From NCBI GenBank assembly GCA_000733355.1, contig JNVV01000010.1:476324-540323 (forward strand): DNA of 64,000 bases, read 5' to 3'. The DNA is from Falciphora oryzae (Eukaryota; Ascomycota; Sordariomycetes; Magnaporthales; Magnaporthaceae). Under the pieces are notes generated by a model, which was not told the origin of the DNA, made no database searches, and worked only from the letters and a program-made list of their open reading frames with translations. Below, piece by piece: positions 1 to 64,000 of this stretch (position 1 is the first letter of the stretch; every line of letters begins with the position of its first letter). The translations under genes and the position numbers were made by a program.

Positions 1-131
1 GCCGGCCCTCAGTCCTATTCCATCCCTACATAGCGGCGCCCCATGTAAGAGACATAAGCCCCACCCATTCCATTCATTATATCATCTGATATTGGTGGGA
101 ATCCGCTGACGGTGCACTCCTAGCGCTGGAG

Positions 132-2240
132 ATGCCTGAACCACAATCCGGCGGAGCAGAGAAGCTCATAAGTCTGACACCTGCTGGCGAGCGTTTCAAC
201 CGGTCGACGCATGACGGGCGATCGTCCTCAGAGACAACTATCGTCCGCTCTCCCTCCAGACGTGACTCGCGCGTTGTTGGACACTCAGCACTGGAACTGC
301 ATTCTCACGGAATTCTCATCGGCGCGTCGTCTCGGGATCATCGGGACGACAACCGGGCATTGAGTGGTCTCTCCTCGAATAAACCCGCGCAGACGGCGAA
401 GTCTCAGCCTTCCCCGCGCGCCATTTCCAGAGAGGAGGCCGCAACGGCGCTGAGGCTGGGGCAGTCACACACGGGGGAGCCTTTTTTAGGGATGCGATCG
501 CCTTCCCGAGCCGTCAGCTTAACAAGAGAGTTCGGAGGAGGCCTGTCGGAAGTGACCGCGTCCCTCGCGACCCGCACAAATCAGCCGGCCAGGGTCCATC
601 CAGCGACCGTGACCTGCTCGGCCGGAGATCTCGAAGTCCCAGCCTTGGTCCCATTCAAACGAGAGACGGGAGAGAGGGAGCGGTTCCGCGTCCCGGCCCC
701 GCCCACCGAATCCCCCGAAAACCAGTCCCGGTCAGAGCAGTCGGATGCCCGACAGCAACCGGACGGGGGAGAGGAGGAAGCAACTATAGCGACCTCATCC
801 CCGTCGAAGGCGGTCAAGCTCCAGCAGTCCCCGCCAGACCCCGCACGACCAGCTCCCCGCCTCAGGCTCGCAAAAGCGAGCAAAGTCATGATGAATCTCA
901 GGCAGCTAGAGACGTGGCCGGTGCCCAAGCTGACAGCAGGCAGCAAGGCGGACGCCCAGCCTCAGTTCCTGAGCTTCCCGGGGATGAGGCTGACAGAGAG
1001 CGCAGTCCGGGAGAAGAAAAGATCCGGCCATCACCCGGAGAGGGCCTCACAGGACACGACGGCAGGGATCAGCGGGTCTGCGTGCACACACACCACCACC
1101 ACTACTGGCAATGGCTCCGACCTAGAGCTCCTCTTGAAGACCTCAGAAGTCGCTATCGAGAGACAGCACAGCGGAGACGAGACGCAGAGCAGCAAAGACG
1201 AGAACACGGTGCTGCTCCAGACACCGAAGGTGGAGTCAGTGGACAGCGCGGTGGAGGCAGCGATATCCAACCAGTCAGTCCCTGGCCGCAGAGACAGTTC
1301 GCCGGCGCCTTCCCCGCCGAGGCAGCCACAGAGCTGCTCGCCGAGCGGGCCCGACCGCCCTGCCGAACCACCCACGATCGCACCTACTACTACTACATCG
1401 CAGCACCAGCTCCAGGCGACCAAGTGGCGGGCCCAGAGTCTAGTGCGTCCCAGGCCCTCGCCCGAGCGCAGGACGGCGGCGGCACAGCGATCCATGTTCA
1501 CGTCTACATGCCCACCAGCAACACCAGTCCACTCGGCCGAGGGGAGACGGCAGCAACGGACGACGCCCGGGGCCGGGAACGTCGCCTACACAGGCCTAAG
1601 GAGCCTGTGGACGCCGTCAGTAGAAGCGAGGAGGGCGGCCGCTCAGGCCGTGCTGGCGAGGAGCGGCGAAGCGTCGAAGGCCTGCGATCCCGCCAAAGCG
1701 GCGGCGTCGATTCAGGAAAAGAATCCCCCCGACGACGGAAAGGACATCACCGTGGCCTCCAAAGGAAAGCACTGCCCCACAGATCCCCCAAAGGAGCGCC
1801 AGGCGGTAATCAGTAGCGGGGACAAGGATAAGAGCAACAGCGGCGAGCAGCACGAGCTAAAGCAGCAACCACAAGGTCAGGAGCCCCAGCAAGAAGAGCA
1901 GCAGCAAAAGGAACAGCAGCAGCAAAAGGAACAGCACCGACAACGGGCCGCCCTTTTGACAGCAGTGAGTGCCTTGGTCACGGCCTTCAGGGCTCTGCTG
2001 GCCGACGTCTTGCTTGCATGCTGGGTGTTTATAACCCCAGCTTTCGACGGCGGCTCGCCGGTCCGCCAGCGATTCACAGCGGGTCGTTCGACGTGGTCTG
2101 ACCTGGCCGTGTTTACGCTCGCCTCCGTCTTCGTGATGGGAGCGGTGATGGCCGGGGTTTGGGCGGGGAGGGCCGTCTTGCTCGCGACGGAGGTTGCGCG
2201 GGTCGGCGTGATTGCTTTTGGCACTGCCCTCGGCATGTAA
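132..2240 (+). CDS. Low-complexity protein with Q-rich stretch and C-terminal hydrophobic segments
   Basis: Single open frame of 702 codons starting at the first ATG. I do not recognise the family. Residues 1 to about 570 are rich in Ser, Pro, Thr, Arg and Gln with no obvious fold. About 575-605 is a Gln/Glu/Lys-rich run of repeated QQQQKE-type units encoded by CAG/CAA. Two hydrophobic stretches follow (about 607-638 and 657-702) that could be membrane segments, so a tail-anchored protein with a long cytosolic disordered part is possible. The length of the open frame in GC-rich DNA supports coding, but long chance frames also occur in such DNA and two other frames are open for 100-300 codons here. 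No intron is needed. A spliced 5' extension upstream of the window edge cannot be excluded. Confidence 0.55.
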   Translation: MPEPQSGGAEKLISLTPAGERFNRSTHDGRSSSETTIVRSPSRRDSRVVGHSALELHSHGILIGASSRDHRDDNRALSGLSSNKPAQTAKSQPSPRAISREEAATALRLGQSHTGEPFLGMRSPSRAVSLTREFGGGLSEVTASLATRTNQPARVHPATVTCSAGDLEVPALVPFKRETGERERFRVPAPPTESPENQSRSEQSDARQQPDGGEEEATIATSSPSKAVKLQQSPPDPARPAPRLRLAKASKVMMNLRQLETWPVPKLTAGSKADAQPQFLSFPGMRLTESAVREKKRSGHHPERASQDTTAGISGSACTHTTTTTGNGSDLELLLKTSEVAIERQHSGDETQSSKDENTVLLQTPKVESVDSAVEAAISNQSVPGRRDSSPAPSPPRQPQSCSPSGPDRPAEPPTIAPTTTTSQHQLQATKWRAQSLVRPRPSPERRTAAAQRSMFTSTCPPATPVHSAEGRRQQRTTPGAGNVAYTGLRSLWTPSVEARRAAAQAVLARSGEASKACDPAKAAASIQEKNPPDDGKDITVASKGKHCPTDPPKERQAVISSGDKDKSNSGEQHELKQQPQGQEPQQEEQQQKEQQQQKEQHRQRAALLTAVSALVTAFRALLADVLLACWVFITPAFDGGSPVRQRFTAGRSTWSDLAVFTLASVFVMGAVMAGVWAGRAVLLATEVARVGVIAFGTALGM

Positions 2241-4372
2241 CCTCCTTTTCCCCTCCCTGCCTATTCCCATTTCTTCTCATGTTTGCGATAGGGTGACACT
2301 GCACCTTGTCATTGGCCCATGGGGTTTATTAACATTCAACTAGCTGGTTTCCAGCTTTGGTTAAGCTCACCGCCTGGCGTCGGGGGGAGCTTTCCAATGA
2401 AGCTCACAAGTGCGTTCTGCGGTATTGTATTTGACTGGTAGCGAGCAAAATATTTACCCACCTCTTGGCGAAGTCTCTGTATGTTTTACTACATCCGCTC
2501 TCTACATACGTCCTCCTTCCCTATTTCATTACTTTCTTTTGTATTTTTTTTTTTTTTTTGGTCCCTCGCCCTCCGGCATCAATGGACCCCTTTATCAACC
2601 GAGGGGTCAAGGCATAGACTCAGGGGTGACAGGGTTTCTTTGGAGACTGTGCTGTTATGTGGATCCCTCCAAGCTCCGGGATCGGGGGAGGCGAGGTCGC
2701 ACAAACCATAAGAGCTTGAAGGCCACCCTTGTCAAGTGCTAACTTAGCATGTAGCAAGGTTCGACTAAACAAGCACCTAGGTACATAAATAAGCAGCCGT
2801 GACAAGCTGTGTGCACGTTTCCACCAGGAAGGGCAACCTTTCTCCCCGGCTTATTCTGCTCACCCGAGTCGTTGTCTAACTACCGCTGGGTATCTCAGAT
2901 CGGCATGTACCTGCCTATACCGACAGCACACATAGCGGTAAGCATATAGACTAACACTCCACCGAACCGCGCATGTTCTTCTTTTGATAGGACTCGACTA
3001 CACAATCGGCGTCGGTTCTCACGCGAAGCGTGCTGCAAGTTGCAGTGCGGGTCATCGGTGACCATTCTGGGCAGGCTCGGGGATGACACCCTTGACGCAA
3101 AGGATCGCCCGCGCGCATGTACACAGGTACTGTACATGTGCGCGTCCCCCTCACGCTTCGATGCCGAACCAGTTCCGGTCCGGAGGTTGGAGCACTGTAT
3201 GTAGCTAGGTACCTACCTAGGTATACGTAGATAGCATGAGTTAGCCAAGGCACCCGAGGCTCTTGTCTTTACTCGGGGACCATGCATTCACGAGGGTTAT
3301 GCGCCGAGTACACGGCTGATCCGCAAGGTTCCTCCCTGTGCGGGGGGAGGCTGTTGTACCGGTTGGCCGTAGCATTTTTTCCTCTCCCCTATCAACGTAC
3401 CTCCATAGTAACTTTATCGCTGCCTGGCAGTCAGCGGACCGATCGACCGGGCGGCGGTCGGAGTTCCGCAGCCTCAATGGTGGGTGGAGGAGCGGCAAGA
3501 CGCGGTCCCAAGTGGATGAGATATGCGTCGTGGCGTGGATCACTAGGTCCCTCAACGCTCCGTTTATGACCAAGAGGTTCCAGTTGTTGGTCACGTCTGG
3601 CAGGGAAAGAAGCGGAAAGAAGTCGAAAAAAAAGAGAGACAAGAACGAAAACCCCACCATGGCAGGGATTCGATAGGGCTGGCTTCCTGGCTCGTCGAGT
3701 CTCCAAAGTGCCGCGTCGCATGTTCCTTTGTATTCTTTGCCCAGCCATCGAGGCCCGGAGAGGGAAAGTTGAGCTTTGTTTGTTGGTGCCCGCAGCGCTT
3801 GGCCAATCCTGCGTCGTCGTTTTCAAATTCAAAGCAGCTACCCCGCGTTCCGGCGACCGGACGAGCTGGGCAGGCCTCCGAAAATCGGCGCAGCAGCGCG
3901 CGAGGGCGACAGGGAGGCTTGGTGGAAGCGCATGGCAGGAGCAATTGAAAATGAAGCCTTTTTCCGCCGCCGGCGCTCATGTTTTGGGAAACCTAGCCTG
4001 GCTTGTATCTTTTTAGCTTTGAACAAAGAAAGTCCCGGTTCTGCTTGGAGAGCAGCTGGACAAGAGTGCAGTGTGCCACCACCACCACCACCACCACCAC
4101 CACCAACACGCTGAGCAGCCTCCTCAGTATCACCGCCGTCCATCACCGCCGCCGCTGGGAACCGCGGCTTGCCGATCCGCACACCTACACCTCCCAAGCA
4201 CACCAGAGCTGTCCTTATCTCCGGGCAAGGCACACTGCAATTGGGCTGTGAGACATCGTGTGCAGCTGGAACGTATAATATCGTCACTTGGCCACCCGCT
4301 CCTTTTGTTCTCCCAAACTTCTCGCTCCGATCTCCCCTTTCTTTTTTGTAAAACAGCACGAGTATCGCAAAG
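2241..4372. other. Gene-free 2.1 kb interval
   Basis: No convincing gene. Contains short T and A runs (for example T-rich 2540-2560), a CACC-rich simple stretch around 4075-4105 and the pyrimidine-rich leader of the isopropylmalate isomerase gene just before 4373. Open frames here are short, overlapping and without recognisable domains. I saw no tRNA or 5S rRNA. Confidence 0.5.
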
Positions 4373-7023
4373 ATGCCTGCAGCCGAGAGCACCCCGCAAA
4401 CCCTTTACGACAAGGTGCTCCAGGCGCACATTGTCGACGAGAAGCTCGATGGCACCATCCTCCTCTACATCGGTTTGTGTCCCGAGACCGGGTCCCCGTA
4501 CTTTGGGAGCTCGCAATTGCTGACGTCTGCTTGGGATCGGTAGATCGTCATCTGGTCCACGAAGTCACCTCGCCTGCATGTGCTCCCATATCTCTTAGTA
4601 ATCCCCTTTTCATTTCTCCTCTAAACCTTGTTGATTTCCTTCTTTCTGTCTCTCCGGCGAGCCTGTCCTCCTCCTGTGTATCAATCCACAACTAACATCC
4701 TCTCGTTTCGTGTTACAGCAAGCTTTCGAGGGCCTGAAGAACGCTGGCCGCAAGGTCCGGAGACCGGATTGCACCCTTGCGACTACCGATCACGTAAGCG
4801 CCCAGCACCCCAACGCCCGACCACACAGCTGCTCGCACAGCTTTCCTGCAAGTCAAGCTCCAATTCTAACACCTGATTGGCTGCCTCGAACAGAATGTTC
4901 CGACCACCTCCCGAAAGGCCCTCAAGGACATCGCCAGCTTTATCAAGGAGGACGACTCCAGAACCCAGTGTGTGACCCTCGAGGAGAACGTGCGGGACTT
5001 TGGCGTCACATATTTCGGCCTGAGCGACAAGCGACAGGGCATCGTCCACGTTATCGGCCCGGAGCAGGGCTTCACCCTCCCCGGCACCACCGTCGTCTGC
5101 GGCGACAGCCACACCTCGACCCATGGCGCCTTCGGTGCCCTCGCCTTCGGCATCGGCACCAGCGAGGTCGAGCATGTCCTTGCCACCCAATGCCTCATCA
5201 CCAAGAGGAGCAAGAACATGAGAATACAGATCGACGGTGAGCTGGCTCCCGGCGTCAGTTCCAAGGATGTTGTCCTGCACGCCATCGGCATAATCGGCAC
5301 AGCCGGTGGCACCGGCGCTGTCATTGAGTTCTGCGGCTCCGTCATCCGAGCGCTGAGCGTCGAGGCCCGCATGTCCATCTGCAACATGTCTATCGAGGCC
5401 GGCGCCAGGGCCGGCATGGTCGCCCCCGACGACATCACTTTCGAATACCTCAAGGGCCGCCCCCTGGCTCCCAAGTACGACTCGCCCGAGTGGCATCGCG
5501 CCGTCAGCTATTGGAGGAATTTGCAGTCCGACCCCAACGCCAAGTACGACCTCGACGTCTTCATCGATGCTAAGGACATCGTTCCAACCCTCACCTGGGG
5601 AACGAGCCCCGAAGACGTTGTTGCCATCACCGGTGTCATTCCCGACCCCGAGACCTTCGCCACTGAGGCCAAGAAGGCCGACGGCCGACGCATGCTGCAG
5701 TACATGGGACTCACAGCCGGCACCCCCATGCAGAGCATCCCCGTCGACAAGGTCTTCATCGGATCATGCACCAACTCACGAATTGAGGACCTTCGCGCTG
5801 CGGCCGCCGTGGTCAAGGGCAGGAAAAAGGCTGCAAATGTCAAGAGCGCCATGGTGGTGCCCGGTTCCGGGCTCGTCAAGGCCCAGGCCGAAGAGGAGGG
5901 TCTTGACAAGATCTTCCTCGATGCTGGCTTCGAGTGGCGCGAGGCTGGCTGCAGTATGTGCCTCGGCATGAACCCTGACATTCTGGCTCCTCAGGAGCGG
6001 TGTGCCAGCACGAGCAACCGCAATTTCGAGGGCCGTCAGGGCGCTGGGGGCAGGACTCATCTGATGTCACCCGTCATGGCTGCCGCCGCCGGCATTGTCG
6101 GCAAGCTTGCAGACGTGAGGGAGTTGACGGAGTACAAGGCGAGCCCGCACATCGATGCCTTCCATCAGAAGTCGGCGCCTGCCAAGCCGCACGTGGATGA
6201 GCGTGTCGAGGAGGATGCGGCTGAGAAGGAGGCCATCGCGGATCAGCCCGAGGACAACGCGCCCCACACCAACACCTCGGCTGCAGGCCATGGATCCGCG
6301 GGCCTGCCCAAGTTCACCATATTGAAGGGTATCGCGGCCCCGCTCGAGAAGGCGAACGTTGACACGGACGCCATCATCCCGAAGCAGTTCCTCAAGACCA
6401 TCAAGCGCACAGGCCTGGGCAAGGCTCTGTTTTACGAGATGAGGTTCAACGAGGACGGCAGCGAAAAGCCCGAATTCGTGCTCAACAAGGGGCCTTACCG
6501 CGGAGCCAACATTCTGGTCTGCACGGGCGCCAACTTTGGCTGCGGCAGCTCTCGCGAGCACGCTCCTTGGGCGCTTGACGACTTCGGCATCAAGAGCGTC
6601 ATCGCGCCGTCGTTTGCTGACATTTTCTTCAACAATTCGTTCAAGAATGGAATGCTTCCCATCCCCATCAAGGACCAGGCCCTCATCGAGGCCATCGCGG
6701 CCGAGGCGCGCGCCGGCAAGGAGATCGAGGTCGACCTGCCCAACCAGCTCATCAAGGACGCGACCGGCAGCACCATCTGCAGCTTTGAGGTCGAGGAGTT
6801 CAGGAAGCACTGCCTCATCAACGGGCTCGATGATATCGGCCTGACGATGCAGATGGAGGACAAGATTGCTGAGTTCGAGAGGAAGATGACCAAGGAGACC
6901 CCTTGGCTCGACGGCTCTGGCTACCTCAAGAGGAAGGGCCAGGGCGGCAAGCTTCAGGCCAAGGCGGTCCCTGTGCCGACCACCAACCGCGGCGAGGCCA
7001 AGAAAGAGCCTCTCGACTGGTGA
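4373..7023 (+). CDS. LEU1: 3-isopropylmalate dehydratase (single-chain fungal type)
   Basis: Converts 2-isopropylmalate to 3-isopropylmalate, the second dedicated step of leucine synthesis, as a [4Fe-4S] hydro-lyase of the aconitase superfamily. Model: exons 4373-4472, 4544-4575, 4719-4793 and 4894-7023, giving 778 residues, close to the 779 of yeast Leu1. The N-terminus reads [16 protein letters not shown] and continues over the junctions into [16 protein letters not shown]. Cluster cysteines are C361 (GSCTNSR), C422 and C425 (CSMC). The swivel domain from about 544 has the CGSSRE substrate loop at 619-624, so both halves (bacterial LeuC and LeuD) are fused as in other fungi. Intron 2 starts with GC rather than GT. 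Exon 2 is only 32 nt. Phases agree at every junction. I saw no Leu3-type CCG-N4-CGG site near the start. Confidence 0.95.
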
Positions 7024-7484
7024 GATTTCTAGCGGCAAGGGCGGCTGGGATTTTGCTATATGGCGTTATGTCGATTGATCCTTTCCTGTCTGCCAAAGAT
7101 ATTGCCAATACGTTTGTTTGGTTCAAGATCTGAACCCTGTAGGGCTCGGGGCACTACGTCCTTTGTCCACGAGGCATGAGCATTATGCGCTGGGATTTTT
7201 GCAGCCGTCAGCACACGGCCAGTTCCTTAAAAGTTAGCATTGTCCGGAGGACCATTCATGATGAAAGCAACAATACTGGGTTTTGAGACGGGCCGTTCGG
7301 CCCTCGAGTGAAACTGTCATGACAGGTCTAGTCTAATGAAGCGTTGTCCATAAGTACCGAGGTAGTGAACTGGCACGTACGCCGTAATCCTGCTCCTTCT
7401 CAGTCCTACTCTACTATATTCTGGCTCGAATATGTTTCGAACCCAGAAGGGTGGCTCATGCCTACCGCAGGCCTGGGTTTCGAT
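7024..7484. other. Convergent 3' intergenic region
   Basis: Lies between the stop codons of the isopropylmalate isomerase and the lysine methyltransferase genes. Expected to hold both 3' UTRs. No other feature seen. Confidence 0.5.
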
Positions 7485-8751
7485 TCAACCTTTCAATATG
7501 CCGACGTGCACCACGAATCCAGAGCTGGATCGAAGGCCCTGCGGCAGGCTGTCGTCGAGAACTCTCCAGACATGGAAGGAGCGGCAGAAGCGCTTGACCC
7601 AGCTCTCGAATATCTCTGGGTCGCGGAGCTGCTGCGCTACCACACAAACACAGGGGGCGGCGGCGGCACCGTCGTCCCCGGCGGATCCCTTTCTGAGCGT
7701 GCAGGCGTCGACGCAGGTCTGGACGAGTGGCTCGATCAGGGACTCGTTGTAAATGCAGTCGCAGGCTATGACGAGGTCGAAGCTCCCGACCTGGGCGGAG
7801 CCCGCGAGCGAGGCCGTCACCTCGTCCGTTTCCCAGTCCAGAGGGGTGAAGCGCAGGGAGGATCCCGCCTCCGCCTGAGCGCCGGAGCCGCCGCCCCCGG
7901 CCGCGGATTTGCTGCCGGCCCTTCGGCTCTTGGCAGAGGACCTGCCGCCGCCGCCGCCGCCGCTGCCACCTGAGGCGAGAGCAGCTCGATTCTCTTGGAT
8001 GTTCTGCTCAACCAGGCGGGACACGTACGCCTGGTCCGTAAGGGTATAAGACAAGACGGCCGGGGCGAGAACGAGGCCGACTATGGCGGAGATGCCGCAG
8101 CCCAGCTCGAGGACTGCCGAGGTCCGGGACACGGCGCCGGACCGGGCGAGGATGTTGTCGGGCGAGGCGGCCCATTCAGCAAAAAGCGGCGTTACTTTCC
8201 AGACGACTGAAGAATATCACGGGGACAAAACCAGCAGCCAAGGACGGGCAGACAAAGCCACAAAGGGGGAGGTGGGAGCCACATGATTAGCAAAGGGCCA
8301 CACACACACACACACACATACGCACGCACAAACACGACCGGGACGCAGGGTCAAGGTCAGCTGGGGTGGCTGACGAGAGGCGCACGAGGAAGATGGCTTT
8401 GACCAACCTGCTCCGGTTGTGCCGCCCGACCGCGTCGATGAGAGAATGCCCAGAGACTGGTGGATGGTCAAGTCCTTGCCGGCGACCGTCAGCTCCAGGC
8501 TGGAGGCTGCAGAGTCGACGAAGCCGAGGTTCTGCGACGGGATGTCTTGGGCGAAGAGAAGGAATGTTTCTGGTGATGTGGTTGGCCGGTCAGAAATGCA
8601 AGCCAACAACCCCCGGGAATAAGGGAGGAAAATAACTAGGTAGGCAAGAAAAACACAAATGGCAAAAACGAGGCGGTTGGGGCGTCCAACCTTCGTCGGG
8701 ATCCTCGACTTCAGGGCCGAGCTGTTCGGTGAAGAAAGCGACGGATGCCAT
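7485..8751 (-). CDS. RKM5: Protein lysine N-methyltransferase, METTL21/Rkm5 family
   Basis: Family 16 seven-beta-strand methyltransferase. Yeast Rkm5 methylates a lysine of ribosomal protein uL1, and that is the likely role here. Model on the minus strand: exons 8751-8691, 8569-8408 and 8206-7485, 314 residues, starting MASVAFFTEQLGPEV. Joining exons 2 and 3 restores the family segment GGTTGAVVWKVTPLFAEW. SAM motif I is LELGCGIS, and the diagnostic ACDCIYNES stands in for the DPPW-like motif after strand 4. A Gly/Ser/Ala-rich insert (encoded near 7860-7985) sits between strands and is probably a disordered loop. The downstream part alone has no in-frame ATG at its start (the codon there is GTG), which supports the spliced model. 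Shares a 2.4 kb upstream region with the acyl-CoA synthetase. Confidence 0.8.
8299..8318. repeat. (CA)n microsatellite in RKM5 intron 2
   Basis: About ten CA units inside the second intron of the minus-strand methyltransferase gene (TG on the sense strand). Confidence 0.8.
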
Positions 8752-11156
8752 GGCTGGCAACGTGGCCACCACGCCGTGGCCGAAAATGGAAGCCAAGGCA
8801 CACCTGTATATAAAATCAGCATAACACTTACTTGCGGCGGCGATATCAGGATACACGGGCGAATGAGAATGGGCCGGGGGGCGCCACCTGACACCGCTCC
8901 TTGATCAAAAGGAAAGATGAGGTAGATATTACCGGTTGTGCACAAACAAAGGGAGGGTGCTTGCTTTGCCTCTGGCCTGGCCGGGCTCGACGGAGGCAAA
9001 AGGGCTGAATGGACGCCTCAACAGATAGCACGGCCAACGGGCAAGGAGGGGTGGAGGGCTATAGTGCCAAGCACCTCCTTCTCAGGCTGAGGATGCCAAG
9101 AGCGACTCACTTGACTGGTGCCGAGTTGGCCAAGAAGGCCCAGAGATGCAAGTGGTCGGGGCTGGGAGGGGCAAGGGTGTTTGATTTGGCCCCAGGCGAT
9201 CGAAAACTGGCGCGGCAACGCGGGTGAGCGTGCGAGGATGGGGCTGGTCACGGTTTACAGTGGAGAGAGCCCTCAACTCAAGTTGCTTCTTCAGAAAGCG
9301 ATGCATGAGAATGAGAAGCACCCGTGAGCATCGCAGATAGGCGGACTGGATGGTATTGGATGGCAACCTCACATTTTCCTTACTGACCCTGAGCAGGTAA
9401 TGGTTTGTTCAAGTTTACGAGGCAATATCAGAGCGGTTGAACCTCCATGTCGCCGCCCTTCTGGCGATTTTGGAGGGGATAGGGTTGATACCCATCGGAC
9501 GCTACCTCGGCGGGGATACATGTACCCTCGCCTGCGTACCAAGCCTAGCATCGCGCGAGACCCCAGAATTCTTGGTGTATTGAATGAGCTAGGCCGATGC
9601 GGGAAATTTGAGGTTCGACGGCGCATCTTGGCTCTTGTCTTGGACGCAACCCGTGTGCCACGATTCCTTCAGGGGCTAGACTGCGTGCTGGATTGAAATA
9701 TTGAACCAGACGGATGTCAGCAGCAGCAGCCTCGGCGGGGAGCGAGCAGGCCGCAACAGGGGAAAGGTGGCAATTGTGCGCCCACTGCCATAATCACGGT
9801 CGCGCCGCACATAAATGCAAAAAAAAAAAAAAAAAAAAAGCGAAAGGCTTGGGCGTCCGGAGAAGCCGAGCGGGCCGCGGGCGGGCTCATGAAACCGTCA
9901 GGCCTGACCTTTCGCATGTCGTTGTGTTTGCTGTCGGGCCATGCCGGTGCAAAATCATCAGGACATGCCCCGTCGTGCTCATGTGAAAGCCGAGCCAAGC
10001 CGAGGCGATAACTACCTATCTATTATTTCTCCTATCCCCATTCATTTTATAGCGGCAGCCTCGTTACTCGGCAGACCCAATCAATGGGCTGAATCGGTCC
10101 GAGCTTGGGGATCAAGGTCTGCCTCCATAAAAAAAGTGGTTGCAAGTTCCGTTCGGCGCGGGTTGTTCGGCCCCAAAAAGCCAAGCAAGCGACATTGACA
10201 AGGAGCCAGGGTGCGGTAGACCAGATCGCTGAGCAGGGTGTGAGCAAGAGCCAATCATGTGGGAATTGTGCAGACTTGGCCCGAAGGGGGAGGGTGTTGA
10301 GAGCTGGGAGGAGGGCTGACGCACTGAAGCTGGGGAGACTGTCGGTTTGTGCTGGGCTGCCTGCCTAGAGCTCTCTCTCAACAATTCCATTGGCAAGACA
10401 GACAGAGGGAAAACACTGGTGACGCAGGCACACATGGCCAGTGCTACGCACACACACACCTAGCGGCAAAGCACGGGCAGGCAGCAGAGCCAGCGATGGA
10501 GCTCGCCCTGTAGGTGAGGAGACCTCCGTCGCTCTGCAGGTGATTGACTGCGGAGCCCTGCACATCTGCGAGGGCTGTCCATTCGTGCTGCCACATCCGG
10601 GACCCCGCCCACAACCACACTCCCTATTGGGCGGCGGGCCTGGCCCAGCGTCACCTCACCCCTTCTATGCTGTCACCGGCAACCAGCAGATCAAAGACCG
10701 GGCCTCGCCAAGCACCTGCTCGTTCTTGGGTCCTGGACCACGCGCCAGAAAAGGGCCTCTCCTTTCCCAAACCCATACCGACCAACGCCAGCCACCCAAG
10801 AAAGTCGAGAGGCAGCAACGCAAAATAGCCTTCCAGCTGGCTCCAACCTGAGCTTCTGAAAAGTACAGCTTCGTCCCGCCTCCCCCAGCCCAACAATCCT
10901 CCCCTGCCCCGTCCGTCTCCTTGGCCGTTTCTGCGCCGTTTGCTTTCTTCCCCTTTTTCTCCACCCCCAACCGACTGCATGCTCTTCTCCCTCTCTTGCT
11001 CCCACAACGCTACACACACACAACGCATACACATAAAACACGCACACACACCAAAGCAAAAGCGAGGACGACTTGTTGACCCCTTGCAATAGCAAGTAGC
11101 AGCAGCAGCAGCAGCAGCACCCAGAAACCACACAACCACACACACCCGCCGCTATC
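8752..11156. promoter_or_regulatory. Divergent upstream region of RKM5 and the acyl-CoA synthetase gene
   Basis: 2.4 kb without a supported gene. Contains a 21-nt A run at 9819-9839. The CA-rich and pyrimidine-rich leader at about 10985-11156, with a (GCA)n tract near 11098-11119, leads directly to the synthetase ATG and is typical of a fungal 5' UTR. Small open frames at 9400-9696 and 10441-10851 have no recognisable domain and were not called. Confidence 0.45.
9819..9839. repeat. Poly(A) run of 21
   Basis: Uninterrupted A homopolymer in the divergent upstream region. Length is liable to sequencing error. Confidence 0.85.
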
Positions 11157-13326
11157 ATGCCGGGCTCAAGCGACAAGGCCCTCATCCCGAGGATGCAGGC
11201 CAAGGGGCCCTTCTCGATCGAGGTCCCTGGCGCGCCAGATATCCCCGGCGAGACGAAGCCGCGCCGCCACCCCCAGGCCGCCACCGAGCTCTTCTCAAGG
11301 CCCGCGCCCAACATCTCCACCATCTACGAGCTCGTCCGCGTCGGCGTCGAGAAGTTCGGCAACGCAAAGTGCGTCGGCTCCCGCAAGCTCGTCCGCACCC
11401 ACCAGGAGACCAAGAAGATCAAGAAGGTTGTCGACGGCAAGGAGACCGAGGTCGACAAGCAATGGACCTACTTCGAGCTCTCGGGCTACGAGTACCTGTC
11501 GTACAATGAGTACGAGCGCCTGATGCTCGACCTCGGCTCCGGCCTGCGCAAGCTCGGTCTCGTCGCCGGCGACCGTCTGCACATCTTCGCTGCCACCTCG
11601 CAGTTCTGGCTGGCCATGTCCCACGGCGCCGGCTCACAGTCCATGCCCATCGTCACCGCCTACGACACCCTCGGCGAGGAGGGCCTGAGGCACTCCATGG
11701 TCGCCACCAAGGCCAAGGCCATCTTCCTCGACCCCCACCTGCTGCCCACGCTCAGCAATGTCCTGAAGGACGCCACCGAGGTCCAGCATGTCATCTGGAA
11801 CACCCAGAACAAGATCAAGCAGGAGCACGCCGACAAGCTCAAGGAGGCATACCCCCACATCAACCTGATCAGTCTCGACGACCTCATCAAGCTCGGCAAA
11901 GAGAACCCCGTTGACCCCGTCCCGCCCAAGCCCGAGGATCTCTGCTGCATCATGTACACTTCGGGCTCCACCGGAACCCCTAAGGGCGTGCCCCTCAAGC
12001 ACAGCAACGTTGTTGGAGCCGTTGCCGGTGTTGGTGTTGTTGTCGGACCCTTTGTCGGTCCTGGCGATGGTGTTCTGACCTATCTTCCCGCGGCCCACAT
12101 TCTCGAGTTTGTCTTCGAGAACGCGGCACTCCATTGGGGCGCCACCCTGGGCTACGGCAACCCCAAGACCCTCTCCGACGCGTCGGTTCGCAACTGCAAC
12201 GGTGACATCAAGGAGTTCAAGCCGACAGTCCTTGTCGGTGTCCCCGCCGTTTGGGAGAACGTGAAGAAGGGCATTATCGGCAAGGTCAATGCCGGCAGCC
12301 CTGTGGTGCGCAACCTCTTCTGGGGCGCCATGTCCATGAAGACTGGCCTGATGAGCACGGGTCTGCCCGGCTCGGGCGTCCTGGATTCGGTCGTGTTCAA
12401 GAAGATCAAGGAGGCCACGGGCGGCAAGATGAGGCTTTGCATGAACGGTGGCGGCCCCGTCGCCAAGGAGACGCAGCGCTTCATTTCGATGGCCATCTGC
12501 CCCATGATTATCGGATACGGCCTGACGGAGACGACTGCCATGGGCACCCTCCAGAACCCCCTGGAGTGGTCGATCGACACGATGGGCGCCATGCCCGGCT
12601 CGGTCGAAATGAAGCTTGTCGACTTCCCCGACGCAGGCTACTACGCAACCAACAAGCCCAATCCCCAGGGCGAGGTTTGGCTGCGCGGTCCCACCGTCAT
12701 GAGCGGCTACTATGAGAACGAGAAGGAGACGGCCGAGGCGTTGACCGAGGACGGCTGGTTCAAGACGGGAGACATTGGCGAGTTCTTCCCCAACGGCCAC
12801 CTGAAGCTCATTGACCGCAAGAAGAACCTCATCAAGACGCTCAACGGAGAGTACATCGCGCTCGAGAAGCTCGAGTCCATCTACCGATCCACTCCCGTGG
12901 TTGGCAACATCTGCTGCTACGCCGACGACTCCAAGACGAAGCCGATCGCTCTCATTGTGCCCATGGAACCGGCGCTGAAGAAGATTGCTGCCTCAGTCGG
13001 CGTCGAAGGCCACCTCGAGGAGCTCGTGCACAACAAGAAGGTCAACAGCGCCGTGCTCAAGGAGCTGCAGAGCCAGGGTCGGCAGGGCGGCCTTTCGGGC
13101 GTTGAGATCATTGACGGCGTCGTGCTGTCGGACGAGGAGTGGACCCCTCAGAACGTGAGTGACAACAAACCCAAAGTTTTATATCCGCTTCAGAAAACCG
13201 GATTCTAACCATTTTTTTTTCTTGGTCATATAGGGACTCGTCACTGCCGCGCAGAAGCTCAACCGCAGGGGCATCCTTCAGAAATACAAGAAAGAGGTTG
13301 CTGTTGCGTACGGCGACTCGAACTAG
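11157..13326 (+). CDS. FAA1: Long-chain fatty-acid--CoA ligase (Faa1/Faa4 type)
   Basis: Activates long-chain fatty acids to acyl-CoA through an acyl-adenylate, for lipid synthesis, import and beta-oxidation. Exons 11157-13154 and 13234-13326 give 696 residues (yeast Faa1 has 700). The ATP-binding loop YTSGSTGTPKG starts at Y267. GYGLTET and the GWFKTGDIGEF and DRKKNLIKT segments complete the adenylate-forming motifs. The final exon encodes GLVTAAQKLNRRGI and ends YGDSN, with no SKL-type peroxisomal signal, so a lipid droplet/ER/cytosolic enzyme is more likely than a peroxisomal one. The intron starts GTGAGT and ends ATATAG. If it were retained, translation would stop at 13208 with a different 18-residue tail. 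Codon usage is strongly C-ending, as in highly expressed fungal genes. Confidence 0.93.
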
Positions 13327-14261
13327 ACGACGGAGCCATTGGTTCTCGTTCTGGGGCAGTCGCCCTGTTGCCACGATATTATAGTTGGAGACGAGCCTTT
13401 TTATGTTGATGCTTTATGCGTATTTTTCTGATGTGGTTCTGTTTCTGGTTTCGTTGCTGGTTTTGCTTTTTGTTTTGTTCTTTGGTTCGGAATATCCAAG
13501 GAGGAAGGCGTTGCAGAATACCAACACTATGATCGTAAGCCCTAAAGGTCTTTTGTCTGGTCTTTTGAACTTTTTTTTTTTTTTTTTTTTTTCGGGGCGG
13601 TTTTGAATTCAGACATCCCAAGAGGACTATAAAGAGACTTTTTCTTTCTTCTAACTCACTTTTACAGTGCTCTTGATATCCAAGATATGACGGGTTCCGT
13701 TTCCGTGTTACAGCCGATAGTATGTATCGAGAAGTGGACTCAATATGGTTACACCCTCAATGTGATTGGACCTCTCATAAAGGCCAGTTCCTAAGGGTTT
13801 CATACATATCACTTATAGACCGGCGCACAGAAGGGATGGGGTTGAGCCAGGCTATCTAAGTTAACATGCCCGCGAACTCGCTCGTCTTTGGCCTTGTTAT
13901 GCCCCTTTTCACGGCGCCTCTGTGAGCAGAAAAAGAGTAGGAATGGATAGGAGAAACAGGTCTTAAGGGAGGATATACAAACAGCCCGAAAAAAAAAGCG
14001 ACAAAGAGGGACAGGCACAACAAGGAGAATCAGCTCCGCATCATTTCGTTATCCATCCAGGAGCTTTGGGAATTGGTGGGTGAAGGTTTTCGTAAGTGGA
14101 TTCCCCGCCGATGCGTCGGACAACAAGGGTCTGTCGCCGGGAAGGTTTCGGGGAATCGCTGGTTTTTGGGAGCTTGGGGGAAAGCAGTACAAGGGGAAAA
14201 TGGACGCCGTCAAGGATTAGGAGGGTCTTTAGGGGAGGGATGAGGGAGTGAGCCAGCTTTT
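13327..14261. other. Convergent 3' region with poly(T)
   Basis: Lies between the ends of the acyl-CoA synthetase (plus) and calcium sensor (minus) genes. Holds a T run of about 22 at 13571-13592, probably in the synthetase 3' UTR. No gene seen. Confidence 0.5.
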
Positions 14262-15540
14262 TTAGACTAGGCCGTCGTAGAGCGACAGGGCGGACACGAT
14301 GGTCTCGTCCCTCTTGCTGCCCTCCTTGAACTCCTCCATGTCCAAGCTGCCGTTCTCGTCCTTGTCCATCATGCGGAAGATCTTGCGCACCCTCTTCTCG
14401 GGTGTGTCCTCGTCCTCGGGGAGTTTGACCATGGACCCGACCTGTGTTGGACGCGGCGCGAAGAAAGGGGCGCGCGAGCGAAAGTGTCAGCCAGAATAAG
14501 AATTATAGAGCAGCTTTGCGGGGCGGGCTGGCGGGGGTGGGCTTTTTGTTTCGTACCATCTTGTAGATGGCCTCGACAATCTGCAACATCTCGTCGTAGC
14601 TGATCTTGCCGTCGCCGTCGATGTCGTAGAGCTGGAAGGCCCAATCCAGCTTGTCCTCCATCTTGCCGCGGCTGGTGACGCTCAGGGCCACGATGAACTC
14701 CTTGAAGTCGATCGTGCCGGACTTATCGCTGTCGAACACGTTGAAGACATAGTCGGCAAATGATGATGGATCGCCAAACGGGAAGAACTGCCGGTAGATC
14801 TTCTGGAACTCCTCCTTGGTCAGCGTCCCCGAGGGACAGTCCTTAAGGAAGCCTGTGATGTTGGTGCGAGTCGGCTGTAAGCGTCAGCCGGGTATTTGAT
14901 CGAGCGTTCGTTGGTGGGGGGTTTCTTTCCGTCCCGGTATCTCGTTTGTCTCGTAGATCGTCTCCTCCTCCTCTTGACATTATTGCCGAGACTGCCGCCC
15001 GCCCGCACTCCACTCCCATCTCTAGCTCACGGCGTCTGGTCGCGTGCCGCAGACGTCTGACCAAGGAGCGAGCCGGCGGGCGAGGGGGCGGAGGCGGGGG
15101 GCGGCCATTGGGAGCAGCAGGGGCAGCAGCAACAGCAATGCAGAGCAGATAACGGCAGGGCAGGGACAGGCAACGCACCCTTGTACCATTGTTGCAGCTC
15201 CTTCTTGTCGAAATGTGTCGACTTCTGCAGTTCGGCCAGCTGCTCTTGCGAGAGCTTCGACTGTCTGCGATGGGGCGGGCGTTTGTTAGTCAATCAGCCC
15301 TCCCCCTGCTCCACTGCTGCCGCCGCCATCGGCGTCGCCATTCTCCTTCCTTGGCTCTTCGGTGATGCTGTGCGATAACGGTGCGATACATGTCCCTCTG
15401 CGTGTCCTCTCTTGCTCTCGCATCCGGTCCATTGAGTCGTCGCGACGCGCGCGCGGATAGCACGAAAAAGGAGGTTGGCGCAATGGGCAATGCAAGCGGC
15501 GGGTGCTGGTGTAAGGTCAGGCGACTCACGATTTACCCAT
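14262..15540 (-). CDS. NCS1: Neuronal calcium sensor 1 / frequenin
   Basis: EF-hand calcium sensor of the Frq1/NCS-1 family. The family activates phosphatidylinositol 4-kinase Pik1 and, in fungi, contributes to calcium tolerance and growth. Exons on the minus strand: 15540-15530, 15264-15179, 14852-14557 and 14441-14262, 190 residues, exactly the family length. Exon 1 codes only 11 nt (MGKS split), placing the N-myristoylation glycine at residue 2 (MGKSQSKLS). EF1 (about 36-47) is degenerate with the family CPSG. EF2 starts at D73, EF3 at D109 and EF4 at D157, each with canonical acidic ligands. The C-terminus SLYDGLV closes on the family hydrophobic tail. The tiny first exon is a conserved difficulty for gene finders in this family. 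Confidence 0.95.
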
Positions 15541-16877
15541 ATCAAACAGTCACAACCGAATGCGGGCACGGGGGAAAGGGGAGGTTCTGCCAAGCTACCC
15601 TGGGCGGCCGCGGCGTGCAGGAAGAGGCAGAGGTCGTGTCGTCGAGTCGGGGGCGGGGCAGCGACGTGTGTGGTCTAGTTCGATTTTCAGGTAGATTGGT
15701 TTGTTGTTGTTGTTTTTATTTTGTTCTGTTTCGTGCTTGGGGAAAAGAAAAATGGTTTCGCTCGGTCGATGCGGTTGAATGAAACGGCAAGAGGGAGTGA
15801 GCGTTGTTTATTTTTGTCTCCGAGGCGGCAAGGCAAGGTGGGCGTGTCCCGAGTCGCAGGGAGAAATGAGGGGTTTGCGACGTGACAGGCGATGCGAAGC
15901 AGGGACCCTCTATGGCGAAGCGGACCGTGGGGAAGCAGGCGGTTTGTGGGCAGGGGACCCCGACGTCACACGCGTGCCTGGTTCGTATTGCAGAAGAAGT
16001 CTTGAGAGCGGACGGCGGCCGAGGTGAGCGCAGGCGTCGTGGGCAGGTCGTCAATTCTCCAATCCAGAAAAAAAAAAAAAAAAAAAAGGGGCAAACGGAG
16101 GATGGACTGGAGATGATGCAGCTGGTGGAGGCCAGATGGGATGGTGGTGTGGCCAAGTGGGCTTGCTGGCGAACTGTTGGCGGGCAGTCCTGGGCCTACC
16201 AAGGTGCTGGACAGCCTACAACGAGCTATGCATATCACCATCCATGAAATAAATCCCCGCCAATTGGGGATCCAATGGGGTCAGGTCGCACAAGCTGACG
16301 CGGGCGCGTGAATCCTCCCCCATGCGGCAGACTTTAGATTAGCACAACCGAGCTCCTTCTTATTGCGACCTCACGAGGTCCTAGCCACGCGACAGAGGCT
16401 TTTTTTTTTTTTTCTTCTTCTTCTTAAGAAGATACAAGGTCCCGTGCGTGTGCGTGCGTGCGGCGCCGGAGAGAGAGGCTGAGGCTGACAAACGCATTTC
16501 CAACTTGATGACGCTGCCAAGAAGTAGCTTGGTGGGTCGTGGAGAGGTCCCGCCGTCCTTTTTACTCTCTTGGCTCGCCACAACAACAAAAGAACAACAC
16601 GCTCTTGAACATCAGAGAAGAAAAGCCATATCTGGCCAAGAGGATTTCCCCCCCAACCTTGCTGATCGTTTCCAGCAGTCAGACAAGACCAACGTTGCCG
16701 CATACCAGGCGGCGAGTCTAGCCCTCCCCAAAACCCAAACATGGCGCTCTGATTGGCCGGCCGACTCTCGTGTGATATGTCCAGAAGCGGAGATGTCACT
16801 TAGATGCGTGGAAAGGGGCTGTGCAAAAAAAGAAAAAAAGCATGACCATCAAAGTGGAAAACGGGCATGGATGGATC
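15541..16877. promoter_or_regulatory. NCS1 upstream region
   Basis: 1.3 kb between the NCS1 start and the end of the hemerythrin gene (both minus). Contains an A run at 16068-16087 and a T-rich tract near 16400-16430. No supported coding region. Confidence 0.4.
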
Positions 16878-17112
16878 TTACGCAAACGGCAGCTCTCTCG
16901 GGTTCCCCCGGTCGTCGCACGGCGAGAACCTCCACCAGCTCTTGTGCTTTAGCACAAACACCCACCAGAAGACGAGCCCCACGATCCACGGCGGCTCTGG
17001 CCACCACGCGAAAACCCCCGCCTCGAAGTCCTTGTGGTGGTGGTGCAGCGCGAACGGGAGAGCGATCGTCTTTGTGGGGTGAAAGAGGAGCTGCGTGATA
17101 GCAATGTACGCA

Positions 17113-17145
<33 letters not shown>

Positions 17146-17987
17146 GCGGCAGCAGGCAGGCAGGATAAAACACCCAGCAACGCCAGCACCAACGCTCACC
17201 TTGACCGTCAGCTGCTTGCTGTCCTCGCTCAGTATCCGCGCCGACAGCTCCTTGTGCCACGCCGCCCAGTCCAGGCGGTCCTCGTACCTATCCAGCGCCA
17301 GCAGCGTCCCGATCTCGTTCCCGAGGTGGCCCAGCAGCGCCGGCAGGAACCCCTCCAGCGCCCTCTTGACCTCGGCCCCCTGTACCTCTCCCTGCCGCCC
17401 TCGAGGACGCCCTGCAGGTGCCGCTGGTAGTCCTCGAGCCCGCCGTGGAAGGCCCGGTGCTGCTCCACGTTGGCGCCCATGAGCCCGGCGCCCCGGCCGC
17501 CTCCTCGATCGCGGGGAACATGGTCGTCTCCTCGATGCCGTGGTGACTGTTTACTGCGGCGCACCACGACAGGCAGTAGTTGACAAAGTCCGGGATGGCG
17601 TCCGGGTCGCCTTCGACCTTTTCGCATTGGGGGTACATGCTGTTGGCTCTGTGCTTTGGGGGTTGGGGCTTTAGTGATCCGCTTGTTGCAGCTCCCCTCT
17701 CCCTGGCTACGGTGGATAGTGCGAGGAAGCAAGAAGGAGCACGCGGAGCCAGCCTACCCTCGGATGAGAAGATTGTGAACGAGAATCATCTCCTGGACCT
17801 GGGCATGATATCCCTTGACCTTTCCATCCTCCTAGAGCCCACGGTTTGTCAGACAGCAGCTCCAAACCTGGGTAAGCAGCCAGGTATATTGTGAATACGG
17901 CCGTCTTTGCCTCACCGCCCTGGATAGTCTATCACCGGGAATGAGCTTGTAAGGGCCGTCTGCCCACGGTTTTGCGGCGGTCGCCAT
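16878..17987 (-). pseudogene. Hemerythrin (HHE) domain protein with two apparent 1-nt frameshifts
   Basis: Fungal hemerythrin-like protein with a C-terminal hydrophobic segment. Exons on the minus strand: 17987-17916 (MATAAKPWADGPYKL), 17831-17758, 17648-17200 and 17090-16878. Diiron-ligand-type motifs are visible: HHGIEE, then EQHRAFH, then LLGHLGNEI. The last exon adds PPWIVGLVFWWVFVLKHKSWW, a probable membrane segment. Within exon 3 the frame must change twice, each as if one base were missing: at 17481-17500 (after FPAIEEA, before GLMGANVEQH) and at 17387-17400 (before EVQGAEVKRALEGF). Adding exactly two bases makes the exon phases and the last junction consistent, for about 269 residues. 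Both sites are G/C homopolymer-rich, so assembly indels in an intact gene are as likely as a true pseudogene. Confidence 0.75.
17114..17143. repeat. (TAA)10 microsatellite in hemerythrin intron 3
   Basis: Perfect trinucleotide repeat within the intron 17091-17199 of the minus-strand hemerythrin gene (TTA on the sense strand). Confidence 0.9.
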
Positions 17988-18851
17988 CTGCGCGACGAGG
18001 GTTGGCTCGAAGAGTGACGTCTGTTTTTGTGTGCTTATGCTTTCACACGATAAACAACGTCTAAACTCAAGGGGCTCATTGGGCGGTGTTATATACACCA
18101 TCTACGGCCCCGCCTGTAATCAAGCTTACTGAAGGCCCACGATATACCAGGAAGCTGGACACGTTGGGTCTGAGACCTTCCTTCATCCTGCATACCCAGC
18201 TTGTCAGTGTATAATCGCTTACAGATGGTTGGCCCCGGGTGCGGTGAGGATGTTCGAAGGATCAGTTGCCCCGTCTGCTGGTGCTGGTCTTTGCTTGCTT
18301 GCATGCGCGTGGTACAAGAAGTGGCTCTTGAATCAAGGTTAATCTCACCTCCTTATCCCCTTCCGCTCGTGGGTCGCCGTCATCTTCGCCACACTGGGCT
18401 AGTCGCCCTTCACACATTCATGACAATGGGTGGCCTTGCATGAGACAAACAACGGGCGAAAACAACACATCCAATTCCTCGAATATCTTGCCTGTGTACA
18501 TCTCTTGGATCTGCCACCGCCCGCTATCAACATTGTTCCTCCCACTCGCAAGCCATGTCAGCAAAAAAATAATGCTCCTCCTTCGCCAATATTGCCCCAC
18601 CAAAAAAAAGAGAGGAGGGAGCAGAAAACCCCGACAACGCCATGGCTATGACACATACATGATATTGAAAAGAAAAGGCATGCTTTGTTGTAAATGCCCT
18701 CATTATCGGTTAAACCATCCATCCACCCGTCCGGTCGGCATCAATAAAGTAAAACATCATCCATGACGGCCCCTGTCCAGGTCGATGCCAAGCGAGAAAG
18801 AAAGCAGGCGTCCCAAGAGTGGTCCTATTAATATCCAGGGGCTCCCCCTTT
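17988..18851. promoter_or_regulatory. Hemerythrin upstream region / CDC45 3' region
   Basis: 864 bp between the hemerythrin start and the CDC45 stop, both minus strand. Only short open frames without domains. No repeat or RNA gene recognised. Confidence 0.4.
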
Positions 18852-20797
18852 TCATCCCACGACCGCCTTCATGCTCAGACTCTCCAGGAACCCGCCGAGG
18901 TCCTCCTTCTTGACCTCGACAACGCAGTGCTCGAAGCTGTCGATCCTCACCCGCGCGTTGGTCTCGCCCACCACGTCCTGGAACGCGTTTCCGAACCTGT
19001 TGAGGCCGTGGCCCCTCTCCTTGGGCGCGTCGTCGTCGTCATCGTCGCTGTCGTCGTCTTCCGAGTCGGAGCCGCCGTCCGAGCCCTCTGACTCGGTCTC
19101 GTCTTCTTCTTCTCCGCCCCCTGCCGCCGCCGCTGCCGCCCGCTTGGCCGCCTTCTTCTCCTCGCGCACCTTCTCCTTGGCCCTGCGGCTCTCCTCGCGG
19201 GCCTTGGCCTTTGCCGCTTTCGCCTCGGCCTTCTTCTTCTTGTCCGCCAGCAGGTCCGCATCGCCCAGGGCACCGGCCCCTCCGCCACCGCCAGTGCCAA
19301 CCACGATGTAGACGCCCCGCTTCTCGTCTAGGGACGCCGCTACCAGCGGCGTCCCCTTCCCGCCGTTGCTAAGCTTTCCCGTAGTGTCCTTCTCCTGCTC
19401 TGCGAGCGCCTCGCCGATCCACAAAGCCAGTTTTGTCAAAGCTCCTGGGTGGTTGAATACGGCCGCGTCAGGGCTGTCTTTGACGATGCACATGCGGAAC
19501 GCGCGCAAGTGCGAGATTTGCTTCTTCTTCAGCAGCGTTGTGCCCGTGTTGAAGATTGCCCTGTGGAGGAACTGGGCAGTGGGCAGTCCTTGCTTGAGAG
19601 CTTCGATACTGTTCATGAGAAACGTGGGTCAGTACAACATCTTTACAGCAGCGCGCAGGGGGTGATGCCAGCAGGGGAAAGAACATACTCCTCGAGCGCA
19701 TCGTACGCCTCCCAGAACCGCGGGATCCACTCTTCGCTCTGCATCTCCAGGTGGTTGTCTTCGGGGTCCTGGTACAGCTGCGAGGATCCTCCGTCCCCAG
19801 ACGCGGACGAGGAAGATGCGGCGGCGTGCTTGCCAACCTCGAGCAGAGCACCGATAACGACGCCGACGTCCTGGGCGCTCAGGGTGGCGCGCCAGCCCCA
19901 GCTCCGCACGAAGCCCCAGCCGTCCTTGGCGCCGGCGCGGTCCCTGCCGTCCGTGTCGATGGTGGGCACCATGTCGTCGAGGTTGTACAGCGAGGCGTAC
20001 TTGAGCAGCTTGACGCGGAGCTCGCGCTTGAGCACCATGTCCATGTGCGTGTAGCTCTGCTTGCACTGGACGAGACTAACGCCCATCTTGGCGAACAGCT
20101 TGTGCAGCCGCTTCAGCCCCGTCTCGCTCCACATCTTGAGTCGCGAGAAGAGGTAGGGAGAGTGCAGCATGCTGTCGTAGAGGCTCCAGTGCCTGATGAG
20201 CAGGAACTTGGGCTCGGGCGAAAGCCGGATGCTCGTGTCCTCGGGGCTGCGCGCCGTCGTCGGTATGATGCCCTGGCCCTCGGTCGACACCTTGCCCGTG
20301 CTGCCGCCCATCTCGGGCGGGTTCAGGCGCCGCACCTCGTCGCGCAGGAGCTGCCGTATGCGCGCCCCACGCATCCCGAGCCACCCCGACGCCAGCCTAG
20401 CCTCGGAGCTCCGCGCTGGCACGGCCACACCGGCCGACGATCGCCCGTAGAGCTCCATGGACGTGACTCCCACGATGGTGAGCCATAGTAGATCGTTGTC
20501 CTCCCGGCCGAGCTCTGAGGCCAGCGAGTAGATCATCGAGGACACAGGCTCCGAGTACGACGTGCCCAGACGGTAGTATTTGCGGAGCGTGCCCTCCTTT
20601 TCCCGCCGCAGGCGCAGCAGCTGCCGCCTCATTTTGCGCGCTGACGGCGGTTTTGGAGGTTGCGCCCCTGATGGAGGCTCGTTCGGGTCGCTGGAGGAGA
20701 AGACGGCCGAGTCCTGAAGGGAGATCAAGCCCCGCCGCTCTGGGCGTGTAGGTGATTCGGGAATCGAGCTCGACTGGACGAAGCAGCACGATTAGAA

Positions 20798-20840
<43 letters not shown>

Positions 20841-21675
20841 GCGCACACACATACATATGCATATGAATAGGGGAAAAACAAAAATGCCGTCTTACCGAAT
20901 TGCTCCTGCGCCTTTGCCTGGGCCTGTCATCGTCGCCACTGTCCTCCTCGTCGTCCTGGTCTGACCAAGACTTGCGCTTTTGCCCCGCACGAACCGGCTC
21001 CTCGTCCCCACCGTCGTCATCGTCCTCGGAATCGCTGTGGTCTAAATCCTCACCGTCGTCTTCGACATCAGGCATGTCCACCAGCGCCATATACGCATCC
21101 CGCTCTTGGTTGAGCCCGTCCTCGATGTCCCCGTCATCAAACACAACTATGCCGCCCTTGGAGGGGCTGAACGAGTGCGATATGCGGCCGCTGGAGACGC
21201 CGGGAGGGGCACGGGCACTGTAGGAGACGCGAGCCCCGCCCTCGGCCGCCTCGGGCTCCAGGGGGAAGCCGCCAAAGACGTTGCCGAGGTTCCAGGGGCG
21301 GTGCGAGTCGATGACCCAGACCTCGACGCCGCCGTAGGGGGCCTCGTCGTCGCCCTCGGGCTCGAGCCCCAGCATGGCGCCGAGGTCGACGGTGCCGCCG
21401 ACGCCGAGGCAGACGACGACGCCGCCGGAGCCGCCGCGGGACTCCATCATGGGGCTTACGAGCTCGCGGCCGACGCGCTCGAGGTCGGCGTAGCCGGCGA
21501 CGGGTTGGATCTTGTGTGGGATGTAGTCATGCTTGAGCAGGCGCGTCAGGATGCGGCATGCGCAGAGGGCGTCGGGCTCGAGGGCGACGAGGAGCAGCAC
21601 GGGCGGGGCGAGGGCGTGCCGCGTCTTCTGCAGGTGCAGGTAGAGCTTGGAGATGAGGGAGCGCGGGAGATGCAT
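18852..21675 (-). CDS. CDC45: DNA replication initiation factor CDC45
   Basis: Component of the CMG replicative helicase (Cdc45-Mcm2-7-GINS), nuclear. Exons on the minus strand: 21675-20896, 20773-19689 and 19608-18852, 873 residues. The N-terminus MHLPRSLISKLYLHLQK leads into VALEPDALCACRILTRLLK and the DHH-phosphoesterase-like GVGGTVDLG. A long acidic insert (Asp/Glu/Ser-rich) precedes the basic PRQRRRSNS at the exon 1 end. The diagnostic YYRLGTSYSEPVSS and LGREDNDLLWLTIVG segments are in exon 2. The C-terminal domain carries another acidic, Lys/Arg/Ala coiled-coil-like insert, making it longer than yeast Cdc45 (650). An upstream extension to 21792 begins at TTG, so I chose the first ATG, which also matches the family start. 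Intron 1 contains a long TG repeat. Confidence 0.93.
20801..20838. repeat. (CA)19 microsatellite in CDC45 intron 1
   Basis: Thirty-eight uninterrupted bases of CA between the GTAAGA donor (20895) and CCAG acceptor (20774-20777 area) of CDC45 intron 1. The sense strand reads (TG)n. Confidence 0.9.
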
Positions 21676-22621
21676 GTCGGCCGGGCTGGATCTGTACGTG
21701 TAGTCGTCGTCGTCGTCGTCGTCAGGGGTCGTGTGCTGGCGAGACTCATGTCCTGCTGTGCGGCGCTGGCGAGCCCTTCTCTCCCTATCCAAGCCTTGCC
21801 GCCGAGAAGCAAGCGGGCAAGAGCTCGGGAGGCAACGCGAGATGCTGCAGCGTGGGCAATCAAGACAGACAGAAACGGGGTGGTATCACCGTCAGGTCAG
21901 GCCGGGACTGGAGGCAACGCCAGGTGCCCGTGATTGCAGCTGAGGTATGTACCTATGCAAGATAGTTATGGGGGAAAATAAAAAGAAGACGGTAACTATA
22001 AACAAACTCTCCATGCCCTAAATGCTTGTCTGGGTAAAAATGAGCCTGGCATCCAGTGTTGGCAGGCGTGGTGACGGCGGTGGCAGAGTTGGTAGAGAGA
22101 CAGGGGGGACCCGCTTATTATCTTTTGATGGGTTGGCGGTCAATTGATGTTGTGCCAGATACGCGTTTTGCGGAGCCACAAGACGCGACTGGCGTGTGCT
22201 GACCTGGAGCGCGATGGCTCGCCAGGTGGGGTCGGTGGGGGACCCAGGCGGCCTAAGCCTAACGGGGGCCATTAACTGGATTAGGAAACCCCGTGTCATT
22301 TGCTCGGCGCGTCCCGCTGGGCAACCATTGTGCCATTATCATCATCCAAGTTTCAACCAATGCCCTTTTCCACCTAGGTACTTTTTCTCTCTTTCTTATT
22401 CTTCCTCGCGACATGTTTCGGCTCAAGTTCCCTGAGAATACTCTCTTTTCCTTCGTTACGCTGGCTCCATGGACATGTGTTGCCCCCCCGGAAAGAGCAA
22501 ATGGACACGGATGTGAATCGAGTCATTTATTGGCCTCGCTGATTGGACATGATTTTACTCCCACCAGATACCCCTGCCCCTCATCCGTCTTGACTGTTCT
22601 CTCTCCCTTCCCCCGTCATCC
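21676..22621. promoter_or_regulatory. CDC45 upstream region
   Basis: 946 bp between the CDC45 start and the methyltransferase stop. No supported gene. I looked for an MluI cell-cycle box (ACGCGT) by eye and found none that I would call. Confidence 0.4.
21703..21723. repeat. (GTC)7 in CDC45 leader
   Basis: Trinucleotide repeat just upstream of the CDC45 ATG on the minus strand (GAC sense), most likely in the 5' UTR. Confidence 0.8.
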
Positions 22622-24665
22622 TCACGGTTTTCGGCCGTAGGTCACATACAGCGAAAAGTATGCGTGCTTGTGGGGGTCAGCCATGTCGGCGCGGACGCGG
22701 GCGCTGAACTCGACGACCTCGTCGCGCGTCCAGCCCAGGTTGCGCGTGAAGAGCGCCATGGACATGGCCTCGCAGCCCTCGGCAAAGTTCTCCTCGGCCC
22801 AGCGCCCGAGCTGCTTGAGCCGCTGGTCGCGCGGCCACCGGTTGATGGGCCACGTGTACGGCAGCCGCACCACGTCGACGAACCCGGCCCGCCGCATCAT
22901 GTCGGCCGCCCGCCCGCACGTATCGAGCGCGAACCCGGACCGCCGCCCGGCCTCCATCAGCAGGTCGCTCCACTGCTTCAGCGCGCTGTCCGCGGGGAGG
23001 CTGCCGTCGTCGCACCGCACCGGGAAGTCGATGTCCTGCAGCTCCAGGTAGCCGCCGGGATCGAGGAAGCTGTCCGTCGAGTCTTGTGTTATTTGTTTCA
23101 GCTCTCTCTTTTTTGGTGGCACAGACTACCACCTACTCATACGACTGCCTTATAAACCCCGGCCAGTCCCTGAACGCTCCCGTCATCATGGACGCGTGGA
23201 TGTAGTCGAACTTGAAGCTGAATGTCCATGCCTCCTCAAGGTCGTCGATCTCGAAGATAGCGTTGGGCGGCGTGCTACAGCCAGTTTGCGTTGAGAAGAA
23301 TAAGGTCAGCCGCGGGACACTACGCATCACCAAACCATGATCGATCCGGGTGGCACCGGGAACACCTACAATAGTGGTTGTATGGGCGACAGATCGACGC
23401 CAATCACCTAGAGTATCCTCCATTCTTAGCAAGCACTCCATCGCCGTCCGCAAGCGTCAGGGGAAGCGATGGCGACGGCACGGGCCGCTGCGTCTTCTTG
23501 CTCTCCCTACCTCGGCTTGTGGATATTTCTCCGCTTCGGGTTGCCGTCAAATCAAGGTAAGCAACGCAGCTCGCGCTTTTCATCGTGCCCAGGGGCGAAC
23601 CTCTCACCGAAATCTATAACCCAGAACCCTACAAGCATCTCGCAAGAGGATTGATCAGAAGGCTTTATTCTGTATGTCTATAAACATGTCTGCAGTGACA
23701 GGAACACTCACCAAGCCCGCATCCGGCATCAAGTACCCTGTGGGCATCCTCGACTGGCGCAAAGCTGAGCTTGTTGTCGAACGTCTGTAGGCAGAGATGG
23801 TACTGGAATTCTGTTAGGGATGCCCCGTCGTGTTAGATTTATTCATCTGGGGGTTTAGTTGGGCGCAGCTCTTCATGATGGAGTCCGTTCCAGAGGACTA
23901 GACGGACCTTGTCTCTCTAGTTCTTGCTATTACGTGCGCGATGTTCGTTTGGTATCAGCCATCTTAGGCGCCATACAGAATCAAGCGATGAGCCTGCTGT
24001 GGTTCTAGATGTGAGAGCAACGAGGGAGTGCAAGAGTCCGAAGAATAGCCAGGGGGAACCTGCGGATATGCCATGCCTGCAGACCCCTCGAGCAAGCAGA
24101 ACGTACCTCATCCATCGGAAGGACGTACTTCCCGTCTTTGTACCCATGGTATTTCCGGCCATTTTCTTCAAGCTCTCTGAGAACGCTCGAGCTCAACGAG
24201 ATGGTGGACGACAATACTGAGATTTCCTAGAAAGCACACGGGGGCTTGGGAAACGCCCGGTATGACTTAGCAAGAAATCCTAGTCCCCGAATGAAAGTGT
24301 AGATGTGTAGATCCCCCTCGACAAAGCATCACAGGCATGGTTCGGGTGCGTCCGACGTGGATAAGGATGGAGACATCTCATTAGAATGGCGGCGACTTGC
24401 ATCTCCGAGTGCAGAATCCATGTCTGCAAAGTCGAATTCCTCCTGTGCATTAGAAAGATATTGGTCAGCACCCAGCGTATTGATGGGGAGGAGATTGTAT
24501 GGAAGCCAGGCCGTACAAAGCCACCTATATTGGGAGGGGGCGAAGGATGGAGGCTTGAGGTCAGGGGTATGGGGTGCGGTCGTTTCCGATAGGGAAAGCT
24601 GGGCTTACATCAACCTCGATCCCGACTGGTGCAGGATTTGTCTGTGCGATCCAATGGTCGTCCAT
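22622..24665 (-). CDS. LaeA-like / TAM-type SAM-dependent methyltransferase
   Basis: Class I methyltransferase of the large fungal family that includes the secondary-metabolism regulator LaeA; substrate unknown. Minus-strand exons I can support: 24665-24609 (MDDHWIAQTNPAP), one starting at 24442 (EEFDFADMDSALGDA), one ending at 24117 (ENGRKYHGYKDGKY), one ending at 23712 (VLDAGCGLG), then microexons 23628-23608, 23533-23511 and 23407-23370, then 23274-23137 and 23069-22622. From 23712 onward every phase fits and the joined protein reads GFWVIDFAEKYPQAEVIGVD and then LSPIQPLFTPPNAIFEIDD, the classic motif I to post-I region. Boundaries between 24400 and 24220 and between 24000 and 23790 are unresolved. 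An ERDKVRL segment near 23905 probably belongs to a small exon. The C-terminal half has the family motif LDPGGYLELQDID. Confidence 0.78.
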
Positions 24666-26031
24666 GGTTCAGGAACCCCTGCCGAGCTCACAGCAAGCTG
24701 CGGCTGAGATTATCGGTAGAAGCTGTCTGCGTGTGCTGGCTTGCTTGGACGGTCTCCTGAGTGGCTGCCTCTGGGGAGATTATCGCAACAAGGGGCTGCA
24801 GGAGGGTGGCAGAGGATCTTCGGGACAGCGACTAAATAAAGGAGCACTCCCCGCCCTGTTGAACATGGGGAAGCTTCTAGGGGGCGATGGTACCGTCCGC
24901 CCTGTCTTCATGCTGGATTGCGGATATGAAAGGGCCGCCGGGAAGGGAAACAATGGCGAAAAGGTAGGCAAACAAAGAGGCCACGGGTTTCACTAAGAAG
25001 CCTAGGAAGCCGTGGAGGTACATGGGCATCTGCCGCCCAAGATCACCTGGCTAGCACCCAATGGGTGGTGCGGGAGGGTGGCAGAGGAGAGATGACAAGG
25101 GAGCGTGAGGGGACACATGGCGGTTGCGGTCGTCGGTTGGACACGTCTTGTGCTCCTCCATTAACCGACGTTTGCTTCCTCCGCGCTCGTTCTATGGTCC
25201 CTGCCTTGGGAGAAATAAAGGGGCCGACGGCAGGCCACAGTCACTGGCCTGGGCCCATGTTTGTGTAGCGTCCATCCGGCTGGGCTCCACCGTTTTCTTC
25301 TGTTGACTCTTGGAGAGCCGTTCAAGGTAGGTAGTGATGACCTTCTTGTTTGCCGTGCTCGCGGGAGATGCGTTGCCGTGCTGCCTCTTCACCTGCTAAA
25401 TCAAAATAGGGAACAGCTGAAGGCTGCCACCAACAGAGCAACAAGGAACCGATCCAATCATGATAGAATGGAGGGAGGCGCAAATGTCAAAAAGCGCCAC
25501 GTCGGCCCCTCACCCCACGCTTCTCTTGGCAAATCCATTTAGAAGCAGGTCGGAATTCCGTGACGAGTCTGACATGATGCTTCTTCTGGGGCAACACAGG
25601 TGGGCCAGGATTGGCAGCCAGGGTGCTCGCCTAAATGACAGGAGGAGAATGTGACAGACCCGCTGATCGCTGTTTGCTTGAGGGGCCTTTGGTAGCATTC
25701 TGGTGAAATCCTCGTCCCGGCCGAACGGGTGCGTGCATGAGTTGCTTGTGACGGTGGCTCAGTGAGACACCGAGGACCGAAGAAGGCCTTTCCCGCGAGG
25801 GGTGGAGGCATATGGGCACACACACACACACATAGTAAGACAGGGAAACAACTCACATACCATGCCTCCTTCGAAGTCCCCCTCCGTGCCGAGCTGCCAG
25901 GATAGGCCCAGTTGCACAGGTTCAAAGCTGCCGTAATCTTCTGGCGCCTCTCGAACTTTTCTTCTGCCCTACCACTGAGACAGTCTGGAGTGCGGAGGGG
26001 AAGCGAGCACTTGACCCTGATAAGGAGGTTT

Positions 26032-26069
<38 letters not shown>

Positions 26070-27423
26070 CCCGAACTAGCTCCCTGGCGCTAGCTCCCCT
26101 GCCGTGCGAGCTTGGGTGGCATGCGACAAGGGGGATATCGCGTAAAAGCCGTCGTCCCACATGCTTCTCGCCCGGAAACCCAAGCGTAGGAGAAAGGAAC
26201 GGGGCGGCCCCGGATATAGTCAAAAGTGACGAGAGGGTGCGAACCATGGCCATATCCTGCACATTCTGGCTGTTATGACAGGCTCTTCGGTGCCCAATAC
26301 CACCACACCTTTTGTGCGGCCCATTGCTCAGCCTCATGCGGGCCATCCGAAGGAAAGGAACTGACAGGTGTGGGCGTTGTGTATGTCTTCAAGTAGCCGT
26401 CCCGCCACATGCAAGGCAGCAGCTGGTAGGCACGAAAGAGGAGCTAGGTAGATGCAGGCGCATGAGGTGCTATCCCCAGAGTGTGCCCGGATGCTCAGGA
26501 TAACAGGAGAGCTGATAGATAGGAGATAATAGCCAAACGGGCTGGCGCCGCGCGCAACAGGCCGATCCAATCCCAATGGAGTGGCACAAGGTTGCAGAGT
26601 GCTTAACCAAGCCGTCGGGTTGGGTCCACGTCTTCTGGGTGCCTTGGCGGGACACGAGAAAGACGCGCATGTGTTGTGTCTTCGCCCCTTATTATGCAGG
26701 CGCCCTGACAGGTCCCAGAGTAGCATATTCGGTTAGCAAGAACCCGGCGGGAAAGACAGGGGGAAAGAACGAGAAGGGGAAGAACAATCACGAGCTTGCT
26801 ATTCAAGCCAAGGGGAGATTCCGGACATGGCCCGAAGAAGCTGGCTCCGGAGCAAGGCCATAGCCTGCCTCATGCAAGTACTTGCGGCCGGCATCTGCAT
26901 GAACTGGGACAGGGTGTCTCGGCAGGGTGTAGCTTCTACACCTGGGGCATACACCACTCTGTTTAGGGGAGCGCCGGGAGAGGTCCAGCGTGTCGGGTGT
27001 CCAAGCCGCTATAAAATACCTAGCTTCGTAGGAGTGGTCCGAGTCTGGCCCGATCGGCTAGACCTATCGCGCTGCACCATAACCATGTCTAGAATCAAGG
27101 CGGTGGTGGTGACGGCGGCTAGGGAGTTAAAATAAACCCGGGGGCGTTGAGACGGAATGGATCATGCCGCGCCGTGCCTGACACCCATCTGAAGTGACAG
27201 TCCACTCGGGCTGATGAGTAGTTTGTCCGGCACTTAAAAGAAGAGTGCAACTCGTCCACACTCTTTTTTCGCGGGACGGATTCCAAGAAAAAACCTTCCA
27301 TGTCTTCTCAGGTCCGATCAATCAGCATCTTTCCTGCATCCATCACAACCAAGCATCTTTTCTTCGTCCACACCAGGCTCCTGCATCAAAGATAACTATT
27401 TTCCCCGTCGAATCCTGGTATCC
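24666..27423. promoter_or_regulatory. 2.7 kb gene-free divergent region between methyltransferase and P450
   Basis: No frame here has a recognisable domain or plausible exon chain. Contains a 35-nt A run at 26034-26068 and a short CA repeat near 25820-25830. The region directly upstream of 27424 should hold the P450 promoter, and the other end the methyltransferase promoter. Confidence 0.4.
26034..26068. repeat. Poly(A) run of about 35
   Basis: Longest homopolymer in the window, in the gene-free interval. I found no flanking target-site duplication or retrotransposon coding sequence. Confidence 0.85.
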
Positions 27424-29588
27424 ATGTCGAGGATATACCATACCGACACCGTCGCGCCCGTGTTGCTTTCCGGGGCGACTGTACTCACTTTCGTCGGATC
27501 CGCGCTCGTGCTCGTGCTGGCGCTCTGGACCTACTCGTCATGGAGTCGACTTCGACATATCCCAGGCCCATCCAGCGCCGGCTTGAGCAAATGGTGGATG
27601 TTCCGCAGCTCCATCAGCGGCAACATGCACCTCGCGTTGAAGGATGCGGTAGACAAGTACGGTAAGTATCAACCGAAGCCCAGGAGATTCCACAATCATC
27701 CAGGGTAGCAATGTCGGCAGGCTCCCCGTCCCGGGTGCCTGGGAGCCCATGGTGGCACCGGTTTCAGCAAGCGGGACACGAGTGGTATGGGAGATGCTGA
27801 CAGAAGACGCCGCGCAACGCAGGACCCCTCGCACGTATTGGACCCAACACTCTGGTCACTAATGACCCGGACGTCCTGCGCAAGATGTGGTCCGTGCGCT
27901 CGCCGTACAAGAAAGGGCCGTTCTACCAGGCCGTTCGCTTCAATCCCGATCGAGACAACTTGATATCGATGCGGGACGACGATGAGCACCGCGCCCTCCG
28001 CTCAAAGATGGCAGCCGGCGTAAGTCACCCTCGTTGCAGCCGCCCTCGTGAACGCCCGTCCTGTCCCCTGTGATCCACTGGGTCTGGAACTCTCTCGTGT
28101 CCCCTGAAGCCATCTCTGAGTTTGGTCTTGTCGCCGTCGTTGAGCAATCGCTTAATATCCTCCGTTGTGTCACTTGAAAACACAGTACGCAGGCAAGGAC
28201 GTCGATAGCCTCGAGGCCGTCATCGATAAGGGAATCAGCGCCTTCATCTGCCTTGTCGAGCGCCGGTACGTATCGGATCTAAGCGGCTTTCGGCCGATGG
28301 ACCTAGCGCGCAAGGTGCAATATGCGGCCCTCGACATCATCGGCCTTCTCTCGCTCGGCGAGCGTTTTGGCTTTACCGATGAGGACACCGACGTTCACCA
28401 GTATATCAAGATCCTCGAGGAGAGCATGCCCGTCATGATCACCTTGACCATCTTTCCAACTTTGGCCAAGGTGCTACAGTCCAGGCTCTGCCGGCGACTG
28501 ATGCCGTCGGAGCGCGACAAGATCGGGCTTGGCGTTTTTATCGGGTGAGTGGCCCGCGATGCGACAAGAATCCAGCTGCCAGGACAGGCTTCTAACTTGT
28601 CCATATTGATCTTGCGCGGAAAACGAGCTCACACGCGGAAAATCACACAGAGTGGCCAAGCAGATCGTGGCCGACAGACTTGCTTCCGGCAACCCTTACC
28701 GCGGTGATATGCTTGGCTCGTTCCTAGCGCACGGGCTCACGCGCGAGGAGGCAGAAGGCGAGATGCTCCTGCAAATCGTGGCCGGGTCCGATACGACGGC
28801 GACGGCTGTGCGAACGACGATGCTGTACATGCTCAGCTCGCCTACCGTGTACGGACGGCTCGCGGCCGAGGTGCGGGCATGGGCGGTGGAGAAGCAGCAG
28901 CAGCCGTCCTGCTCGTCGCCACCGGCAACCAACGCCGAGTGCTTGGCGCTGCCGTACTTGCAGGCGGTAATCAAGGAGGGCATGCGCATGCACCCGCCGG
29001 TGGCGGGACTCATGGGGGTTATGGTGCCGCCGGGCGGTGATGTGCTGTGCGGACTTGGCGTTCCCGAGGGCACCGAAGTCGGCTGGTCGGCGTTCGCGCT
29101 GCAGCGCCGTGAGGACATCTACGGAGATGACGCCGGCTGCTTCCGGCCTGAGCGCTGGCTCGAGGCTGACGGTGATCGGCTCAGGGCCATGGAGGCCACG
29201 TGGGAGCTCATCTTCAAGTACGGCAAGTGGCAGTGCCTCGGCAAGCCGGTTGCCCTGATCGAGATCAACAAGCTCTTCGTTGAGGTAAGTCGTGCTTCTC
29301 CTCGTCCGTGCCCGGCCTGGGTGGCGCCGGCTTCCTCGGGGTTACACAGCGCAGGCTTCGTGCAGGCGGCTGCCCCATACATGCCCGTCCGTCCGCCGGC
29401 GACGCGCTGCTTTTTCTCCTTGCTTGCTTAGGCGTCCGTTCCACTGACTTCCTGATGGTCACGCCGCATGGCAGCTGCTTCGTAGGTACGACTTTAGCCT
29501 GGTCGATGCTGCGCAGCCGATGAAGTCGGCCAACGCCGGCATCTTTCTCCAGTCTGGCCTGATGGTCAAGATCACCCGCGCGCAGTGA
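27424..29588 (+). CDS. Cytochrome P450 monooxygenase (pisatin-demethylase-like)
   Basis: ER-bound class II P450; substrate unknown. Exons 27424-27661, 27823-28019, 28186-28544, 28651-29284 and 29475-29588 join in phase to 513 residues. An N-terminal membrane anchor (about residues 10-37, with LTFVGSALVLVLALW) is followed by the proline-rich hinge HIPGPSSAG. The I-helix oxygen-binding motif is AGSDTT, the K-helix ExxR is EGMR, the PERF-like motif is FRPERW, and the heme thiolate is C460 in FKYGKWQCLG. The basic KYGxxxCLGK heme loop resembles fungal P450s annotated as pisatin demethylase or related secondary-metabolism enzymes, but that name does not predict the substrate. Neighbours are a divergent methyltransferase 2.7 kb upstream and a JmjC gene downstream; no backbone synthase is present, so a biosynthetic cluster is not supported. 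Confidence 0.93.
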
Positions 29589-29953
29589 TCAGGGGGCGGT
29601 CAGCTGTCTAGGTAGGCATTGTTGGCTTGGGCGCAGGAAATGTTGACACATAGAGGGGATACAATCCCTTATGATATGGAGGGGCAAAATTGCAGGAGGG
29701 AATCAAGCGTTGAAGTTTTTGACTTGCGGAAGGGCGGAAAGAATCAATCTCAACTTGTGCGTCTGTTGCGGCAGGAGCTGCGCGGTGAGGTGTCAGGTGG
29801 TGTTTTTCGCACTATATTCATGTCCAGCCTCAACCGTATTCCCCAGCCAGACGGGCTCTTACAGCCACTGTGGGCCCCTGACAGCCGCAGCTTTCCACCT
29901 GCAGTCCCTCGAGCGCCACACATCATTGATCCGCAAGTCTCAAACTGCGACAA
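29589..29953. promoter_or_regulatory. P450 3' region and JmjC upstream region
   Basis: 365 bp between two plus-strand genes. It should contain the P450 3' UTR and the short promoter of the JmjC gene. Nothing else seen. Confidence 0.4.
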
Positions 29954-31840
29954 ATGTCTGCGACATCTGCATCTGTGTGCAGAAATCACCTCCTTGGTCT
30001 GTGCCTTACGGCCGCTCAGCAGATCTCGTCCGAAGCTACCACCGCCGTAACTGCCGCCAATGGCAGCAGCAGCAGCAGTGACACGCGAGCTCACCACCCC
30101 CTCGCTGGCTGCGGCGGGCCGCTTGTCGGGCTGCTAGGCCGACAGGCTTCGGCCCTCGCCGGTCTCTATCTCGGACAGGCCCGAACCGCCGTCGCTGCCC
30201 ACTGTGAAACTAGCGTTGCGTCGGCAGATAATCATGATGCAACTGTGCCTGGATCTCTGGACGAGGAAAGCTGTCGCCAGCGGCGGCTCCTTTGCTCGCG
30301 CCTGGACGACCTGATCTCTCTGTCGTACGCCAGGTTCTACGCCTATGTATTCAGGGAGCTCCCCGTGTGCTGGAGACAGCTCTACACGGACGCGAGCATC
30401 CTGAAATTCGGTTTTTGTCTGCTGTCATCCCCGCCACCAGAAGACCTGACGGATGATACCGGCATCGACAGCCTCCTGGATGAGCTCGTTAAGCCTCTCG
30501 ACCTTGCCCTGGTCCTCGCTGGCGGGGCAGGACACCAGAGAGGGCGCAGGTGGATCGATGAAGCACTGGACCTTCTCGGCAAGATCTACAATCGAGCAGA
30601 AGACGACGGGGGTGCACCGACGGCATCGTTAGGCCGCACGATCCTCGTGGATGATGATTCCGCGCCGCGGCCAAAGAAACTGAAGCTGAGCGAGGATACT
30701 CGATCGAGCAGCTGGGAGAGCTCGCCGTCCTTCTCGACAGCAGAGCCCTTCACTCCACCCGTAAAGAACCCGGTTAAGCGCATCCATAGTTTCCCGATGG
30801 AAGAGTTCCAGACGTATCTGGACAGACCACCAAACCCGCCCATGGGGCCAGAGCCGCTGGTCATCACCGGGTTGACGGATGACTGGCCTGCTCGGACGAC
30901 GCGCCCGTGGAACAAGCCAGCCTACCTCGTGTCACGGACGCTGAGGGGTCGGCGCCTTGTGCCTGTTGAGATTGGCAGGAGTTATGTCGACGACGGATGG
31001 GGCCAGAAGATCATCTCATTTGCCGACTTCCTACGTACCTATATCGATGCCACAGCAACGACGGCGGAGGCAGGAAAAGGTGTAAGCCACAGCACCAATG
31101 ACGGCAGCCGGAGCTCGACGTCACCGGATGAGCATGTCCCTGTGGTGTACCTCGCACAACACCAGTTGTTTTTGCAACTCCCGCGACTCAGAGAGGACAT
31201 TCGCATCCCTGATTACGTATGTATATCTCATCGTGATATGTGAAATCCCCAGGAGCAAAGCAAACAAGACCTAATACCGACACCAAACAAGTGCTACACC
31301 GCGCCGCCGCCGCCCCCACCCTCGCTGTTCTGCAGCCCGGACGACGCCGAGGAGGGAGGGTGGCCGCCGGCAGAGCTGGACGAGCCGATGCTCAACGCCT
31401 GGCTGGGCCCGCCGGGGACCATCACGCCGCTGCACACGGACCCCTACCACAACGTGCTCGCCCAGGTCGTCGGCCGCAAGTACGTCCGCCTGTACGCGCC
31501 CCTGCACACGCCCCGCATGGCTGCTCGCGGCAGAGAGGCCGGCGTCGAGATGGGAAACACGAGCATGCTCGACGTCGGCGCCCTCGAGGGCTGGGACGCT
31601 CCCGGCGGCACAGGGGAGAGTGGCGATGACGTAGAGGAGAAAGGAGATGGGGCCAAACGTGGTCAGGTTAGAAGCGCAGCCGTCGGTGCAACGGACAGAG
31701 ACGCAGCGGCCGCCTTTCGCGATATTCCGTTTGTGGACTGCATCCTGGAGCCCGGGGACACGCTCTACATACCCGCCGGTTGGTGGCATTACGTCCGCGG
31801 CTTGAGTGTGAGCTTTAGCGTAAGCTTTTGGTGGAACTAA
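29954..31840 (+). CDS. JmjC-domain oxygenase, JMJD5/KDM8-like
   Basis: Fe(II)/2-oxoglutarate-dependent oxygenase of the cupin-8/JmjC type. Animal JMJD5 acts as an arginyl hydroxylase and has been reported as a demethylase or protease; the fungal substrate is unknown. Exons 29954-31216 and 31292-31840 give 603 residues. The N-terminal half is helical and weakly conserved. The catalytic part starts near [15 protein letters not shown] (about 293). Iron ligands are H469 and D471 (PLHTDPYHN) and H587 ([11 protein letters not shown]). The VYLAQHQLF segment before the intron matches the family, and the end SVSFWWN is diagnostic. A Gly/Asp/Glu-rich insert lies between strands around 505-560. The first ATG after the upstream stop was used. 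Confidence 0.88.
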
Positions 31841-32324
31841 AACATCACGCCCGCTGATGTCTGAGCCCGCTGAAGGGACTCGACAGTCGTTTGTATCTAG
31901 GTAAAAGAACTCATCGTAGATAAAGTAATACGCAGGGTTACGCGTATGAATACGTTACGGTCGAGCCCTGACTTCTGTTTCTGGTCCTTCGCTTTTGTGG
32001 GCATCAAATCCGAGCTAGCCTATATAAAAATGAAGGGATAAAATATACGAACGAGTGCGAGGTAGGAAAAAAGATAATGAAATCAGAGGTAAAAAGAAGA
32101 TAAGTGGTAGTAGTATAAGACATGAAGCCGCTCCAGTGCGGTTCTCCCTTGATAAAGAAGCAACGAGGGTATCGCGTCAATGGCCGAGAGAGTGGAGGGT
32201 GAGGGAGACTAAGGGTGACGAGGATCCGCCATCAAGCCCGACATCCTTCCCACTTCGCTCGCCATCTTTGTCTCGGGCCAGAAGAAAGTGCGAGAAGCGT
32301 GCTAATGGTGTGCTCCGCCTTGAT
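31841..32324. other. Convergent 3' intergenic region
   Basis: 484 bp between the JmjC stop (plus) and the F-box protein stop (minus). AT-richer than its neighbours and consistent with two 3' UTRs. No other feature. Confidence 0.5.
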
Positions 32325-35300
32325 TCAGAGTCTCCCGGTCACCACCTCCTTCTCGAATATCCTCACGCCCCAAACGTCGTAGAAATGAACGCCCTCGATG
32401 GTCTCCAGCTTGATCCTAGGCCGCTTCGTGCCGTCATGATCTTCGTCATAGTCGTCGCTGTCGTCGTCGCTGCAGTTGGCGCTGCCCCCGTCTCCCCAGT
32501 CGTCCGCTGCCAAGAGCGGGAAGGGGTCGTCGTAGTGAGAGTTGAAGCCGGGTCCGTGGCTGTGGCTGCCAAAGATGCCTACGCTCCCGCCGGCTTTCTC
32601 TTTACCCTTGCCCTTGCTCTTTTTGCTCTTCTTGGGATCGTCTGCAATACGAACGATCTTCTCTAACCGGTCGTCGTCGTCGATCGAGATCCATTCGAGC
32701 TTCATGTGCTGGTGGTGAGACAGGTTGTCGATGAGGAACTTCTTGGTCTCACGCATGACCCATACGCATGTGTCTTCGTTACGGAGGTGAATTACGTGCA
32801 GCGCATGTAGATTTGCCAGGCCGGCCATGTTCTGCATGAATACGTGCTATACAGAGAACAAGTAACACCGGTTAGCCAAGGACGGAGCGCAGGGCGTGAG
32901 CTGGTGAGTGAGTAGGTGCAAAATAGAGACTCACAATCGCTCGGATGTTCATGCTTATCGCCAGCTCCTCCAGGACCTTTCCCTTGCGGCAGATGAGCCT
33001 GGTGGTCTGCTCGTCGACATCCCAATCCATACTGTCCATGTTCTTGATCATTAGTCGCTTTAGCGTTGGCAGGTGCTTCTTCAAGACGAGTTTGCGAATC
33101 TGCTCGATAGTGGTGGTTGTCTTGGCTGCAAAGCTCTCGGGCTTGTACTTATGGTCTCTCTCCAGAATCATGAACTCGCGCAGCTCCTGAAGTTGCGAAA
33201 CGAAGTTGAGAAGCGCCGTCGAGACGTTGTCGGTGAAGATGTTGCGTAAGGGTAGTGGCTGCAGCTTGTTCTCCTTGGCGAAGAGAGCCCATATCGGTTG
33301 CTGCGGTCCCACGTTGAGCAGTGTAATATTTCGCAGCACTCGCAAGTCGATGGCCTTGCTCAGCACCGACGCCTTGACTGGGACAAGGTAGACGTTGAGC
33401 GACTCAAGCCCAATGCCCCTAGTTGCCCGAATGTATTCGCGCATGCGCCCGTCACTCGGTGAGTTCGTAGTCGCCTCGCCCGACGGCACAGCCACTGGAG
33501 CTTGCTTCTCTGTGACGGCGGTACCACTCTCGCCCACATGATCGCCGGCGTTCTGCAGCTCCGCGTGCGAGGAGTCAGCCTCCTTATGCACCTCAGGCGC
33601 ACCTCCGCCGCTCAGACCCTTCCCCGTCTGTTGGGGAGCATCTGTGGATCCGGCCGTCTCAAATATCTCGCCGCCCGGGATTGGTGTCTCTGTGGGAGTG
33701 GAAGTGTTTGGGCCATCTTGCGCGTCGAGAACGAGCTGCTCCTCCGGCTCCTCGATACTGACATCCTCGGGATTAGGATTTTCGCCCTTGGCGGTGCATG
33801 CGGTGCGGGGCTCGATGGTAAACGAAGAACCAGAAGTGTGGCTTTCAGGCACCACAAGGGTCTTCTCGGCCGAGCCGCCTGGGGCGGCCGACGAGGAGCC
33901 GGCTGAAGTTTGATTATGGCCCTTTCCATCTCCAGAGAAATTAGTGGAGCCGACGGTTGGAGGGCTCTCGCCCTCATTATTGGGCTTTCCCTCCACAGAA
34001 GCGACGTATCTCCTAGTTGCCGCCACTATCAAGTCCAGAATTTCCTGCTGCTTGACGCCCGCGTCCGAAGGGGCACCAGTCTCTCCCAACTTGAGATCGT
34101 TCAACCTGCTAGATACTTCCGAAATCTTGGTGAAGAATTCCTTGGCGTGATCAGGAGTAGCGGACTGCCCCTGGGGTTCCTTGGTCTCGCCCGTCTCCTT
34201 TTTCTTATCCTGATCTTTGGAAGAGGCTCTCCTTGGAGGCTTCTTGGCAAGAATGGCCTCCACATCGAAAATCCTCCCAAGCACGGCCTCTTGGCACTTG
34301 CGCTCCTCGGCAGCCCGGTAGGCTCTTGCGGGCATGCTCAGGTTGCTGTCGATGTATGGAGCCGGGTGCGGGGGTCCAGGCACGACTTGGAACTCGTCGT
34401 CCGGGTCCGAGTCGTCAAGCTCTGCTTCTGGCGGGGGTTTCCTGGCCTGGGATGCTAGGTGGTCGGAGAAGGACAGCTTGAGGGTGGTCAAGGTGGAAGA
34501 CGAGTTCCGTATGCAGGTCTGGAGCTCCGAGACCACGTCTAGAGTGTCCATGTCCAACACCGCCAGGCTTCTGAGCCTTTTGAAGCCAGACAGGGTTGGG
34601 GGCTCCTTGGACAATGCTGATCTTTTGGTCTTGGCTCTCGAGGGCGATTTAGGTGCCAAGGGCGGCGGTCCAGATCCGGGAATCACCGCAACGGGCACGA
34701 GGGAAATCCCGTCGTACAGAATCTGTGGGGGCGGCTGCACACCGAAGGGGGCTACCTGGGAAGCCGTACCTGGGCCGATGTCGGGCAGGTGTGTGTGAGA
34801 CTGCGTCGGGCTGCTGTCGGGTGATGCCGCGTACGGGAGCGGCGGAGGCGTTTCGTACATGGAGGGGCCGACCTGGAACCGGATATGGACATCTTTGAGC
34901 GTCTCGATGGCATGAAGTGCCTTGTAGACCGGACGACTGAGCTCAACCCTAATGTTCCACCTGAACGACAGACACAATCATCAGTACTTCAGAGGAAATG
35001 AAGGGGTGTAACAAAATAGGGAAGGCGACGGGCCGCTAGGTAGCAAGCGGTGCGGCACTAACCTAAATGCCTCGAGAGACTTTGACTTGCGCAGTGTCAA
35101 AAGCAGAAGCGTATTCATGAACTTGCCGCAGCTGACGTTGAACAGATATGGCTTGTAGGCGGTCTCGGCCTTGTCGCCAGCGCTCAGGGTGTCGAGGGAC
35201 ATATCCCGGAGGTGTCTCGCATAGTCGTAGTCGCTGGTGACAAAAGTATCGAGACCGCCCGCGAGGCCGTCTATGGGCGAATCGTAGGCGGGATCATCCT

Positions 35301-35632
35301 CGTCGGGGAAGACGATGTGGAAGTTGCGGTACAGCTGGGCGGCGGCCAGGTCGCGGAAGTGCTTGGAGACGAGGGAGAGGCAGATGAGGTCGCCTTGCGA
35401 ACACTGTAACGGTTCGATAGGACAACAACGGTCAGCGTGTTACTGCTACCGGTAGCTGGGGCGGGGAGTTGTGCGCCGGCGGGGAGGCGGCAGGTGGAGG
35501 GCGGTGCGGGGGAAACATTGGTCGCCATACCTGTGCGATGATGGCCTTTTGGACTTCTCGTGGCAGGCTGAGGAAGGCGAGAGGTTCACCTGTGACCCCG
35601 CGAGATGCGGCGGCCTCTTCTGGAGCGCCCAT
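32325..35632 (-). CDS. F-box protein with LRR-like C-terminal part and long disordered middle
   Basis: Probable substrate receptor of an SCF ubiquitin ligase; target unknown. Exons on the minus strand: 35632-35531, 35403-35063, 34960-32935 and 32846-32325, 996 residues, all in phase. The F-box spans the first junction: LAFLSLPREVQKAIIAQ then CSQGDLICLSLVSKHF then RDLAAAQLYR. Residues about 150-600 are rich in Pro, Ser, Glu and Lys (regions such as PPPLPYAASPDSSPTQ) and look disordered. The C-terminal third has repeated L..L..L patterns (LRVLRNITLLNVG, LPTLKRLMIKNMDSMDW, LHALHVIHLRNE) typical of fungal F-box proteins with irregular leucine-rich repeats. It ends with an acidic DDDSDDYDEDHD tract. 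Starting 18 nt earlier would require GTG, so the ATG at 35632 was chosen. Confidence 0.82.
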
Positions 35633-37128
35633 GGTGACAGCAGCCGACACGGAATCGGATCGCGTGATGTCGCAATGATCAGAGCGACCGTCGAGTTGAC
35701 ACGGCGATAGACGGGTAGTGGGGACTGCGCAGGACGCCGACTTTGCGCGGCGGGAGGAGATGACGCTGGACGGAACGGGATTTGCGGATCGGTCGGGGGA
35801 CCAGTACCGAGCGGCCGTCGCACAGCGTCACGCCTTGGTGTCCTACGCCGGCGCTGTGCGATGCTGTTGTGTCACTGCGTCGTGTTCCGCTGGGCTTTGC
35901 TACGAAGTGCTGTGCTGGCTACCTAGGTAGATGCGTCCTGTTTCCGCATATCAGTCGAAACCGTGCGAAGCAGCTGTTGGGAGAGCGCGGGCAAGCAAGA
36001 CCCAATTGTAGGGCGATGTGCGAGGCCGGTTTGCGCAGCCAGGATTCCAATGGTGTGCAGCGGGCGAGGGAGGGTTGGTGTCGTTGCGAACCTGGCCAGC
36101 GGGCAACCTGGAGAGCGGCAGACAAGACAAGGGCCTGGTTGACGAGAGGGGCCAGCGGCAACCTCAAGCGACGACAGTGTGGAGCAGCCAGCCACGATAG
36201 CCTATCAGACGCACTGTGTGTGGGTGGGCATCCACCGTGGGTGCCACTGCAAATGACAGGGTGCGCTGCCTATTCCTTGCCTATTCCCTCCTTGGATGTC
36301 GCCCGCCGCTGCTCTGGCCGCCGCCCCCACGCACAAGTCAGAACCGTCGAGTGCTGCGCCTGCCTCGACCAAGAACAACATAACCTCGCGTCATAAAGAG
36401 CGCCGCCACTGGGAACATAGCACGCCTAGTCGCTCGCGTCCAAATTGCCAAGGAGACGCAGCTAAGCTAATGCAGTCCTACCTGTAGGTGCACCACCGAA
36501 AATACATGAAGAGCCGCCGCTTGATATGGAATGAACGAGGCGGCTCCATCTTGCCATATGGGCCACAGCGCCTCCAATTCTGGCGGTGCGCTTCGTCTGG
36601 TCTCAAACGAGGCTTACATAGACGTCTGCGTAACCCTCGACAGGATGAGCTGAAATAGAGATATGCGATAGACACAACATGTGGCTGGCGGCCGCAGGCA
36701 TCCGAAGCTTATAAAATGACAGAGTCCTGATATCTAGAGGTATCTGCCTCGACATCGCCCGGACCTCCGCCCTAGTGCACACCACCAACTCGTATCTGGG
36801 CGAAGGTAACTGGACAAGGTAGGTTAGGTATGGTTGCACAGAGTAGGGAGGAACCAAGGTTCGGTCGATCGGGAAACCAAAGGGCTCGGCTTTCACTTCC
36901 ATACACTGAGGGAAAGAAGAGAAAAGGCACAGCGGCGCCAATGCAGGATGATAACACTCCTTGCCTGATGCGACCGAAAACGAATTCTTCCAACGGCTGA
37001 ATGGATTGTCATAGCTGGCGCCACCAATCTTAAACGAGCAAGGGCGTTCAGCCACCATGAATGGCTCAAACCCATAATTATGTCCCGGAATTACCACCTT
37101 CCAAGCTAAATGGCCGTCCCTGTTGGCA
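35633..37128. promoter_or_regulatory. F-box gene upstream region and 3' flank of coiled-coil gene
   Basis: 1.5 kb. The F-box promoter should lie just above 35632. A 319-codon minus frame (36603-37562) covers part of it, but its first half is a shadow of the coiled-coil gene and the rest shows no domain. The region could hold a last exon of the coiled-coil gene, because a GTAAGT occurs right at its stop. Confidence 0.35.
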
Positions 37129-38610
37129 TTACTTACTGGGAGGCGGGAAGCTTCCTCGCGCATCGCCCTGCAGCTGACGGTTGGCGTCCAGGCGCTCGAG
37201 CCGCATTGTTGCTGTGACGAATTTCTTGTCTTTTTCCGCCACGACAGCCATAGCCGTGCGCACATGGCCCATGAGCTCCTCGAGATAATCGGCTGCCGAA
37301 GCTTTCGAGTTACGACGCTGCCGCTGCTTCCTCTGCTGCTGGAGCAGAACTTTGGCGGGCGGAGGGGACTTCTGGGTCTTTCTATAGGGAGTGTGCGGCA
37401 CGGGGGAGCCACATGTTGACGACTCTGGGCTTTCCGAGCGGCAAACCCGGCACAACCTCTCGGCCAGCGGAGCATCCTCGCCGTCCCGGCATGTCCACCA
37501 CCCACCACGCAGTCGTTGACCTTCGTTGGCCCAGCCGGGGTTGGGCTCGTGGAAATGATCATCCCACGGCGCCTTTCGGGTTCCTTGCCCTCCGGCCTGC
37601 TCCTCCTGTTTGCGCTTGTACTCTTGGCGCCTGACCTCTTCCTCCAGCCTCCACATCTTGTTCAGCAACTCGACGAAACGATTCTCCTCGCCCTGGGATC
37701 CAAGTGCCACCCAGCCCTTTTTTTCCAGGAGGCGGAACCAGTCCGGTACGCTCTTTCCTCGTCTCTGGGGCTCTTTCGATAGGCTTTGCGTGCCATCAGT
37801 GTCAGAGATTTTTGGAGCGCACGACGGATCCGCGATGAGCGTCGGCTCAAGCCCCCTCGTCTTGTCTTTCGTTTCGAACTCCAACGGCCTATTCTCTAAG
37901 ATTCGCGTGATAGCGCCGTCGACCTCGGCGCGCCTGATCCAGAGAAGATTCAAGAGCTTTTGGTGGTCTTGATTGAGCTCGCTCTCCTTGAGCCGCAGGG
38001 CACTTATCTCGTCCAGGACTGGTTGTGGAACCTTGTCCTTGCAGCGATTGGGCCCGAGGTCCTGTATATCTTGTCGGACGCGCACCAGCTTCTCCTCAAG
38101 CCCATCCAGCTTGTAAAAGAGATCCTGGCGGCTGTCCTGCTCGTCGCGGGCATTGCAGAGGTAAGCCCTGACCTGCCTCCGGTTCTCGTCCACCAGCGCC
38201 CGAGCGTCGATCCCGTTCGAGCTGGGACGGCCATACTCCGACACTGCTTGGTTCATCCAGCTTGGATCCTTGGGCAAGTCGGGCGGGTAGGCTGCTTGCA
38301 AGTGGTGTCGGAACGATGACGGGATAATGCCGCCGGGGTTATCAGAGGCAATCCATTCGTTTCTCGTCTCAAAGCGTCGGGCTCCTGTGATGACCTCTTC
38401 GCAATGCTTCCAGTCTGAGTGTGTGCTGTCTCGAGGCCGGCGACCATCAGACCTCGCCGGGGTTGGGACCGCCTTTGAGGGTCCTAGGTCTGGTCCATCG
38501 ACGGCGCCGGGGCTGGGAGGTGCGGACACTCCACTACAGTCTGTGATTGCTTGGCTTTGACCCAAGAGGGCAGCCACGGCCTCGAGATTTGTTTGCAGTC
38601 GGCTGCTCAT
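37129..38610 (-). CDS. Uncharacterised coiled-coil protein
   Basis: Open frame from ATG 38610 (MSSRLQTNLEAVAALLGQ) to a stop at 37129, 493 residues. I do not recognise the family. Predicted helical, charged segments: DGLEEKLVRVRQDIQDLG, then LRLKESELNQDHQKLLNLLW, then ENRFVELLNKMWRLEEEVRR. A central Pro/Ser/Arg-rich region and a C-terminal helix (ADYLEELMGHVRTAMAVV) are also present. A Trp- and Cys-rich stretch (GGWWTCRDGEDAPLAERLCR followed by VCRSE) might bind metal but has too few cysteines for a known finger. The frame could start further up (38775), but that codon is not ATG. The last codons read CCA GTAAGTAA: GTAAGT is a strong donor, so the annotated stop may lie in an intron and the true C-terminus may continue downstream. 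Confidence 0.6.
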   Translation of the reverse strand: MSSRLQTNLEAVAALLGQSQAITDCSGVSAPPSPGAVDGPDLGPSKAVPTPARSDGRRPRDSTHSDWKHCEEVITGARRFETRNEWIASDNPGGIIPSSFRHHLQAAYPPDLPKDPSWMNQAVSEYGRPSSNGIDARALVDENRRQVRAYLCNARDEQDSRQDLFYKLDGLEEKLVRVRQDIQDLGPNRCKDKVPQPVLDEISALRLKESELNQDHQKLLNLLWIRRAEVDGAITRILENRPLEFETKDKTRGLEPTLIADPSCAPKISDTDGTQSLSKEPQRRGKSVPDWFRLLEKKGWVALGSQGEENRFVELLNKMWRLEEEVRRQEYKRKQEEQAGGQGTRKAPWDDHFHEPNPGWANEGQRLRGGWWTCRDGEDAPLAERLCRVCRSESPESSTCGSPVPHTPYRKTQKSPPPAKVLLQQQRKQRQRRNSKASAADYLEELMGHVRTAMAVVAEKDKKFVTATMRLERLDANRQLQGDARGSFPPPSK

Positions 38611-39210
38611 GATCCTGACTTTGAAAGAATACAGGGGAAGAAGATTTGCTGATGCAAGAGCCCGGATGCACGTAATGCACACACGCAAGGACTGAGGCCT
38701 TGAATGATGAATAGGTGGCTTGGAAAAAAAGCACAAACTCAATGTTGTTTGTGTTAACCTCTCTGGTGCTAGCACACGGAGATATTGATATCAGTCGGGC
38801 AGGGTGGGTTGGGTCGTGACTTCCTCCCGCATATAGGTGCGGGTCAAGGTGATTCGGGGTGACGGAAAAGCGAGCTTGGGAAGGAGAACCCCAGAGTCGT
38901 CTGGTCATCGCATTCCTCGGCGCCGGTCAATGATCCCCTATCATCCTGACGCACCTGTAGATCAGAAGGTAATCGTCATTTCATCAGGGCCGGAAAAGGT
39001 TATGCTTATTATACAAAAGATGTTTTGTTTGATCATGCGGAGGAGAGGGGATTCCATGTCATCCCAGCGCCCGCCGTCTTCTTCCAACTCCCAAGGAGCC
39101 ACGGATGGCGAAGCTGGATGCTTCCTGTCGTTTCCACACCACTCATAAGGCCCATAATTGGGTCTGGCACAAGGGAACCGCTTACACAGCTTCATGGATG
39201 GCCCCCTGCC
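38611..39210. promoter_or_regulatory. Coiled-coil gene upstream region / IRC3 3' region
   Basis: 600 bp between two minus-strand genes. No coding region or RNA gene seen. Confidence 0.4.
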
Positions 39211-41300
39211 TCAACTGGCAACCGGGCCTACAGAGACTGTCTCACGAAGTCTGCGCTGCTCCAAAGCAAGTGCGCGCCTCTCCTTGCGCCGGCTCTCTGC
39301 CTTCATCTCGGCAAATCGGCCACGTGCTCCATGCTTGAGCTTGGTTATCATGTCTGCCGCCTTACCCTTGGTGATGTCGCCCATGGTCAGAGGCTCCCGT
39401 TCGCCCCTGAGCTTGTTGAGGAAGTCGAGCTGTCCCTGCGTGGGAGGCCCATTCCGCCACGTCTGACGTCTTGAGATGAAGATGAAGGGGAAGACCTCGG
39501 CCGCATACTTGTCGCAGCCGTGTACTGCGTCGGAGAACGTTGCTGCCTTGAGAAGCTCTCTCGGGGGCGCGTAGGGGGACTTGGAGAGTCCGGACGGAAG
39601 GGCCCGCACCTCAATCGCTCGGAAGCATGCCTCGGCCGCCGGGGTATCGTCCCCAGTACCGAGCTCATCCACGGGGACCTTCTCGATTCTCAGGTACGTT
39701 CCCGTCGGGCCGGTAAGGACGTAGCGGTCCGGTCCAACCTGGACCCAACCGAACGGACTGAGCGCGCGGATAAACTGCTCCCCAGAGGTGTCAGATATGA
39801 GGTCAAAGACGGAGCTATAGTCCGTGAATGACACAGACACTGGGCGGAGCTTGAGGCCATCCCCTGGAGCGGCTTGGGCCACTCGATCGCTCCTCTCCTT
39901 TTCTTCAGCCTTCCGTTCTTTCAAACTGTGGAGGTCCTCGACCGTCGCGCTATCGACAAGCTCGCCGGGATCGAGCCCAAATAGTGTTGGAGTAGTGACT
40001 ATGCCAGTTTCGAGGCTGGAGACCATGTCGATTATCAGACAGTTGACTTTATTCGGGTGCAGTCTCATCCCCCTGCCAATCATCTGGACAAGGAGATTCC
40101 GTGACTTGGTTGGCCTCGCCAACACAACGCAATCGATATTGGGGATATCAGTTCCCTCAGTAAACACACCGCAGTTGACAAGGACAGAGAACTTCCCGCT
40201 CTTGAAGTCGTCCAGCCTTTCGCTTCTTTCGACCTTGGGTGTGTCCCCGGTTATGAAACGGGCGTCGATGCCGTACTCGCGAAACTTCTGCGTCAGGCCA
40301 GCGACATGGGCCAGGTCGACGCAGAAGACGAGGGTGGATTTGCGGCCTTTTGCCTTGGCTAGCCAGCTGCGGACAGTGATCTCGTTGACTTGATCCGTGT
40401 TGACGGCACGAGACAGTTCTGCCTGCAAAAAGTCGGCGTTGGCATTCGACCGTGCCCTGGAGATATCGGCTGAGGATTCGACCGTGGTAAAGAGCACATC
40501 CGAGAGCCACTTGTCTTCAATCATGTCGACATAGTCGCGATGGTAGACAATCTCGTCGATGGCGGCCCCAAGCTTGAGGCCGTCGAACCTCGAGAAGGTG
40601 GCCGAGACTCCGACAAGATGCGGCGAATCCTGGCGCTTGGTGGCCAGGCCAAAGTGGTCCAGCGTCCGCATGTAGCCCGGGGCGACTATGTGGTGAGCCT
40701 CATCCACGAGCACGAGCTTGAACCGGGTCGGGTCGAACTTGGCCAGGCGATCTCCCGAGGTGATGCTCTGGATGCTGGCCACTGTGATGTCGGCGATGCC
40801 AGTGGAGTGCAGCGAGCCCATCTCGATCTCGACAGCCTTGTCGGGATAGGCATTAGAGCAGTGTCGAGCCGCCTGCTCGACGAGCTCGCGTCTGTGGGCT
40901 AGCACCAGCGTCTGAGTCCCAGAGTCGGAAACAGGTGGCACTCTGTCAATCAACTGCGTAAATATGACCTGTTGCGGTTCCAAGGGTGTCAGTCCCGACA
41001 TCAAATCTGCCCCCTGTTGGTTGATCTTGAGGCCATAGGCCATAGCTTATGCCACGCATTACATACCGTCTTCCCACTTCCTGTCGCCAGAGAGATGCCC
41101 AGACGTTTATGGCCACTCTCCAAAGATGCGAGGACAGATTGGATACACTCTTCCTGGTACCCACGCAGCACGACCTTGGGCAGACTCTTGGGGCGTTGAT
41201 GTGGTTTTGCACGGAACAGGCTCGGCGAGAATGTGGCCAGGCCGCGTCTGCTGCTTGGAGACAGCCGCGGGACGAGCCATTTTGTTACATGCTGGAGCAT
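39211..41300 (-). CDS. IRC3: Mitochondrial DEAD/DEAH-box helicase, Irc3-like
   Basis: Superfamily 2 helicase. Yeast Irc3 is a mitochondrial double-stranded DNA helicase that maintains mtDNA. Exons on the minus strand: 41300-41067 and 40968-39211, 663 residues. The N-terminus MLQHVTKWLVPRLSPSSRRG is basic, hydroxylated and lacks acids, fitting a mitochondrial presequence. The conserved LRGYQEECIQSVLASLESG precedes Walker A ATGSGKT (K77), which is split from VIFTQLI by the intron exactly at the lysine-threonine loop. Motif II is LVDEAHH, and motif VI is QMIGRGMRLH. The unspliced frame instead continues through a stop-free stretch with NQQGADLMS, so intron retention would give a longer frame lacking an N-terminus. 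Head-to-head with the Rrn5-like gene, 625 bp apart. Confidence 0.9.
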
Positions 41301-41925
41301 GGCACAGCGTCAAGAGTGTTCGAGGAATTTATGACTCCAATAACCCCAACGCACGTGGGCGGCTTTTTGCGATTTATTCGCCTTTTTGTTGCAGAGCCTG
41401 AACTTGAGAATAATCGTTTACGTGTGGATGCGCAGCGCAGCGCCACCTAACCGCCACAGCACGGTCCGCTGCACAGACCAACAGACCAACAGCAAGGGGC
41501 GCCTGGAATTTAGCGAATCACGACCGCTGAAGGCTTGCTCCCGCCTGATCCACGATAGTGGAGATGCACCACTAATCGTTTTGCTCAGCGTAATGGAGCC
41601 CATGTGAACGAAAGGGCAAAATGGATGTGAATCGCTCCGAGCCTTTCGCCTAAGTCCTCCTCGAAACAACGAGAGAAAAAACCTCAACCAGCACGCTTAA
41701 GAACACAGATTCTACGTGCACAACAGTCTTCTTTGTCGATCTTGAATTATTTGCGCCTGCCTCGGCAGTGTTCTTCTATCTCCACCCGGAAAATGCTGCT
41801 TGATCAGGCTGCTCACCTCAAAAAATTGTTCTCGTCGCAACCAGACTCAATACCAACATCAAGACTTCCTTGGCGTCGAGATCTCAAATTCATGCGGCGT
41901 GAGCTGAATTCATAATACAGAGGCC
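41301..41925. promoter_or_regulatory. Shared divergent promoter of IRC3 and the Rrn5-like gene
   Basis: 625 bp between two start codons pointing away from each other. No specific operator recognised. Confidence 0.5.
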
Positions 41926-43956
41926 ATGAACTCTATCATTGACAGTCCCCGCAGCGCTCCGAGGAACAGCCGACGAGCAAAATCACCAGATCTGGGCGAC
42001 AACGGACATGACGGCGACGGTGGCTGGGACGATCAGGGCGGCGTCGCTCCCGAAACGTCACATCGCGGAGGAGTATTAGGGAAAAGAGAGAGTCATATCC
42101 CAGACATGGATGACGAACTCCAAGATTCAGGACCCGGCTACTCCAACGACGAAAATAGATATACAAAGCATGAGGAGCTGTCTTTGTCTCGGCCCGCGCT
42201 TCGTCGATACTCTGATGGGTCCCTTTCTTCACCGCCGGGCTCGGCCTACTCGCCCGGGCCCGGAGACTCGGACGCCTCCTCTACGGCCGAGAATCGGCGG
42301 AAATTGCGGAAGGAGACGCAGTGGCCACGGGAAGGCTCGGACGGGGAAACAAGGCGGCATTCTAAGAGACAGTCGCCACTGAAGAGGTCGAGATCGGAGG
42401 CAGCCCGCTCGCAGGACCCCGACGACGCGCCGAGGCCCTTCAAGCGTATCAAGGGGATCATCAACCGCCAGTATGTTGCTCTTCTCAACGCTGATATCGA
42501 GGACGCCCGTGACCGACACGTTCCGCACCCCTGGCCTGAGCTGCCGTCGTCCCAATTCGGCCTCACGTTTTGGACGCCCGAGGAAAAACATCTCTTCTTT
42601 GAGGCACTCTCCCGCCTGGGCCGCCACAAGCCTGACCTCATCGCCGCGCGTCTGGAAACCAAGAGCGAGATGGAGGTCCGCCAGTACCTCGACCTGCTCG
42701 AGCGCGCCAAGCGCGAGCGCCGCAAGGGTGGCCAACTCGATCCCATCCAGACGCACCAGGTGCCAGCCGCCGTCGATCTCGGTCAAGAGTGCGTCGCGGC
42801 TCTGGAGCAGGCAGGCGATTCCCTGTCTCTGCATCAGGAGGCGCACGAAGAGGCTGCCGCCCGATCTAGGCAGAAAAAGGACGGCCATCTGCTCTTGACG
42901 GCCGACAACTGTCGGGAGCTGGTTGACGAGGCCAAACTAGACGCGGAAACGCAGAACACCCATCACCTGAACCCGCTCGCCTTCTTCAACGCCCCGAACT
43001 GGCTCGAGCTGTCGGAGCGCATCTTCATGAATGCATCGTTCGAGGAAATGAATTGGCAGAGCGTCTCGCACGAGCCCCCCTCGATTCGGCTTGTCGCCCT
43101 TGATGACTTTTACGCTATTGTCAGGGCGGTGACCCGGAAGCTCGTCTGCGAGGCCGTGTTCAACGCTCGGACTTGCTCGCGCGGCCGTAGCCGTACGGCC
43201 GCGCCCAAGGGCCACATTACCGTCCATGCCAAGCACGTGCCGTCGCCAGAGCAAGTCGTGGGCAAGCCTGAGCTTGCTGGCAGAGAGCTTTTCTTCGCCG
43301 ACTGTGCGCGTCGGCTCCACCTGGCGGTTGTGGATGACCAAGACGAGGAAGGAACGCAGGGTGCAGACGACGATGAGCCAGAGTTCATGTCCTATGAAGA
43401 TGTTGAGAGCGCCCTCTCCGATAGACTACGAGAGAAACACGGAGCATCCGCGGCGGGGAACAATTCTACAAGTCGCGATACCCCCCCGATATCCTCCACC
43501 AACGAGCCATCTGATGGCGATGATCATGGAGATGCAATGCCATCTCAACGACCCGTCAATGCTGGCGGCGGCAAAGGCACCGAAATCCTCGCAGATAATG
43601 ACGTATCGGACTCCGACTCGATTTCCACCATTGATCTAGCCGACTCGGACGAAGGCGTGGAGGAGGAAGTGGACGAGGTGGTGGTGTATTCGGCATTTGG
43701 AATCACGGGGACAACCAAGGACAAGAACGCTTTGCGACTCCGCGTCCGAGGCGAGAGGGAGCGCGAGGACCTCGCCGAGGCGGTCGATTGCCGTGCCAGC
43801 TACGTGGAGGAGCGCCGACTGTGGGCTGAGGTTCTTGGTCGCTCGCCCACGGTCCCTCCAGAGAGGGTCCCAAAGCCAGATCTCAAAGCCGGATCCGCCG
43901 CCGCTGCGGTTCGCCGGAAGCTTGCGATTGACGACCTAGTTCAGGAGCTGGCATAG
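41926..43956 (+). CDS. SANT-domain protein, Rrn5-like RNA polymerase I upstream activating factor
   Basis: Intronless, 676 residues, first ATG. Yeast Rrn5 is a SANT-domain subunit of the upstream activating factor that recruits Pol I to rDNA. Residues 1-170 are acidic/Ser-rich and disordered, ending in a basic SKRQSPLKRSRSEAARS. A conserved segment FKRIKGIINRQYVALLNADI leads to a SANT/Myb-like helix-turn-helix at about 211-262 (FGLTFWTPEEKHLFFEALSR with later K/R-rich helix). A middle domain with FNAPNWLELSERIF and SIRLVALDDFYAIVRAVTRK follows, and an acidic tail with DNDVSDSDSISTIDLADSDE. The order (SANT then LVxxxTR helix) fits fungal Rrn5 homologues as I know them. Identity rests on the SANT domain plus overall architecture, so a different SANT transcription or chromatin protein is the main alternative. 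Confidence 0.7.
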   Translation: MNSIIDSPRSAPRNSRRAKSPDLGDNGHDGDGGWDDQGGVAPETSHRGGVLGKRESHIPDMDDELQDSGPGYSNDENRYTKHEELSLSRPALRRYSDGSLSSPPGSAYSPGPGDSDASSTAENRRKLRKETQWPREGSDGETRRHSKRQSPLKRSRSEAARSQDPDDAPRPFKRIKGIINRQYVALLNADIEDARDRHVPHPWPELPSSQFGLTFWTPEEKHLFFEALSRLGRHKPDLIAARLETKSEMEVRQYLDLLERAKRERRKGGQLDPIQTHQVPAAVDLGQECVAALEQAGDSLSLHQEAHEEAAARSRQKKDGHLLLTADNCRELVDEAKLDAETQNTHHLNPLAFFNAPNWLELSERIFMNASFEEMNWQSVSHEPPSIRLVALDDFYAIVRAVTRKLVCEAVFNARTCSRGRSRTAAPKGHITVHAKHVPSPEQVVGKPELAGRELFFADCARRLHLAVVDDQDEEGTQGADDDEPEFMSYEDVESALSDRLREKHGASAAGNNSTSRDTPPISSTNEPSDGDDHGDAMPSQRPVNAGGGKGTEILADNDVSDSDSISTIDLADSDEGVEEEVDEVVVYSAFGITGTTKDKNALRLRVRGEREREDLAEAVDCRASYVEERRLWAEVLGRSPTVPPERVPKPDLKAGSAAAAVRRKLAIDDLVQELA

Positions 43957-44291
43957 AGCGGATGGAGTGGAGGCGCGATTTCTGGTCTTCGTATGTTGGG
44001 CGCTGTGTAGGTGTGCGACAATGGATGATATGTTGTCTCCTGCGGATATAACCATTGAGAGGTCGATAGGCTCATTCATGTTTGCGCTTTCCCTCACTGG
44101 GAGTGCGGGCAAGAGAAAACGAAAATAACATTGTCCATGAAATAGAACACTAGGCAAAAAGAAAACATGCACGTAAAATCGGAAGGCAAAAAAATGCACG
44201 GAAGGTCATACTGGGAATCGGATATGTTAACCATTACACAAGCGATTGCAACTACAATGCGCTACAAGCCCTGGGCAGCGGCAGGCGAGAC

Positions 44292-44296
44292 AAAAA
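44292..44296 (-). terminator. Pol III terminator of tRNA-Gln
   Basis: Five T on the transcribed sense (minus) strand a few bases after the mature 3' end. Confidence 0.7.
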
Positions 44297-44299
44297 GAA

Positions 44300-44385
44300 A
44301 GGTCCTACTGGGATTCGAACCCAGGTCATCAGGAGACGATTTGTGAATCAGAACCTGATGTGATAACCAACTACACTATAGAACC
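44300..44385 (-). tRNA. tRNA-Gln (anticodon CTG) with 13-nt intron
   Basis: Cloverleaf read on the minus strand from 44385: acceptor GGTTCTA pairs with TAGGACC (one G-U), D arm GTG/CAC, anticodon stem TCAGG/CCTGA, anticodon CTG at 44349-44351, T arm CTGGG/CCCAG with TTCGAAT loop, discriminator T at 44300 as usual for eukaryotic Gln. Removing 13 nt at 44335-44347, the canonical position between nucleotides 37 and 38, leaves a 7-nt anticodon loop and a 73-nt tRNA. Box A and box B are both intact. An A5 run on the plus strand at 44292-44296 supplies the Pol III T-stretch. Confidence 0.95.
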
Positions 44386-45130
44386 AATGTTGAGCAGTAA
44401 TTGCTTGGTGGGTGCGGGGACCTGCTGGGCTTATATGGAACCTATGAAACAAGGAGCTCCTGGTGGGAAATGGCGCGCCTATGTTAGATGTGGGTATGGT
44501 TTTTCCTGGGCACCATGCCGACGATTCATGTTCTTGCATGGGCTTCGGGCTAGGAAACAGGTCCAGCTTTGCGGACAGCCTTGGCCGTTCAGTCCTTCCC
44601 CCACGATCTGCACAAGTAGCGCTAACCTGACAACGGAAGAACATGTACGCACAGCAAGACACGTCACGATACGCCACTGCATTTTGGGCGCGTCAAGCCT
44701 CCGTCCGTTCGCTGGAGATGCAGGGAGTTGTGGGGGCTCAGCCACCATTTCCAAGCAGTGCTTGAACCCCGAAATCCAGCAAATCGTCTGGTGCAATGTT
44801 CAATGCGCCAGGCTCAGCCCCAAAGGCTTGGAACTTGCTGCCTGGGGAGACGATGACTTTCGGCCTTGCATCAGCCCCGTCAAGCCAGAAAAGATCGCCG
44901 GCCTGATATTGAACATAAGCAATGGAACCCGCTATTCGTGACACGCCTTCAGCCGGCGTGCATTGTCTTGACCACCATCTTGAAGAAGCTCGTGCGATCG
45001 CCTCAGTAGCACCACTATAGCAGTTCCGATTGTAATAAACCCGGCTGCGAGCAGCAAAACGTTGAGCATTCAAGACGTCAGATTTGTTCCACCGGCCCAA
45101 TCGGTCGCCGCCGCTGCGGGCTAACCCAAC

Positions 45131-46255
45131 ATGTCTACTCCCACAGCGACGGAGGAGAAGCGCCAGATGCAACAGCACCACAACGAACTCGACCGCTCGG
45201 CGCAGACAGGGGAATGCTCCTCAGGCCGCCCGTTAGCCGCGACGAGCAGCCCGCAAAACCCACCACCAGCCCAAGGCGCGACACCGCCTCCGTATTCGGG
45301 CCCCTCGAGCCCATCGCCTGAGGATGGCGAGGCGGATTCGGAGCAACAGCAGCAAGCGCTGCAACAACAACTCGAGCAACAAAATGGCAGCACAGAACCA
45401 CGGCGGCAGCTACAGCGGTATCCGGGCCTCCCACGGCTCGATTATAGCCTTTACTCCCCGGCCACATTCCAGCTGCAACAGGGGGCAACGGGCATAAAGT
45501 CGACGGCCACCTACCTGTCAGTCAACGAGCAGGCGCTGGTGAACCTGATCCGAATGCAGGCGACGGTGCCGCCCAAGCCCGTTATCGAAATACGGGGCAA
45601 CCGCGGGCGCCGGGTCGACTTTGACGTGCGCTGCAACCTCATGAACCTGCTGGTGCCGGACGACCCGGGCGAGCGGCTCGACTACATGCGCTGCATCTCG
45701 CCCGGCGAGCCGGCGCTGCGCGGGGGCACCAAGCCCAAGACGGCGCCGCACCCGGGCGACGGCACGCTCGAGGCCTGGGCGCGGGCCTACGTCCAGGACC
45801 AGAGCCACAGCAAGTGCTTCGTGCTGGAGAGGCAGGTCGTCAACATGGACTTCAACTTCATCGAGGGCCAGATCCGGACCATGGTGGCGGCCATGGGCTA
45901 CAGGGGGGTCCTCACCGTCAGTCTCCCGCTCCTGCACTCGCGCGTCGTCGTGCAGTCCCCCGACAAGGTGAACCGGTTCCTCACCTCGGTCACGACGCTG
46001 TTCACGGGCCGGAGCACCTACGAGGTGGTCAAGGCCGTCTGGCCGTTCGCGACGCACCGCAAGGGCGAGGCCGGCCGGCGCTGTGCTGTGCAGGGCGAGG
46101 AGACGTGGTGGAGAGAATGGAGGGACCCCATAAAATTTGCCATTGCGGCGAGGCGAAGCGGCTGGGTCACCAACGAGGACAAGCTCGAGGTTATAATGGA
46201 GGGCAAAGGCAAAGGCGTGGCCGCCGTGGACTGGGGGCCGGATAGCTACGAGTGA
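45131..46255 (+). CDS. Conserved fungal protein of unknown function
   Basis: Intronless, 374 residues, ATG at 45131. Residues 1-95 are disordered and rich in Gln, Pro and Ser (with QQQQALQQQLEQQN). From about 96 the sequence becomes ordered: YPGLPRLDYSLYSPATFQL, TATYLSVNEQALVNLIRMQA, VDFDVRCNLMNLLVPDD, LDYMRCISPGEPALRGG, HSKCFVLERQVVNMDFNFIE, GYRGVLTVSLPLLHSRVVVQ and the tryptophan-rich TWWREWRDPIKFAIAARR. I believe this pattern is a conserved Pezizomycotina family without assigned function; it has no enzyme motif or membrane segment I can name. Very high third-position GC in the ordered part argues for real coding. It lies between the two tRNA genes. Confidence 0.75.
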   Translation: MSTPTATEEKRQMQQHHNELDRSAQTGECSSGRPLAATSSPQNPPPAQGATPPPYSGPSSPSPEDGEADSEQQQQALQQQLEQQNGSTEPRRQLQRYPGLPRLDYSLYSPATFQLQQGATGIKSTATYLSVNEQALVNLIRMQATVPPKPVIEIRGNRGRRVDFDVRCNLMNLLVPDDPGERLDYMRCISPGEPALRGGTKPKTAPHPGDGTLEAWARAYVQDQSHSKCFVLERQVVNMDFNFIEGQIRTMVAAMGYRGVLTVSLPLLHSRVVVQSPDKVNRFLTSVTTLFTGRSTYEVVKAVWPFATHRKGEAGRRCAVQGEETWWREWRDPIKFAIAARRSGWVTNEDKLEVIMEGKGKGVAAVDWGPDSYE

Positions 46256-46480
46256 TTCACGTTTTCGTTGCGTTTATATAGGTAGTTTTGATACCAACAC
46301 ATGTTCCTGCTGTAATAATACATCGAAATCCCGGCGCGGTTCATGGCACCGGGCAACAAGAACCGAAATCAGAGCCTGGCGAACACCAACTTCTGCCGAC
46401 CGTCCACATTTATCCCAAAGTATCGGTATCCGTTGGGCTACGGAAAGAAGACGAGGAATCGGGGAACAGAAAAAAAAGAC

Positions 46481-46486
46481 AAAAAA
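46481..46486 (-). terminator. Pol III terminator of tRNA-Leu
   Basis: Six T on the sense strand, five bases after the mature 3' end, followed by a second T8 run at 46470-46477. Suggests that Pol III transcription has been retained. Confidence 0.7.
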
Positions 46487-46491
46487 TTATA

Positions 46492-46650
46492 TGATCAGAG
46501 TGGGACTCGAACCCACGCGGATTGCTCCATAGGAAGACTGTGACAGCACCTTAATCCTACGCCATAACCAACTCTAGAGGGGATTAGTATGGGACTGTGA
46601 TGCAGACGGTGGAGAAGGGATGCAGATTGTGACATACCGGCCATCTGACC
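46492..46650 (-). tRNA. tRNA-Leu (anticodon AAG) with two introns
   Basis: Minus strand. Exonic pieces are 46650-46638 (nucleotides 1-13), 46573-46549 (14-37) and 46535-46492 (38 to discriminator). Acceptor GGTCAGA pairs with TCTGATC (one G-U), D stem GCC/GGC, anticodon stem TAGGA/TCCTA, anticodon AAG at 46550-46552, a class II variable arm with GGA/TCC stem, T arm GTGGG/CCCAC with TTCGAGT loop, and discriminator A at 46492, all as expected for eukaryotic Leu. A normal 13-nt intron lies at 46536-46548 (37/38). A second insert, 46574-46637, separates nucleotides 13 and 14. Without removing it no 5' acceptor strand or D arm can be formed. Box B is intact; box A is split by the insert. Confidence 0.88.
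46574..46637 (-). other. 64-nt spliceosomal-type intron inside tRNA-Leu
   Basis: On the sense (minus) strand it begins GTATGT, contains the branch-like TACTAAT 13-19 nt from its end, and ends CCTCTAG: the fungal spliceosomal consensus in length, donor, branch and acceptor. It interrupts the tRNA within the D loop (after GGCCG, before AGTTGG). I did not find the bulge-helix-bulge expected for the tRNA splicing endonuclease. Confidence 0.75.
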
Positions 46651-47253
46651 ACTAGATTCGAGGTTAGAGGTGCGGCTCCACAGAGTGAGCGAAATAGCCG
46701 GCCGCCTCGAGCAGCAGTGGGCCTTCAATTCACCCCAGTGAATCTCCAGCGGCAGTTTTTGATCAGGCCTCTTCATTGCGGCTTGAATCGACATGGATGG
46801 GCTCTGTTACTGAGCAGACACGGCTCGTCTTTGATCAATCCAACACCGCATAGTTGGTTCTCAGAGGTGATGAACTGGAATGATTCATCCTGAGTGCCTG
46901 CCCGCTACCCTGAAGCCCCTGCTGGAGGCCTGTGCTGGGCTGACCCACTGCCCGGACGAGTCAGATGAGTGCCGAACTGCATGGGACTTCGTGTGCGGCT
47001 CGCATTATCGCTTCGCCTCCCCACACGCCCAGCGCAAGTAGATGCGAGGAGAGATGGTGTTGGACTGGAAATAAATGCTTCCATCTCCCCCAGGCTCTGG
47101 GCGAAAAGGATTGTCTTTTTGCTTATCATCACTAGGCATCTAATACACGCTTGAATCAAGACAATTGAAGCCCCTTTTCTTGGGCACACCTACCGACCAA
47201 TACAACCAACACTCCGTCTAGCGATATCCCACCCCTCGGGCGAGGACATATTC

Positions 47254-50200
47254 ATGGCGTCTGTTCGGCCACCAACTCCTGAGGCCCTCCAGCCCATCTC
47301 AGCCTCCTCACACGACACGGCCCTCTGCATTGTTCCACCACGCCATCTCTGGTCATCCATTGACCGGCTCAGGGCCCTCTACGATAAAGCACACAAGAAA
47401 TGGCCTCCGCACCTCAACCTCGTCTACCCCTTTGTGAGAATCGAGAGCCTCGAGCGGGCGGCCGACGAGATTGGCGCCGGTATCGAGTCCCGGAGGCGGC
47501 AAATAGGAGATGACAGCACCCCAAGGATCCAGCTCAGCTCTGTGGACGTCTTCCCCCACCGGCGGGGCAACACCATATTCCGCTGCGACAGTGACGAGGC
47601 CCGTGGGAGGGCGCTGCAGGAGATCCGGGCAGCCGTGCTCGCAGCCCTGGGCCAGACGGACGACGCAACCCACCGCCTGCACATGACGGTTGCGCAGAGC
47701 GACGACTTGGAGGCGAGCGCCCACAAGTTCCTCTATGAGAAGGTGAGCCTCCTGCCGAAGGTCGAGTGGGACGTCGACACCCTCCACATCCTGGTGCGGG
47801 AGCGGACGACGCTCGAGAACGGCGTGTCGTCGAGTGTCATGAAGGCTTGGGGCACCGTCGACCTCGGAACCGGCGCCGTCTCGAGGTTTCTGTCGCTTCA
47901 AGGCTTTTACGAAGAAGACATCGCCACCGCTGCAGAAGAAGACAGTGATGCTGGCGTCACGTTGGAGGCGCGGCTACCGCCGAGTCCGTCTTTCGTTTAC
48001 GACGAGGATGCCGGGAGTTGGAAGAAGCACTCCTCACGAGCCGCACACACGCAGCGGGTTGTGCCCCGTGAGCTGAGGGTATCCAGCTACAACGTCCTGG
48101 CCGAGTTTCTTTACCCTCCCAGGCAGGACAGGTACCCGGCCTTGGTGCGCAACATGCTGTCGCGCGAGGGGTCGGCCGAGGTCCTCGTCCTACAAGAGGT
48201 GACGGACGACTTCCTCACCTACCTATTAAATGACGAAGGCGTGCGCGCGGCGTACCCCTTTGTCTCGCACGGCCCGCCCGACCAGGACGACATGGAGCCG
48301 CTCCCCAACTTCCTCAATATCGTCGTCTTCAGCAGCTGGCCGTTCGACTGGGAGGCGGTGCCGTTCGCGCGCCAGCACAAGGGTGCCGTCGTGGCCACGT
48401 TCCCGGACCTGGCCCGGTGGGAGGACGGCGAGTGCCTCCCGCTCGCCCTGGCCGCCGTGCACTTCACCCACGGCCTGACCGACGGCGCCGTGTCGGCGAA
48501 GCGCGGGGAGCTGCAGCGCGTGCTGGCGCACCTGGCCGGCAGCTACGAGGGCCAGCCCTGGGTCCTGGCCGGCGACTTCAACGTGACCACGTCGCCGCAC
48601 ACCGTCAGCGCCGCGCTCAAGAAGGGTGACATCTCGGCGCAGACGGCCGCGTACCTGGCCGGATTCGAGACCATGCTCGACGAGGCGGGGCTCGTCGACA
48701 CCTGGGCCGCCTCGGCGGACGCCGGGGACAGCCACGACGACGACGAGGGCGGCGCGACTTTCGATCCAGGTCTGAACAAGCTCGCAGGCCAGATGGTCGG
48801 CAATGGCCTCGGTAACAGGCCGCAGCGGTACGACCGGATCCTCTTTAGAGGCGAGGGCATGCTAGACGTGGCGGGCTTCAACATGTTCGGCCTCGTCGAC
48901 GAGGCGAGCGCGGCAGCGGCCCTGAAGGGCGACGAGGCGGCCGAGAGGGCGGCATACGGCAGCGACCACTGGGGCATCAGGTGCTCGCTGAGGCTCGAGG
49001 CCGGGATGGCGTCCGGTGACACGACAACGAGCGAGATCTCCAGCTTGGTCGTCGCGGTCGAGCCCAGGAAGGCCTCGGGCGCGTTGGAGGGCGTGCAGCC
49101 TTTGCGAGACTCCCTCTTTGCGCTCGGTGCCTTCCCAACAGAGGCCGAGGCGGCCCGCCGCCAGGAGGCTTTCGAGCTTCTCAGAGACTTGATATTGGAG
49201 AATCCAATGGGTGAGGACGCCGACGGCCCCTCCGCCATTGGGCGCCTGAAGCCGTCCCTGGTCGTAATCCCCGTGGGGTCTTACGGGCTCGGCGTCTGGA
49301 CTCCATCCTCGGACATCGACGTTATGTGCATCGGGCCCTACAGCTCAGCCGTCTTCATGGCGTTGACCGCGCAACGGATCCGGAAAGCCGCCGCGCGCGA
49401 CTTTAAGCTCGTGCGGCGGGTCAGGGCCAACACGGGCACGATGCTAGAGCTCGAGGTCCAGGGCGTCAAGATGGACCTGCAGTACTGCGCCGCGACATCC
49501 GTGGCTGAGAACTGGCCCGCCGTCCTGGACCGGCCCGCCGGCGACCCCGTCTTCTCCTTGCCGGCTCAGACGCTCGGCAAGCTCAAGGCGGCCCGGGATC
49601 TGGACTACCTGCGCCGGTCCCTACCGGACCTGGCCAAGTTCCGCCTCGCCCACCGGGCCGTCAGGACCTGGGCCAAGACGCGCGGCATCTACTCGGTCCG
49701 GTTCGGCTACCTGGGCGGCATCCAGGTCTCGGTCCTGCTCGCGCGCGTCTGCAAGTCGCTCGCCCGCGACGTGGGCCCCGGCCTGTCCGTCGCCGACATC
49801 CTCGTCTCCTTCTTCGGCCACTACGCCGCCTTCGACTGGCAGAAGGACCTGGCGTTCGACCCCTTCTTCCACAACAGGAAGCTCAGCTACCACCGCACCT
49901 TCCGCGAGCCGCTCGCGATCCTGGGCTTCTTCCCGCCCATGCTCAACACCTCGCACGCCGCCACCGTCCCATCCGTCCGGGCCATGGCCGGCGAGTTCCG
50001 GCGCGCGGCCGCCCTGCTCTCTCGGGAGGACATGACGTGGGACGCCTTCTTCCGCGGCCCCGGCGTCCCCAGATCCCCGTCGGCGGCGGCTCCAGCGCCA
50101 GCGGCCCTCCCAAGCGGTGCGGCCGATTTCCTGGTCTCGTACAAGTCGTTCATCAAGTTCGAGCTTAGCTACTGGGGCATCTCGCTCCCGAGGGGCGCGC

Positions 50201-51048
50201 AGTTCGTCGGCTGGTTCGAGTCGCGCTGCCCAATCATCCTTGTGGACATCTCGCGACGGCTCCCCGGCGTGCTCGCGCGCATGTGGCCGGAGCGTTTCGT
50301 CGAGGCTGCTGACGCCACTGCCGGCATAGTCTCGGCGGGCGATGGCCAAGAGCAGGATCGTGAGTACCAGGGGTGTTATCTCGTCGGACTCGAGCAGCAG
50401 CAGCAGCAGCAGCAGCAAGAGGGCGGCGACGCTCCGTCCAAGGAGGACCAGCGAGCGGCGGCCGGCGCATTGCAGTCTCTGCTGCAGCGGTTCGAGGAGC
50501 TGATCCGCGGCGATGCCAAGTACTACGACTCCAACTGCATGTGGATGAGCGCTTCCGTGGTGCGGCGGGGCGACCTCGGCGACCTGGCCGTCGACGGCCG
50601 GTCGTGGGGCGAGTACACGGCAGGGGAGGACGAGGAGGATGAGGAAGAAGAGGAGGAAGCTGACGAGGACGAAGGGGACTCGCTCGACGGCGAGCCGGCC
50701 GGGCTCTCCCTTTCGAAAAAGGAGAGGAAGAAGAAGAAGGGACGAAAGGTCAAGGACGCGGCGTCGAGCTCGGCTCCCCGGCCGGGAGGCGGTGGCAAGT
50801 TCCGGGCTGCGGCAGACGTCATCAGCCGGCTGCGATGGGACCCGTCGCTGGATAGCAGCGACTACATTGTCGGGTATGAGGATCGGTTCAGGGGCGCCAT
50901 GGAGAGGGCGCTTGATGCGTGGAAATCGGAGCAGACGGACGAGGAGTTTATTCCGCAGCACCGCATTCTCTACTTCAAAAGGAGGAGTGACGGTGTCATC
51001 GTCTGGGAGCGGCGTACGCGCAAGGATGAATTGTTTGGTAGTGGGTAA
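47254..51048 (+). CDS. Four-domain RNA-end processing protein: 2H + EEP + nucleotidyltransferase + MJ1316
   Basis: Intronless, 1264 residues. (1) 2H phosphoesterase, about 20-225: motifs HLNL (H53) and HMTV (H143), acting on 2'-5' or cyclic phosphate ends. (2) EEP phosphatase, about 272-580: SYNVL, QEV (E315), GDFN (440-443) and SDH (570-572), all metal/catalytic residues present. (3) Poly(A)-polymerase/TUT-like nucleotidyltransferase, about 630-1110: GSYGLG (G675-S676), acids D687 and D689 in SDIDVM, and third acid D741 in KMDLQY. (4) C-terminal MJ1316 (DUF504) domain, about 1187-1262: RLRWDPSLD, YIVGYEDRF, IPQHRILYFKR. A polyglutamine run (about 1048), an acidic tract (about 1128-1147) and a lysine-rich tract link 3 and 4. 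The architecture indicates trimming or healing plus extension of RNA ends; substrate unknown. Comparative genomics of RNA repair has linked MJ1316 to recognition of cyclic phosphate ends. Confidence 0.9.
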   Translation: MASVRPPTPEALQPISASSHDTALCIVPPRHLWSSIDRLRALYDKAHKKWPPHLNLVYPFVRIESLERAADEIGAGIESRRRQIGDDSTPRIQLSSVDVFPHRRGNTIFRCDSDEARGRALQEIRAAVLAALGQTDDATHRLHMTVAQSDDLEASAHKFLYEKVSLLPKVEWDVDTLHILVRERTTLENGVSSSVMKAWGTVDLGTGAVSRFLSLQGFYEEDIATAAEEDSDAGVTLEARLPPSPSFVYDEDAGSWKKHSSRAAHTQRVVPRELRVSSYNVLAEFLYPPRQDRYPALVRNMLSREGSAEVLVLQEVTDDFLTYLLNDEGVRAAYPFVSHGPPDQDDMEPLPNFLNIVVFSSWPFDWEAVPFARQHKGAVVATFPDLARWEDGECLPLALAAVHFTHGLTDGAVSAKRGELQRVLAHLAGSYEGQPWVLAGDFNVTTSPHTVSAALKKGDISAQTAAYLAGFETMLDEAGLVDTWAASADAGDSHDDDEGGATFDPGLNKLAGQMVGNGLGNRPQRYDRILFRGEGMLDVAGFNMFGLVDEASAAAALKGDEAAERAAYGSDHWGIRCSLRLEAGMASGDTTTSEISSLVVAVEPRKASGALEGVQPLRDSLFALGAFPTEAEAARRQEAFELLRDLILENPMGEDADGPSAIGRLKPSLVVIPVGSYGLGVWTPSSDIDVMCIGPYSSAVFMALTAQRIRKAAARDFKLVRRVRANTGTMLELEVQGVKMDLQYCAATSVAENWPAVLDRPAGDPVFSLPAQTLGKLKAARDLDYLRRSLPDLAKFRLAHRAVRTWAKTRGIYSVRFGYLGGIQVSVLLARVCKSLARDVGPGLSVADILVSFFGHYAAFDWQKDLAFDPFFHNRKLSYHRTFREPLAILGFFPPMLNTSHAATVPSVRAMAGEFRRAAALLSREDMTWDAFFRGPGVPRSPSAAAPAPAALPSGAADFLVSYKSFIKFELSYWGISLPRGAQFVGWFESRCPIILVDISRRLPGVLARMWPERFVEAADATAGIVSAGDGQEQDREYQGCYLVGLEQQQQQQQQEGGDAPSKEDQRAAAGALQSLLQRFEELIRGDAKYYDSNCMWMSASVVRRGDLGDLAVDGRSWGEYTAGEDEEDEEEEEEADEDEGDSLDGEPAGLSLSKKERKKKKGRKVKDAASSSAPRPGGGGKFRAAADVISRLRWDPSLDSSDYIVGYEDRFRGAMERALDAWKSEQTDEEFIPQHRILYFKRRSDGVIVWERRTRKDELFGSG
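50394..50420. repeat. CAG repeat coding polyglutamine
   Basis: Near-perfect CAG run inside the linker between the nucleotidyltransferase and MJ1316 domains. Length polymorphism is likely and keeps frame. Confidence 0.8.
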
Positions 51049-51471
51049 GATTTTGATTCTCATATACAAGCTGGCGTACAGCCAGACGTTCTCGAGGCGC
51101 TGGATTCCCATATATCGGCTTCGTTCGAATTGCTACCCCTGAATAATGATGATGGTATGAGCCGGCAGCTTCTCTAAGAAATTAATTGTAAGCCGGAACA
51201 GGCAAACAGCTCGCGATATTCCGGTAGCCGGCCTTATAAGATCACCTCAAGCCCTAAGCATTATTATCGCTGGGACAAAAAAGATCTCTGGTATACAAAC
51301 CAAAACGTGAACTCGTTTTGAGATTCCTTTCGCCATAACCGAAACGCCATGATGCAGTCAGTCAAGTCGAACATGAGACAGTAATAACGAGGCAGATGGA
51401 CGAGATCAGAATATCCATGGTTTCATCAGAGGTCATAGGGAAGCTCCTTGATTTCTGTTTGTTGCAAGTAC
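51049..51471. other. Convergent 3' intergenic region
   Basis: 423 bp between the four-domain protein (plus) and BUB3 (minus). Nothing beyond expected 3' UTRs. Confidence 0.5.
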
Positions 51472-52694
51472 TCATTTGGACTTCTTGGGCTTTGGCTTGA
51501 CATCCTTCTCGGCCAGCTCTCGTATCACGACGTGAGACTGGCCCTTGCCGGTGTAGTTCTCCATGCCGTCTTCGAAACCAGGGCAGGTGCCGATGGCGAG
51601 GAACTTGCCATCGGCGGAGAAGGCCATGGCGCGGGCGGCCAGCTGTTCCGGCATGGGGAAGATCTTCATGCGCCGCTTAGCCTCGGAGTCCCAGAGGGCG
51701 ACCTGACCGTCGCCTCCGCCCGAGACGAAGGTGAGGTACTCGGGGTGGAAGGCAAGCGAGTCGACCGGGTAGATGAGCTCCGTGTCCGGGTCCTTCGGGT
51801 CCGGGGCGCGGTGGCACTTGAAGGCGTACTTGCGGGCCTGAGCCTCGGGTGAGTCCTCGAAGAACTCGACAGCCACGCGGCCCTCGGTGCTGCTGGTGGC
51901 GTAGCCAGCGTCGTTGGGCATGCAGGCGATTGCGCGGGTCATGAACTTGAGCGACGACTCGCGCTGCTGCCACGGCTGGAGCCCGCTCTCAGTGCCACTG
52001 GCGCCAGACTTGAGCAGCGCCGCGATGGCGGGCAAGTCGAAGATCTGGACCATGCGGTTGTGCATCCCAACCACGAGTTTAGTCTTGCTGGCAGCCATGG
52101 CATGTACCTTAACCGGCAGCTGTACCACGATAGGCTCGCTAGACAGGTCGTTCGCGTTGTATAAGCGAAGGGTACAGTCCCATGATCCTGATGCGAGTAT
52201 TGCTGATACGCCCTCTTGAATATTAGCTAGGCTTCATCTTGTGGCAGTAGACGTGGGTGCTATGTGCCGAAGGTGGCAAGGCCAAGCTCACTTACAGTAC
52301 TCTGGCACATATGTGATGCACCGAGCTGGCTTCTCATGCCTGCCAACGACTGTGATATCCCCACTCTCGAGATCGATTCTTTTGAGGCAAGGAAGTTAGC
52401 GATGCGCCCAAATACCAGCACCGACGTACAGTGCAAACGCCTCGCCTACCTCTTGATGGCGCAGTCTGCCCCGGAACAGAAACCCTCGCTGTCGTCATAA
52501 CCAAAGGTGACGTCCAAGACCGGGCTCTCCTGGGGGTACTGCCTCAGCAGGGAGGCACGCGCATCCTCGCCCTCGCCCCGGATCTCGTAAAGATAGACAT
52601 TTCCGTCCATGCACGAGACCAGAAGGCGGCGTGACTCGGGCGCAAACTTGATCGAGGTTGGGCAATCGCCCGGCGCTGGTTCCGCCTCGAACAT
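51472..52694 (-). CDS. BUB3: Spindle assembly checkpoint WD40 protein Bub3
   Basis: WD40 propeller that binds Bub1/Mad3 GLEBS motifs and loads the checkpoint on kinetochores. Exons on the minus strand: 52694-52450, 52378-52296 and 52202-51472, 352 residues. Blades are visible as PTSIKFAPESRRLLVSCMDG, CITYVPEY joined to SILASGSWDCTLRLYN, and KLVVGMHNRMVQIFDL. The family signature EGRVAVEFF is followed by ARKYAFKCHRAPDPKD. The third exon acceptor had two candidates: CAAG at 52213 would create a stop, while the TCAG ending at 52203 gives an uninterrupted blade and has a CTAAT branch site in front, so the latter was chosen. Ends in a Lys/Pro-rich tail. Confidence 0.92.
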
Positions 52695-53204
52695 ATTGCC
52701 TGGTCTGGGGCGGTATGTTTTCGTTGTCTTCTTCTTTCGTCCTGCTGTGCGGAAACGCGCTTTGAGAGGCTACTGGATGTATGGTCCACGATCTCTTGTT
52801 TCGCTGGCAAAAACCACTTGTGTATTACTTCAAGTTGTCGCTGTGGCTGGAGTCCTGTCAGCGCCCTTTCTTGGGCGCAGCTGCCTCTTGGAGCTCTCCA
52901 TGAGGCTTTCCATGAAATAAATGTCACATGGCGATAAGATTGTCACGGTGGATTTTAATGGTTGCCACAGTGATGGGTTCGGTGGGGTGCGTCCGCAGGT
53001 GGGGTTTTCATCCGCTGACGATCAATTTCCACGCATGAAGGCTTGCATCCATTAGGAGGGGCAGATCGCGACGTAGCTTGCAGAACCTGATAGAAATATC
53101 GATGATACCTCGAGACCTCCCTTCATCTGCGCTCCACACTTCGCACGCCACCTACCTTAGGCGTCTGAAGCACTCAACCTCTTTCTCTGGTTTAGAGAGC
53201 GAGG
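52695..53204. promoter_or_regulatory. Shared divergent promoter of BUB3 and GPN2
   Basis: 510 bp head-to-head region. No specific regulatory element identified. Confidence 0.5.
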
Positions 53205-54422
53205 ATGCCGTTTGCGCAACTCGTTGTCGGGGCTCCAGGCTCAGGCAAAAGTACATACTGCTATGGAAGTGAGTCCCAGAAGCGGGTGACACATAGCTCC
53301 AAAAGGAGTCCCTCGCCATATCATCTGAGACTGATGCTTTGGGTTGCCAAAAACCGTAGTGCATCAGTTTATGGGCGCTATCGGCCGCATGAGCTCCGTC
53401 GTCAACCTGGACCCGGCCAACGATCGCACGAATTACCCATGCGCCCTAGATATTCGGAACCTGGTCACCCTCGAGGAGATCATGGCCGACGACAGGCTCG
53501 GACCCAACGGCGGTATTCTCTATGCCCTCGAGGAGCTCGAGCACAATATGGAGTGGCTAGAGGAAGGTCTCAAGGAGCTCGGGGAGGACTATATCATCTT
53601 TGACTGTCCGGGCCAGGTTGAACTGTACACGCACCACAACTCGTTGCGCAACATCTTCTTCAGGCTACAAAAGATCGGGTATCGGGTACGATGGCTTTCC
53701 CCTTGCCCCCTCAAGGACAATGAAAGGACTAACCGACTGGCGACAAACGCGCGCGCAACAACTAGCTCGTCGTGGTACACCTTTCGGATAGCATCTGCCT
53801 GACCCAGCCCTCACTCTACATCTCGAATCTTCTCCTTGCCCTGCGCGCCATGTTGCAGATGGACCTCGCCCACGTCAATGTCCTAAGCAAAATCGACAAG
53901 GTCGCGTCCTACGAGCGCCTCCCATTTAATCTCGAGTTCTATACAGAGGTGCAGGACCTCACGTATCTGCTACCGGAACTCGAGGCTGAGAATCCGTCAC
54001 TCAGAAGCGAGAAGTTTGCTAGGCTCAACCGGGCCGTCGCGAGCCTGATCCAGGATTTTGGCCTAGTCGGTTTCGAGGTGCTGGCCGTGGAGAACAAGAA
54101 AAGTATGATGCATCTGCTCCGTGTGCTCGACCGCGCGAGCGGTTACGTGTTTGGCGGTGCCGAGGGTGCCAACGACACGGTCTGGCAGGTCGCGATGCGT
54201 AACGAGGCTTCCTTCATGGGCGTCCAGGACATCCAGGAGCGCTGGGTCGACAACAAGGAGGCGTACGACGGGATGGAGCAGCGTGAGTGGGAGGAGCAGG
54301 TCAGGGCGCGGGCCGAAGCGGCCGACGCTGCCCAGGCTGCCGACGAGGACGGTGACGCTATCATGGACGTCCCCCGGGGCATACCAAATAGTGGTATCAC
54401 GGTGACGCGCACCAAGAAGTGA
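53205..54422 (+). CDS. GPN2: GPN-loop GTPase 2
   Basis: Cytosolic GTPase of the GPN family, needed for assembly and nuclear import of RNA polymerase II (and III). Exons 53205-53268, 53360-53685 and 53766-54422 give 348 residues. G1 is GAPGSGKST near the N-terminus, joined over intron 1 to YCYGMHQFMGAIGR. The defining Gly-Pro-Asn is in LGPNGGILY, G3 is DCPGQVELYTHH, and G4 is VLSKIDK. The C-terminal part with DTVWQVAMRNEASFMGVQDI is diagnostic for the Gpn2 subgroup. All intron phases fit. The C-terminus is acidic and carries IMDVPRG. Confidence 0.94.
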
Positions 54423-54539
54423 GTGAGCATATGTCTGTCTGTTCTTCGCGAGGCCGAGATTTCGCGAATCGCAAACACAGTCCCCTCGTCGCATGCCCCG
54501 CGCCGATTGATACGGGTTGGGTAGGTTCCTAGATCGTCC

Positions 54540-55224
54540 TCAATCGTCCTCACCAAGGCTGGCGGGTTCGGGTTCGTCGTCTTCTTGGGCGCCCATAAGG
54601 ACACCTCGCATCTGATCTTCGGCCGAATTGCCGCCGAACAGGGTATCTAGGACGTCAGACTCGGACCCGGCCATCTGCTTCTCGACAGCAAGCAGAAGGG
54701 CCTTGTGGCGGCGGATAGCAGCGATCTCGACTTTGCGCATAGTCCCGCCGACGTGAACAACGCGGAATGTGCACGGTAGCCCGTTCTTGATAGGCACGCG
54801 ATCCATGAAGGTGAGGGCAGCCCAGACGAGGCGGTAATGTTCGCGGTGGACTCTGAGGATGAAGGTGGACGTGGCATTGGACAGGTATTTGACTGTTTCG
54901 AGGGGATTAGCCAAAGCGGCACCAAAACTGTTAGTTAGCCAGGGTGGGCGATGGAGCATATTGGGTAATGATCCCAGGTAGGTGATAGAGGTCTAGATCA
55001 AATGGAAACCCACGCTGAAGCCCACGTTCAATCAGTCCAGAGCCATAGTCCCCAAAGAGAGAATTGACCTGGACCCTGACCGCTCTCAAGATGGCTTGGG
55101 GAGTCAGGTCGTTGGTCGTCGGACGATGCAGGACAGCCAGATCGGGCTCGCCTGGCTTGGAGTCCTTGAGCGCGTCCGGGTACAGGAGGTTGACGAGAAG
55201 ATATCTCTCTTTTATGCGCACCAT
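54540..55224 (-). CDS. POP5: RNase P / RNase MRP protein subunit Pop5
   Basis: Protein subunit shared by nuclear RNase P (tRNA 5' leader removal) and RNase MRP (rRNA processing). Exons on the minus strand: 55224-55014 and 54892-54540, 187 residues (yeast 173). Reads MVRIKERYLLVNLLYPD, then SLFGDYGSGLIERGLQ joined over the intron to LKYLSNATSTFILRVHREHY and RLVWAALTF, the core Pop5 signature. The donor is GTGGGT and the acceptor AAACAG at 54893; a tempting acceptor further upstream (after CTAACTAACAG) would break phase. The CTAACTAAC serves as branch site. The C-terminal extension is acidic. Tail-to-tail with GPN2 (117 bp) and head-to-head with the molybdenum-cofactor gene. Confidence 0.93.
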
Positions 55225-55702
55225 GGTGGGCGGCTTGTTCGGGTTTCCGGCGAGGTGGGCTTGACTGCCTTCCCGCGGATCGACAAGACCTCGCCGTCGA
55301 ATCTAACCGAGGAAATTTCGATTAATTTGATGACGCGACGCGGAACTCAAGAAAAGATTCAAGCTCCCTCCACTTGTCTTGTCTCCAATTCTACCTCCCC
55401 CACTGTGGGGCGAAGTAAATGGACCCCGCATTTCATCATCGCCTTCTCCTGCACTGACAGATGATGGCTGAGTGAGGACGGTGCGTGGCAAAGGGTGAGA
55501 GATAACTATCTTGACGGTGAACGCGCCCGAGGCTGTGATCTAAGTTGCCTCACATGCGTTCGGCTAGTCGGGTCACGATCTAAAGTTCCAGGGGGACAGT
55601 TCTTATAGATTGCCTGGCAGCCAGACTACCTGGGGCTCCTTGGATTTCACTTTGGCAAAGACGCCGGTATTATACAAAGTTTCATTGCTACCACAGACAT
55701 CC
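55225..55702. promoter_or_regulatory. Shared divergent promoter of POP5 and cnxE
   Basis: 478 bp between start codons. No element recognised. Confidence 0.5.
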
Positions 55703-57864
55703 ATGATGGCAAATCCACCACCACTCAAGGCGGCCATTCTCATCGTCTCCACGACGGCCGCCCAGGACCCGTCGACGGACGCGGCAGACGTCACCCTGCG
55801 AGGCGTCTTCGAGCAGGATGGTGCTGGCCAGTGGGATGTCGTCGAGTCCAGAATCGTGACCGACTCGGTCTCGGATGTCCAGCGCAGCATTATGCAGTGG
55901 GCTGACGCCGCAGACTCGCCCAACCTCATCCTGACCACAGGGGGCACCGGGTTTGCCGTCCACGACCACACTCCAGAGGCCGTCACGGCCCTGCTGCACA
56001 AGCAGGCCCCTGGGCTGGTCCATGGGATGCTTGCCGCCTCCTTGCTCGTAACACCGTGTAAGTGCATGCTCGTTGTTCTAGTCGTTGCCACCTTGGGTGC
56101 GGGCAAGTCTACGTCTGCAATATGCCTGGACCTGAGCTGACACATCACCCCTTGATGCCGGCTGAAGTTGCCATGATGTCGAGGCCTGTGGCGGGTGTTC
56201 GTAACAAGACCATCATCATAACACTCCCTGGCTCCCCCAAGGGGGCAAAAGAGAACCTCCAGGCCGTGTTGAAACTGTTGCCCCATGCCTGCGCCCAAGC
56301 CTCAGGCGCCAACTCGCGAACTCTCCACTCAGGAGGTGTCAAGAAGCTGGAAAAGGAGGCCGGTGTAGCCAGCACGGCTGCTTCTTCAGACGACTCGCAG
56401 GGCCAACACCACGCTCATGACCACTCGCGTGGACACTCCCACGGTTGCGGTCGCGACCACGGCCACGGCCACGGCGGCCTTGTGAGGCACACTGCGCCGG
56501 GGTCGTCCGAAGCTGTGTCTAATGACCCTAGCCTAGGACCGACCCGCCGCCACCGCGAGTCTCCCTACCCCATGCTGTCGGTCGACGACGCGCTCGCCCT
56601 GATCCAGCAGCACACGCCCGCGCCTACGGTCGAGACGGCCAAGGTCGACAAGAACTTGGTGGGCGCCGTGCTGGCCGAGGACGTCCGGGCCTGCGAGAAC
56701 GTACCGGCCTTCCGGGCGAGCATCGTCGACGGGTACGCCGTTGTGGTCCCCGAGGGCGGCGACATGCGCGGCGTCTTCCCTGTCGTGTCCGTCTCCCACG
56801 CCTCCCCTGGAGAGGCGCCACCCCTCAAAGAAGGTGAGATCGCACGCGTCACCACGGGTGCACCCTTGCCACCCGGCGCGACCTCGGTCATCATGGTCGA
56901 GGACACGGTGCTCAAGACGCAGACGGATGACGGGCTGGAGGAGAAGGAGGTGGGGATTCTGGCGCAGGGCGTGGAGGAGGGCGAGAACATCAGGGAGGTT
57001 GGCAGCGACATCAGCAAGGGCACCGTCATTCTGCGCGCCGGAGAGCAGATATCGGCGGTGGGAGGCGAGCTAGGGTCGCTCGCGGCCATCGGCGTCGGCG
57101 AGGTGAAAGTGTACCGGCGGCCCACCGTTGCTGTGCTCTCGACCGGCGACGAGATTGTCGAGCACGACCGCCCCGGGGAGCTGCGCCTGGGCGAGGTGCG
57201 TGACACGAACCGGCTGACCCTCGTCTCGGCCGCGCGGCAGTGCGGCTACGAGGTTGTCGACTTGGGGATCGTGTCGGACAGGCAGGGTGCGCTCGAGGAG
57301 AAGCTCAGGCTCGCCCTGAGCCGCGCCAACCTCGTCATCACCACGGGCGGCGTCTCCATGGGAGAGCTGGACCTCCTCAAGTCTACCATCGAGCGGTCGC
57401 TGGGCGGCGCCATCCACTTTGGCCGTGTGTCCATGAAGCCGGGAAAGCCGACGACTTTTGCCACCGTGCCCGTCAAGGACGAATTCTGGGGCGTCCGCGT
57501 TCCCCGCGTCATCTTCTCGCTGCCGGGGAATCCGGCCTCCGCCCTCGTCACTTTCCATCTTTTCGTCCTGCCGTCACTACACCGCTTGTCGGGAGTCCAG
57601 CCGGCCGGCCTGCCCAAGGTCGTCGTGACGCTTTCTCACGAGTTCCCTCTGGACAAGACCCGCCCAGAGTACCACCGTGCCCTCGTTACCGTCGGCAAGG
57701 ACGGGTGTCTCGTTGCCAGTAGTACTGGGGGCCAAAGAAGCTCCAAGGTTGGGAGCCTGAGAGGTGCAAATGGCCTTGTCTGCTTGCCAAAGGGTTCAAA
57801 GCCGCTGCAAAAGGGGGTCAAAGTTGAAGCCCTGTTGATGGGTCCCGTCCGTACTGAGCTCTGA
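55703..57864 (+). CDS. cnxE: Gephyrin-type molybdenum cofactor protein (Mog + MoeA fusion)
   Basis: Adenylates molybdopterin and inserts molybdate, making cofactor for nitrate reductase and other molybdoenzymes. Exons 55703-56057 and 56168-57864, 683 residues. The N-terminal MogA/MoaB-like domain (1 to about 170) has LTTGGTGF followed by HDHTPEAV and KGAKENLQAVL. A His-rich linker (about 190-230) follows, and then the MoeA domain (about 250-683) with RASIVDGYAV, TGAPLPPGATSV, STGDEI, TTGGVSMGELD, VSMKPGKP and SLPGNPASA. Domain order matches mammalian gephyrin and fungal CnxE/NIT-9, and is the reverse of plant Cnx1. The intron begins GTAAGT and ends CTGAAG with a GCTGAC branch site; joining gives VTPFAMMSRPVAGVRNKT. 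The start could also be the next codon, since two ATGs are adjacent. Confidence 0.94.
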
Positions 57865-58593
57865 GCTGCCTGTTGTTGGAGCTGGGCTCGTGTGGAAACC
57901 CCGTGACCGCCTAGCTACCTGGGGTGCTGCTTCGGATTGTGTGATTTGCGAGGAGAGATGTGTTAGTAGCATTCATAATTGCCCTCCGTACATGATTACA
58001 GCCACCTAAAGATGTCAAATAGCTTGCTTTTGTTCCTTTGGGTTTCCGCCACCAACGTCCATCGCCCAGGCGAACCTCAACGTTTGCTCATAATTAACCC
58101 CTGACTCCGTTTGCCCCCCGAACACCATTTGCAATCCTTTTCCAAGGCTGGTCAGCAATACCAGGAGCCGGGCCTCCGCTGACAACAATTAATTGCTTGG
58201 CCATCTCGTCTTTCCACCAAGTAGGACTTTGGAATAGCAGCCCACAAGTACGACTATCATCCTTCAAGGTAATAATACCCACGCTTCTTCTGTGCGGCTC
58301 CATGGCATTTCATCAACTGGCGGCTTATTATATCAAGGTATCTGGGAGTTTCCGTCCAGAAGCTCCCCAGTCTCCATGGTCTTGTTTTCTTTGTTTCTTC
58401 TCTGACATCCACCGCCAAGTGGTGACAGAGTGAGTTTGTATTGGTGCATAGAGGCCACGAGATCGTTTGTAGTCGCACCAGAGAAGCGGGTGCCAGTCGC
58501 CCGTGAATCGCTCCTGTCGATGATTTGGAGGCCTATCGAAACCTCGGTACCGTCAAGTATAAAGAAGGAGTTATCGGAGCTTGAGCTTCAGTC
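57865..58593. other. Convergent 3' intergenic region
   Basis: 729 bp between cnxE (plus) and the GATA factor gene (minus). No supported gene. Confidence 0.5.
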
Positions 58594-59608
58594 TCAGGCG
58601 GCAGCCGGAGGGGTAAGCTCTTCCGCCTTTGGGGGTGACTCGTCGACTCGAGGCCTCTTTGCGGCCCGGCCGTCTTCTTGGAAATCAATGGTTTCACTGG
58701 CCGTCCTCGTCTCCACCTCCAAGTCTTCGAGGCGCCGCTTCAACATATTCTCTCTTCGATGGCTCTCGTCCAGATCGCTCCGCAACTGGATATTGGTTTG
58801 CGTTGCCGATTCGAGTTCGACTCGTAGCTGGGCATTGGCCTGTGTGGCGGCTTCAAGCTCAGATCGAAGCTGTGCCTCGGCCTGAGCGGCACCTTCTTGA
58901 GGCGGCTCTTGGGGTTGCGCGCCGTATTGGTCAAATTGCGAGAGACGGCGCTCGAGAAAGTCGTTGATTACCTCGAGCTCCGAGACGCGTGTCTTGTAGC
59001 TCGATATCGCCGCAAGCAGTTGCTCTGGTGTTTGCGGAAGATGATCGCCGTTGAGGAGAGCGGCGGCCTGCCCGTCAATACCGAATCCTGGCAGAGCATT
59101 CGCAGGGTATTGCCCATCTTCAAAGCCTAGTGGTGTGTTAGCATGACAAGGTAACTCCTAACGCAAGGGGTCTCCGAAAGGCTCGCACCTTCAACGTGTC
59201 CATTGGCGGACTTTTGTGCTGCTCTCCGGGCACCAAGCGCTGCACCAGCAATGCTGGCTTGTGTCTGAGCGTCAAGTGTACCGTTCGCTGCCGCGGCTGC
59301 CTGCATTTGCTGTTGCTATAGGAGGGATCAGCATGAGGGAATCCGCGACAGTGATAATATAGCCACACGTCAGGCTCCCAACATACCTTCTTTTTCAGAG
59401 CTAGATCAGGCCGTATCGATTTTACACGGTTGCGGCTCTTGATAACGTCCGTCTTCAAGGAAATTGGCCGGGGCCGGCCGTGCAGCTTGAGAAACAGGCC
59501 ACAGGCATTGCAGAGAACCGCGCCCGTCTCATCACGCCGCCACAATGGGGTTGTAGAAGTGCTACAGTTTTGGCAAACGGGCTGTCGAGGTTCTCCATCG
59601 TTAGCCAT
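58594..59608 (-). CDS. areB: GATA zinc-finger factor with C-terminal coiled coil, AreB/ASD4-like
   Basis: Nuclear GATA factor. AreB in Aspergillus/Fusarium and ASD-4 in Neurospora pair one GATA finger with a C-terminal leucine-zipper-like coiled coil and oppose or modulate AreA-dependent nitrogen gene expression. Exons on the minus strand: 59608-59387, 59315-59189 and 59126-58594, 293 residues. Zinc ligands C12, C15, C33 and C36 form the 17-residue-loop finger (CQNC...CNAC), followed by the family signature [20 protein letters not shown]. Exon 3 encodes a long heptad region ([15 protein letters not shown], then [20 protein letters not shown]) and a basic AAKRPR near the end. The frame is open upstream to 59674 without an ATG-defined need, and Pro-rich exons further up (60331-61125) may add a long N-terminus in another isoform. 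Confidence 0.88.
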
Positions 59609-59742
59609 TGTCGACACGTACAGGTTTGAATGACACGAGACTTGATGAGTGATAGAGAGCAGAAACGAAAACATCGAAAGGGGTGCCTACGATGGGCCAA
59701 GGTGGGAAGCTGGCAGACACGAGAGAGAAGGACAAACAAGCG

Positions 59743-59761
59743 ATAAGGAGATAAGATAAAA
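59743..59761. promoter_or_regulatory. Cluster of three GATA motifs upstream of the GATA exon
   Basis: GATAAG at 59743-59748, GATAAG at 59751-59756 and GATAAA at 59756-59761, about 135-155 bp above the ATG at 59608. These match the AreA/AreB recognition sequence HGATAR and suggest nitrogen-responsive or autoregulated transcription of the short form. Confidence 0.5.
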
Positions 59762-60119
59762 GAAAAGACATGACTTGATAGGAAGACTCGGGAGATGCAG
59801 CCGGGGCCGTTCCCCGCTCCCCGGCTCAGGCCGAACGGATTGAGGCGGGGTTCAAGGGGTATAGCCATCGCGATTGAGTTCCTCCCCCCGACTGTGAAGC
59901 CAGGAACAGGGGTTCCAACAACTTGGTGGTTATACAGATCACCAAGGGGGTACCGCCCGGAGACCTCCCTAATGGATGTTGCTGAGACCACTAGGTACCC
60001 AGACAGGCCATGGGAGACACAGGTAGATCAAATACGGGGGGACACAGATGAGATAGAAAAGGGCGTCTTGGTGGAGCGATCCACCTCGTACCCACGCAGC
60101 CAGAGAATTGTCAGGGGCG

Positions 60120-60146
60120 CTTATCAGCTGGGCTGGCACTGATAAG
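60120..60146. promoter_or_regulatory. Inverted pair of TGATAAG sites
   Basis: CTTATCAG at 60120-60127 and CTGATAAG at 60139-60146, an inverted repeat of two strong GATA-factor sites with an 11-nt spacer, between the Pro-rich exons and the GATA exon. Confidence 0.45.
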
Positions 60147-60322
60147 GTGGGCCAACATGCCAGCCAGCGACCAGAGGGTTGAGCTCGGGGGTAGAGGCAA
60201 AAGAAGATTGTAGCTTCCGCGCAACGACAGAGACGTAGCGGAAGAATAGCCGGAAGACAGCACGCAGGAAAACAAGAAGACTTGCAGATAAGAGACTCCC
60301 AGGAACATAGAATCTCACTCAC

Positions 60323-61125
60323 CAGGTTACCTGCTGGCGCCGAGGCAGGTGAAGATGCTGCGAAAGTGGTCTGCGGAGGGATCGCAGCGGCAGGAACAGG
60401 CTGTGCTGGAGCTGAAGGCCGGGTCGGAGCCGGGGCCGAATCTGCAGCCTGAGCCTGACCCGGCGTCGGTACCGGAGCTGGAGCCGGAGAAGGTGTAGGA
60501 ACTGGGACCTGGGCCTGTTCTGGGACCTGCGCTGACATATTCGCCATCTGAACTGGCAATGGTTCAGGCATGGCATGCGACTCGGGTATCGAAACGGATA
60601 TCTCAGCGCTGTGTGAATGAAGCTCGTCTCCTGGAACTGGCATATGCAGTTCACCGGCAGGAGTTGGCATAGGAGGTGGCGCAGGTGAAGATCCCATGGT
60701 GGGTGTCGCCGATGCTGAGCCGGTCGGGGCAGCTGATTCCCTGACACTAGGCCATATGTCAGTTTGTTTGCCATACACTCTTGACAGAAGTCCCACTGCT
60801 GTGATCGTGGTTCATGGGGCAGTTAGGCTTGGAGCATCCACATAGGTGCGCAGCTGAACCATATCCTATGGCCAGCCGATTCGCGATGTATCACGACAAT
60901 GCCTGCGGCCTCGAGTAACATGATGACCGGCCGTAAATGGTGATGTAGCCCGACTCGAACCTGGAGACTCACCTTAAGTGAGGAGAATCAAGCACAGGGT
61001 CGGTAGCTGCCAACGTTGCCAGCTCACTAAGGTGAGCAGCATCGGCGTGTGTCGGGACGGAGTCTGATCCCGCCATCGGTTCCAGCGCAGCCGAAACCGG
61101 TGCAAGCTGTTCGCTGTCGTCCATT
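60323..61125 (-). CDS. Pro/Ala-rich exons, probably the N-terminus of a long AreB isoform
   Basis: Two exons fit together in phase on the minus strand: 61125-60974 (MDDSEQLAPVSAALEPMAGS, ends with AG of a split Arg codon before GTGAGT) and 60740 down to 60331 or 60323. The product is rich in Pro, Ala, Val, Ser and Gln (such as PVPTPSPAPAPVPTPGQAQ) without a known fold. Two donors exist at the second exon end: GCAG/GTAACC (phase 1) and CCTG/GTGAGT (phase 0). The phase 1 donor could join an AAG acceptor near 59649 to give a frame that reads [18 protein letters not shown] and enters the GATA finger. That would make one gene 61125-58594 with a roughly 680-nt intron. A separate small gene is the alternative. 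Multiple areB transcripts are known in other fungi. Confidence 0.5.
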
Positions 61126-63210
<2,085 letters not shown>

Positions 63211-64000
63211 GGTCAGGGGTGACTGGCCAGGCAAATACTCAATCACCAGCTGCCGGAGGAGGACCGCGATCGTTGTTCCTCAGGGGCCACAACGGCGTGC
63301 CGTGCGGACAACGAGGCACAGGCCCACGGACTACCTGGGTCCCACCAAGTGAAGACAGCACCAGATTTTTGATCAATGATAAGATAGGGAAAGATACCCA
63401 TGATAATACGCTGCATTTATGACAGCAAGCCATCCGTTGCTTGCTTATGTCGGATGATCCGTCTTGTCACCTCTCCCTGCCGGTTGAAATGCCAGTTGGC
63501 TTTTGCGTCCGCATGACGTTACCGGTCTCGGAGTTGGAGGAATTTGATTCTCTACATTGGCCCGGTCGGGGCCGCGAGTTTCCCCGTGCGATGCATCGCG
63601 AAGACATTGCGAAGAGAGAAAAGTGCCAGGTGCGGGGCAGCACCACACCAATGATCAAACATGGAATTTGGTTGGCCAGCGCAGTTTTGATGGTGTGCAT
63701 TGCATGCGCGATCACGAATACGAATTCGACAAAAGAAACAGTGTGATTGGCCAATGGAACGCAAAGTGGCGATGAGTTGCGAGAGAGAGATGAACCCATG
63801 TTGGAGTGCTTTGTAAGGTCAATGGCCGCCTTCAGAGCCCAGGTAAACTGACCAAGACTGACAAAGCCATTGGACCAGAACGGAACGGAACGCTCGGCAA
63901 CAAAGCCTAGCGTCGCCTAGAACTGAGTCTTGTGTCCTATCAATGGGAGGCATCATTTAAAAACTCGTGCAGAATGGAGCACAAAATTGGCAGAAATGGG
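63211..64000. other. Right-edge 0.8 kb without a supported gene
   Basis: KRR1 3' UTR and intergenic DNA. The 101-codon plus frame at 63441-63746 overlaps several equally open frames and has no recognisable domain. I see no RNA gene. Confidence 0.4.

Follow-up and report, generated by a model that had tools for sequence, protein, structure and literature searches.

An interrupted tRNA-Leu(AAG) gene and its paralogues

The window, by which we mean the whole stretch of 64,000 nucleotides of Falciphora oryzae DNA analyzed here, contains a class II tRNA-Leu(AAG) gene at 46650-46492 on the minus strand with two interruptions: 64 nt separate tRNA nucleotides 13 and 14, and a further 13 nt lie within the anticodon loop (Table 1). 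This copy (L031) is absent from the ARAGORN and Rfam calls. The same window contains a long open reading frame (ORF) at 47155-51045 (+), which shares 87% identity with a protein of Gaeumannomyces hyphopodioides, 84% with one of G. tritici, and 54% with those of Pyricularia species, which places the host near Gaeumannomyces within the ascomycetes. The ORF product has 2'-5' RNA ligase, endo/exonuclease/phosphatase, poly(A) polymerase central, and MJ1316 domains, and similar proteins are found in many related fungi.

Table 1. Positions of the parts of the tRNA-Leu(AAG) gene, its two inserts, and its promoter and terminator elements
Feature	Positions	Strand	Remarks
tRNA-Leu(AAG) exon 1 (nt 1-13; 5' acceptor strand and beginning of D arm)	46638..46650	-	13 nt; mismatches: 0 vs L032-L034, 2 vs L035
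Spliceosomal-type intron (very likely), 64 nt, nt 13/14	46574..46637	-	missing in 4 AAG paralogues; signals unique among window 64-mers; single copy
5' splice site GTATGT	46632..46637	-	sequence
Branch-site motif TACTAAT	46583..46589	-	sequence; 9 nt from insert end
3' splice site TAG (insert end CTAG)	46574..46576	-	sequence
Middle tRNA exon, from nt 14 into the anticodon loop (remainder of D arm; anticodon AAG)	46549..46573	-	25 nt; 0 mismatches vs L032-L035
Ordinary tRNA intron, anticodon loop, 13 nt	46536..46548	-	14-nt counterpart in L032-L035
Last tRNA exon (variable and T arms, 3' acceptor strand)	46492..46535	-	44 nt; mismatches: 0 vs L032-L034, 4 vs L035
A box, first half TGGCCG	46638..46643	-	separated from second half by insert; junction 12-mer -1.2 bits
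A box, second half AGTTGG	46568..46573	-	junction 12-mer -2.7 bits
B box GGTTCGAGTCC	46503..46513	-	sequence; identical in L032-L034
T6 run, Pol III terminator type	46481..46486	-	sequence

A first-pass annotation, made from the letters of the window alone, had proposed the 64-nt insert at this site, the signals GTATGT, TACTAAT, and CTAG within it, and the additional 13-nt tRNA intron, and all of these were confirmed: the signals are present in the insert, paralogous genes run uninterrupted through the 13/14 position, and the short intron has its counterpart at the same anticodon-loop site in four of them. These paralogues were found by searching the organism's own genome (50.18 Mb, 123 contigs) with positions 46470-46680 as the query, which returned six other loci (L032 to L037). 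The match starts at the 3' edge of the insert (query position 107) in five of the six and at query position 147 in L037, a tRNA-Leu(TAG) gene according to ARAGORN. L032, L033, L034, and L035 were called tRNA-Leu(AAG) by the same program, and in each of them exon 1 joins exon 2 directly. The exon pieces of the window copy show 0 mismatches in 82 positions to each of L032, L033, and L034 and 6 in 82 to L035, while its 13-nt tRNA intron differs from those of the paralogues by 2 to 4 changes and a 1-nt gap. The copy count called for by the first-pass annotation, carried out here for the own genome, is therefore four tRNA-Leu(AAG) copies without the insert and one with it.

The insertion is thus an exact one in one of the five tRNA-Leu(AAG) genes found. 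The point between nucleotides 13 and 14 is exact because the uninterrupted AAG paralogues define its boundaries independently of the splice motifs; a one-base ambiguity in the position of the insert arises because G flanks it on both sides. The remaining locus, L036 (G000:C2:1194623-1194702), is a relative of tRNA-Leu(AAG) with 84% identity over query positions 107-184 and, by eye, a CAG anticodon; it was rejected by ARAGORN as a tRNA and looks like a decaying tRNA-Leu copy.

Splice signals and origin of the 64-nt insert

The GT and AG ends of the insert, with an extended 5' splice site, coincide with the boundaries defined by the paralogues, and the branch-site motif TACTAAT is suitably spaced from the 3' end. 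The strict signal set (GTATGT, TACTAAT, and CTAG) occurs in 1 of the 127,874 64-mers on both strands of the window, namely, the insert itself, and a loose set (GTRNGT, YTRAY, and YAG) occurs in 3 of them. For comparison with introns of the host, we used 25 exon pairs from actin- and Ras-family genes of the same genome; where an exon pair had more than three candidates, the solutions listed were those with scores of at least 4/5. Thirteen of the exon pairs had at least one listed GT-AG solution of exactly the length given by the family alignment (64 to 186 nt, with GTR donors), one of which (L051) also had another solution of exact length, in this case with a GTC donor, and the other 12 had no exact-length solution among those listed. 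A suitably placed YTRAY within the last 24 nt was present in 5 of the 13 host introns, and an exact GTATGT or TACTAAT was present in none of the 13. The first-pass annotation had likened the insert to fungal mRNA introns, and this comparison held up: at the sequence level, the insert fits the host introns in length (64 nt versus 64 to 186 nt) and in its types of signal, which are typical. A spliceosomal-type intron is by far the best reading of the insert and very likely the right one; whatever the function of the gene, we assign it to this (U2-type) class with high confidence.

No second copy of the insert was found in the organism's own genome at E values up to 10, the single match being the insert itself. 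A mobile introner-like family was rejected on these grounds, and no donor is visible for a transposition in the very recent past. Inside the insert (46599-46631), two copies of a 13-nt stretch, 20 nt from each other, share 85% identity; this is perhaps an old internal duplication, at a length short enough to arise by chance.

Promoter elements, function, and alternative readings

If the window copy is functional, its locus would be transcribed by Pol III, in keeping with the intact B box and terminator, or would lie within a Pol II transcript. The spliceosome would excise the 64 nt between nucleotides 13 and 14, by which the D arm would be rebuilt, and tRNA endonuclease and ligase would excise the 13-nt intron from the anticodon loop; both the order of these two splicing steps and the production of a mature tRNA are what we infer. 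The exons are able to form tRNA-Leu(AAG), with 82 of 82 nt as in the ARAGORN-accepted genes L032 to L034. The T6 run is undamaged, as is the B box, GGTTCGAGTCC. Folding of the precursor gave no signal (z of -0.19).

The A box of the window copy is split by the insert into TGGCCG and AGTTGG. We scored it with a matrix of 13 A boxes. The distinct tRNAs at 29 of 30 loci supplied them (L018 was dropped, as it has no B-box match), except for three that we added, namely, the box of Leu(AAG), the one in the apparently decayed L036, and one from a tRNA-Gln; 2 of the 13 boxes come from contig C83. The uninterrupted Leu box scores 11.1 bits, and the 12-mers across the two junctions score -1.2 and -2.7 bits. 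The best 12-mer nearby scores 5.3 bits, compared with 9.1 to 16.5 bits for all 13 boxes of the matrix, and chance alone would give about 0.4 equally good 12-mers in the stretch; by this scoring, the stretch scanned near the split holds no replacement A box of normal strength. A TATA element taking the place of the A box was likewise rejected, since the window copy is no better in this respect than the AAG paralogues: its best match to TATAAA is 4/6, at -18, compared with 3/6 to 4/6 in the four AAG paralogues, and some other tRNA genes reach 5/6 to 6/6 (56 other genes were compared, with the loci on contig C83 excluded as mitochondrial-looking). Contig G000:C83 (124,565 bases) has a high density of tRNA genes belonging to other types and looks mitochondrial.

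In favor of function, the exons are unchanged while the tRNA intron of this copy differs from those of its paralogues, L036 illustrates how a decaying relative appears, and the B box and T run are intact. If divergences of 0.5 to 0.2 are assumed, however, a rough calculation leaves room for an unselected insertion during the most recent 15 to 37% of the period following the split of the copies, and gene conversion could mimic selection. The exon-conservation test of function is weak, because a late insertion and gene conversion are both compatible with its result. Judged from these sequence features, whether the window copy is functional is close to an even bet, and for the joint proposition, a 64-nt spliceosomal-type intron in one of five tRNA-Leu(AAG) genes together with function of that gene, the arguments appear equally balanced. 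The more specific proposal, which we put forward tentatively, is that of a functional nuclear tRNA whose precursor would depend on the spliceosome as well as on tRNA endonuclease and ligase, such that the A box of a Pol III gene would be split in the DNA and restored in the RNA only.

The strongest alternative, and a serious one, is that the window copy is a silenced extra copy: the gene would have gained a spliceosomal intron in the fairly recent past, through reverse splicing or in some other way, and the gain would have broken the A box, leaving a pseudogene that is no longer expressed but still undecayed. For such a copy, a split A box that lacks a substitute of normal strength is to be expected, and the presence of four uninterrupted AAG genes makes the window copy dispensable. 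According to the review PMC4090602, moreover, a eukaryotic tRNA gene with such an insertion is probably a pseudogene when it is one among many synonymous ones. On the other hand, all 82 exon nucleotides, the splice signals, the B box, and the T run are intact, and the genome holds no donor copy of the insert. The first-pass annotation had named an intact AAG family elsewhere, combined with decay of this copy in relatives, as evidence against its reading; the intact family exists (four copies), whereas decay of the window copy is not seen in its own genome. What stands of that reading is a spliceosomal-type intron beside a tRNA intron, which is supported by the paralogues, the boundary signals, and the host introns; that the gene is a working one was not confirmed, given the split A box, which that annotation does not mention, and the four uninterrupted copies.

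Alternatively, the insert could be a noncanonical tRNA intron with a bulge-helix-bulge (BHB) structure cut by the tRNA splicing endonuclease, as in Cyanidioschyzon merolae and archaea. Such positions do carry introns in some algae (PMC4090602 and PMC3978253), and the outer helix at 13/14 forms 4 of 4 pairs, the central helix 2 of 4, and the inner helix 1 of 4. This is a poor fit, but the measure does not discriminate, as the canonical intron does no better by it (3 outer, 2 central, and 1 inner pairs). This reading is highly unlikely because the splice motifs sit at the exact boundaries, where it leaves the GT, branch-site, and AG signals unexplained. That the insert is a random 64-nt sequence carrying the signals by chance, or an assembly error, is very unlikely: although the data come from a single assembly of one strain, the scarcity of 64-mers with either signal set leads us to reject a chance origin of the signals, and the site is interior to a 1.07-Mb contig.

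Related introns in small RNA genes and in the host genome

Spliceosomal-type introns also occur outside protein-coding genes, as mRNA-type introns are present in fungal nuclear rDNA. The insert resembles these in being a spliceosomal-type intron in a noncoding RNA gene and differs in that their host is an rRNA, transcribed by Pol I. Closer parallels are found among small structured RNAs, of which U3 snoRNA and U6 snRNA are, according to PMC5832005, the only ones known so far to be often interrupted by introns. The same source bears out the precedent named in the first-pass annotation, U6 introns in fungi. The insert shares with the U6 intron of fission yeast and other fungi its short length, its spliceosomal type, and its location in the gene for a small structured RNA of the Pol III kind (PMC5832005); unlike that intron, it splits the A box of a tRNA gene that has a second, tRNA-type intron. 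The fungal U3 introns, which are excised by the pre-mRNA splicing machinery (PMC5832005), share with it the location in a small structured RNA, which is a snoRNA there and a tRNA here.

Introns in eukaryotic tRNA genes are mostly canonical in position (PMC4090602), and their splicing is described as independent of the spliceosome (PMC13149111). The window gene has one such intron at the usual anticodon-loop site (37/38), the 13-nt one, from which the 64-nt insert differs in position, signals, and, by our reading, enzyme. Noncanonical tRNA introns are described for nucleomorphs and C. merolae (PMC4090602), and these resemble the insert (PMC4090602 and PMC3978253) in lying in the D arm or at other unusual positions, in that some genes have two or three introns, and in interrupting the A box. 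In C. merolae, both the A and B boxes are interrupted, and TATA-directed transcription without TFIIIC has been suggested (PMC3978253). In contrast to the insert, however, the C. merolae introns are of the BHB/endonuclease type, the route by which the nucleomorph introns are removed is unexplained, and GT, branch-site, and AG signals are undescribed for either in the accessible parts of these sources.

A spliceosomal intron in a tRNA gene is not mentioned in the accessible parts of PMC11782384 and PMC6461891. A literature search, with most subscription papers outside its reach, found no report of an mRNA-type intron in a tRNA gene, which agrees with the first-pass annotation, where no established nuclear case was known. 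As far as these sources go, mRNA-type introns in U6 and U3 are already known, and the tRNA gene as their site is the new element. If transcripts of the window copy are spliced, tRNA would join U6 and U3 among the small structured RNAs processed by the spliceosome, and a single precursor would need two splicing machineries of different origin; the gene would also be an example of the use of a tRNA gene despite a split A box. Even if it is a pseudogene, it would be a record of the gain of a spliceosomal-type intron within a tRNA gene, with a bearing on intron origins.

Two collections that are unlikely to include fungi (viral_contigs and genome_contigs) gave 0 matches each to the exact pattern of the interrupted gene. 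Within the organism's own genome, four other tRNA families, each searched separately, yielded 26 loci (Ala, 10; Arg, 7; Ile, 7; and Gly, 2), 6 of which match in two pieces, with three breaks at 37/38, two within query positions 36-43, and one within 25-43. These breaks appear to be placed as for ordinary tRNA introns. In C53 (Ala), about 23 extra bases lie inside one alignment. In a first look at tRNA candidates in the genome, 63 of 1233 were scored. The corresponding number for the U3 search was 48 of 195, and for U6, with 47 of 2166 candidates scored, the single match (L087, G000:C2:1650335-1650434) was uninterrupted. By eye, this U6 match is directly followed by a B-box-like stretch, GGATTCGAGTCC. 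At five of five loci (L001 to L005), a tRNA-Glu(CTC) gene with an intron of 22 to 29 nt lies 2 to 4 nt before a tRNA-Lys(CTT) gene, an arrangement that looks as if the pair might be made as one transcript.
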